A program made the translations under genes and the position numbers. This document shows positions 1-64,000 of a stretch of 64,000 nt of DNA, in pieces. Source of the DNA: Chondrosia reniformis (lineage: Eukaryota > Porifera > Demospongiae > Chondrillida > Chondrillidae). The notes under the pieces were generated by a model. It was not told the origin of the DNA. It searched no databases and worked only from the letters and a program-made list of their open reading frames with translations. Within the stretch, counting starts at the first letter, position 1; each line of letters starts with the position of its first letter. The stretch spans positions 8,432,001 through 8,496,000 of the forward strand of contig OX359190.1 of the NCBI GenBank assembly GCA_947172415.1. The letters are read 5' to 3'.

Positions 1-424
1 TTGGATAAGAACTTTGTTGCAGGCCACATATGTGATTTAAAAATACTTCCGAAGTCATATGATGATCAATTCGGATATCAGCACTGTTTAGGAGTTCCCT
101 ACCGGAACTTGTTTCAGCTTCACTGTTTAAAATGGCTACTAGCTGTGATTTGCAGTGCCGGATTGGTTTGTAAAATTTTATAAAACTAACAAACCAAAAA
201 GCTACATCTGCCTGTGTTGCATGGTCACTATCAGTTATTACATGGCACTTTATATCCTTGTTTAATGTACAATTCTCTGCATCTTTTACTAATTGTTCAA
301 CCGATCCAAAGAAGGCTCTAAATTTTGATAATTCTTCAAGGAATATTGTAACTGAGCTTTCATCAACATCACAGCTAACATTAGCTGACTTATCCATTAA
401 TAAGATACATGTTGCAACTAACAT
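1..424 (-). CDS. Partial unknown gene, possible secreted protein
   Basis: The minus strand is open without a stop from about position 505 down to the left window edge, in one frame. The first in-frame ATG is at 424-422 and gives a hydrophobic start (MLVATCILLMDKSANVSC) that could be a signal peptide. It is followed by about 125 residues with several Cys and Asn-X-Ser/Thr sites, including NVSC and NCT. The rest lies outside the window. I do not recognise the family. Because the frame is open upstream of the ATG, this could instead be an internal exon of a longer gene, and the start is not secure. The plus-strand frames over the same bases look like shadows: they have no recognisable domain. 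Confidence 0.4.
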   Translation of the reverse strand, partial: MLVATCILLMDKSANVSCDVDESSVTIFLEELSKFRAFFGSVEQLVKDAENCTLNKDIKCHVITDSDHATQADVAFWFVSFIKFYKPIRHCKSQLVAILNSEAETSSGRELLNSADIRIDHHMTSEVFLNHICGLQQSSYP

Positions 425-674
425 CAGAGTACATACTGAAAGTGAAGCTACCTTTAGAGTCCTTGCTTTTCTTGCAAGACATGATATATATGTCTTGCTT
501 AACCTTTATAAAACGAAAATATATACATTTAACTTAGTTCAACTGGATTCAACAACAACCATAGATTCACTAACAACTTATAACCGGGATTGGAATCCAG
601 ATATTAATACAAAATGTCAACCATGCATGCATGCATGTTACAGATTTGGCTGACATGTAATCATTTCTATATAT

Positions 675-1060
675 AATACAAGTAAATAAAAAACATTTAC
701 AAAAATGATGTTAGAAGTAGGAATGGTAGTGTTCACTAATACATCTGCAAAAAGTATCGAAACAAGACACTGATTATATGATAAGGCTAATCATACAGAA
801 GTTGCATATATACTGAAATTTAAGTAAATTAACCATACACTTCTGTGTTTGGGCGCACTAACCTTAAGTAGGAATGGTGCGCCCAAACACAGAAGTGTAT
901 GGTTAATTTACTTAAATTTCAGTATATATGCAACTTCTGTATGATTAGCCTTATCATATAATCAGTGTCTTGTTTCGATACTTTTTGCAGATGTATTAGT
1001 GAACACTACCATTCCTACTTCTAACATCATTTTTGTAAATGTTTTTTATTTACTTGTATT
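675..1060. repeat. Perfect 184-bp-arm palindrome (fold-back)
   Basis: Bases 675-858 are the exact reverse complement of 877-1060, around an 18-bp spacer (859-876). I checked the arms base by base and saw no mismatch. The spacer end and the outer arms both contain AAGTAGGAATGG, a short homology that could have primed a template switch. Nothing in the arms looks coding. Confidence 0.9.
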
Positions 1061-1347
1061 CCCCCTTTTTCCTCTTAATATTACTAGTTTTAAATTGATT
1101 TGAAAGTTTTCTTGGCGAAGATCTCAAAATAACGTCTTAGACAAGAGAAATATGCCGAAAACCATGATCTCTTAATTAAAAAATGGCGTCCGAGAAGACC
1201 ACAATTTTCGCTCTTCACAATTAACATGCTTATTGTAGAGCGCATTCAGATTTAGGGCTGTCTATTCCCTAGTTCCGAAATATTTATGACGATTTATAAC
1301 TAGTACGTGCCCGCATAAGTTCGCATATTAGCGCTAGTCTATTCAAT

Positions 1348-1421
1348 AAAAGAAGAAGAAGAAGAAGAAGAAGAAGAAGAAGAAGAAGAAGAAGAAGAAG
1401 AAGAAGAAGAAGAAGAAGAAA
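1348..1421. repeat. (AAG)n microsatellite
   Basis: About 24 uninterrupted AAG/GAA triplets, directly followed by a short A-run and AT-rich sequence. Confidence 0.95.
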
Positions 1422-1569
1422 AAATGAATTTTGGAAGTGGGTCTATTCCTAGTTAGCCGCTTTTTGAACGCTATAGAGCGTGTAGAGCGTCGAAACATGT
1501 TTTGGCATTTAGGAAAGCGTGCATTAATCGCTGCAAATAACCGAATATAACCGAAAATCGCTTCGTTGG

Positions 1570-1665
1570 CGATTTATGAGGTGTTGATTGCTAATACATT
1601 GGATAGGGCGGCCATTTTTTTTTCCGGCCATTCCTACTTAGAGAGTACTACCGTACTCTCTGATA
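1570..1665 (-). repeat. Copy of the CAGAGAGTAC interspersed repeat
   Basis: Read on the minus strand this begins TATCAGAGAGTAC, continues with the pairing TACTCTCT block, then AAGTAGGAATGGCCGG and GGCCGCCCTATCCAATGTAT, ending near a GAAGAAG tract. The same order of blocks occurs at 27788-27885, 29808-29845 and 31128-31225. It is a short non-coding repeat, probably a MITE or SINE; no protein is encoded. Confidence 0.7.
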
Positions 1666-3631
1666 ACCTCCGTATATGGGTATAACTTGGCAGAACTATA
1701 TATAAAACTTAGAACGTTTCTCACTGTTTGACCGTAACGATTAAAGATTCGGTATAAGCTTGCCAAATCTCGCGCCCATGCATACAAAATTCTTAGAGAT
1801 AATTTATCGCATGCATGACGATCTACATGGTGATGGCATATTAAAGAAACTCCTAGGCATTCGATTATGCGTGTAGGTAGATACTAAAAACTCGTAGGGC
1901 TACTAGCATAGTTATTTACAAAAGACGGAAATTTGTGGTTGCTCGAACTTCTCGTGTATAGACTCTATTAACTACCTAGGCTGTAGGTCAATTTGTCTAT
2001 GGCCTGTAATTAACCTCTTCTAACTAACCAAGTCTGCATGTATATCCCTAAATATATATGTAAATATCCATAAAGGCTGTAGAGTATCGCGTAAATTTAT
2101 AGTTATTTCCACGGAAAATATAATCTAGTCCTTAAACTTTTAGTCTTCGGATCTAAAGCTATAATAGCTATATATTCACTTTCTTACGAGTCGCGGATAC
2201 TCAACCTTATACATTCTGACGAATTTGCTGAGTTACATAATTATATATATGATCGCAGAAACCTTCAATGTGAAGGGGGTAGCTAAAAAGGTTACACTAT
2301 ACACGTTACACGTTTTAAAGCTGTAACAATTGAGTTTTAAATCGAATTAGAGAATACGAAAGTGCTCACCTGTTAAAAGCTTCCATATATGTAGACGGAC
2401 TCGGTCACGATATACCGATGAAGCTTATATATGTTACAGTTTAATAACTCTAACAAACACACGTTAAAGCATATTACCTCAAGTACTGTCCACTGGATGA
2501 AACCGGAAGATCTAATTAAAAGGTAAGAGGGGAAGGTGATAAAGATATGTAACACCTTTATAGGCGTGTCAGCGTGAGTGAGTGAGTGCATGCGACTTAG
2601 TATGCATTTACTCAGGCTAGCCTCTTAAATTGATCTAGGATATACATGGGAATTAGAGGTACCGGTATATATACACTGTTACGTTTTAGATACGTTTTGC
2701 AATTGCTCAGCAAGGGGAGAAACTATCTGTAGGAGATTTTTGCGCTATCGCAACTTTGTGTTACAATAGAACTAAAGGATAAACAAAGAGAGGCTTTAGT
2801 TTTAGCTCTTCAAAAGAGGGATATCTTTGTAGGCCTGTAGGAGGGATATCTTGTTTGTAGGGTAAAAGTAAGGTTACTGATACATATAGGATGGACATAT
2901 GTTTACTGAGAAATTACATTGCCCTAACTTGTATGGTTTTGTCTATGATCATGAATACATTCAAAGGTGAAAGTTCTTAATTGTGACCACAATGAGACAT
3001 AACATGCACTGAAGACACAGTTAAATTCGAAGCATGTAATGTCAGCTCTGGTAATTAATTAAGCACATGAAATTGTTTGTACTACATTAATTTGTACTGA
3101 CCCTATGGTACTAGGCTCTATAGCCATTTAATTTGCACATACCATATTTGTGTATTGCGCTAGTGGAACATGTCAACACTTCTATTTTACTTTAGAAACA
3201 TGGTATCATTAAACAAATTATATAGAATTGAAGTGCTATTCTTTCGTAATATTTTGCGTCAGAATTGCAGGCTTAAAGGAGGAGGTAAGCGGCCGTAAGT
3301 GATAGGTGCTAAATCGCCGAAAATGTTTTACCAGACAGTGGAAAATACGAAAATAGAATAAATGGTGACATCGATCTATGAAGACATGACAAGGCATGGG
3401 CTAATACTTGCGCAATATCACTATTTGATTTCGTCAGACCAGGCAATATGGACGTCCTTTCTATAGCAGCTCCCATTTGCACATGTATGTAAGTTAAAGG
3501 TTAAAGTGACTCGAGTCGATCATTTCTTTCATAATAATAGGCGGAGGATTAAATTAAGGGGACGATGAATAAAGGGAATTGTCTTAGAAGCATGCATCTT
3601 AGCTGTACCTGACACGAATCCTTAGCTTTAA

Positions 3632-6600
3632 GTGCTAAATCTAGGTGTCCTGCATGTTCGTATATATATAGTGTGGAGTACAAGCCGACATATAGATGTG
3701 GTGGAAGCTATCCATCTTCATTCAGAGACCTGGCCTGCAGCCTACCTGTTACTTGTGTCTCAGCATTTAAGCAGTGGTTCCCATGTTCTTCATTGGCAGT
3801 GTCTACTCAAGCAGTTAGGTCAAGTAGTGCTCTGTGACGATGGGAATGGTAGTTACATGAGGTCAGTCATTTTAAGATTATTGTGAAATTTATCTTTTAC
3901 AGGTCCTCTTATTATGCCTAATCCTTAGAATCCCTTTATATTCAATGTTGAATTGCAGTCAGAGAATTCAATTTCTTAGCCTTCTTTGTGAACACATAGA
4001 TATGGTGGATACTAACGCTCTTTATGGTTTCATTTCAACTTTGGACTCGTTTGCTCATCTATTGAACCAATGGGAGGCATTTCTGTTGAAGAAATTGACA
4101 AAATGTGTTGTACTAATGGAACCTCACCGGACAACAGAAGACATTGAAATTGCAAGTAAGTCACAAATAGAGAAATTTTGACAAACAGCCCAGTGGACCA
4201 GAAGAATATAGAAATGACTCTTGTTCTCTCATCCTAAGCTCTCACTAGGTTTAGTTCTCTATAAGCATGTTACTGTGGAATTGATGTAGTGTATAGCTAA
4301 TGGTGGTTTTACTCATGCACTGTGATAATTGAACAATAAACCATTTGATTGATAACATTTACTTTTGGGGAATTGTGTCTCTTTTTTAGAGCAAGAAGTA
4401 GATGAATGTGAAGAAAAGCCAAAAGAGTATTATTTTTACCCAGACCTTGTTGTAAGCTGTTGTTACACCTTGAGTTTAAGATTTCGTCAGAAATTGAAAT
4501 AATGATTGCTTTTGATTTTTATAAAACGATACTTAGCTTCACTGACAAACAATTGAAATGGAGTAAGATAATAAGAATTTTAGGACAAAATGATTGTTTC
4601 TTTGTTTCTGCTGTCATTCTCTTTCTTTTTATGATGTCTGCAGTGTCTTATCTTTTGACAACATTTTTCGACTTGTTGAGGGTTAAAGATTGGGTCTCCA
4701 GTTGTCCTAATTTTTTCAGGACCACATGAGATGAAATTGAAATGGCAGAATAGAGTGTCTATAAAAAAGGCAATTGGAGACCTTTGTATCCATTAGTCTC
4801 TGATGAAGACCCTCCGGGTTGAAACGTTTGACCAAAAAGATATATCAGAACTGTGTCTTTAGACCCTCAACAAGTCAAAAGATGTTCCATTTGATAGATA
4901 AGTTTGATGCAGAAGTATTATATTATGTTGACTTATAGGATACCTGTCAAAAGTTAGTAAATCAGTGGACAAAAAAGGTACATACATGTAATTGATTGTT
5001 TTTAAAGAGAAACATTTTAACATAATAACCTGTCAGTTTACGTATCCTGTATGTACATATTTGACATGCATGTAAGAACTATTTTTCGATGTACGTACGT
5101 ATGTATGTACTTACTTAAATCATTGTAGAAAGAGAGGATTTTGTTGACCGACGATGATTTGACCACACTCCTAAAACAAGAACCTGACTTGGTAGGTTGT
5201 TTATTGTTACCTTTTATGTTCAAGTACATGGTAATGTTACTTATTTATTCAGATCAAAGGTTACATAATCTGTCCATACAATTACTTTACATAGCCAGAT
5301 ACATGGTAGATGTGTGAATGACTGCTAATTTTGCATTTACTGATAGATCTTTGACATGTTTCGGAAGCTGGGACTGCCAAAACCAAATGATAGTCTGGCA
5401 CAGGAAGTATTAGCTTGGGTAACTAATTGAAATGCCCTATTTGGTATAGCAGTAAGACAAATACATACCGTATAGCCAGAAATATTGGCAGGGAATTTTT
5501 GGTGAATTGGCTATTTTCACACGAATCACCAAATTATGATCTGCCAATATTATTATTTCATCATAGTGACATAATCCATTGTGACATGGGTAACCACCAA
5601 AATTAAAATTGTCAATATCCAAAATCACAAATATTCTTCATGCCAATATTTCCGGCTATACGGTAGCAGGTATGTATACATGTATGTTTTCTTTTGTTTT
5701 ATAGTGTGTTATGTTGAAGGACAGTTTTTTATACTCTCCTGTTCCCAAACGTCTGCTTTCAGAGCTAGTCACTCCGGTAGTGAGTGTTGTATTTGTTTAA
5801 ATACATACATGTTCAAATTTACACAAATTTTGAAAGGGACAGCTAGTGTCTTGAAACAAGGTGCCTTATATATCCTCATCATTAATTCTGTATTTTATAC
5901 CACTCAATTATGTCTCTGGAGGAGCACATTGAACAATTGTTGTAACCAAAGTTCACTTGATGGGATCGTTGGTGCCTTAACGTATATCAGGAATTGAATG
6001 CATGTGACTTTACATACAACGGTGCCGTACTAAATTCTGAGCAGAACAGTAACAGAATGACATATGCAGCTTTATTGAACTTGAACTATTGCTATTCTTG
6101 CAAAATAGATATTAGGTGTAACGAATGTATTCCAGTGTGTTGCAATAGATTACCTTCTCTGTATCCTTCTCATCCAACATGTGTAGATCTTGGCTTCTAA
6201 GCAAATTTCTTCTGTAATAAAAGACCTCTCTGTCATTATGATACAGAAATCCAGACTTCTGTTCCTGCAGCAAATATTGGTACCAATGGTCACATGTCAG
6301 GTGTTTGGTGAGTGTAAAATACAAGGAGATCAGTGTGTGTACTGTGAACTGTACAGAACATTATAAAGTGTACCAGGAATGGTTGAGATCTGTACTATGT
6401 ATATGTATGACCGATGTGGCTGCTACCATTCCAATGCATCGATCAGGAGTACTTAATTTTACAAAATGGTATGTTCTACCCTTTTAATGTACCTACAGCA
6501 CACAATAATACACATGAGTATACTAATTTATTGAGACTCAGCAACAATTGTATTTAAAAACAAATTGAATATTTCGACCCGGAGGTCTTCATCAACATGT

Positions 6601-7910
6601 TTTTAAATACAATTGTTGCTGAGTCTCAATAAATTAGTATACTCATTATGAACGCAACAAAAACCCCTTATCACTTCAATAATACACATGTACACATTGC
6701 AGTTTTATACAGCCTAAAAACTACGTACATAACTTTTAACTTTGTGGTTGTCTTCAACTTATGTTCTCTTCAAATGCCACTACTGTCTCTACTTTCTCTG
6801 ATAGGCTAAGAGTGTATCTCACAGTTGTCTTCAAATTCATAGCCATACTTATAGGTGCAAGATGGTGACTTAAGGGTCACTACTTGACTTCGACTAACTT
6901 CAACTAACTATGTGTATATGAATACAGTGTAAAGTTTCTGTCATGTTTCAGTTATTGATCCATGTACTATACACATTTTTACATCAACCACCACACTCTT
7001 TTTCTTGTTAGGTGCAGCACACCTTACTTTTCTAAAGCAGGTCTGCTTAAAGTGTATGAACGCTGACGACTACAATGCCATCATTACAGAGTTGTTTACC
7101 AAACACTCTCTGTTCTCAAGTACGACATTTTTTTATTTATAATGCAGTACATATGATTAATGTAGAATTGGAGTTCCCATAGTGAGCTCTTTGAAATCAC
7201 CACTAATATGAATAAAGTTATATACAGAGTGTGGGCACCATATAAAAAGTATGAGAGAATGATGTAATTGAAACTACACTACCGAGTACTTTTTGTTCCC
7301 CGAGGGTGCTTACCATCAGGGTTAGACTGTGTATTTTGGAATCAAATGTGAGGGTAATAGATTGCGATTTATAGGTATAAGTAGATAAACGTTGTTATGT
7401 AAAAGAATGTGAGATGAAGCTTAAGGTGTATATGGAATTACTGAGGTGTCAAATCAATGCACATAAAAAAGTTAGGGATGCATCCAAAACTTCAAATCTC
7501 ACATTCTTTACACACGCACACATTCAATTCCTGATGTACATTAACAAAGGCTGAACAGCTGAATGCTATACCTACATTATAAACCTATATAGCTGGGTTG
7601 ATTTCCAGCTCCCACTAATATAGCATAAGTGTTTCTGTATACCAAGTCCCACCTCCTGCATAGGGAAAGTGAGTACATTTGATTGATTATCTTGAGCTGA
7701 TGCATGTTCTCATTTTGGTGTTTTAGTTTTTCATTCAGAGGCCCAACTGGAATACATGACAATATGTATTGAAGGAATGGCAGCTGACAATTTTCCAATA
7801 GCTAAATTTGTTGATAGTCTGAAACTAATAGCCAAAGAAAAGCAGAAGTGTCCGAAATATGCTAAACTAATTATTGCAATTCTTCAAAAGTTTGGAGAGA
7901 AGGTAGATGC

Positions 7911-7952
<42 letters not shown>

Positions 7953-8294
7953 GATAGAAATGTATTACGTACTAGCATGTACGTACTTGGGAGCCCCTTA
8001 GCCATGCGCTAATACACAGCTAATATACTTATGTATATGATTGCAACATATACAGCATAGCTTATACGTATATATTATTTTTATGGGTGAATTATACTAC
8101 ATATCTGGAGCTACTTGTGTTCTAGCTACATTCAGTCATAGTGAATGTCTATACGTAGTATGTCATGACAAGATGTTTTGTATATCTATTAGCTGGTTGT
8201 CGTGTCTGATGCAATGGAGTATATTGTTAATCAAAATGGAACTTTTCTTTCAAAGAAAATGAACACTTTGTATGCAAATCTTAATTTTAGTTAA
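3632..8294 (+). CDS. FANCE: Fanconi anemia group E protein (FANCE)
   Basis: FANCE is a helical-repeat subunit of the Fanconi anemia core ubiquitin ligase; it pairs with FANCC/FANCF and contacts FANCD2 in DNA crosslink repair. Exons: 3632-3861 (start uncertain), 3959-4155, 4390-4451, 5129-5191, 5347-5418, 6187-6307, 7012-7119, 7727-7902, 8193-8294. All phases agree, giving about 376 residues. The assignment rests on several blocks in vertebrate FANCE order: an N-terminal helical segment (SQRIQFLSLLC, then NQWEAFLLKKL), a C-terminal block with the KFxxxxxKLxxK...YAKLxxxxxxKF pattern, and the last-exon signature NGTFLSKKMNTLYANL, matching the vertebrate C-terminal NTTFLRKSLKAAL. It is shorter than the human protein (536 residues), mostly because the low-complexity middle is missing. 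The first exon may begin with a different upstream exon. The gene ends 227 bp from the convergent gene at 8521. Confidence 0.8.
4195..4270 (+). repeat. Partial copy of hammerhead-bearing repeat (3' part)
   Basis: CAGTGGACCAGAAG, then TCTCATCCTAAGCTCTCAC, then GGTTTAGTT: the 3' half of the family seen complete near 18345-18500. The ribozyme-like half is missing. It sits in a FANCE intron. Confidence 0.6.
4660..4905 (+). repeat. Hairpin repeat with CTGATGAAGACC core
   Basis: Outer arms CGACTTGTTGAGGG (near 4669) and CCCTCAACAAGTC (near 4864) are complementary. Inside lies CTGATGA at 4800-4806, a small GACCC/GGGTT stem, then GAAACG. It lies in the FANCE intron between 4452 and 5128. Confidence 0.6.
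5466..5669. mobile_element. MITE with ACCGTATAGCC inverted ends
   Basis: The left end reads ACCGTATAGCCAGAAATATT and the right end AATATTTCCGGCTATACGGT, an inverted pair of over 20 bp around about 160 bp of non-coding sequence. The ends are flanked by TA-rich bases, as expected for a Tc1/mariner-type MITE. It is in a FANCE intron. No transposase is present. Confidence 0.75.
6504..6690. mobile_element. Hairpin element with 13-bp target duplication
   Basis: Arms 6515-6561 and 6599-6645 are perfect 47-bp inverted repeats. The loop, read on the minus strand, carries TTGATGAAGACCTCCGGGTC followed by GAAA. The direct repeat AATAATACACATG occurs at 6504-6516 and 6678-6690, consistent with a target-site duplication. 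Between arm and right duplication lies AACGCAACAAAAACCCCTTA, which matches (reversed) the block GATAAGGGGTACTTGTTGCA near 33901. Confidence 0.75.
7911..7958. repeat. (GATA)n microsatellite
   Basis: Tandem TAGA/GATA units with one TAAA interruption, immediately downstream of the splice donor of the penultimate FANCE exon. Confidence 0.95.
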
Positions 8295-8520
8295 CTTCTT
8301 CATATTTTGTTTAATTGAACTTGTTCAAAGGATGTATATAATACATATACTGTAACAGTTCCTTCCAGTCAGAAGTATGAATTTAATAATCAGATACAAC
8401 ACACTTGGATGCACGTATATATCAAATAAAAAGTTAAATTTATTGCCAAAATGGAAATTCAAACTGTATTTACTGTGCGCATGTATAGTATGCACATATA
8501 GGTTCTCAAAGCCTTGCATG
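8295..8520. other. Convergent intergenic spacer
   Basis: AT-rich 226-bp spacer between the 3' ends of FANCE (+) and the membrane-protein gene (-). I see no other feature in it. Confidence 0.7.
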
Positions 8521-10269
8521 CTACCAGATTGACTGGTTCTCTTCTTGTAAGCTGGAGCCTACAGGTTGCTTGATTTCAGTCGTGTCCTCTAAATTCAAAT
8601 ACGTACTTCGCCTTCTCAAAAGGATTGATTTAATGGCTTTATAAATGGCAAAAACCATTAGAATAGCAATTGGAGTATACATTAGTGCTAAAGTAGCTGC
8701 GTGGAGTAAACAAATTATATTGTCATCTGAAAAAATATCAGGTAGCAGTTGGATGATCAATTTGGCTTGCATTAGGCCTGCTATAATGGTGATATTAAGA
8801 AGGAAAAGGGTCTCAACATAATTCTGCAGTTGCTTTTGAAATGGCTGGATAAGACAGTGTACTGATAGAATAAGCACCAATGTAAGAATTAAAAAGAGTT
8901 CAATCAATACAAGATTAGGCGCCAGGGCATAAATTGCCCAGAGGATGGCTCTATACAGTATGTACAGACCTGAAAAGAAACGAAAATGAGGCTTGTACAC
9001 TCCCTGAAATACATCAAAGAAAGGATCCAAACGGTTAAGATTCATACTTGGAAGTGACTTTCCAGTAAATTTAGTAAATATCATTGGAATTGCTGGCTTA
9101 TAAAGCATTAGTACTGGAATAAAGCCACTAAGCATTAGGATACAAATGCTTACAACTGCATAGGGTTTATGAGATTCGCTTAAGTACGTGGTACTTCCAT
9201 CAAGTATAGGCAGCGGGATGGTTTTAACTTGATCTAGCCTTACTGTACTTTGATTGGGACAGCTTTGGAAATAATATAAAGGTGATTGTGAGAGAATGTT
9301 AAATGAAATATCAAATATTCCACCATATAATATCATTATTATAGAGCCAATTCCAACCAGAATTGTCCCTTTACAAGTAATTTTTTCTCTAAAATTTCTA
9401 AGCTGCCTGCGTATTCTAACCCACATCATGCCACACCTACCTGCAGGGCAACAGTGGCATTTCACCAATAAGATTATCACTACAATGAAGACAACAGTAT
9501 ATAGTATCCTCAAGTATCTCAGCAAGTATATCATAAAAAGAGTCTGTTCTTTGGATAAACAAGGAAAGTGCCGAACATCCACTAGGCGCAATATAGGATT
9601 GTTAAGGGAGAAGAAATCCAACAGGATACCAAATGTTTTAATGGTATATACCTGTTGAGGTTGATCTTCAGCAAAAGGCATCATTACTAGGGGAACTGTT
9701 TGGTAGAAAAACAGGAAGGAATGTCCTACACCAGAGGCCAAGTTGACATTGAATAGTACTATGAGGCTGAATAATATGTAGATAGGGAGAGATTCAACAA
9801 GGACCAACAGTATGATAGCTGGTACAGGATTAGGCTGTGAGCAATCCGTACAGGTAACTCCATCAAATAGAGAGATGGTCAAATTATCCGAACATTTAGT
9901 CAAGAAAATGCCAGATCTCTTCTCAAGCTCGGTTTCACTGTATTTTGCTATAGCATTGAGAGGTAAAATAGCTCCGGTTCCAAAAGAATTGTAAACTGAA
10001 GTATTTTCTGGCAGCAAGTCTTCCGGTATGGATCCACAATAGAAATCTCGCATCCAACAACTGGTAACATTGCCATTCCAAGTCAAACAGTCTATTCCCG
10101 GATAGGCTCCGCATTGGCAAGACTGTCCGCCATTATCATCTGCAAGAAGTATAAACCCTTTTGGACATTGAGTAGCTCCTAACGGTACAACGTTGTCTCC
10201 GTTAACGGCTATTTCGGTAGCTACAATCGACATCAAAATTCCAAAAAGGAACGTAGGAGTAGAAGCCAT
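8521..10269 (-). CDS. Intronless multi-pass cell-surface protein
   Basis: A single open frame of 582 residues starting at ATG 10269. It opens with a signal peptide (about residues 1-22), then a Cys-rich extracellular region of about 120 residues (CPKGF, CQCGAYPGIDC, CTDCSQPNP) with several N-glycosylation sites. From about residue 150 there are seven or more hydrophobic spans, a basic loop (RIRRQLRNFREK), then LDPFFDVFQGVYKPHFRFF before the last group of membrane spans, and a basic/acidic cytoplasmic tail. This layout (Cys-rich ectodomain, polytopic domain, LDxFxGxYKxxxRFFxGLY block) resembles an expanded family of uncharacterised surface proteins I associate with sponges and cnidarians. Ligand and function are unknown. 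Lack of introns contrasts with most neighbours and suggests retroposition or a lineage-specific single-exon family. Confidence 0.8.
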   Translation of the reverse strand: MASTPTFLFGILMSIVATEIAVNGDNVVPLGATQCPKGFILLADDNGGQSCQCGAYPGIDCLTWNGNVTSCWMRDFYCGSIPEDLLPENTSVYNSFGTGAILPLNAIAKYSETELEKRSGIFLTKCSDNLTISLFDGVTCTDCSQPNPVPAIILLVLVESLPIYILFSLIVLFNVNLASGVGHSFLFFYQTVPLVMMPFAEDQPQQVYTIKTFGILLDFFSLNNPILRLVDVRHFPCLSKEQTLFMIYLLRYLRILYTVVFIVVIILLVKCHCCPAGRCGMMWVRIRRQLRNFREKITCKGTILVGIGSIIMILYGGIFDISFNILSQSPLYYFQSCPNQSTVRLDQVKTIPLPILDGSTTYLSESHKPYAVVSICILMLSGFIPVLMLYKPAIPMIFTKFTGKSLPSMNLNRLDPFFDVFQGVYKPHFRFFSGLYILYRAILWAIYALAPNLVLIELFLILTLVLILSVHCLIQPFQKQLQNYVETLFLLNITIIAGLMQAKLIIQLLPDIFSDDNIICLLHAATLALMYTPIAILMVFAIYKAIKSILLRRRSTYLNLEDTTEIKQPVGSSLQEENQSIW

Positions 10270-10915
10270 ATTTAGCTTCTGTCATGAATGCCACACCTAT
10301 CCTTTCAACCCGAACGCTGATATAATCGTGCCTATAAACCACATGCCCCTCCCACCATGATTGGTTGCATTAGCTTGTCCCTCCCACCATGATTGGTTGC
10401 ATTAGCTTGTACTGATTTAATAGAGTTATACATCACTAATGTTGTATATATATGCACTGCTTATAATAACATTTATATATTAAATGTGACAACTGTATTG
10501 TTTCAAATAAAAGCACTCTTATCAACATGCAAAATGTGGAAAAACAAAACAAAAGATGAGTTTGGAGTGGAAAATGTACAATTAAAATTAAATTAAAAGT
10601 ACAGCATTTTGCGTTTATTATGCATTGGAGCCTCTTCTCTTCATCCACTTATTTGTGGAAATCTTTTGGTCTTTGCTGGTAATCATGTTAGAGAAGTACA
10701 CATAATGACATAACAAGCAATGAGACATTTTAAAATCACTCTGTAATAATACACCACAAGTATTTTCTCACATTTAACAACCATGTAAATGAGAAAGGAA
10801 GGTTATTAAATATTCCTACTATTTACAGGTTTCAAGTTTGGTAACAATAAAGTAATATTTACATTTTTCATCATTAATGGAAAAAACTAATCAATCACCA
10901 ACAATACTCATTCAC
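10270..10915. other. Intergenic stretch
   Basis: Contains the tandem promoter repeat at 10348-10410; the remaining 500 bp is AT-rich and shows no exon that I can support. Confidence 0.6.
10348..10410 (-). promoter_or_regulatory. Tandem 31-bp promoter repeat with inverted CCAAT boxes
   Basis: The same 31 bp (CCTCCCACCATGATTGG... to TTAGCTTGT) occurs twice, at 10348-10378 and 10380-10410. Read toward the gene on the minus strand each copy carries CCAATCATGGTGGGAGG, a CCAAT box next to a G-rich box. It lies 80-140 bp upstream of the ATG at 10269, so a proximal-promoter role is a reasonable inference. Confidence 0.55.
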
Positions 10916-11351
10916 TTACACAAGTTCCCTATATCTCTTCTTCTCAAAATCGTTGTCAGGAGGTTCACATTCATAGGATGCTAATAGAAGCTCTGCAAGG
11001 AGAAAGAGAATAAAGGAAAGTCTAAGGCTGAATAGTTACCATGGTAACACCTACCATCTTCATTCATCACTGGATTGGTCATTAAGTATCTTAGAACTTC
11101 TGGTAAACGTGGGAATTGAATCTGTACATATACAAAATGGATGGATAAAAGCATACGTAATACATATACAGTACTTGTATTGGGAATGCTCAATATACAA
11201 ATTATATATTTATACACTACTGAGAGGTAAGAAAAGGTTACTCTTACATTTGTGTCCTTCCATGAAATAAACTGGGTTACTTGCCGCGATAGAGCCCAAA
11301 ATTTCTGCAAAATGGTTAGAAGTACAACAATTCCTTCCAAAGGAAATATAT

Positions 11352-11423
<72 letters not shown>

Positions 11424-14400
11424 AACATATGTACATACCTCAAAGTTCACAGTGCCGTCTTGTCTCCTAAGGAATATTAAGTACATTTTACGTATGCATA
11501 CACACCATTCATTATGTAGAATTTGCGTCACTATAAAAATATAACATTCTGGTCTGAAATCAAAATACACCCAATGCTTTAAACAGGTGTGTGGTATAGT
11601 TGGCAATTCACCATATGTGAATTTCAGCATATCCAATATATAAGAAGACAGTATAGTATTATGCATGAAAGTTTACATCCATTGAGACACATTCCAAACT
11701 CACTTGTTTTTGTGGCACTCATTCACAAAGTAAATGTCTTTTATAAAAAGACTGAAAAAAGGGATAACGTATTCCTACGCAATAAAACAATACAGAATAC
11801 AGACTAAGGGTACTATAGAGATAGACAGTTGTATAAGAATGTTATTGTGACACAGAAATAACTGTGTCAAAGTGTTCTTTGGGAGGACGCAACCTTTGAG
11901 CATCTAGAGATAGACAGTAACATCTCTGAGTATCAGAGGTCTGTCAATAAAGATATGCTGTAGACTAGTGATAAAGGAAACACCTTTAGACCAACCAACA
12001 GTCACTGATGAAGACCCATATAGGGTCAAAATGTTCAACACTGGAATAACAACCTGTGTAACTGCATACGTATCTAGATGCTCAAAATGTTCATCAGATG
12101 CTGAAGATTAGTTTTACCATAGACTATCTACGTATGACAGATAATCTATGGTTTGATACAGATATAGAAGAAAGCATTTCTACCTTGTATGTACCATCTC
12201 AAAGATATGAAAATGCTATAAGAGTGATCTCTGGTCCATTTACAACATTCATAGTGTATGAATAATCAGAGTGATAATCAAACCACAAGTAATTATAATC
12301 ATTCTCAAAAGGGAAAAGCAGAAAGAATTGCCCATCATTGCTCTACCACTGAGCTACAAATGCAACAGCAATGCTCCCTTCATGTTTTCCTTCCTATACT
12401 AACTACAAGAAGTAACTAGTTGCCCTCAATAATTAGTGCATGTAATGTAGAGTGATGCAACCAACTGACAGATCTTCTCTTTTGAATGGAGTCAGCCAAG
12501 TGCTCCCGATACACAGAAAAGTTACTGCAAGGATCCATTAAATGCTGCAGAAAGTGAACATAATTTTCAAAGCTTGGTATAGTCAACCATACCAGACAGT
12601 ATTACAGACAACAAAATGCTCTTTAAAATACTCTTAACACAAAAATACATATATACGTAAGTACGTATATATGTATATATGTACATGAGGTTGTGTTTGT
12701 GAAAGATTATTTATATTTAAATATGCCAAGGATGGTAAGAACTGCACATTGTGATGACAATACTGACCTCCACTTCATGAAGTTTGTAGGACGGTATCTT
12801 TGAGAGTGTCTTCTTCAATCTGCTTACAGGAGTCATACTCGTAGCAGCTATGAAAATGGCAGAGGAATGGAGAAGATGTGAGAAAGGGAGAGGGAAGGAG
12901 AAGATGTGGGAATGGGAGAGGGAAGGAGAAGATGTGGGAATGGGAGAGGAAAGGAGAAGATGTGGGAATGGGAGAGGAAAGGAGAAGATGTGGGAATGGG
13001 AGAGGAAAGGAGAAGATGTGGGAATGGGAGAGGAAAGGAGAAGATGTGGGAATGGGAGAGGAAAGGAGAAGATGTGGGAATGGGAGAGGAAAGGAGAAGA
13101 TGTGGGAATGGGAGAGGAAGGAGGAGATGTGGGAACTGGCCAATTCTACATCTAGCCTCCTTCACCATTGTATACATACATACGTACGTACGTATGTGTG
13201 TTTATTAATTACAATATTTATAGTAGCAGCAGGCATATTAAAGACTGACTCTGGCTTACTGACCTATGATAGCCATGAAAGAGTTGTAGTTGTGTAACTT
13301 GATGCACTCCAGTGCCACATCTAAAAAGAACTCCAACAATCGATGTCTCTGTTTCTTTTCCGCCTGAAAAGTGAATCAGTAACAACATCTCTTACACTAG
13401 TTTAACATCAATCAATCATAATTAAGGCATGTTCACAGTTAGCATGTATTTCTGAATTATATATGTACGTACGTACAAATCAAATTGTGAATATAGTAGT
13501 GAATGTGTACAGTTACACAATTTTCCTACGTACTATGCCTACTCTGTAATAAATTAAAAAAATCCTATAACTAAACCTGGAGAGAGCTTTGAACATACTG
13601 TACATGACACACAATTTTTGAAGATAATGCAAAAGGCCTTCTTACTGTGCATATCTCCGTGGCAACCAGGGAACTGAATCTGTTAAACCATTCAACATAG
13701 GCTTCGATGTTTGTTGTCTTTTTAACATCAAAAAACTGTAAAATATGTGAGTTTAATATCATAGGAATATCAAGAGCTGTACAATCATAAGTTTTACATA
13801 CCTCTGGGTCTTTGGTGAATGTCTGAATGAATTCTTCTGGTCCAATGTTATTAATGCGCTCCTAGTAAGGAGAATTGACTGATAATGGCAGATTATTAAA
13901 GGGCACAAACACCCAGTTGTAACCATGGCAACCTACCACTTCAATATGAGTGAGCTGTCTTGCCATAAGAAGAGAGTCGTCACAGAGTGATAGGATACTT
14001 GGCGGTCCATGAGGATCAACTGAGAGCTCTAAACAGAGACGGTTGATTTCCAACAGAGCTTGCTCATACTTATCTAACACTGAGAGCTAAAAAAGAAATA
14101 AAATAGGAAGGATGAGAGTAAGGTTTTTCAAAGGAAAAGAACTGTGACAGGGAGGTGGATGGGGATTGTGAGAGAGAGGTGGATGGGGATTGAGAGAGGG
14201 AGAGAGAGAGGTGGTTGAGAGAGGTGGTTGGGGATTGTGAGAGAGGTGGTTGGGGATTGTGAGAGAGGTGGTTGGGGATTGAGAGAGATGGATGGGGATT
14301 GAGAGAGAGAGAGGTGGCTGGGGATTGTGAGAGAGGTGGTTGGGTATTGAGAGAGATGGATGGGGATTGAGAGAGAGAGAGGTGGCTGGGGATTGAGAGA

Positions 14401-17400
14401 GAGAGAGAGAGAGGTGGCTGGGGATTGAGAGAGAGAGGTGGTTGGGTATTGTGAAATAGCAGAGCTCCAGAGAATGACAAAAGAGGGTGTCAAGAAACAA
14501 ATAAAGGAGACAAATAGACTTGAAATAGGTTCAAAAGAGACAAAAGACTGATAAGAAGCCATAGTTTGATAGAATCTGAAAAATGAAAAGTATTTTTAAG
14601 CAAAAATGTTACAACAATTTGTTGATGGTGCTAAGGAGAGAGATCAAAGAGGTACATAAGGAGAGAGACTGAGAGTTCATGAATGCTAATTCAAAAATGG
14701 GGTTACTATGACACACCCATGGTCTCAGAAGACAGCTAGATGACTGTTTCAACCTGCTAACATAAACAAATCATGATGTTATTTGGCACAACTTTAGAAG
14801 TGGATATACAGTAAAGTAAGTACTGATTCTCAAATTGGAATTATTTCTACAGTTGCATATACCAATTAACCAATTGTAGGTTATTGTGAACTTGGCTTGC
14901 ATAATTGCGTCAGAGGGGTGCCTCTTATGTAAACAAAACAGGTGTACCTACTGGAAACATGACACTTTGTCTATTGCCCAAATAAGGAAATCACTGCAGT
15001 ATCACCTATAATATAGGTACGTATACTATGAATTTACATCAACTAATTCTCCAATTTGACTTAAAACAACAGACATACAACATACATAATTGTGTTTCTT
15101 GTCAAAATCTCTTCAAATACTTCAAGCATTGATTAAATTAAAGCCATAACACCATATGGTTTAATCTTAACAAAATTATCAGAAATACGTATCTTTTCCT
15201 TATAGAATTTGGTTTATTACTTTTAAATACCAGCCTGATCTTATTTCACTTAAATACCACTTCTCATTTCACTAAAACACTTGTGGTGCAACTATGTATG
15301 TATCACTATTGAGATTGAAGTACGTATATACTGTACGTACGTACTTACCTTCTGTATCAATCCTTGTACAAGTGTGCCACAAGATTTCTTTGTTTCCTAA
15401 ATTACAGGGAATCAAAATTTTGAATAAATACCTATCAGGATTACAAAGAACTATGTACAGTATATGTCCTTATTGATTTGACAGCTAACATTGTTGTCAA
15501 AGAAGACCAATGAAACCATGCAAATAAAGAATAATTGAAATATAAGATATCACAGATTTAATAATTTAGTGTTTGGATTTCAAATTGAGAGACATTCATA
15601 TCTCAATTGGACAACGGTCAATTGTCATATTGAACAAATGACTCAAATTACAACAAATTGAGATATGAATGTACAGTGAAAATAGGTCACTTTCATCAAA
15701 AGGCTCCAAGTATTAGTTATTACGCTGCTGTCATGTTACCCTGTGACTTAAGGACAGACAGTTAGTAAAGATAGGCCAAGCTAAAAATCTTTACTAGAAT
15801 ACTAGCTGCATTCCACACATACTGTTGAAAGAGCTGATAGCTTCTTAGTAACATCCCGTAGTACTCTCATCATGCGTTCTTCTCTGAAATCATAAGAAAA
15901 CAGTTCTGTCCAATCACTGTACACATTGAAGAGTAACAAGTAATGACATCAGGCACTTAGTAGGGCCAACATGAATAATCCAAGAGATAATCACACCACA
16001 ACTGTTTAATTATCATGTACATACAGCAGCATTCAGAGGGGGTAAACTTGAAAGAAGCAGATGAGAGAATTAAGACTACTAGTAGTAGCAGAAGATTGTC
16101 ATAACTGTTAGATTGGGAAGGCCTCCTTATAGACCCACCTACGTATGTATGTGCATATGCACATTTACTGTAGCATATAGTAAATGTAGGATTCAAAAAG
16201 TTCAAGAAAAGGACAAAGATTCCCTGGGTCACTGATGAAGGGTGGAATTCCCAGAAAGAGCTGTCTGGCCTGGTGGAGAAGAAGAGAAGTAGAAGGAGAA
16301 ACTATTGTATCCTCATCCCAAGCTCTCACCAGGTTTAGTTCCTTATATACTTTTTAATTTATTAAAGAGTAAGCATAGCATGTAGGAAAATGATTATTTA
16401 CGTATATATGTACCTATTACGTATATATGTACCTATTACGTATATATGTACCTATGTAGTACAGTATTCATTGTAATACATAAACCCAAGAGTGGTATAT
16501 GTACGTATGTAGGATACCATATATTTATGTATTCACATGAGACTACAAGTGTAGTGCAGATGTTTAGGCAGAAAGTTTTCCCAATTGATGAGATCAAACT
16601 GCTAATTCCATGTAAACAGTTTGTCATATTAAATACACACATTAGCATTTCCCAAGAAGTGTTACTTCAATAACATGGACAACAATCTAACAGCTTTAAT
16701 GGTTTACAAAATTACTGCAATTAACTCTTTTGTCAAGTAATACCTTCATACGCCATCATGTACGTACGTATATAACCCATTGTTCATAATTATTTAAATG
16801 ATAATGTATAATTGATCACTTGGCTGGTTTGGCATAATATATTTCAGTGATTATTTACAACAAAGATAAAAAATAAATACGTTTGTGTGGCAATTATGGT
16901 AAAAAAATTCTGTTTTACCTATAGGTTTGTTATAATGTATATAATTCTACTCTTTCTAGACAAAACATTTACATGGAAATTAGAAGGAAGGATTAACCAA
17001 ATTAAGAAGTTTCAGTCTCAAACCTTGTGTTAATCTCCTAAACACTTTCACTGTACCACTATGAATAATTAATTACCTGAGAAGTTGAAGGATATTGGTT
17101 GCTAGGGAACCAGAATCTTCTGAAGATGGAAGTTGATCAACTTTACAGTTCTAAAAGGAAACAGGAAAATAACATACCTAGTTAATGGTCATTTTAGTAC
17201 AAGTTTGGCTTTAGTAGTCTAACAATTCAGCAATAATCTTCTCAAGGCTGTTGAATATGTATACATGAAACTTGAAGCTACGCATCTGACCAGATGTTCG
17301 TGGTATTACATAGTTAGTGAAACAGGGAAACAGGACTAGTGTTGGGTGATTATGTAAACATTAATCAAACTGTAATCCAAGTATTGTACATACATACTGT

Positions 17401-20400
17401 AAAAATATCATATGCCGAATGTACGTACTATCTATGTATTGCAAGTATACCATGGTGATACGTAATTTTGGGATAATAGAGTAAGGATTCCTTCTAACTA
17501 CCTCGAACTTATCTTTAGAAAGGGTCATCTTTCGACTCTTAAAGCGTCTAAGCAAGAAAAACTGCGTCTTTAGACACTCTAAAAGTCAAAAGATGACTCT
17601 TTCTAAAGATAATTTTGGGATATTTGTCTTCAAATTTCACAAGTCAAACAATTGTGGTTTCGTAAAAAGTGAGATGTGTAAGTGTAAAAATTATGTACGT
17701 ATATATATGTGAAACGTTAGCTATGTAGGGTTCACCCTGATGATCTTGGAGAGAATATCAAATGGTGGAGTGAACAGTCGGGAGCACAGAATAAAGGCAA
17801 AAAGGTAGGTCCTCTGCAAATAAAATAAAAAGGAGAATGGAAATATTACATATATGTAGGCATGCTGAACTGTGGATCACGTAAACACTATAAATACGTA
17901 AAATTTTCAAGGTGACAAAATGTAAAGAAGTTGCAGTTAATAAAATATAATACACTTCTACACTAATGCATACCATATTCCAATATATAAATAAAAAGAA
18001 AACATGGCTGTCAGTCCAGAGATCTACACTATAGTTAGGTCTAGAGCATCAAGACTTACATCAGGTTGGAGTTTGGAAGTAGGTTGAAGGAGCTGAATTA
18101 AGGCATCCATTGTGCCAGACACCAGAACCCCTTCGCGGAAGACTAGCCCCTGCAGTCAGTGACATATATGTAAATCACATACGTATGCATGTATATATAT
18201 ATATATAAAGAGTCAAATATAAGCAAAAGTAGCTAGTATGCTTAAGGACTGTCTTGTGTTACCTCACACTGTCTTAGTTAACACCTTATTCACTTTTTGG
18301 TGCCAAAACTGTGTATATACAACCCCAAGATTTGGCACAGAGCGCCAAGGATTCACAGAAGATCAAAGATTCCCTGGGTCACTGATGAAGGGTGGAATTC
18401 CCAGAAACAGCTGTCTGGCCCAGTGGAGAAGGAGAGAAGTCGGAGAAAATTCTTGTGTCTTCATCCAAAGCTCTCACAAGGTTTAGTTCCCTATACGTAT
18501 GTAGGCCTTTACTCTTAAGTACGTAGATGTAGCATGCAAGAAAAATGGTGTGTTACATAGATTATTCATATATGCATACATACAACATGGCAGGACTATT
18601 TGTTACCCTCATTATGACAACAAAGGTATATTTAATGAGCCTTGGCAACACACATTGAAACAGTGATTGCTGGTACTCAGTACAAATGTCTGCACTTTAT
18701 ATGTTAATAATTTAGGGCCAGTTGAAACGTGAAATCAATCCTATTGATATGAATAACGTGAATAACATTTGTGAATTACACCCAGAAAAAGAAGCAATTG
18801 TGGTTATGAAAAAATGTACGTACGTACATCCAATTAGAGAACTGTCATTTATAGACAGAATGATTATACTCGCATTAAACCCTACTGACAAGAAATTTAT
18901 AAATATTAAAGTCAAAAAGCTCATGTTAAGGGAATAATATTATATAAATAATGAAATACATTCTTTTCCCATTAGAACATAGTGCTTCTCATTAAATATA
19001 ACTTCTTTCAAGTGAGTGAAGTGAAGTGCAAACTAGAGGCAATGCGGAAATCTCCAAAATCAGTAAAAATACTTTAATATTTAAGAACTCCTAGATTAAG
19101 AAATCCTCATTCTTTCAGAATAAAACATAAAGTTTAATCAAGATGGAATCTTCAAATTCAAGATGACAATGCAAATGGTATATAATATGTACAGTGCATA
19201 GTACAAAGCCCTTCTAGCAAAGTCTATTGCATCAAGACTTAGGGACACTGTACACCATACCAGAATATAAATTTTATTATTTGCTTAATAAAATTTATAT
19301 TATACCGTGGTATTATAGACTTTGCTAGAAGGGCTTTGTACTATGCACTGTACATATTATATACCATTTGCATTGGTTACCACAACAGAATGAAAGTTTA
19401 CATAACAGAGGCTAGTAATAACAATGTCTGAAAAATATGCATACAGTATTATACAAGAGCTGCAAATCTACGTATGTAAGTATCCGAATCAATAGAGTGG
19501 CAACCTCCAAATTACAGTCAGCTCGTAAGGTCCCAGCAAAGTCATACGTATATTGGGCTGTACATACGTAAGGATTTTTATAATACAGCCACCTCCCTAA
19601 TAAGGACAGGTTCAGCTGGCCTCAAGACGACCACAAGCCAACCACATTAGACTGGTTTCAATGTATCTATATGTAGCTTAAATTTGATTATATGTGATTT
19701 CATGTGATTACATACCAGATCTATGTACCTACATACCTCAATCCCTTTAGCATGAGAGAGTCTCGGGACTTGAGAAGCATCAACATAAAGTTGGTTGTCC
19801 ATGTCATCGTCACCTTCAACTGGTTCACTGGCCCCATTTCCATTATGAACAATGTTATAAACTGACGGCCTTCTCTTTACTGCAGGCTTAATACCAAAAG
19901 CAGGAAGGCTTCGAGATGGCTGTAGAGTATTATAAATTATCACAGAGATACTACATATTCTGGATACTTATTGAACACACTTAAAATTTGCTAACAAGAA
20001 TTTATATTTAACAGGAAGTTAATGGTAATATATACCACGTTTGTGTACCATACTTAATTAGTACTGTGTTTTGTAACCTACATATATAGTCTGTATAGCA
20101 TGAACCTAAACAGCTTGCCAGACTTAACAGAGGCAGATTTAGGAGGATGCTCTAAGCCAAACTTTGTATTAGTCCTCCCTTCGTTAACAGGTATAGTATA
20201 TATTGTATGTACATCAAAGTTGATACACTAATAATTCAATTCAGACAATGTATAGCTAGAGTTGATTTCTTACTCTAATTGGCTTCTTTTTACTGATAGC
20301 TACAGTAGCCATTTCATTTAACTCTCTTGACAGCCTATCAAATTGGGCTCTGATACGCCTAAATATTTATATACAAGAACACATATTAGTTATACAGTAT

Positions 20401-22248
20401 AGCAAGCATTTGGACATTGGAACACCGTATACAGTGAGCTATACAAATACATATATATGCATGTGGGTACATATAGTAAGCTAAATCCATATACGTAGGT
20501 ACATAGGTACATACATATACAATAAGCTATATTCCTATATAAGTATACTACCTTAAAAGTAATGGATTCCAATTACTTGTAAAAGAACAAACAGCATTAT
20601 TATGACAATCAAAACGTAGACACTAGAATTAGTCAAATAACAGTAAAAATAACTTAAACTCTACACAAATTACACACACCTTGACTGTCACTGGTAATGT
20701 GCATCTGAATGCACTACGTATACCTGAAACAGACCCCATTTGGTTGGGAAAATATTTAATAGTAACAGCTTTTTAGCAGCCATAAGCATCTGGCCTCAGT
20801 TATCTTAAGAAGTGTAGACTACAAGTTTAGCAACTATATAGCAATTAAATGAACTATTCAGGCAGTAAACAGTGCTTTGATATAATTTCAAAACAATTAT
20901 CTACTATTTCAAGATGATGGCTGTATTTGATTGTATGATATCACAGAATTTACACACAAATTAAAGTGAACTATAGAGTTAAATGTTTTCAAACCTAGTA
21001 ATCTTTTACTGACAATGAAATGGTGAATATATCAATCAGGAAATGTAAACAAACAATTTTACTACATCACCAAACCCACTACTCCTACTCCTATACATAT
21101 GTAGTTGACAATGTTTGAATACATAAACACATATATGGAATGATAGAGTATTTGTTGCAATCATGTTATACAGAAATTATTGAGCAGCAACACCAGTATT
21201 CTTGAAATACAACTTTCGACATTGCTCTATTGCTGATGAAGACCTATGGGTTAAAACGCTCTATTATATTTCAAAAATTACTAGTGTTGCTTAAAATATC
21301 TCTAATCACACTATACATTTACACATATGTATTAGAGAACTGCATCTGGTGATTACCGTTCACATGTACCCACACTACAACACACACCAAAATGTTGTAT
21401 CACACTACATGAAATAACAACTTAAGAACACTAGTAACTGTACATATCTAAATTTTCAATTCCTATCAAAAGGTGGGCAGTGGAGGAGTAGATGAATGGT
21501 AAGTGACAGACTATCCATCGATCTTGTTGAAAAATATATGAAACCAGCTTCCTTCAATCACCGTCCCCCCTCCTTCATTTGTAAGGTTATATCGATTAAG
21601 TATTTCAAACATTTAAAGTGACTTACGAATATGCATTTTGCTGCATCTCAAATTCTTTGGCCTGTTGGAATAGAACCAGCAGTGAAGCATATTATGACAC
21701 GATCTAAAAGCCGACTTACCTTTGCTGCGCCGACCGGTCCTTGGTCATCTACAGCTACCATTTCCGATTTTAATGTTGACAACTTTCTTTCTTCGGCTTC
21801 TAGCAGTCTCTCCGTTATCTAAAAATATTAGTTATTTGGTAAATGGAAAAAATTATCTCACCTATTGAAGGCCTATTAGATGTAAAACGATACTCGGGTG
21901 GAAGGGAGGTCGGAAGCTCACTTCAAGCTGAATAGAGAGGAGATCCTTGTGTCTAGAGCCTCCCTTTGCCTTCATATCCATCCTTGAAGTCTCTGCAGAA
22001 GGCGACTTCTTCATGCCTCCCTTGATAGAGGCCATGTTAGCCTCTCCGCCCCCTTCCAAGTTATCGGTCGAACTCGATAGACAGAGGAGAAACGGATTTG
22101 AGCGTGTTCGCCTTTTACTTTCCTTTAGGAGTTTCCGTACTTGGTGTGATGGCGATGAGTGACTCATATCTTCGCTAGATACACTTGAATTGGATAGGGA
22201 GCGATAGCAGTACGATCCTTCTAACTGAGGAGTACGACAACGCTCCAT
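10916..22248 (-). CDS. RASGEF1: RASGEF1-family Ras/Rap guanine nucleotide exchange factor
   Basis: Exons, 5' to 3': 22248-21922, 21818-21720, 21661-21627, 20358-20274, 19919-19737, 18149-18060, 17813-17736, 17150-17077, 15883-15823, 15396-15349, 14086-13937, 13861-13802, 13735-13646, 13363-13264, 12847-12768, 12544-about 12470, 11553-11506, 11466-11439, 11304-11248, 11121-11055, 10992-10916. The N-terminus is Ser-rich with a short coiled coil (ITERLLEAEERKL). The REM domain spans 18149-17077 (LVFREGVLVSGTMDALI, RTYLFAFILCSRLF). The CDC25-type catalytic domain runs from ARQLTHIEVERINNIGPEEF through NIEAYVEWFNRFSSLVATEI, MTPVSRLKKTLSKI and HLMDPCSNF to FWALSRQVTQFISWK, and the C-terminus ends LLLASYECEPPDNDFEKK. 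These blocks follow RASGEF1A/B order exactly. The link between the 12544 and 11553 exons is unresolved: either a short exon is missing or 11553 extends further upstream. Total about 640 residues, longer than vertebrate forms because of the N-terminus. Confidence 0.9.
11352..11422. repeat. (AC)n microsatellite
   Basis: About 35 uninterrupted CA repeats in an intron of the RASGEF1 gene, 16 bp from the end of the 28-bp mini-exon at 11439-11466. Confidence 0.97.
11990..12075 (+). repeat. Repeat fragment with hammerhead-like core
   Basis: CTGATGA at 12005-12011, A, a perfect GACCC/GGGTC stem with ATATA loop, then AAAATG where GAAA would be expected. Flanks CAGT (5') and ACTG (3') could close a stem. 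It looks like a decayed member of the CTGATGAAGACC hairpin family, in a RASGEF1 intron. Confidence 0.5.
12866..13133. repeat. 28-bp minisatellite
   Basis: About nine units of GGAGAAGATGTGGGAATGGG plus AGAGGAAA. A 28-bp period keeps all three frames open for long stretches, which produces spurious open frames on both strands. It is intronic, between the 12847-12768 and 13363-13264 exons. Confidence 0.95.
14150..14450. repeat. GAGAGAGGTGG minisatellite
   Basis: Irregular tandem units built from GGTGGTTGGGGATTG and GAGAGA, about 22 bp each, just upstream (in transcript sense) of the exon at 14086-13937. Apparent reading frames of Ser/Leu/Pro repeats here are artefacts of the array. Confidence 0.9.
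15592..15671. repeat. Short inverted repeat
   Basis: ACATTCATATCTCAATT and its reverse complement near 15655-15671 enclose about 45 bp. Probably a small MITE remnant in an intron. Confidence 0.6.
16205..16345 (+). repeat. Hammerhead-bearing repeat, degraded copy
   Basis: CTGGGTCA at 16224-16231, CTGATGA at 16232-16238, then GGGTGGAATTCCC and GAAAG (not GAAAC), then AGCTGTC and TGGCCTGG. Stem I has lost one pair and the base after GAAA is changed, so this copy is probably inactive. The 3' part (CTCATCCCAAGCTCTCACC, GGTTTAGTTCC) is present. Confidence 0.65.
17490..17625. repeat. Hairpin MITE, ATCTTTAGAAAG arms
   Basis: TATCTTTAGAAAGGGTCATC near 17513 and GATGACTCTTTCTAAAGATA near 17592 are near-perfect inverted arms, with GACTCTTAAAGCGTCTAAG in between. 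Related sequences lie near 35230, 54950-55090 and 55255, so this is an interspersed family. Confidence 0.65.
18345..18505 (+). repeat. Best-preserved copy of hammerhead-bearing repeat
   Basis: Order of blocks: AAGATCAAAGATTCC, the ribozyme-like core (18374-18423), GGAGAAGGAGAGAAG, CTTCATCCAAAGCTCTCAC, AAGGTTTAGTTCCCTATA. Other copies are near 16205-16345, 28550-28830 (-), 37975-38085, 45700-45870, 51290-51425 (-), 53700-53790 (3' part) and 55620-55795 (-). It lies antisense in a RASGEF1 intron and encodes no protein. Confidence 0.75.
18374..18423 (+). ncRNA. Putative type I hammerhead ribozyme
   Basis: Stem I 5' strand CTGGGTCA (18374-18381) pairs over eight bases with TGGCCCAG (18416-18423), one pair being G-U. 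Between them: core CTGATGA (18382-18388), stem II with GGG/CCC (18389-18403), core GAAA (18404-18407), a two-pair stem III (AC with GT, loop AGCT) and GTC, with predicted cleavage after C 18415. A very short stem III is typical of hammerheads in animal retroelements. The flanking A-A at the base of stem II is unusual and could reduce activity. Confidence 0.6.
19167..19375. mobile_element. Hairpin MITE with perfect 61-bp arms
   Basis: Bases 19167-19227 are the exact reverse complement of 19315-19375. The interior contains a second, AT-rich palindrome (AATATAAATTTTATTA with its complement) and TACCGTGG. It is in a RASGEF1 intron. No coding capacity. Confidence 0.8.
21175..21300 (+). repeat. Repeat fragment with CTGATGAAGACC core
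   Basis: TATTTGTTGCAATCATGTTA upstream, TTGAGCAGCAACACC, then CTGATGA at 21233-21239, a GACC/GGGTT stem and AAAACG. The block order matches the element at 33895-34015, reversed. Confidence 0.55.
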
Positions 22249-23387
22249 TTTTGCTCCGGTATTATCTAGGGCGTGGGTGCAGGAAAAAATTACTAACTTT
22301 CACAGTAATACTAACACTTGCTAATGGCTCAGTTACAAATTACAGACTGTTTGTTAATTGATCGGTATAGCTTGTTTACATTGAAACATGAATCCTAGTT
22401 TGCGCTTTCCAATTAGATGCCTTTGATGTCAGAAACCTGCAAGTCGCTAGCTATCGTCGAGAGCATCATGAAGGCGTATATGCATAGTGCAGTAGGGAAA
22501 AAATGCTTCGCACATGTTTCGTGAAGCTGGAACTTGATATAGGCGACGTCACTCTTGCAGAAATCGCGAGCTAATGTGTTGTCGAGATTACGCAATAAAG
22601 GGCGTGTAACTTACAGGTATGTATCAGTTTATACAGGCTTGCAATACAGACAATTTAAGGAGGTGACAGGGTTGAAAAATGCGTTAAACCACACCAGTAA
22701 TTTGTGCAGACAATGTAAATGTACGTGTATACATACTCCACATTGCAAGCTGATAGGCAAATATGGTAAGACAATTTAAATGGTGAAATGTAGAGCATTT
22801 CAATTCCTGTAATCATTGTACATGTACATAAAATATACTTTGAATGTGGCTTTTGATGTGTACCAAATATTTATATATCAATTCATTATATATAGGCTCA
22901 CAGAGGGAATGGATAACCATTAATTCTCTCTGTAAGACTAATCTGATTATATAAAATACGTACAGTAGCTTTACATAATTATAACATTTATATAATAAAG
23001 TTTTGTTAATTCAAATTTCCATACTATGTACAAGATCAAGTCTCGTGGAGACCAAATCATCTAATGGTATTTTCACTATATCATTGATATCTGTATTGGA
23101 ATTTTGGTATTTACTGTGTTCAAATATTTTCGCATTCTCAAGGTGACCTGATGGACTGCAATCCAATACAGTCATTTAATAACCTGTAAGAAATTATTTA
23201 AATATGCTGCTGACATGGAAATAAGGTGGGTTACCATAGTTACTGTCATAGAATTCTTATAGTGCTATATAATATCATAACGTCACATTCCAATACCAGT
23301 TTTGAGCTCTATACCCAAGAGAAGAGACTCCACTGAGTTTATAGATTAGAAAAATATTGAGGAGTTGGTCTCCTGTCATATCTTAAG
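22249..23387. other. Divergent promoter region between RASGEF1 and the TRP channel
   Basis: The start codons of the two genes point away from each other across 1.1 kb. I see no TATA box at a convincing distance from either ATG and no further exon; short open frames here have no domain and poor codon structure. Confidence 0.5.
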
Positions 23388-26300
23388 ATGCCAGCACAGC
23401 CAGGTACCAGTGATGGAGGTGGTGAGTGTAGCCTGAGAGTTTATAATTGTTCACTGTTAAAACCTATATAGCTTAATTAATCATAGGACATTGCCTGTTA
23501 CTATTAACTTGTCATGTAGTTTTAGATAAGTCCTGTACATTCAGCTGGGTAAATAATCCAAGTAAATTTCTAGCATTCTAAAGTACTTTCCCTACAAAAT
23601 GTACAGGTATATACAGTAAATGCACATATTATAGTGTGAACGGTACATATATATCTCCAACATGTGTATAACAGTATTAGTTGAAAACAATGGATTTTTG
23701 TAGATATATATATAATAGACAATAACAGCCAATAGTCTGAAATAATTAAGTAAAAGAAACAGAATGCATAGTCATCATTCATCTATACCATACAGCTCAC
23801 ATGCACAGTATATTACTGTACGTGTGTCAGCTTTAATTTCCTCTTTCTGTATATAGGGCCTATTCCCGAATGGGAAGAAAAGAAGGTCAATAAATGTCCA
23901 GAAGCTCCCTTTCACCATAGACTTGTCGGACAGAATTATGCAGGAAATGCTACAGAGAGCGAGATCCTAAAGGACATCTATGACAGAGCTCATGAGCTAG
24001 AAGAGGAAGTTGAAGCAGGACCATCCCCTTCTGCTGATGAAGTAGACGATGAAGCAAAGAGAGCATCCTTGCCAAGAAAATCTGTTGTCAAGGGTTACGA
24101 GAATACAATGATTGAAATGAATCCCCTGAAGGAAAAGGAAACTAGTGTTGAGAAGTTTACAAGACGCTTTCATAGTGCCCTCTACTCTAAAGTGAAATAT
24201 TGGAGTAGTTGGCTAGATCAGATGGAAGAAACCATTATGAAGAAGGCAGATTTAAAAGCTAAGGTCACTTAATAACATAAGTGTTAGCAGTTTACTGTTA
24301 GGAGTACCTTAATTAAATATTTTTGGTACAATGTAAAAACCTGTACTGCTAAACGGATTTGTCTGTATAGGCCTGCAGTGATGCTAAATATAGTATTGTT
24401 TTTAACTTTGTGATGTTTATCACCATCTCAAGCATGCATACCTACCTTATGGTATCACCTTGTTACTATAGCAATAAAAGTAAAAATATTCATTTGGTTA
24501 CCATATCACTGCACAGATAAAAGTGTTCTAAATATCTAATAACCACAGCATTGCAATAATTTAATAAACATATGCCAAAAACTAAAGTAACTAACGACTG
24601 GCTCTATATTTGTGTACAGATGCTGTTAAAAAGCCTTAATTCATATTATAGTAACTCAATCCCTATATACACACACATAATAATGCAGTTCTAGATATTC
24701 TGTGGTGGATGGTCAATTTTTCAACTTTTTATATATGTGAGACTACAGAATCCGGAGTTGGTACATTTATTATATTCACAAGCAAAATCAAACTGGCTTA
24801 TAAGCTGTGCATAATCCAATATGTACGTATATCATACAATGAATATATATAAGGTGGCCATGTGTTTGCCATTCATATACTACTCTCTGATAATATTAGT
24901 TGTATAACTTATGCCATGCAAGATCTAACAAAGTACATAATGAGGTAAAAAATGCATTATTCATTAATATTATAGTATGAATTGTTGGCTGCGTCCCCAT
25001 TGGGAGTACCTTATGAAAGACAAGACAGGATTGCACTTTTATTGGCCTATGAATTCATGAAGGCTTATGATGATACTGATGATTACAGGGATGCACTCTT
25101 TTGGCCCATCACCAGGAAACATGCCAAAAAGTACGATGTCGTGACATACGATGACACTCCAGCCATGACCATGTATGCTGTAAGTTTCAAGTTATTATAG
25201 GTAGCATGTTATTAAAGAAAGGTAGCATGACTATATGTCTAATATTAAATCGCATGAAAAATATATGATTTTTAGATATATATACAAAAGCTCTTCTTGT
25301 TATAGTAATAGTATTACGTACAGTATATATATACATGCCCCAACAAGTAGAACAAATGAATAACAGAACACAAGCATGCCTTATATAGGGCCACAAATTA
25401 AAATGGCTGGACATTATAGTTGAATTAAAATGTATTACAGAGAATCACACTGCTTGGAGGTCTTCTCTATTTGGGACACTCTCCTGATTCCAAAGACAAG
25501 TTTGGATACACGCCTCTTCATTATGCTGTTAGCAAGAATTATGATGAGTGTGTTTACTTGTTGCTGCGTTGGAAGGCTAACCCTGACAGCCACGATGACA
25601 CCACTAAATGGTCTCCCTTGCACATGACAGCAGAGGAAAATCAAGGCAATATTGCCGAACTACTCTGTGAACACGGAGCCAGCACTAATGCTGAAGATGA
25701 GTATGGAGACAAACCACTCCACTATGCTACTGTTGCCAACTCCAAAGATGTGATTGAAGTGTTGCTACGTTATGGGGCAGACCCTAATGTTAGGAACCAC
25801 CAAGACTACGTACCCCTTCACCAGACCAGCGATGAAGATGTGGCAGGTTCATTGGTCAACCATGGAGCTGATGTAAGCATAGCAGACAGAGAAGGGAACT
25901 CCAGTCTCCATCTTGCTGCCTTTGAGGGAAATGAGCCTCTGGTCTCCTTCCTTCTTGAAAAAGGAGCCAATGCGGAGCTGAAGAATGAGGATGGTGACAC
26001 TCCATTGGATTATGCAGCTATGAGCTCAGTGTACAGTGCTATTGACTGCTTCCGTCTCATCTTCCAAGCTGCTAAGGAGCAACTGGACAGAGATCATGCA
26101 AATCATGTGTGGAAGGAAGTGATGGATGCCTTGGACAAAGATAAAGATGAAAAAGCTGCTCATTTGATCAAAACAAAGCTGAGTAAAGTTGGGTAAGCCA
26201 AAAATCGTTTGCATATAAAATTATATTCCTATATTTAATAGAAGCTTCCATGTGCACATATAATAATAGAGTTTATTCATCTTTAGTCTACATGAATGTA

Positions 26301-29300
26301 TGGTGAACGATGATGATGATGACAGCTTTCAGGAGTCCAGAGTAAACTCCCTTGTTGAGATAATGAAAGAGAACAAAAAACGTCATCGTTCTTCAGAAAA
26401 CATCAAGGTAGAATAGATTTATTTTGATCATGCACATAAATGTTTCTACTGTGAATAGGAATAGGATATCTATACATAATATTTACTCCAATATACAATA
26501 ATTACAAGTGAATAATATCTGTAGCGCACTGTAAAGGCGGTCTTTGATCATTCCATTTTTGGTGAGAAAGTGGTTGTCGCTGACATTTTGGAAGTAGATG
26601 AGGAGGGTGACCTACCAAGTAGCAAGAAATTTTCTCTTCAAGGAGGAACTGTGATTTCACATTTGACTAAAAGCCTGGGACTAGTAAGTTTGAGCATACA
26701 AATCCATCCAGTTTAATATTTTAAGCAAGTAGAGCTCATGTCATGCACAACACAAATATTGTATTCCAATAAAGATGCCATTTCCTAAAAAGAATGTATA
26801 TACATACACTATATATCTTACTTGTGTACATATACGTACGTAACAGCCTTAAGCTTCCTATATATAATTTTAGTTTTATTATTATAATCTTCCTCATATC
26901 TAGTGCCTGGCTCTGGCTGATCATAAGACCCTTAGAACATATGTCAATTTCAAATGGAAGCAGTTTGCGGCCTTCTATTACTGGTTTGTAACTGTTACAG
27001 CAATTAATAACTTAACTTCAATAAAAATAACATATGAATCATATATCAGTTAGGGATTAATTATGGGAAAATTACAGAGTTACAGATCTGAGGTATTAGA
27101 ACTCTGTTTTGTTCAGTGGTTTTGGCTGAGATTTCGTGTGGATTGATTCACTAGGTCTCTGATGGAGATATGAAGAAATTGTGAATTCAGCACTGAGAGA
27201 ACCATGCACCACACCCCTTGGACTGGACAACACCAGATACCACACCCACCAGCATCAGTTCACATCAGATCCTAGTCCAAGCTACTGATCATGAACAATA
27301 TACAAATTATACAAAAATTGTGCAATATATACAGTAAAAGCCTTTACGTATATATAACTACGAATGTACAAGATGTAGTACATTTCTTATGTGTGTATAT
27401 TATTACATACAACACACGTTTTTCTGTGTATTTATATATTTAAGCTATAATATGTCTAAGTAGTAAATACCTATATATATATGACATGTAGTTATGTAGT
27501 CCTTTTCACACATTACAGGCGTGACCTTATCTTTTACCTCTTCCAAATGATCATGCTGACCTTTGCCCTCGCCATTGCTGCTCGCCCTTCTGTTACTGAT
27601 GCCACTCTGAATGATTACCACACACCACTGGATATCTGGAGAGCCGTATGTGAATCCTTTATAATTTTGATCTGTGTTGCGAAAGCCTTTGATGAGCTGA
27701 AGGAAATAATAACGTAAGATCAAAAGGGTATATACACAGAGTACTCTTCTGTAAATAATGTATTATATGTTTTTAATATATATTATGTATCAGAGAGTAC
27801 GGCAGTACTCTCTAAGTGGGGATGGCCGAAAAACATGGCCGCCCTATCCAATGTATTATCAATTAACACCTAATAAATCAACAGCGATAAGATTATTATT
27901 ATAGGAGATATGTTAACTATATTATGTTATACTAATTTTAAAGTCTCATATACGTATGCATGTATTTAATATATATAATATATTCATAATGTGGCCATAC
28001 AATGTGTGTATATAATTCTACAGTGTTGGACCAGTCCTGTATGTACGTGATTGGATGAATTATGTACAGTGGGCTGCCTTGATCCTGACCCTGATGATAA
28101 TTCCTTTCAGAGCCACCAACCACCCAGGACAATGGATCGTGGCCTCATTGGCCTATTTTGCTCATGGCTTGAAGGCCTTTGAATATGCTACCCTATTTAG
28201 GTAATACACATATGTAATACACATATATAATATTACAGATATTGATCACTTGTATGGTGGTCAGGTGTATTATACTCCAAGTGATTATTCCTATCACATC
28301 ACGGCCTGTACAGGCTTAGCACAATCAACTCCCTTTTCAATACTACAGATATATCTTTAGATAAAAATTATAATACATTGTACGTACATTTGAATGAAAA
28401 AATAATGTACGTATATAGCTTTGGGGCTGAATCTCTAGTAAATCTAAAGATATGAATTTGTAACTTGGTAGTAATACTCCCAGACAATGTACACATGGAT
28501 AGTATGTACACATGAATAGGTGTATTATATAGTATAAGAAAATGTGTTATTCTCTTTGTTCCATGAAAAATCTAAGATACCATTTTCCTACATGCTACAT
28601 GCCTATTCTGTAAAAGAGCCTATAGGGGAACTAAACCTGAAGAGAGCTTATTAATAAGCTTTGGATGAAGATACAGGAGTATTTTCTTCCTTCTTTCATC
28701 TTCTTCTCCACTGGGTCAGACAGCTGTTTCTGGGAATTCCACCCTTCATCAGTGATCCTGGGAGTCTTTGTACATGTCTTTTTCTTTATCTTGATCTTCT
28801 GTGAATCCTTCCATGTAATATTGTGTACATATTTACAAAACTATATGACTTTTGTAGTATAGCTATTATACATGTGCAATCAAAGATAATGTCATTCTTA
28901 GGTTGACGGGATCATACCTTCAAGTTATCATGATCATCATTCGTAAGGACATCACAAAGTTCCTTGTTGTGTTTGGCCTCTTGTTGTTAGTATTTGGTGG
29001 TTCTCTCTACTTTGCTCTGAGATATGATGAGACAGGCACAACTAGCAGCACTGACCAAATGAGACTGGATGGAGATGGAACGTTAGTGTAATCCGCATGA
29101 CTATTATATATACTTGAATATTGTTAATCGAACCAAAAGTAGGTGTAGGTTAACATTAAATAATTTTATAAATAGAGAAAATTACCTCAGATCAAGTAGA
29201 ACTATTATATTTGAACAGTTTCCTTGTTAGTAATAAATTAACCTATATATGGATAAGCTAGTTGTAAAAAGTTTTGTCTGAAGAAGCCCAAGTCGGAGAA

Positions 29301-31703
29301 ACATTGCATAGATTGTGAATAACTGTCAATCTTCTAATCATTCAGCTCAGTTTAGCACAAGTAATTATTTTTAGAATGTCAGAACTTTGAGTTCATAGAA
29401 TTGTGTACATATTTAATAGTACATGCGAAAAATATTTTAACTCTTGATGAACATGTATGAAAATAACAATGGATTATGCTGTATGTATTTAAATGCACGT
29501 GACATTATAAACATTTGCAAGAGTGCCCATAATGGCCTTAATAATCTTCATATGCTACAGGCTGCTACATGAACTGTATTTCTCATTCATCCGTACAATG
29601 GTTGAAGCTACCAGCGTGTTGCCTTATTATGGAAACAACATGGGATTCAGGTGAGTATAGATAACATTTTTTCATTTTTGCTCACTACATAAACTTTAAG
29701 AGTCTCCCTGTTGTATATATGTACATACGTATATATATATGTACACCTGCTCTCTATTATGCATATATATACCATTTAATGTGACTTTGTTTATTACATA
29801 CATCAGCATCAGAGAGTATGGTAGTACTCTCTAAGTAAGGATGCATATATAGCCACATAACCAGTATTTCTCTTCCTTCCCTTTAGGGCTCTGAGTGTTA
29901 TTCTATACCTCTTCTTTTTGTTTTCTGTGATTGTTGTTCTTTTGAATGTGCTGATTGCACAGATGGTGGACACTTACCTTAGTGTACACACAAATGCCGT
30001 AGCCAACTACATCTATCATCGCTGTCGCTTCATTGCCAGATCAGAAAGAGACATTCATCCTCTTACTTGCTTCACCAGAGTTAGTTAATATACATATATA
30101 TATGTATATGAATTAATTATATTATTAGATTAGATTAGATTACCTTAGTATATTGTAACTTGCACTGTATATAATAGTGGAAGGTACGTATGTATATAAT
30201 AAAAGTGAACACTTGATCATCGTGGGACTGATATAAATGTATATAGTTACAGTACAAGTACATACTAAGTATTTATATATATACATTTTATATACAAGCC
30301 AATCAGCCATAAATAATAGGTGCTCTTACATTCAGTAGTATTCTCAAAACATCACTAATCAATTAAGTTTAGTTTCATTACATTGAGTCAAATGAATCTA
30401 AGTGAATCCTTCCACTGTCAATGCCTTGAAATAGAAACAGTATTATATAGACAAAGTGAATCTATATATGTAAACATATGTACAAAGACCTAATAGTAAA
30501 TATCTGTATGTTATGTAAAGTACTGCATTTGACTCAGTGGTGGTGGTATAGGGGACATGAGTGAGTGAGTATAATACATATTTAAAAAGCTATATATTTA
30601 TATATAAATACGTATATACATATTTCTAGCTGAATTGGCTACTATATTTTAAATGTATTAAGCCTGCTATACACATGGTATATTACTTCTGTATACTCAG
30701 AGATCCCAAGGAGGCTGTCGCACTATAAAGGAAGTAAAATATCGTCACATTGTATGGCCTCAAAAACTCTTCTTGGTGGATCATCCTGACCAATCAAAAC
30801 CAACTCAGATCAAACGAAGATTGTACAGAACCAAAGGGGACATGTCAAGGTAAGTAAAACATTTTAAATTAGTATACGTAGCTCTATATACTGATGCATA
30901 CAGTGAATAGTCTAAAACATCATATTAGACTGTCACCAGTTAAACGTTAAACTGATTGAAGCAGCTAATTTGAGGAAAGTGATCATCCTAGACTGGTGAC
31001 CAATCATTCAATTTCAACTGTATTTACATTTGTACCTACATGTATACATATTGTATAAATTGCTTATCAGGTGTGTTAATCAACTATAATCAATAATTAG
31101 TGCTTAGTTCAAATCTGTAATACATAACATCAGAGAGTACAGTAGTACTCCTTAAGTAAGGATAGCCGAAAAAACATGGCCACCCTATATGAATGTATTG
31201 TATACACCTAATTTATAAATCAACAACAAAACAATTTTTGGTTACATTATTTATATTGAGATGTGTGTGTCATGAAGTATATATACAATATACAATATGG
31301 TCTGCTTCTATATACATGCTCTTATGTATAAGCTATATATACGTACGTATATAGCTAAACATGACATTAATTGTATATATATATTTGGCACTTGTATATA
31401 GGAAGTATTTAAAGCCTTTTGTTGACTACAAAGATGAAGATAAAATTGCCAAACTTGAGTAAGTCTATAATATATATTGATATTATATTGTTATTGCATG
31501 CATCCATACATATATACGTATGTAGTTATCTACGTATATATTGTATAATTTTAAAACGAAAGCTATTTTAATCTGTGCATCCTTACAGAGATGGAGTTCA
31601 TCGTGACCATAGGCATCTTCAGCTCCAATTGAGAACAACCTCTGCCCAGCTGATTGAAGTTATGAGGACACTGAATGACATCAAAAGGCAGATCAGTGAA
31701 TAA
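23388..31703 (+). CDS. Ankyrin-repeat TRP-like cation channel
   Basis: Exons: 23388-23421, 23857-24263, 24976-25179, 25441-26192, 26287-26407, 26525-26683, 26904-26983, 27519-27713, 28024-28200, 28902-29081, 29561-29650, 29887-30079, 30701-30849, 31402-31458, 31589-31703. Phases close to give 970 residues. A charged N-terminus leads into about six ankyrin repeats in the large exon (GYTPLHYAV, KPLHYATVANS, SSLHLAAFEGN, TPLDYAA). Six membrane spans follow, with a pore region between exons 10 and 12 and a last span ending VVLLNVLIAQMVDTY, the TRP-channel S6 signature. The C-terminus is basic and ends in a short coiled coil. The ankyrin block plus S6 point to TRPV/TRPA relatives; I cannot assign a subfamily. 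Caution: the donor after 24263 (AAG/gtcact) is weak. Read through, exon 2 ends at TAA 24270-24272 and would make a separate 149-residue protein. Confidence 0.8.
27788..27885 (+). repeat. CAGAGAGTAC interspersed repeat, intronic
   Basis: TATCAGAGAGTACGGCAGTA, CTCTCTAAGT, GGATGGCCGAAAAACATGGC, CGCCCTATCCAATGTATTA, then CACCTAATAAATCAAC. The start is itself a short palindrome (AGAGAGTAC/GTACTCTCT). Second of four copies in the window. Confidence 0.7.
28550..28830 (-). repeat. Hammerhead-bearing repeat in a TRP-channel intron
   Basis: On the minus strand: GGGATCACTGATGAAGGGTG-type core in 28711-28770 with GAAAC, AGCT, GTC and TGACCCAGTGG, followed by the GGTTTAGTTCCCC block near 28635 and a CATGTAGGAAAATGGTATC end near 28580. 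Stem I carries mismatches here. It interrupts the intron between the exons at 28024-28200 and 28902-29081. Confidence 0.65.
29808..29845 (+). repeat. CAGAGAGTAC repeat fragment, intronic
   Basis: ATCAGAGAGTATGGTAGTAC, TCTCTAAGTAAGGATGC, then diverges. Only the 5' part of the family is present, 36 bp before the exon at 29887. Confidence 0.65.
31128..31225 (+). repeat. CAGAGAGTAC repeat, intronic
   Basis: ATCAGAGAGTACAGTAGTAC, TCCTTAAGTAAGGATAGCCG, ATGGCCACCCTATATGAATG, ending CACCTAATTTATAAATCAAC. Third copy in TRP-channel introns. Confidence 0.7.
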
Positions 31704-32640
31704 ATCCAGACATATACGTAGAACTCAAATTAGATCACAGTAAATACAGTATATGTAACACATTCAATTTTAATTTAGTCTCATGTATATACAGTAGGGA
31801 ATTAGAATGTAGTTTTCATAAAGACCTCTTTTACTATTTGAGTAGACATAAAGTTATGTAGATGTTGTCACTTAATTAAATTGACACTCAAACAGACTAG
31901 CTCGCAATATATTTTATGACGGCTCAAATTCACATGTGTTTTGCTGGATATCATTTAAAGTATTATATACATGTAACATGTGCCATGCATATATATATAA
32001 ACACATTGATTTATAGTTCCATCTCTAATGCACGTATAACAAACTATTGCAAAGAAACACTTAGATTATTTTATTTAGTTACAATTACTTCCCATTTGCT
32101 TTAATGTTATGTAATTATCCTTATATACATACCATGACCACATTACTCCATCTCTCACCTATTAACAATTTATTGTAGAGAAACACTTGGATAACTTCAA
32201 TTTTCCTACACAATCACTTCTTGTTAAATATATATTAAACCCACATACCAGGTATCACATTACCTCTTCATAATTTGTCTGCCTAATCAGAATTCATTGT
32301 TATTCTTAATAAACCAGTGATCTACGTATATAGGCCCAAACCACCTGATTCTTGCGATTGATACTTAACACTCTGTACATGATTTCAATTTTCCTTTAAA
32401 TTAGTTGTATGATCACTTCCATTTTACTTATATAATTTCTATTTTCTCTATGTCATATATATACAATAATTAATGTGATTATCGTTCCTTTTAAAACAAT
32501 GTACACATACACCAAGTCTATACGTACATGATCATGACTTTAGTGGATCAGAACCATTATATGTGGACACCTAACATTAATAGGCCCATTGCTAGAAGTT
32601 TTTTTCCTCCTAAGATATCCTACTAATTAATGGGTTTTCC
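31704..32640. other. AT-rich intergenic stretch
   Basis: No exon or clear repeat that I can support. It contains AATAAA-like signals downstream of the TRP stop and leads into the promoter of the gene at 32698. Confidence 0.6.
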
Positions 32641-32651
32641 TCCTCAAATTG

Positions 32652-32659
32652 TATAAATA
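32652..32659 (+). promoter_or_regulatory. TATA box
   Basis: TATAAATA lies 39 bp before the ATG at 32698. The spacing would place transcription start near 32680, leaving a leader of under 20 bases, which fits a compact, strongly expressed intronless gene. Confidence 0.65.
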
Positions 32660-32697
32660 CTACCACAGTCTGCAGCAATACAGAGTTTTCTCAGAAA

Positions 32698-33267
32698 ATG
32701 TTTCAGAACAACAAGATACTCCTTTTCGCCCTAGCAATAGCTCTAGGCATAGCTGAGGCTAGCAAGATCTATGGAAACGATGTGATAACATTGCAGGATA
32801 AATCAAAAGCAAACAGTTGGGTTGCCTGCCAGTGTAATAATGGAGATGAGTGCCGTACTTCAGATAGTTCATCGCCAGGTTCTGCATCCTTCAGAATTGT
32901 CTTTGGTGGTTTACCTTATTACACAGGCAGGATTACAAGTGGAACGAATGTTCAACTTCTTCTGGCTGATTGCACATCATATGGAGTTGTCTGCCTGGAG
33001 AAAAACCAATATCAGTGCACTGCTGCAGACACTGAATGGCAGACTAAAACGTTTAAGATTTATGCAAAGGGGAAAGCTATAGGAGATGACATTGAGACAG
33101 GAGATGAAGTAATACTCTTTAATATTGATAGGCAGAGGTGGCTTGATGTAATTCATCCTAGACTTGCCCTTAGTGGATACTGTGATGCTGCTAGAGCATC
33201 CATTCCACCAAGTGACCAGACCTATAACACTTGCTGGGGAAGTGTTGCCAGAATTAACAAGAAATAA
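32698..33267 (+). CDS. Small secreted Cys-containing protein, family unknown
   Basis: A single exon of 189 residues. Residues 1-21 form a clear signal peptide (LLFALAIALGIAEA). The mature part has ten cysteines (an early CQC pair; the others spread along the chain) and repeated short beta-like blocks: NDVITLQDKSK, GGLPYYTGRI, GDEVILFNIDRQRWLDV. The GxxIxxGDxVxLxN pattern resembles beta-trefoil or MIR-type folds, but I cannot name a family. It has a good TATA box and no introns, unlike most neighbours, suggesting an abundant secreted product such as a matrix or defence protein; that role is inference. Confidence 0.75.
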   Translation: MFQNNKILLFALAIALGIAEASKIYGNDVITLQDKSKANSWVACQCNNGDECRTSDSSSPGSASFRIVFGGLPYYTGRITSGTNVQLLLADCTSYGVVCLEKNQYQCTAADTEWQTKTFKIYAKGKAIGDDIETGDEVILFNIDRQRWLDVIHPRLALSGYCDAARASIPPSDQTYNTCWGSVARINKK

Positions 33268-34241
33268 TAAAAACAAGGAATATTAATGGCTCAGCTGTAG
33301 TTTAAAAACACAGAAACTTATATCTAGGCCTAAGTGAAATATCTAGCTCTATAACCACTGTAGTAACTTAGTAGGCTTAATTGTTGTATGCATATTATCA
33401 TTCAATTATGCTAGGTAGCAGTTTGACTAATTGCATGCATGGTGGTGATCTGTGTTGTGATATATCCAGATTAAGACTGCATGTACAACCAACGATATCC
33501 ATTCAATTAAACATACTATATACATATTTTATTATAATCCCTGTATCCCAAGCTACTGTATACGTACTTTATAGATGTCTGTGAATGCCAACACCATGAA
33601 ATGGTCATATCAGTTTATTTGAAAGAGTTACAGCTCTATATGTATAGTAAATTCTGGGGGATTAATGTGCAGTTAAGGGTGGCTGCATTGATTGACCTGC
33701 AGCTGCATTGTATGAGTACAGGATGCATACGTGTATCATTTTCCTTTTTTTCTTTCTTCCTTTTCCTTTACTTACAATATTTTTTCTTATACTGGTTACA
33801 AAAATGCTAACTCCTAGGATTACTGCTATCATGATATGAATGAAGCTGTTAAAGTATATATTAATAAATACAATACTCTTTGTATATATTTGTATATAAA
33901 ATGATAAGGGGTACTTGTTGCAATCATTATGATTTTATTTGAGCAATCAGCAACACTTCTTCAAACAAAGATTAAGAAGTTTCAACCCGTGGGTCTTCAT
34001 CAGTTAGAATGATGAGGAGGTTACAAAGCAAGTTTAAATAGAACAGGTGTGACATGTGCTGATTAACGATGTATTGTGAAAAAGGGGTGGCGAATATTAA
34101 TGAAGATAAAAATAGTAATACAATAAACTAAAGAATGTTAATTTTACTACTCAATGAATATCACCAAAACTATTAAAATAAGTGAAACAAAAACTAGACC
34201 ATGACTTGATTCAAATAAATGTGTAGATATGATATATACAT
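33268..34241. other. Intergenic stretch with one repeat
   Basis: AT-rich; contains the hairpin repeat at 33895-34015. No exon seen. Confidence 0.6.
33895..34015 (-). repeat. Repeat with CTGATGAAGACCC core
   Basis: On the minus strand: CTGATGA near 34003-33997, A, GACCCACGGGTT, GAAAC, then a seven-pair stem (ACTTCTT with AAGAAGT) and GTTGCTGATTGC. The end block, read on plus, is GATAAGGGGTACTTGTTGCA. The nucleotide after the putative stem III is G, so the copy should not cleave as a hammerhead. Confidence 0.55.
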
Positions 34242-40112
<5,871 letters not shown>

Positions 40113-41569
40113 GTTCTTCCAGTCTTCCTAAGACATGACGGACAAAACATGGCGGTCGGCTAGTCCGTATAGCCAGCCCATTTGGCCTTCCATATAATAC
40201 GTACCATTATAATTGGCTACGTAGACAAATATTTACCACAAGCATCTCAGCAAAAATCACAATGCACATACGTAGTACAATTAAAATGGTCTAAATCATA
40301 AATCTACATTTATATTTCAAGGAATGACAATATATTATACCCAGCACAACTTTCTGACTTCTTTAAAAGGATTTGCCTGTTTTTATAATTCTAGCTTCAT
40401 TTATATAATAAGTTCACTTACTGAAGAGGATTGCTCAAGGTTACAGCTCTGTGTTGAGGAACAAAAGAAGGAGATTGCTCAGACGAGACAGGAGAATGGA
40501 ATGTTCCAGTACTTAGCAAATATCGGTATATATGAAGCATGTGCATAAATAGTAGCTACTTTCTAAAGCTTTTCTACATCAGTATATAATACAATTCAAT
40601 TTGCCATCATTAGAGCTACCAACATCTGTCTGAGAGGTTCCAGAATGAAGTGGAGAAGTGTGGGGGTGGAAGATGGTGCCCATATTAGGAATTAAACAAT
40701 TCCAATAATAACTGTTTATTTATTCTATTATGGTAACAGTATTACATACTATTCCTATATTAATTGTTGTTGAGATATACATATGTAATTGGTAATATAT
40801 AATACTGTACAGTTACCACATGTGCTAACTAATTAAAATGTAAAAGTAAGCAATATGTCACTGAGATGTAATTAAAAGTCAATGATTCATGATCAATTAG
40901 ATTAAATTTGTTTTGCAACAGTACTTGTGAAAGTGATGATTAATATTCTAGCTATAGGGGGGCTCTACTATTATATAGGCCATATATATAAAGAACTTAT
41001 CTACATACATTTATATTTTATTGCTCCTTGAATAAAGTACATTCAGAGAAATAAATTTACTGCATCCCAAGCAAAGATACTATATGTGGAGTTCAAAATT
41101 ATAAATTACAAATTTTGTATTATTACAATAATAAATATATTAACCATTGAAAGAAAATACATAACAATAAGCATGCATGTATATATTCATGTATATAATA
41201 CATTGTGTGTTATTTAAAGATGCATAGTAGGTATGTGTATTGATTTTTAGGTTTCTTTACTTGCATGCTTTTTGTTAACTATTTTATATTAATTCTAATG
41301 GAAACATATATTCTTATGTATGATCATATGATTACTGTCTTGTTTCGTTACTATTTCTCGAGTGAATTATGGCAGCATTTTAATAGAAACTGAGTACATG
41401 AAACATATCATTTTACAGTAACATAAAGTTTCTTTATTACAGTTACAGGAATACATTTTTCAGGGATACTGTAAATATTCTACATTTCTAATACACCCAT
41501 ATACGTACAATACACCCTTATTGTGCACATCTTTGATGTGTGTTCCTTCATGCTTCCAGAAGATGAAAC
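40113..41569 (+). other. Intergenic; possible coiled-coil exon remnant
   Basis: Between IPMK and the OGDH 3' end. A segment near 40405-40527 after an acceptor-like TTCTAG encodes SLTEEDCSRLQLCVEEQKKE and a further helical stretch, and 40615-40690 encodes SYQHLSERFQNEVEKC, but the two do not join in phase and no start or end is clear. This may be a decayed gene or chance. The plus-strand frame at 41521-41772 is a shadow of the last OGDH exon. Confidence 0.3.
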
Positions 41570-44500
41570 CTAATCCAAATTTAGAGTTTCATCAACCAGA
41601 TTCTTTTGTTCCTGAATATGAGACTTTTTGTTCCCTGTTGCAGGGGAGGAAGACGAAGGTCGGCCTTTGTAGCTACAGGGAGATCAACATTAAGGCAGCA
41701 ACTGGGGCAAAATCAAGTTGGTGGAGAACAGCCAATTTTGAACACTTGACCAATCAGTTATCTAACAAGTAACCTACTTTTCCAATTCCATTTTACCAAC
41801 TCAAATGGGAATGGGGATATCTAAAATTATGCAACAGTCAGTCAGGTTTACCTCAGCGGTCTGTGACACAGAGTATTGATCCTTGGCTGAACATAAAACC
41901 ATGCTCCCATGTTTTTAGGTTCCTCCTGGGTCCAAACCAAATCTGCATTTGAGTACTTTTCCAATTCCGTTTTTACCAAATCAAATGGGAATGGGGATAT
42001 CTAAAATGATAATGTTAAACCAAAATTTTCAATAAAATGGGTTGGCTATATTGTGAATGTAAACAGCAGGGAAGTAGGGAGTCACTCTCGTCACATCACA
42101 CATCTATCTCAATTACAGACAAACCTGCTCTATCCTTGCAATTGCAATGGTGTTATTCAGACCTCTAGCATCTCTCTCCTACACAATGTCAACATTACAA
42201 TTAAAATATTTACACCTCACTAGAACCTCTGTAAGGATGGAATACTCTCTATGAACTCGAGAATTGATTCTGAAATTGATTTTTAAATACCTTTATAAGT
42301 TCATAATATAGTTTTCCAGTGGCAAACACAAGTCTCTTCACATTTGGTGGGTTTTCAATGCTTTCATCTGGAATGACTCTCCTGAAGGCACTCCCTAGCA
42401 ACCAAGAGATCACCATGGTAACACCATACGTACATGGATACAGGTAGCATTTACTGAAATTAGGCACCACATACCAGCAGTCATTTCTGTAAGTTTAGAC
42501 TTGGCTTCTGGTAATCTCAGAAGGCTTTTCGGTGTCATCAAAACAAGCTATGTATACACACAAGAATAATTCAATTCACAATCATACACTTAGCTGGCAA
42601 GTCCCATTGAAAGATTACTTCTCAGAGAACCCAGAGAAGTAATGTACAGGAACAACAATAATAAAGACAGATGGTACAATTAGCGCGAGTGACAATAAAA
42701 GAGGATGAGCTACAGAATATTGAGACATGGTACAACAACGTCTCATTATTCAACTCTGGATTTTATCCCACCCACTAATCCCCACCCCAGTCACCTATTC
42801 CACATCCCCAGTCACCTATTCCACATCCCCAGTCACCTATTCCACATCCCCAGTCACCTATTCCACATCCCCAGTCACCTATTCCACATCCCCAGTCACC
42901 TATTCCACATCCCCAGTCACCTATTCCACATCCCCAGTCACCTATTCCACATCCCCAGTCACCTATTCCACATCCCCAGTCACCTATTCCACATCCCCAG
43001 TCACCTATTCCACATCCCCAGTCACCTATTCCACATCCCCAGTCACCTATTCCACATCCCCAGTCACCTATTCCACATCCCCAGTCACCTATTCCACATC
43101 CCCAGTCACCTATTCCACATCCCCAGTCACCTATTCCACATCCCCAGTCACCTATTCCACATCCCCAGTACCCTACGTAGTTATCATGATACAACAAGAA
43201 AGAAAATAGATAATCAAAAGGAAATATATAAGTGATATATACGTACTGTACGTACGTAAATACAGTACAATTTAAATACTGTAAATATATCAAATAACAT
43301 ATTTAGTAAGTTTCGCTTCTGACATGATATAACTATGTCTTCTACCTCTAAATCTATGCATATTTACGTATGTAGGCAGGTAACAAATTATCTCTGTGTA
43401 CATAAGTACTTGTATCAAATTATGAATAATGAGTCCTATTTGTTGCAATAAAAATAACTAAATTCCATTTTAATTGAGGATCTCAGCAATGTACAAGGAT
43501 TAAATATATATTTAAATGTTCATACTAGCTATGTATATCATTGTTTAACTTATACACCTATAAATGAGATATCTTCATAGTTTTAATGAAAAAGAACATA
43601 TGGAAAAGGTATGGATTGGATAGTTTTAGCACAGCAATGGAGCACTATTCAAAAATAATTCATTCAAAATCTTTAAAAAAAATCAAAAAAGATATAATTG
43701 GTTGTGGTTAGACTATCAGCACACTCAAACATGGAATACCATGACTGCATTTCCACTAACTGGTTTCCTGAAAGGTGTTGCCAGCTGTCTCCTTAGGATA
43801 TGAAAGAGGTTTGCAGGCGTGGTACAGTTGGCTACTATCCAGTTACAATGTGACAGCTGTTCTACCTCAAACTGAGCAGGAGATGATACCTAATAAGAAT
43901 ACAAGGAACACGTTCACACAAAAGCTAGACCTCCACATTAACAACCAAGCAGCCTTACAGAGAGAAAGGAACAGAGAAAATAACCTCATTAAAAAGTACA
44001 ACAGCTTTAGAACTGTCATAACCTCAAGATAAACACTCTCAGGGATACAAATGTGCTGTCTGACCTCTTAGGAATCAAAAACTAAATATACTATCTCCTC
44101 ATCATTCAAGACAATTTATATGCCTACGTAGCTCCGCTTGAAGTTTCCATAGTAAGTAAATGTATGTATGTATACATTATATCATATATACGTAATTGCC
44201 ATTAAGTACGTACGTACAATAACTGGCAACCTGAATGATGAAGCATTAAGCAAGTGTTTGTGTACTGTGCAGAAATACAATGTTACGAAATACATATGTA
44301 GTACAATAATGTACTAAACTAACTGGAACACGATCTGAATCTTCTGAGGAGAGTTGCAAAAACCTTTCCAGTCTTGCTGAAGAATGTTCTGGACCCTAGT
44401 ACGTACGTACATACATACATACATACAGTACATAATGTTTTTGGAATAATGAGGTTTTCCAATAATATTGGTGATTACAGTGATTATTGCTATGATACAA

Positions 44501-47500
44501 CATACTGTACATACGTACGTAGGTCTGCAAGGTAGAAGCTACTTAAGGTGATCAAGTCAAATCCCTGTGTAGGAATGGGGAGAGGGGGTACTGTAGAAAG
44601 GATATACATAAATAGAAGGGTCTTGCACAGGAATAATTTCCTAAATTTTCCTGAAAAATAAGTATATTTCTTTAAAGACTTTTTGCTCTTTTTTCCAATA
44701 GAAAACATGGCATATCTAAATCTCCACATTTCTATCATTGGCTTTGCCATACTTATGTCTAATGTTTTGCCTACGTACTTCTCAACCTACCATTCCTTCG
44801 TATCCATGTGGTAACAACATCACCAGGCCACTTTGCCTGGACCACTTGTCCTGTCCACAGCTGATGAACTGGTCAATGATGCACTGAGCATTGTTATGAA
44901 AGTCCCCAAATTGTGCCTCCCAGCATATCAGGGCATTGGGCTGGCTCTGGCTGAACCCAAGTTCAAATCCTAAATTGGAAGTTGATATTGAACATATGTA
45001 ATTAACAAATCTTATTCTACAATAACACTATCTCATAGAATGAGATTCATACTCATTAATTTATGGATCCTCCTAGCCAAACAGGAGTTTTGCACATATA
45101 TATCAGGTACATACTAAGAAAATGAGTAATGTAAGTACATCATAATAGAAAGGCTTCAACTTAAGCTTCCCGAACACTGCCATTTGCAAAACATATAAAG
45201 TGTTATAACAATTGTGTATGAACCTATATTATAGACTTACCTATCTATTATCTACATAAGCGACAAGCATAACAACCAGAGGTAAGAATCAAAATAATAT
45301 AGGGGCTCCTAAGGCATGCGTATGTACAGTAGGAAGTCGATTATCCAAACTTGTTGGGACTGGAGGGTGTTCGGATAATCGACTTCCAACTGTATACTGT
45401 ACTCTGTTAAATGTCTACACTCGTGGTTGCCCCTCAGCAGGAAGAGGCTATTCCTGTAGTGCAACTTGAGAGTCCAGAGGTATAGCACACACTGAAGAAG
45501 AGAACTGTATACGTAGTTACTTACCCAAGACAGCAAACTCAGAGAGGGAACTGTTGCAGACGGTGTATGGTGCTTGGTTGGGATAGAGACTGTTGAGAGG
45601 ACTGTACACCCTCGTGTCCACTTTCTGGTCATGCAGAATATGATGGCGGTGGCTGAAGGGATTGGAATAAGGTGAGTACACACTGAACTAAGGATCTACG
45701 TAAGGATTCAAAGACACTGGATCACTGATGAAGGGTGGAATTTCCAGAAACAGCCGTCTGGCCCAGTGGAAGAAAAGAAGAAAAAGAAGACTTCTGTATC
45801 CTCATCCAAAGCTCTCACTAAGGTTTAGTTGCCTATAGGTTTTTAAATTTAGCTTTGAAATATGAACCTTTCAAAAGTTAAATTTGGTGCTGTTAGAAGA
45901 AACCCTTATTCTATTGGCTTTTACAGAATAGGCATAGCATGTAGTATGCAAACCGTATACCAAGGATGCTTTGTATCTTCAGCAGAAAAGAGTGTAAACC
46001 TGCATCATAACTATCTATCTATGCAGGCCTCTGAAGTAGGAAGGTAACAGAGAACTTTACAATTTTAACAAGTGGTTTGGAATTACAAAAGTTCTTGATG
46101 GTTTATCCATGAAGGTCATTCAGGTGGCCATTAATTGAAACCAAGTCATAAACAAGCCACTTTCCTAGTCAAGGATATCAAAAATGAATAAAAGTCTCTC
46201 ACTGACCTAAATGTTCCACGCTCCACATCTTGTCCGCTGAGTCTCACATGAAAGTTCTCCTTCAAGAGGGAGCCAAAGGCAAATGCTTCTCCCATTGCCC
46301 AATCTGCCTCTCCAATCTTTAGCATTTCTGTTCTCTGCTTCAGTGTCCTTAGCAAGCCTTTGTTATCAAAGAAACAACACTTTAGAGAGTATAGCAAGTG
46401 AAATATTTAAAATTACAAGACACTATATACGTACGCGCGTAAAAGTAAAGTATGGAAATACATAATTGAAACCCGATAAATAATATATAAAATACTTAAA
46501 ACCTCACCAGTGTGAACTGTAAAATCTTTGAATTCGACCTCTCTTGGAGGAGAACTGAAGACCTCGCCAATATGCTTCAAGACATCCATTGATATACCCG
46601 TTGGCTTCATGCTCAAAGGAGTGTTTGGGGGAGGAAAGAAACCTACACAGGTGTAGCATTGAGGTAACAAAACAATATTAACAGGAATTTTCTTTCCTCT
46701 CCCACTCCTGTCATATTCCTCTACCTCTCCCTCCCACCCCTGTCATATTTCTCTCCCTCCCCTGTCATATTCCTCTCCCTCTCCCTCCCACCCCTGTCAT
46801 ATTTCTCTCCCTCCCCTGTCATATTCCTCTCCCTCTCCCTCCCACCCCTGTCATATTTCTCTCCCTCCCACCCCTGTCATATTCCTCTCCCTCTCCCTCC
46901 CACCCCTGTCATATTCCTCTCCCTGCCACCCCTGTCATATTCCTCTCCCTCTCCTCTCACATTCCTTCTCCATGCATATTTTTTTTTTTACTTTACTATT
47001 GAAAAGATTGAAAACTGAAGTGGACATACTATATGTATTTCCTAAACATGACAAATGCTGTAGAAGATATACCGTATGGACCTAAATTTTCGCAGGACTA
47101 AACTTTCACGGTTTTTGCAGATTGGCAGCCATCCGTGAAAGTTTAGTCCCACAAAAATTTAGACTATAATTATAGAGCTTTCAAATTGCAAGCGAATTAC
47201 CAGGTACGACCATTTTAGAACGCGATAACGTCATAGTTTGCAATATGGCTACCGTGAGTGAGGAAGCATCTGCGAAAATAAAAACGCGAAAAACCGAAAA
47301 CCATGAAAGTTTAGTCCCGTAAAAATTTAGGTCCATACGGTAATACATACGTACCTCAAGCATGTACTAACCTGCCCACGGAGAGTCCAGCCAATCCTTA
47401 TTACGCAGACTTCCATCATCTCTGCTTTTTTCATAAGCATCCTCACAGAGTTTATCATATTTCTTCATTTCAGTCTAATTGAAGGACATTACACATGCAA

Positions 47501-50500
47501 TGTAATGTACGTACGTACGTACATGCCAATGTGTATAGACTAACAAGTAATTCAAGTTAAAAAACTCATAAGGCTGTATCCGCCACACTTGAATTACTTG
47601 GCCATTTATGAGATCATCACTGAGACAATTCCTTACATACATACATCCAAATCTTCTTGTCTGATGATGCTTTTCCTGACAATTTCTTTAGTGTACAATT
47701 CCAGTATCTTGCTGTGTTTTGAAATCTTCTGGTACATCAAGGGTTGCGTAAACATGGGATTATCCATTTCATTGTGACCACTCCTTCTATAGCAGACCAA
47801 ATCGATCACTACATCCTTCTGAAAAGTGTGTCTCCACTCTGCAGCCACTTTGCACACGTGCATCACAGCTTCAGCATCATCAGCATTCACATGAAAGATG
47901 GGTGCATTGACTACCTTGGCTACATCGGTGCAATAAGGAGAGGATCTTGCAAATCGAGGATCTGTTGTGAAACCAATCTGGTTGTTGACAACTATGTGAA
48001 TGGTCCCCTTTGTAGTATAAGCTGGAAGGTCCGAGAGGTGGAACGTCTCGTAGACCACACCCTGACCAGAAAAGGCAGCATCGCCATGGAGAAGGATGCT
48101 CATGACACGTTGACCTTCATGGTCCTCGCGGTAAAATTGTTCTGCTCTCGTCTTTCCTTGCACCACTGGATCAACAGCTAAAAAGAACAACAAAACATAA
48201 ATAGCTTTGGGATCCATGGGTAGAACAGTATTGCATATTGATATGCCTCCTTAGATGAAATATATACTGACTTTAACTGGATAAAAACTATATTAGATAA
48301 TGGATTCATGGGCCTGACTTGGTCTAGCACATGTGTCACTTTAATAATAATAATTAGTAGTAACAGGAGACTTGACCAGCGACACGTTAACAGTTAATCT
48401 TTCCTACAGCCATTACTTTGTGGTGAAATAATAAGGAGGAAGCAATTTATATGATAGTCCTAGCTCCGCCCACCTTCTAAATGAGAGGGGTTGGCCACAA
48501 TTGCAATTTTGACTACCTTTTGAGTCATTTCATTCAGTCTTTCTTGGGAGGTTCCTAAGTGATACTTTACATCTCCACTTCCCTTATTAGGAAAGGAAAA
48601 GCAATGACTGTGAGTATGCATACATACGTATACATAATAGTAAAACACCACATGACCATCATGTGACATCATGTGATTTTACCCCGTCCCAAAATCGAAG
48701 AATTAAATGATGATGAAATCAAATCTTTAAGATCGGCTTTAGATCTCAAAGTCCCCTATTTTCCACAACACATCACCTACGTATATACGTATGTACCAAC
48801 ATATATACCACTCATGCCCTATCTGTACTATAAATGATACTATAAAACACTATTAACACACTAACCATTAAAATCACTAACCTCGTCTGCTGCCTCTAAC
48901 ATTGGATTGAACTGACAGAATATCTGTTCCAGAGGCTTGTCTGCTACATTGGCCAGAACATTCAGTCTCCCTCGGTGGGGCATTCCCACCACAAAACTGT
49001 CCACTCCCAGCATGTTGCTCTGATCGATGATTGCATTCATAGCCGGTATCAGCACCTACATACGTATGAAATCCCCAACCAGACAACCATATCTCCTTGG
49101 TACATTATCAAAATAAAGGCTCCTGGGCTAGTTATATTTATGATGTACATTAGACCTCATCAACAGAATGCATTTTAACTGGTTTTCAATTAGCTGTACT
49201 ATTAAGACTGCAACATATAAGGAGGAACCACCAAACATATACCTGTAGCAGGAAATATCACTTGGACTATAATTTACATTATTTGCCAATTGTTAAAATT
49301 TCTTCGGCCATTTTTTGATGGAAGATATTATCTTGAGTTTCACGTGTTTTAGCTACATGTCTCACTATCTCAAAAAAGGATTGTGAACATTTATTCTGAG
49401 GACGTTTTCAAAAGATTTGTGAAAATTTCTGACCTTAATATATGGTATATAAGTACCTCACAACCTTCTAGGCCAAATCTCTTTTCACTTGTCCATTTTT
49501 TGGCTAAAAATTCTTCAAACTTTGTGGACTTGACTAGCCTTCTGATTAACACTCTCCTCTCATCATTGGTCATGTGACGACAGTTTGGCAATTCAAACTT
49601 GGACCTATGCAGGCAGAGGATACTAAGATATAGTATGTATTTCTACTGTATACGGGCATAAGTGGAAGTTGAATGGAGAATTACACTGCAAACTGGTAAA
49701 ATGGTCAACACTAGCATGAAAAGGTCCTATAGAATAGCACCTACGTATGTAGACCTTCATTAGGCTGGTGGAGGAGGCTGGTGGAGGAGGCTGGTGGAGA
49801 AGGCTAGTGGAGGAGGCTGGTGGAGGAGGCTGGAGGAGGCTGGAGGAGGAGGCTGGAGGAGGAGGCTGGTGGAGGAGGCTGGTGGAGGAGGCTGGGGAAG
49901 GGGCTAGTGGAGGAGGCTGGTGGAGGAGGCTGGTGGAGGAGGCTGGAGGAGGAGGCTGGTGGAGGAGGCTGGTGGAGGAGGCTGGTGGAGGAGGCTGGTG
50001 GAGGAGGCTGGTGGAGGAGGCTGGTGGAGGAGGCTGGTGGAGGAGGCTGGTGGAGGAGGCTGGTGGAGGAGGCTGGTGGAGGAGGCTGGTGGAGGAGGCT
50101 GGTGGAGGAGGCTGGTGGAGGAGGCTGGTGGAGGAGGCTGGTGGAGGAGGCTGGAGGAGGAGGCTGGAGGAGGTTGGAGGAGGAGGCTACTTGCAAGAGA
50201 GGATACCTTACCTCACCCAATTCCTCTTTTCTGGATCATGAATGTGCATGTACTCTACTCCAATACTTCCACAGTAGGCCTCGTCCAGACGATCAATAAT
50301 CTCACGGAGTGTAAGCTTAGATTGATCACCTCCTATCTTTGTGGTATGTGGTAGATGAAACTCCTTATTCCAGTGTTGTTCAGCTATTATATGTACATTG
50401 AGGACACACAGTAACACATACAGAACTTTTCGGGTTGGTTGTCCAGAGCGGACATTCTAATCGATAATAGAGCAACTCGCAACAACCATTTAAATAAACT

Positions 50501-52089
50501 TTCCCACTAGTATGACATCACCATGCAGTGTGAACCTTTTTACTGATTACCAATTGCAACATCAGGTCTAGACAACCAACCCAAAAAGTACTGTATAATA
50601 AAATATATTGCAATTGTGCTCTTATTACATGCTTATTTACTGACAACATTAAAGCCACCTACACAATCCAACATTCATGGGAATGAGGTCATTGGTTTTA
50701 TCCTTGAGATTGATCTTCAGTGGGTCTTGATTGGCAGCATTGTGAGCCCGTATCTGAGGTGAAAGGGGAGAAGAAGATGGCAACCAAGGTGCATACACTG
50801 TCCTCAGCGAGCGCACCCTTCAGATGTGAGCGGCAGAGCCCATATCTGAGGACACAACAGAAATGAATAATCTAAACACACCATTTTCCTATAGACACAT
50901 ATGTACCATTTTCCAACTTATAATCCTTATCCATTTCATAGAAAGTATGCACATAGAAGTTTTTGATACATTATACGTAAATATGCAACACTTTGTATCC
51001 CAGTTCATTACTCACTTGATAGGATCTGATTAGTGAATTAACTATCAAGTGATCCTTAATGTCCTGGGTAATATCAATTCTGTGAGCAGTCGAGCTACTC
51101 GGTGAAGATAGGGAGCTTGACAAGGATGAGTGGGCTAAAGTAGGCGGGGACTGGTAGGCCTCACCCGGCCCCGCCCCCTTGGCAACCTGACTGAAGTACA
51201 CGTCCCAAGACTACAATAATAGAAGGTTCTGTGAAGTGCTTCACATGAATAATTTAACACTCCATATTTCATACATGCTACATCTACGTAGAGTAAAGGT
51301 CTATAGGGAACTAAACCTAGTGAGAGCTTTAGATGAGGATACAATAATTTCCTCCTTCTCTTCTTCTCCACTGGGCCAGACAACTGTTTCTGGGAATTTC
51401 ACCCTTCATCAGAGATCCTGGAGTCTTTGTAATGACTGTTTACATGCACACATAAACAGTCTACAAAGCTGATGACAGTATAACATTAAAGACAGCCATA
51501 AAAGAGAAATAAGAATAACATCCTTTACTAGAGGCCTGGAACTGTAAGTTATGACTTTAGTTGCTCCACCCAGAGTACCAAGAGTAACAAATAGATGTTT
51601 ATAAGAGGGAGAAGGAGAAACTTTTATCTTTCTGTCTCTCTTCTCCTACATATACAGGGCCGCTACCCATTTAGCTAACTAAGAACTACATAGGTGGACT
51701 ATCATGTACTGAATGGTGTACATTCTGTGTGAGCTGGAATGAATAGCTACAATAACAAAGGGTCTGAGGAGTTACAGTCTGGACACATAAAATTGTCTAT
51801 TTTCAAGCGATAGAGAGTTAGAATAAGGTATATAGCATAAGAGAATATCGAGAAGCAATTAGGCAATGTATATCGCTACCTTGTGCACGCTGTTTGGGTC
51901 CTTCTGCCAGGCGTCGTACATCATTTCAACATAGACACTACTACTTCCGCTTAGAAACGGCTCTGCCCCAGCCAGGGCGGCATTGCCGGGGTTCTTTGCG
52001 CTCGTGCTAGTCCACCTATAAAATAAGTAAGGTCTGAGGAAGGTTTTGCGCACCATCGACCACAGCTGACCAGTCTCGAGACGTAGCAT
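41570..52089 (-). CDS. OGDH: 2-oxoglutarate dehydrogenase E1, mitochondrial
   Basis: Thiamine-diphosphate E1 of the 2-oxoglutarate dehydrogenase complex (TCA cycle, mitochondrial matrix). Twenty exons: 52089-51880, 51210-51016, 50753-50663, 50383-50212, 49604-49457, 49055-48882, 48582-48474, 48177-47645, 47474-47372, 46642-46508, 46357-46207, 45652-45525, 44969-44791, 44395-44324, 43871-43761, 42547-42475, 42394-42291, 42178-42125, 42000-41852, 41672-41570. They sum to 2,994 bases, 997 residues, close to human OGDH (1,023). Residues 1-35 look like a transit peptide. Landmarks: [33 protein letters not shown]; the ThDP block [13 protein letters not shown] with [83 protein letters not shown]; and C-terminal PATGNKKSH. 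The gene is head to head with macroH2A. Confidence 0.97.
41771..41827 (-). repeat. Partial duplicate of an OGDH exon start
   Basis: About 55 bp here match 41958-42009, the acceptor and first half of the exon encoding [14 protein letters not shown]. The duplicate keeps TTTTAG/ATATCCCCATTCCC but then runs out of homology with no donor in phase. It lies in the next intron, 188 bp from the original. Confidence 0.8.
42786..43170. repeat. 21-bp minisatellite
   Basis: About 18 nearly identical units of CCAGTCACCTATTCCACATC plus C. A period of 21 keeps every frame open, so long heptapeptide-repeat frames appear on both strands. It is in an OGDH intron between 42547 and 43761. Confidence 0.97.
45328..45392. 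mobile_element. Tiny pogo/Tigger-like MITE
   Basis: ACAGTAGGAAGTCGATTATC at the left and GATAATCGACTTCCAACTGT at the right form inverted ends around about 20 bp. The GATTATCC end resembles pogo/Tigger-type ends. Intronic in OGDH. Confidence 0.65.
45700..45870 (+). repeat. Hammerhead-bearing repeat in an OGDH intron
   Basis: TAAGGATTCAAAGACACTGG, core, GTGGAAGAAAAGAAG, CCTCATCCAAAGCTCTCAC, AAGGTTTAGTTGCCTATAGG. The adjacent block 45860-45915 (AAAGTTAAATTTGGTGCTGT and GAAGAAACCCTTATTCTATT) belongs to the hairpin family near 17490 and 54900. Confidence 0.7.
45715..45768 (+). ncRNA. Putative hammerhead ribozyme, second copy
   Basis: Stem I CACTGGATCA (45715-45724) pairs with TGGCCCAGTG (45759-45768), nine of ten positions including one G-U and one A-C mismatch. 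Core CTGATGA at 45725-45731, stem II 45732-45746, GAAA at 45747-45750, stem III AC/GT with loop AGCC, and GTC ending at 45758. The stem I change relative to the 18374 copy is largely compensated, which supports a real fold. Confidence 0.6.
46690..46965. repeat. CTCCCTCCCACCCCTGTCATATT minisatellite
   Basis: Irregular tandem units of 20-32 bp (CCTCTCCCTCTCCCTCCC, ACCCCTGTCATATTC) in an OGDH intron. Confidence 0.9.
47070..47343. mobile_element. MITE with TACCGTATGGACC ends
   Basis: ACCGTATGGACCTAAATTTT at the left and AAAATTTAGGTCCATACGGT at the right are inverted ends. An internal pair, GGACTAAACTTTCACGG with CCGTGAAAGTTTAGTCC (47095-47148), adds a second hairpin. Same terminal ACCGTAT as the element at 5466. 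In the OGDH intron between 46642 and 47372; no coding capacity. Confidence 0.8.
49766..50190. repeat. 13-bp minisatellite GGCTGGTGGAGGA
   Basis: Over 30 units, some shortened, in an OGDH intron. Because 13 is not a multiple of three, all frames stay open; the Gly/Trp/Arg and Pro/Ser frames seen here are not genes. Confidence 0.97.
50760..50826 (+). pseudogene. macroH2A exon-3 footprint in OGDH intron
   Basis: Sixty-seven bases match macroH2A exon 3 (58272-58338): TGAAAGGGGAGAAGAAGATG, then CATACACTGTCCTCAGCGAG, then CGCACCCTTCAGATG. It directly abuts the acceptor of OGDH exon 3. The bases GAGCCCRTATCTGAG flank it on both sides, so the acceptor and exon start of OGDH exon 3 are present twice. 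It has no start or splice sites of its own. Confidence 0.85.
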
Positions 52090-52268
52090 GCTCTTTGACT
52101 GCTAAGTGAACTGTTCTGGAAAAATGGCCGCTGAACCCAATTTTAGCAAAAACGCAAATAGGTAAACGTAAATGACAAGTTTGCGTGTCTGCACTTTCCG
52201 TTAAAAAAGTCTAAAGCTTCATATCTTGTTCTACAACATTTAGCTCGTTATCCTGCTGCTTGGACGCC
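52090..52268. promoter_or_regulatory. Shared OGDH / macroH2A divergent promoter
   Basis: The two start codons are only 179 bp apart on opposite strands. The segment contains AAAAATGGCCGCTGAA (52125), a TGCTCTTTGACTGC block and no TATA box. A nearly identical copy lies at 56572-56751. Inference: one bidirectional promoter serves both genes. Confidence 0.65.
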
Positions 52269-53118
52269 ATGTCGGGTAGAGGAAAAGCACTGAAGAAGAA
52301 GAGCCGTATTTCTCGTAGCATTAGAGCGGGACTCATATTTCCTGTCTCTAGAATGTATCGAAATATGAAAAGAGGAGTTTTAAGACATCGTCGCATAGCT
52401 TTCGGCGCTCCCATCTATACTGCAGCCGTTATAGAGTATCTTTGCGCGGAAGTGCTCGAGTTGGCAGGTAACGCGGCCGCGGATAACAAAAAGAAGAGAA
52501 TTACACCGCGACACGTGATGTTGGCTGTCTCTTGTGACGATGAATTAAATAGGGTATGCACGCATTTGAAGATGCATTTGGTAGCTAATACGTATATAAG
52601 TTGTTTAACACACTCATTGTTAGGTCTTACTGTATGGTAGCATCACTTTGCCAGCTAGAATATCATGTCAAGACAGCCACCTCTCCTCATACCGTGTACC
52701 ACAGCCATGTTGGTTTGTTTTTCAATATTGAAACATGTAAAAGACTTAAATACACACCTGTGTGGAGTGTGGAGTGTCTCCTTAAAGCAAACATGTAAAT
52801 TTGTAAAACCTACATTATCTACATTACCCACATCATCTCACTCTATAAATCACCCTTCACCCTTTTTTTTACTTGAACTAAATAATGCACCACCTCCGAA
52901 CTTGGTGCATGTGTATGTGACTGTTTGGGAAGTGCGGCCTGGTAGCCTTAAGTGGCGAGGGCTTAATGCACCCAGGCAGTCAGGCTATGTACCTGGGCGG
53001 ATGGCCTGGTAGCCTTAAGTGGCGATGGTTTATACGTGTCCAGGTATAGCCCTGTGCCCCTTAACCAGAACTGGTTGGCATTTATCTACACCTTAATGTA
53101 TGTACATGCATGGGCACT

Positions 53119-53159
<41 letters not shown>

Positions 53160-54641
53160 CATTTACAAGTAGTTTTACCTCATTTGTAGTGTATTGTATT
53201 TCCTTAGATTGGTTTTATGCATCTGCTAACAGTTATAAATTATGTGTAAGTGTACACCTGTGTGTGATTTACTAATAGTTGAGAAAATCTAGAATTAGTT
53301 TTCTTGTTTTTGCTTTGCACATCAAAACACCTCAACACCTTCTTTAGTTTTCAACAGCCAGAATACCTGACTAACATGGCACATTTTGCCTCATTTACGT
53401 AAATCTTAACATTGACAAATTGACTAGTACATGTAATATAATCTTGAACAATGTACGTACGTACGTACGTATGTATGTTTGTAGGTATATGGGTAGAAGT
53501 GAGGTATTTGTCACCCATTTGCATATATTGTCTTAAAGGAGGTGAAGTGCTCTCTGATATTGAGACATTTAAATCTACATAGTAAAACTTAAATTTTCTT
53601 TTGCTCTAAAGCTACACAGTGCATTATTGTATTAAGCCATATGACTAATATACAGTGTATATTTCAATATACTGTAGAACACTTATACCTATTGACTCCT
53701 GTATCCTCATTCAAAAGCTCTCTTCAGGTTTAGTTCCCCTATAGGCTCTTTTACAGAATAGGCATATAGCATGTAGGAAAATGGTATCTTAGATTTTTCA
53801 TATGTAGTTTTATATTGACTCAAGGCCCCAGTTTGGTCTTGTATTTATATAGCATGTGTCACTTTAACAGTTATTATTATATGAGTATTACCCTTTGTCA
53901 TCTTTTTATTTTAGCTTCTCAAGAATGTGACCATTGCACAAGGAGGAGTATTGCCCAATATCCAGGACGTGCTCCTGCACAAAAGGTCCGACTGGACTAA
54001 ATTGCAGAAGGGAACAACTTCAAAGCCACTTCCTGTAGCTGTCTCTCCACAATCTCCGAGCAAACCTAAAGGGACTCCAAAGAAACGAAAGGTACTGCTG
54101 TGACTACAGGCAGCACTGTTATTTGCTCATGCAGTATTCTCTGCATGATATAGCATAGAATGTCTGTACTAAGTACATTGTAGTAGTCAATATTTGGTAG
54201 TTGTTAACATTCTGAGGTTAGTGAAGCCATTTTGTTTTTAGTGTGATGCATCTGATGGCTCTGAAACTAAACCTTTCAATAGACATAATGTCTACTCATT
54301 TTGTAATTGAACAACTGCATCTATTATCTGTTTCACATGCTGTTCATATTTCATACATACGTATTAACACACATACAATATGTATGTCTATATTAATACA
54401 CATATATTGCTTTAATATATCTATATTAATACTGATACAATACATATAATTATATGTACATATGTCTATATATTAACACACATACGTACATTACATATGT
54501 AATACATATTTAGCTATTTCAATTAGTTATCTAGCTATTGTAGTACTGTTGCTTGATTCTTAGGGCAGTGCCTCAAAGAAATCTGCAAGCACCCCCAAAA
54601 AAGGCAGGGCCAAGAAGAAAAGAGCTGAAAGAGGAGAATAA
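52269..54641 (+). CDS. macroH2A-type histone copy lacking the macro domain
   Basis: Exons 52269-52553, 53915-54091, 54564-54641, giving 179 residues. It encodes the full H2A fold ([60 protein letters not shown], then [20 protein letters not shown]) and the basic linker ([26 protein letters not shown]), then stops at TAA 54639-54641. At that point the intact copy at 56752 reads GAA and continues into the macro domain. The downstream bases are still recognisable exon 3 (TGTCCTCAGCGAG) for about 40 bp, missing about nine bases, then the sequence switches to OGDH intron at about 54683. It is the truncated product of a tandem duplication. It may still encode a usable H2A-like protein, since the whole histone fold is intact with few substitutions relative to the other copy. 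Confidence 0.85.
52880..53158 (+). mobile_element. SINE-like insertion ending in (TAA)n
   Basis: Present in intron 1 of the truncated macroH2A copy and absent from the same intron of the full copy. Contains GCCTGGTAGCCTTAAGTGGC twice (about 52938 and 53004), CTGGGCGGATGG, and ends GGCACTTTAATAATAATAAT. Other CACTTTAATAAT or CACTTTAACAGTTATTATT ends lie near 48340, 53865 and 57535. Confidence 0.5.
53700..53790 (+). repeat. Hammerhead-family repeat, 3' end only
   Basis: TCCTGTATCCTCATTCAAAA, GGTTTAGTTCCCCTATAGGC, GCATGTAGGAAAATGG. Matches the far end of the 28550-28830 copy. Absent from the equivalent intron of the full macroH2A copy. Confidence 0.65.
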
Positions 54642-54741
54642 GATGGCAACTAAAGTGTCCTCAGCGAGGGCACCCCTTAGATGTGAGCCCATATCTGAGG
54701 ACACAAGGGAAATGAATAATCTAAACACACCATTTTCCTAT

Positions 54742-55327
54742 AGATACGTTGATAAGAAACACATAGAATAGATTGTAATAGAATAAGGGTTTCATCACAC
54801 AGTAGTGTGGAGCAAGTATTTATAACAAAATGCTAAATTTAATGGACGCTAATAAGTAATGTAGGGTAAAATGCTAAATATAATGGATGTCAATATTAAG
54901 GGTTTTACAGTAAGAGAAATACATAAAGAATAGATTGTAATAGAATAAGGGTTTCCTCTGACTGCATCGAACTTATCTATTGGATGATTCATCTTTTGAC
55001 TTTCAGAGCACTTGAAGATGCAGTTCAGTAAATCTATTACCAAAAACTGCATCTTTAGATGTTCAAAAAGGTTCAAAGACGAACCATCCAAAAGATAAGA
55101 AAGGATTGGCTTCCAAACCTATTATGAAACTTATAGGAAATCCTAGAGAACTTTGAATGACATATCCACTAAGTTTTGAGGTGCTATAGAGACTAAGGAA
55201 TATACATTGATGTGTATATAAGAGACATACATAAAGAATAGATTGTAATAGAATAGGTTCCTTCTAACTGTGTAAAACTTATCTTTTAGATGGTTCTATT
55301 ATAACCATTAACTCTATGAACATAACT
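54742..55327. mobile_element. MITE cluster inserted after the duplication
   Basis: Against the parental segment (near 50890-50920) this copy has about 580 extra bases. They include three direct copies of AGAATAGATTGTAATAGAAT (near 54765, 54931, 55237) and hairpin arms ATCTTTTGACTTTCAGAGCA / GCATCTTTAGATGTTC with CCATCCAAAAGATAAG. The family is the one at 17490-17625. Confidence 0.7.
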
Positions 55328-55411
55328 TATAATCCTTATCATTTCATAGAAAGTATGCACTATACATTGTACGTAAATATGCAACACTTTGTATCCCAGT
55401 TCATTACTCAC

Positions 55412-56571
<1,160 letters not shown>

Positions 56572-56751
56572 GCTCTTTGACTGCTAAGTGAACTGTTCTG
56601 GAAAAATGGCCGCTGAACCCAATTTTAGCAAAAACGCAAATAGGTAAACGCAAATGATAAGATGGGCGTGTCTGCACATTTCCGTTAAAAAGTCTAAAGC
56701 TTCATATCTTGTTCTACAACATTTAGCTCGTTATCCTGCTACTTGGACGCC

Positions 56752-59415
56752 ATGTCGGGTAGAGGAAAAGCACTGAAGAAGAAGAGCCGTATTTCTCGTA
56801 GCATTAGAGCGGGACTCATATTTCCTGTCTCTAGAATGTATCGAAATATGAAAAGAGGAGATTTCAGACATCGTCGCATAGCTGTCGGCGCTCCCATCTA
56901 TACTGCAGCCGTTATAGAGTATCTTTGCGCGGAAGTGCTCGAGTTGGCAGGTAACGCGGCCGCGGATAACAAAAAGAGGAGAATTACACCGCGACACGTG
57001 ATGTTGGCTGTCTCTTGTGACGATGAATTAAATAGGGTATGCACGCATTTGAATATACATTTGGTAGCTAATACGTATATAAGTTGTTTAACACACTCAT
57101 TGTTAGGTCTTACTGTATGGTAGCATCACTTTGCCAGCTAGAATATCATGTCAAGACAGCCACCTCTCCACATACCATGTACCACAGCCATGTTGGTTTG
57201 TTTTTCAATATTGAAACATGTAAAAGACTTAAATACACACCTGTGTGGAGTGTGGAGTGTCTCCTTAAAGCAAACATGTAAATTTGGTAATTTTTCTTAT
57301 CTACTGAGAGCTATATATAATTATCACCTACAAATAGTTTTACCTCAATTGTAGTGTATTGTATTTCCTTAGGTTTTATGCACCTGTAGTGTGTGTGATT
57401 CACTATTAGTTGAGATTAGTTTTCTTGTTTTTGCTTTGCAAATCGAAACACCTTAACACCTTCTTTAGTTTTCAACAGCCAGAATACCTGACTAACATGG
57501 CACAGTTTGGTCTTGTATTTATGTACCATGTGTCACTTTAACAGTTATTATTATATGAGTATTACCCTTTGTCATCTTTTTATTTTAGCTTCTCAAGAAT
57601 GTGACCATTGCACAAGGAGGAGTATTGCCCAATATCCAGGACCTGCTCCTGCACAAAAGGTCCGACTGGACTAAATTGCAGAAGGGAACAACTTCAAAGC
57701 CACTTCCTGTAGTTGTCTCTCAACCATCTCCGAGCAAACCTAAAGGGACTCCAAAGAAACGAAAGGTACTGCTGTGACTACAGGCAGCATTGTTATTTGC
57801 TCAGTATTCTCTGCATGATATAGCATAGAATGTCTGTACTAAGTACATTGTAGTAGTCAATATTTGGTAATTGTTAACATTCTGAGGTTTAGTGAAGCCA
57901 TTTTGTTTTTAGTGTGATGCATTTAAATTTATTGATGGCTCTGAAACTAAACCTTTCAATAGACATAATGTCTACTCATTTTGTAATTGAACAACTGCAT
58001 CTATTATCTGTTTCACATGCTGTTCATATTTCATACATACAAATTAACACACATACAATGCTGACATACATATGTCTATTTTAATACAATACATACAATT
58101 ATACATATGTACATATGTCTATATTAACACACATATGTACATTACATATACATATTCAGCTATTCCAATTAGTTATCTAGCTATTGTAGTACTGTTGCTT
58201 GATTCCTAGGGCAGTGCCTCAAAGAAATCTGCAAGCACCCCCAAAAAAGGCGGGGCCAAGAAGAAAAGAGCTGAAAGGGGAGAAGAAGATGGCGACCAAG
58301 GTGCATACACTGTCCTCAGCGAGCGCACCCTTCAGATGGGGCAGAAGCTGACTGTAGTGAAGGCGAGCATAGTAGATGTAAAGGCAGACGCTTACGTGCA
58401 CCCAACAAATGCCAGTCTAAACCTAGGTGGACAAGTCGGTAAGCACTCTTTATTCCAAGTATGTGCAGCGCCCCAATTCCAAATGATTAATATTTCCTCC
58501 TTTAATTTTATAGCCCTATATATTTAACATATGTGAGTTTTGTACTTAATTAGTGTACTTTATAGTGTGCATGTGTGTGATATTATACTGTATCTATGTA
58601 AATGTGCATATATGTAGGGTCTGTGTTGCGAAGTGAAGGCGGATTGGCTTTTGAGAGGGAAGTGAAAGAGGTAGCCACGAAAACCACACTGGAAGTGTCT
58701 GGAGGTATGAATAGCCTTAATCAATGCTTAGTAATCACCATAGTTGTGTAAATGTTGTGTAATCTATAACTCATTTATAGCTGTTATCAGTGGATCTGGT
58801 GACTTGAGTCTCTGTGATCATGTCATTCACGTACATAGTCCCGTCTGGGACCCACTGAAAGGAGTGGAGCAGCTGAAAGATGCAGTGATCAATGTGCTAA
58901 AAGTAGCCATAGAGAATGACCTTCACAGTGTGGCCTTTCCTTCAATTGCTAGCGGATCGTAAGTACCTTTTGGTTTCCCCACATTTGTCCACTTCACTAT
59001 TTCTCACCTTTTCATGTGATTTTTATTCCACTGATTTAAAACCCTGGATTGAGTTAAAATGTTTTTTTTCTTTTTTTTGTATAGAAATAACTTTCCCAAG
59101 CACACAGCTGCACAAACCATCTTGCGGTCAATAAAGGGGTTTATTAATGCAACAACTGACTGCAGTTTAAAGCAGGTGCGTGTGTACACTTTGAAACATG
59201 TACATTTGTATGGATTATTATATGTTATACCATCATGTAACCAAGCTTGAAAATGCACACATTTATGATTCTTATAATCACAATACAGCTATGTACGTTG
59301 AAGCTTCTACTAACAGTCCTGCTACTATGTACTTTATGTAGGTTTTCTTGTGTTATATGACCTGGAGAGTTATAACGTCTATACAAGTGAATTGCAGAGA
59401 ATGGAAATGGAATAG
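56752..59415 (+). CDS. MACROH2A: Core histone macroH2A, complete
   Basis: A vertebrate-type H2A variant with a C-terminal macro domain, found on silenced chromatin and able in some family members to bind ADP-ribose. Exons: 56752-57036, 57589-57765, 58210-58438, 58618-58704, 58781-58958, 59085-59179, 59342-59415; phases agree and give about 374 residues. Residues 1-120 form the histone fold ([12 protein letters not shown] at the end), 130-185 the Lys-rich linker, then the macro domain: [80 protein letters not shown], and [20 protein letters not shown] at the end. [12 protein letters not shown] replaces the usual NAAN-type ligand loop, as in other macroH2As. Divergent from the OGDH pseudogene 5' end. 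Confidence 0.95.
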
Positions 59416-59498
59416 TAATTGCCTAGATTTAGTTACTAATCATGACCTGCGTACGTACGCATGTACTATTTGTATCATGGAGTAAATTTAAGGTTTTA

Positions 59499-59543
59499 AA
59501 TTTCCGCGCCGAAGGGTATGATGTCACCAAGTGCGCATGCGCA
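59499..59543 (+). promoter_or_regulatory. NRF-1-like and E2F-like sites at the cyclophilin start
   Basis: TGCGCATGCGCA at 59532-59543 is a perfect NRF-1 palindrome, 15 bp before the first ATG. TTTCCGCGCC at about 59499-59508 fits an E2F consensus. NRF-1 control is common for genes with mitochondrial products, which agrees with the predicted targeting peptide of this gene. The sites are seen; their use is inference. Confidence 0.6.
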
Positions 59544-59558
59544 GTTTCTCTTCGATCC

Positions 59559-61426
59559 ATGCTGTTTGGTGTACGCGTCTTTGGAGCACTTTTGAGAAAC
59601 TATACCACAATGAGTAAACCAAGGGTCTTCTTCGACATTACTATTGGTGGAAAATCTGCAGGGAGACTCGTGTTTGAGTTGAGGGCTGACGTTGTTCCAA
59701 AAACTGCAGGTTTGTGCTTTTTTATGCTTTCGGAAGTGTTAACTAAAAGTTAGTCTGTGATGTAAATCTACCGCAGTGTATTAAGTTTCGTAACCAATTA
59801 TGATGTATGGGAAGCATGAATTGTCCCATATATAGCAATCCGAATATTGGGACGGCATTGCTTATTTGGATTTTGAGACTAGTTTCTCTAGTTTCTGCTT
59901 TTGAAACAGTTCTAATAACTCGAGTATGAATATAGTGATATAGAGTTAAATTATTTAATCGGGTCATGTTATAGTAGGGATCGGCCTAATGGCTACTGGT
60001 CTAAATAGTTGACTACTAGATGGTGCTGAACTTGCTAGTATAAAGGTGTTCTGTTCACGTCTGCGTGTTCTCTTCTATTCTATAGAGAACTTTCGTGCCC
60101 TGTGCACCGGAGAGAAAGGTTTTGGATTCAAAGAAAGCAGTTTCCATCGCATCATTCCTGGGTTCATGTGTCAAGGAGGGGACTTCACAAAAGGCAATGG
60201 AACAGGAGGAAGAAGCATTTACGGGGAGAAGTTTGCGGATGAGAACTTCCAATTGAAGCACACTGGACCGGGTTTGTATAATTTATTGTTTGCATTGGGT
60301 TTGTAAGGGAATGGAAGTGATGTCTTTATAGTAACTGGCTGATTAAATTGTGTTAACTTCTCAGACTTCTCATTCAATCATAGTTTGAGCTTTCTATGAA
60401 CCACAGTATATTGAATGAAACAACAATCTACATAACATACAAATTATGTAAATGTAAGGAAAAAAACATACATTATTTTGTAACTTGACACTTTACACAA
60501 AGGAACCAAAATGGCTGCTTTAAGACAGTCTTGTCTACTTAATGCTTTTGGGCCAAACGAATGTCATTTTATGACATTCAATTGTCTTAAGGAAATAAAA
60601 ATGAATAATACTAGAAAAGGATTTGTTAATATACGTGATATTCTTATGAATGGCTATCAACTTATATGTATAGGAATGGTAGAAACACTTTAACATGCCA
60701 ATAAAAGGTTAACTATAAAGTATGTAAGCTTCGATGCCATTTACCTAAGGTAGCATTCTGTGAAGACTAAACATACAGTGACATTATTCACTATCACCTG
60801 GTCCAAGCTTTTGCCCCAATAGTTTCATTTTGAGTGCAAGAAACATTTAGTTGCCTCACTGTGAGGTTATGTTACATTTATGCAGACTAAAACTTGCTAT
60901 TCTCTATAAGACCCAATCAAGGTAGTTGTAGGGTTAGCACTGCCTTCAGTCTCCTCTGGTGTGAGAGGGAAGAAACAGGTTTAAATACCATATAATAGAT
61001 GCTTTCTTTGCACATGGACCTGTGGTAATATTACGTACATACACAGATTACCAATACAATGTTTTTACAAACCATTTCCAATATTTACATTAGTAAGTCT
61101 GCCACAGAAATAAACCAGTTGTGTGGTATTCCCTAAGTGTGTTGTTTTAAAGAGCCCCTGAGGTACTTTAAGTAAGTTCTATTTTCCTTTATTGTGACTA
61201 ATGGTTTTATTGTATAGGGATACTGTCAATGGCTAATGCTGGTAAAAACACTAATGGATCTCAGTTCTTTATCTGCACTGCCAAGACCACTTGGCTAGAT
61301 GGGAAGCATGTTGTCTTTGGGGGTGTGGTAGAAGGCCATGAAGTCTACGAGGCTATGGAAAGGGTTGGATCTGAAAGTGGGAAGACCTCCAAGACTGTAA
61401 CTATTGCTGATTGTGGCCAACTCTGA
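59559..61426 (+). CDS. Peptidyl-prolyl isomerase (cyclophilin), two possible starts
   Basis: Catalyses cis-trans isomerisation at proline. Exons 59559-59709, 60086-60271, 61218-61426; 181 residues from the first ATG. Active-site residues are present: [16 protein letters not shown] (Arg, Phe, Met, Gln), [13 protein letters not shown], and [10 protein letters not shown] with the cyclosporin-binding Trp. The first 17 residues, [17 protein letters not shown], are basic and amphipathic like a mitochondrial presequence. A second ATG at 59610 starts a 164-residue protein of normal cyclophilin A length. One gene could therefore supply mitochondrial (PPIF-like) and cytosolic (PPIA-like) forms by start-site choice. 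The NRF-1 site just upstream fits mitochondrial use. Confidence 0.93.
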
Positions 61427-61559
61427 TTGGAGTGAAGGAATACCTGCACCGAACTGAGCGCGTGATTCTTAGGTTATTGCGTAGTTTGCACTTAAAACTT
61501 TTCTGACCTGTAGCAGTATTTTGAATAATGAAATTCATTGATAGCTAACAGAAAGTAAA

Positions 61560-64000
61560 ATGGCGTCTACTAACATGGATACACGAAAAAGCGTTGGTAA
61601 ACATCAAGGTCGTTCAGAGGGTACCGCGGCTCTAACATCTATATCGCGCGACAAAAGAAGCGGTCTAGTGGTTCCAGGTGGATACTCCCCGCCGTCGAAG
61701 AGAGGACATAAAGAAGAACTGACCACAGGTCCGTTACTTGTTCAGCACAGTAATTGTGTTTGCGAATATGTATTACGATTAATCCTATATATATTACTTA
61801 CGTAAGTATATAGGATCTATATGGTATAACGTACGTATTTGCCGAGGTGGTGAAGTGTAGGATTTCATTGTATGTTAATGATAATTAGAATCTACCATAT
61901 CGCTAGTGTCTATTCTCATTCCTAGGCTTAATTTATTTCGATATGTACGGTAGAGATTATATTTTACCTTATTTAATATCTTATAAGACGTTTGGCATCG
62001 CTGAAAGGGAATATCGATAATTTTGGCTGTTCCTTGGTCGGTATGGTATTCCTTAGCTAGTGGGAGTAGAATAGAACAATAAGCAAGTAGTGCATGACTG
62101 AGAGTACCCCTTTTCGCGGGTCAACCTGGGTGTATTGGGATATTTGTGTATGTTGCTAGTTATGCTCTTCCTCAAAGATGGCCAAATTGACCTAGCAACA
62201 AAGTTGAGGCTCACAGAGGCGGAGGTGGCCATTTTGCAACACGAGATAGCAGAACTGATTGGAGATCGGGATAAATATGAAGAAGAAGCTACAAAGTACA
62301 AGATGCAATGGTCGTTTGCAATGCAGACTTGCGGTCGAGTCATTGAACAGAGAAATGAAACATTGGCTAAACTTGAAGTGAGTGCTGGTTAGGCCTACAT
62401 ATATGACTCCTCTTCAGATCAGCACTGCAGTTCCCATACCTATGATTAGAAACTATTATTTAGAACATTCTATTAATCATCTTTGTAATAAATTACATTA
62501 TTAAAATTATTGCAACTACATACATACGTACATACGTACCTGCTGGTAAGTGTACATCTGTTATCAGAAAGCTACTGACTATTAGAAGCTTTAGATGCCA
62601 AGTGCAGTACGTATGTGGTTCTTTCTTTTTCTTTCACACACTTGGCTGGATAGTTATTCCAGGGAAAGCCTCCTTCATTGTTGAAAGACTTTCTGAAAGT
62701 TTTTGTTCTATAGTGTTAAGGGCCAGTAGTCCTAAATTATATAATAGTCCTTGTAAGCAACATATGTACGTATATGTATTCTCTTTCTTAATGCAGTCTT
62801 TGGAGAAGGGAGTTTCAAATGCCTATCACAGCCTTACGGAGAATGCAAACACCAACACAAAATACAAAAAAGTCAAAGTAACCAAATATGAGGTAGATCA
62901 GTTGAGATTAGCCATTGAAACACAAATTCGTGTAAGTGAAAAGTTAGAGGAAGAGAGAGACAAGGCTAATGATGAATATGAACTAACTGTTGCTAAAATG
63001 AATACTATTTTAAGACAGCATCAACAGCTGCTACATTCAGCCAGTGAAATGGGGAGGGAGAGAGACAGAGCATTGGCACAAGTTGAATTTCTGCGACAAA
63101 AGCTCTCACAATCAGGTCTAAGTGACAGTGAAAGATTGGAAGAGAAACCTGCTCCTGACACCCCGCCCACTGCTAGGAAAACAAAACAAGACCACACTGG
63201 TACTCCTTCATATCACCATGACAACCATGAAGCAGAGAGAAGGCCAACACCTGGTAATCACATTATATGCTTCATAGGCTTTGTAATGCAATAGTGTATA
63301 TAAACAATGGGCTACATACTATTGCTTACAATGCAGCACTTACCTATATTTGAAGGACACACATACTGTTGTGTCAACACACACACAGAAGTGTCAGAAT
63401 AAGAACTTTTTTACAGCCTGAGCAAGGAGCACCCTAATGGCTGACCAAATATTTTGAGCAGCCTTAAAATTAAAGGCTGTCCGAGGGTGCCCTAGCCTGC
63501 AAGTGTAATATTTGAGGGACTGTCCGAGGGTGCCCTAGCCTGCAAGTGTAATATTTGAGGGACTGTCCGAGGGTGCTCTGGGCTGGAGTGTAGTGTTTGA
63601 GGGACTGTCCGAGGGTGCCCTAGCCTGCAAGTGTAGCGTTTGAGGGACTGTCCGAGGGTGCTCTGGGCTGTGAGTGTAGTGTTTGAGGGACTGTCCGAGG
63701 GTGCTCTGGACTGTGAGTGTAGTGTTTGATAGCCTGCAAGTGTAGCGTTTGAAGGACTGTCCGAGGGTGCTCTGGGCTGTCCGGCAGTACATTGTTTTTT
63801 ATGTGCGTCAAGATTTTCTGCTAGATAGTACTACTTACTATTGCTATTGTGCGCAGTATGCACAAGCCAAATTAAATGTTATTCTCATTCTAAGCAATCC
63901 TGTAGTCAATAATAGAGGAGAGATTCTTTTAACTATCATTTTGTGCTCTGCTACAGTGTTAACACCATCAGAAAGAGATGAGTTGCTGCTTTTAAGAAAG
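61560..64000 (+). CDS. Coiled-coil protein, 3' end beyond window
   Basis: Exons 61560-61728, 62178-62377, 62797-63253, 63957-64000 (continues). Phases agree. The first 56 residues are basic and Ser/Gly-rich (SRDKRSGLVVPGGYSPPSKR). From residue 57 on the chain is almost wholly alpha-helical coiled coil (TEAEVAILQHEIAELIGDRD, VDQLRLAIETQIRVSEKLEE, MNTILRQHQQLLHSASEMGR), then a Pro/His-rich disordered stretch (PAPDTPPTARK) and TPSERDELLLLRK at the window end. I cannot name the family; candidates are centrosomal or trafficking coiled-coil proteins. It starts 133 bp downstream of cyclophilin in the same direction. Confidence 0.75.
63475..63785. repeat. About 43-bp minisatellite
   Basis: About seven units of GGACTGTCCGAGGGTGCCCT plus AGCCTGCAAGTGTAATATTT and GAG, with a CTCTGGGCTGTGAGTGTAG variant. 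It lies in the last intron of the coiled-coil gene. Confidence 0.93.

Follow-up and report, generated by a model that had tools for sequence, protein, structure and literature searches.

A hammerhead motif in the leader of a probable Penelope-like element of the sponge Chondrosia reniformis, and leader copies that start at its predicted cleavage site

Results

The stretch of DNA analyzed here (the window) comprises 64,000 nucleotides, corresponding to positions 8432001-8496000 of contig C2 in the genome of the sponge Chondrosia reniformis; the genome searched consists of 117,379,552 bases in 15 contigs. A copy of a dispersed repeat, family C, lies on the plus strand of the window at 18311..18574 and covers positions 4-264 of a 267-position model (nhmmer E 4.1e-70). 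It includes a decayed TATA-like element at 18314..18320, where the model has the consensus TATATAA at positions 7-13. Downstream of this element, on the same strand, is a type I hammerhead ribozyme motif at 18376..18421.

Direct reading confirmed the hammerhead order of the motif parts that the preliminary description had reported at 18374-18423: CUGANGA, GAAA and UH occur together with three stems in type I order. Stem I is formed by GGGTCA (18376-18381) paired with TGGCCC (18416-18421), and the catalytic core CUGAUGA (CTGATGA in the DNA) occupies 18382..18388. Stem II extends over 18389..18403, with GGG/CCC paired at 18390-18392/18400-18402, a TGGAATT loop (UGGAAUU in the RNA) and A 18389 facing A 18403 at its base. 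The following segment, GAAACAGCUGUC (18404..18415), contains GAA at 18404-18406 (G12-A14), a two-pair stem III (AC/GT) with the loop AGCT (AGCU in the RNA) at 18407-18414, and C17 at 18415, which places the predicted scissile bond between 18415 and 18416. All of these parts are on the plus strand. MFE folding showed no excess stability, with null z-scores of -0.67 to +1.44.

G-C is the usual hammerhead pair at 10.1-11.1, though not an absolute one, and the family found in the window lacks it; an A-A at this position should weaken the ribozyme. The A-A at the base of stem II had rightly been called atypical, and it is present in 172 of 178 family C copies and recurs in the leader of L228, a coding locus described below. 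Stem I reaches eight pairs at 18374-18423, as had been claimed, but this holds for the window copy and not for the family: in the consensus, six pairs, one of them G-U, are followed by an AG bulge of 2 nt and by three further pairs (CCA/TGG), and the eight-pair stem is a private change of the window copy. Natural type I hammerheads have a bulge similar to this AG bulge of the consensus.

The window holds 10 family C copies at E<1e-3 (nhmmer), which bears out the earlier estimate of at least six more repeat copies, and six of the 10 have a whole ribozyme. Besides the copy described above, these are at 28561..28811 (minus strand, model 39-261, ribozyme 28713-28758), 45684..45845 (plus strand, model 34-210, ribozyme 45719-45764), 16160..16400 (plus strand, model 15-249, ribozyme 16226-16271, with a mismatch in stem III), 51242..51431 (minus strand, model 66-262, ribozyme 51373-51418) and 55590..55787 (minus strand, model 66-262, ribozyme 55728-55773), the last two of which have a common 5' flank. 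Stem I of the copy at 45715-45768 had been said to pair still; it contains an A-C mismatch. Four further copies are truncated at the 5' end, and in two of them the truncation is close to the ribozyme, as had also been noticed. One, at 37979..38092 (plus strand, model 122-249, E 1.4e-37), adjoins the cleavage site, its 5' end lying two bases beyond the first base after the site; the other, at 4172..4311 (plus strand, model 98-254, E 2.9e-20), starts within the ribozyme. The remaining two are at 53695..53805 (plus strand, model 156-263, E 2.3e-17) and 13514..13592 (minus strand, model 172-246, E 1.4e-6).

In the genome as a whole, the repeat has about 265 conserved positions, as judged from 29 aligned copies of 30 loci (L023 was left out because the anchor was absent). 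The 29 copies have a sharp common 3' end, GATTATT(CAT), and ragged 5' ends. First-look searches returned 1521 to 3278 candidates depending on the query, which are not confirmed copies. The exact 34-mer of the ribozyme core occurs 305 times, and not at all when read backwards.

Two kinds of neighboring copies were seen among 255 repeat matches from 211 fetched sources. Same-strand neighbors within 400 bp made up four of 14 neighbor pairs; their gaps of 221-387 bp consist of unrelated sequence, and none of them is head-to-tail. Six loci (L148, L156, L178, L184, L216 and L225) contain head-to-head inverted pairs with the 5' ends facing each other, separated by -13 to 57 bp; all same-strand neighbors lie farther apart than these. 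One tail-to-tail pair was found (L027, gap 26), in a sample where such pairs are hardly visible because the fetched stretches lie mostly upstream of the matches.

We examined whether the motif is related to other hammerheads of the same genome. The preliminary description had pointed to a search with the Rfam type I model. An Rfam scan of the 64-kb window at the gathering score yielded no hammerhead match, and a scan of a single window copy yielded none even at E up to 10, but elsewhere in the genome Hammerhead_1 had at least 51 matches over the cut-off among 73 scored. Hammerhead_3 had none over the cut-off among the 46 matches listed. The Hammerhead_1 loci that were read fall into two sequence types, A (GCCATA ... 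TATGGC) and B (ACCACA ... TGTGGT). We aligned 18 other hammerheads of the genome, 12 of which are over the Rfam cut-off. CTGATGA, the form found in the window copy, occurs in 15 of these 18 and CTGACGA in the remaining ones; a 13-mer, GAAACAGCTGTCT, is common to the window copy and 16 of the 18, and the segment GAAACAGCUGUC is likewise identical in 16 of the 18.

We then built a covariance model, R1, from those 18 hammerheads alone, with no family C sequence included. R1 placed 18376-18421 at the top rank in the window (E 1.4e-6, 29.1 bits), and ranks 1-6 of the 31 listed matches were all repeat copies. The other five are those at 28561 (E 8.5e-6), 45684 (E 5.7e-4), 16160 (E 0.013) and, as the two weakest, 51242 and 55590 (both E 0.036). 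Together with the common 13-mer, these E-values indicate that the window motif, judged by its sequence, is a relative of true hammerheads and not a chance pattern. Covariance across the copies themselves, to which the preliminary description had looked for support, was negative: 8 pairing double changes were observed among family C copies versus 6.4 expected, slid versions gave similar values, and mutual information gave no signal. The copies seem to decay neutrally, and a lack of covariation within the family is what would be expected of such copies; support for the hammerhead comes instead from the other hammerheads of the genome, through R1, and from the 5' ends of the copies. Among the literature matches listed, we found no report of sponge hammerheads.

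A search of the genome with PF01541 (GIY-YIG) gave at least 150 scored matches, many of them in long frames, and three of five GIY-YIG loci inspected upstream carry the family C leader. At L228 a full leader (2713-2994, model 4-264, E 9.7e-66) contains the ribozyme at 2795-2840 (R1 E 2.1e-5), and its end is followed, after 125 nt, by the ATG of an open reading frame (ORF) with GIY-YIG at residues 102-135 (PF01541 E 8.2e-5, 23.3 bits, cut-off 22.6). L229 and L230 are 100% and 99.4% identical to L228 over 361 bp and both carry the ribozyme; they lie on two chromosomes other than that of L228, upstream of GIY-YIG matches in 997-aa frames. At L231 and L232, which are upstream of GIY-YIG of another type, the leader is absent. 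Therefore, the leader belongs to one GIY-YIG element family among several. The suggestion that the motif belongs to a sponge retroelement thus held good, the repeat being the leader of a GIY-YIG coding element. The hammerhead within the leader at L228, L229 and L230 is a mark of Penelope-like elements (PLEs).

The frame is 997 aa long both at GIY-YIG and at a downstream piece that resembles reverse transcriptase (RT). This piece, 166 aa long at L233, has RT-like motifs that were recognized by eye; Pfam and NCBIfam gave no RT domain in it, and a PDB search gave one match, at E 0.45. It has at least 150 scored places in the genome, eight of which are identical, five of these eight being in 997-aa frames. 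It lies 1.0-2.6 kb downstream, on the same strand, of 43 of 150 GIY-YIG matches, in 24 cases at exactly 1281 bp. Judged by these motifs, the middle of the ORF may be a PLE reverse transcriptase. The element that owns the leader is young and present in many copies, and it is most likely Penelope-like, with an N-terminal endonuclease. GIY-YIG placed N-terminal to the RT-like region is presumably the Naiad arrangement, with permuted domains.

Long copies and leader copies differ in their chromosomal distribution. The zone at 30-60% of the chromosome holds 129 of the 150 scored PLE body matches; it holds 10 of the 85 exact leader cores on C1-C4, for which the list is complete, and 4 of 39 leader places in each of two further search samples. 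The scored lists hold the best matches, so some bias in the distribution is possible. Long copies concentrate in mid-chromosome, leader copies in the arms; either selection or a difference in targets may account for this.

We next consider where the copies begin. Three matches in the flanks of fetched loci, one of them weak, start precisely at the base that follows the predicted scissile bond, model position 120. We then collected copies with 3'-anchored queries, namely two truncated copies and one control copy that runs past the ribozyme; these queries begin near model 128-130, so that selection is independent of the upstream sequence. For the truncated-copy queries, 67 of 80 places were fetched, leaving out the 2 queries, 10 known copies through the ribozyme (starts at or before model 59) and C6:110361 (overlap). 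The control query gave 40 places: itself, 16 previously known, 20 fetched and the 3 lowest, which were omitted. Counting the best match per locus, 11 of 67 5' ends from the truncated queries and 4 of 20 from the control query are at 120; at L148 and L156 the best-match rule takes the head-to-head neighbor of the intended copy, which starts at 120 and 117, respectively. The 5' end is known for 36 of the 39 non-self places of the control query, with 20 in model 42-145 and 5 of the 36 at 120, two of these five having a common flank.

Pooling the 3'-anchored sets with the flank copies gave 122 observable 5' ends, including those of neighboring copies, with copies that share an identical 12 nt upstream counted once. 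Matches with E above 1e-3 were excluded (one such match being L016 369-430, with a start at 120 and E 0.0054), as were 5' ends within 11 nt of the fetched edge and matches under 80 positions in short loci. Of these ends, 71 fall in model 42-145, and 16 of the 71 are at 120 versus 0.68 expected (binomial p 1e-17). Beside this pile-up there are 5 ends at 121 and 2 at 119. The starts at 120 number 10 of 40 for the truncated queries and 4 of 13 for the control, fractions that are slightly too high because the known copies, all of which run through the ribozyme, are absent from the fetched sets; the test over 42-145 is unaffected. The least selected set, the flank copies, has only 2 of 28 truncated starts (model 42-240) at 120 (p 0.009). 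Four of the sixteen starts at 120 are in head-to-head pairs, two in L216 and one each in L148 and L184. A further 115 copies, from queries that include the ribozyme, have none of their starts at 120, which follows largely from the way they were selected, and they stand outside the test. In simulated truncations, 4 of 600 5'-end calls were at 120, the exact base being recovered in 207 of 600; therefore, the pile-up is not an alignment artefact. The pile-up makes it probable that ribozyme cleavage takes place in vivo and that reverse transcription uses the cut RNA.

A second cluster of 5' ends is located at model 33-41 (22 of 122), and the 115 copies from ribozyme-including queries peak at model 30-39 (49 of 115). 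The TATATAA at model 7-13 is 26-34 bp upstream of the cluster at 33-41, which is approximately the spacing expected for a TATA-directed start. Given this spacing, the cluster probably marks the transcription start.

Discussion

The motif in the window is a genuine hammerhead, if an atypical one, and it sits in the leader of a probable Penelope-like element; as such it is of a known kind. What is new is the footprint left in the genome at the cleavage site and, if our reading is right, the role of cleaved RNA as a template. We regard it as probable that the repeat represents the 5' leader of a PLE, with a TATA-type start and a hammerhead, and that the cut 3' RNA is a regular RT template in vivo. 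The element would encode a GIY-YIG endonuclease ahead of a reverse-transcriptase-like region in one frame, and its leader would supply the TATA-type start and the ribozyme. Reverse transcription would begin inside the leader, some 130 nt ahead of the ORF, and proceed to the 5' end of the RNA, the product being leader-only copies with the common 3' end GATTATT. The 5' ends of the copies would be set by the template, at the transcription start (model 33-41) or the cleavage site (120), or by early stops. The ribozyme may cut part of the transcripts in vivo, so that the cut 3' RNA would serve as a regular template, and extension of both target strands would yield pairs with facing 5' ends. The common 3' end about 130 nt before the ORF fits an internal RT start site as in the Anolis element PAc (see below), and the head-to-head pairs fit priming on both target strands. 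With somewhat less confidence, we favor a fuller reading in which the atypical hammerhead of a permuted-domain PLE cleaves some of the transcripts, and the uncapped 3' product routinely serves as template for reverse transcription begun within the leader, which seeds the chromosome arms with large numbers of SINE-like, leader-only copies; hammerhead cleavage in vivo would then have left a fossil record in the genome.

The repeat might instead be a stand-alone SINE-like element that arose from a PLE leader, has its own promoter-bearing source copies and is mobilized in trans, with the hammerhead still cutting. The very large number of copies (305 exact cores, and the unconfirmed candidates given above) would agree with this, as would the location of the leader cores mostly in the arms and of the scored PLE bodies in mid-chromosome. 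However, 117 of the 122 observed 5' ends lie downstream of the TATA box, at or after model 14, so that these copies could hardly be sources, and the same leader is intact in young PLE copies. We consider this alternative unlikely, if the most serious of those discussed here.

It could also be supposed that position 120 is a second transcription start, an RT stop or a former 5' end inherited from some short ancestral element, and that the ribozyme plays no role. The ends we measured are indeed those of genomic copies and not of RNA, and both main junction queries are themselves truncated copies. The control query from a longer copy nevertheless places 5 of 36 ends at 120, and the consensus has neither a TATA about 30 bp upstream of this position nor an AG acceptor at the junction. 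An RT stop caused by structure should fall at the outer edge of stem I and not exactly at the scissile bond, whereas the pile-up is at the scissile bond, and base 120 is the cleavage site that the motif itself predicts. An origin of these ends unrelated to cleavage is thus improbable.

Still less probable is the retrozyme-like family proposed in the preliminary description, in which tandem units are cut by neighboring hammerheads and spread as circular RNA. The size is similar to that of metazoan retrozymes, and other hammerheads of this genome do occur in same-strand pairs 354-355 bp apart (at least 3 pairs over the cut-off). Family C, however, shows no tandem units and no close same-strand neighbors among the matches examined, the 3' end of the repeat is outside the ribozyme, and the same sequence of about 265 bp is the leader of a GIY-YIG coding element. 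Lastly, a chance resemblance to a hammerhead, which would agree with the null MFE z-scores, the absence of an Rfam match and the absence of covariation, has a negligible likelihood in view of the R1 E-values, the core and 13-mer common to other hammerheads of the genome, and the pile-up at 120.

Our preferred reading, that the repeat is a PLE leader whose cleaved RNA is reverse transcribed, can be compared with known systems. The closest is PAc, a Poseidon PLE of Anolis (PMC11167929). Both elements have GIY-YIG and a type I hammerhead near the coding start. Reverse transcription of PAc starts internally, near the junction of leader and ORF, and in vitro both target strands are cut and extended; internal initiation and two-strand priming would be common to the sponge element as we interpret its copies (PMC11167929). 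The sponge element differs in its N-terminal GIY-YIG and in an RT start that would be located before the ORF, and its hammerhead differs from that of PAc in the two-pair stem III with a tetraloop and in the A-A at stem II. For PAc, hammerhead mutants are reported to be as proficient at insertion in vitro, with no reads starting or ending at the cleavage site, whereas the ends of the sponge copies point to the use of cleaved RNA (PMC11167929). The sponge copies would speak for an outcome in vivo other than that of PAc, at least for the sponge element.

Metazoan non-LTR retrozymes resemble the sponge repeat in being short, non-coding and present in many copies with a type I hammerhead; one of them, axolotl HHR_Amex2, is likewise mismatched at the base of stem II (U-U) and cleaves weakly, 22% in one hour (PMC7229834). 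Unlike these, the sponge repeat has no tandem units and no monomer running from ribozyme to ribozyme, and it has a TATA-like element and a 3' end outside the ribozyme (PMC7229834). The SMalpha retroposons of schistosomes are likewise SINE-like, occur as dispersed copies and contain a type I hammerhead internally, but the sponge repeat is the leader of a PLE (PMC8490949). In R2 elements, which carry an HDV-like ribozyme at the 5' end, cleavage likewise coincides with the 5' end of inserted copies (PMC3774820). The sponge ribozyme is a different one, its cleavage would strip approximately 80 nt from the start of the leader, and ends at the cleavage site are seen in some of the sponge copies only.

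The role of hammerheads in PLEs is called unknown in a review (PMC7761336). That many copies start exactly at the predicted cut suggests cutting in living cells and pasting of the cut RNA back into the genome, so that copies ending at the scissile base would be genomic evidence, in an animal, of both cutting and insertion of the cut RNA. If this is true, then the share of copies beginning at the scissile base could serve to read ribozyme activity over evolutionary time, and an abundant short repeat would be explained as a by-product of internal initiation. Both ideas become counts that are feasible on any genome with such elements.

Several minor observations were made on the surroundings of the copies. 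Target duplications of at least 6 nt were found at 14 of 181 copies (shuffled mean 5.5, maximum 12) and those of at least 5 nt at 23 of 181 (shuffled mean 14.3, maximum 24), which is a weak signal. The masked flanks of 57 copies have adjacent sequence in common only at L028/L064, which are duplicated gene loci, and, inverted, at L063/L074; otherwise, this comparison of flanks for a larger common element encountered more distant repeats. Inspection by eye showed an open frame, roughly 60 aa long, that crosses the family C consensus. The upstream side of L022 matches that of the coding locus L228, and several longer copies carry variants of TTTTGGCGCCAAAA upstream of the TATA box, with the exact sequence present in L022 and L228.

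Genomic distribution and arrangement of the leader copies

Among the matches listed for the whole genome, 129 of 150 bodies of the Penelope-like element lie in the 30-60% zone of the chromosomes. The leader cores (exact matches to the 34-base ribozyme core) occur mainly in the chromosome arms, and 10 of the 85 on the first four contigs fall within the 30-60% zone.

Some leader copies have been multiplied together with their surroundings. The copies at 51242-51431 and 55590-55787 of the window have a 5' flank in common and represent a local duplication. L028 and L064 are duplicated loci that share the leader insertion plus its flanks and are 92.6% alike across 700 bp downstream.

In other cases, two leader copies face each other with their 5' ends, as observed at six loci (L148, L156, L178, L184, L216 and L225), with gaps of -13 to 57 bp. 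Both copies of the L216 pair start at model position 120, the first base after the predicted hammerhead cleavage site, with TGCA in between. Such facing pairs are compatible with priming on both target strands.

Sequence upstream of the coding element's leader

At L228, the coding-element locus with a full leader, a satellite with a unit of about TACATACAACTAG occupies positions 1-2114 upstream of the leader; sequence similar to this satellite flanks the leader copy of L022 on both sides. Both loci also carry the palindrome TTTTGGCGCCAAAA, which lies immediately upstream of the TATA box in L228 (2697-2710) and of which variants are found in other long leader copies. This palindrome resembles an E2F site.

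Other hammerheads in the genome

The sponge genome also contains canonical hammerheads of two sequence types, A and B (loci L031-L050). Among the genomic matches scored, 51 hammerheads exceeded the Rfam cut-off, and these include three same-strand pairs spaced 354-355 bp apart. The type A and B repeats are possibly true retrozyme-like repeats, distinct from the hammerhead-bearing family C of the window. Two type B hammerheads are arranged head to head on opposite strands at about 1450-1570 of L041.
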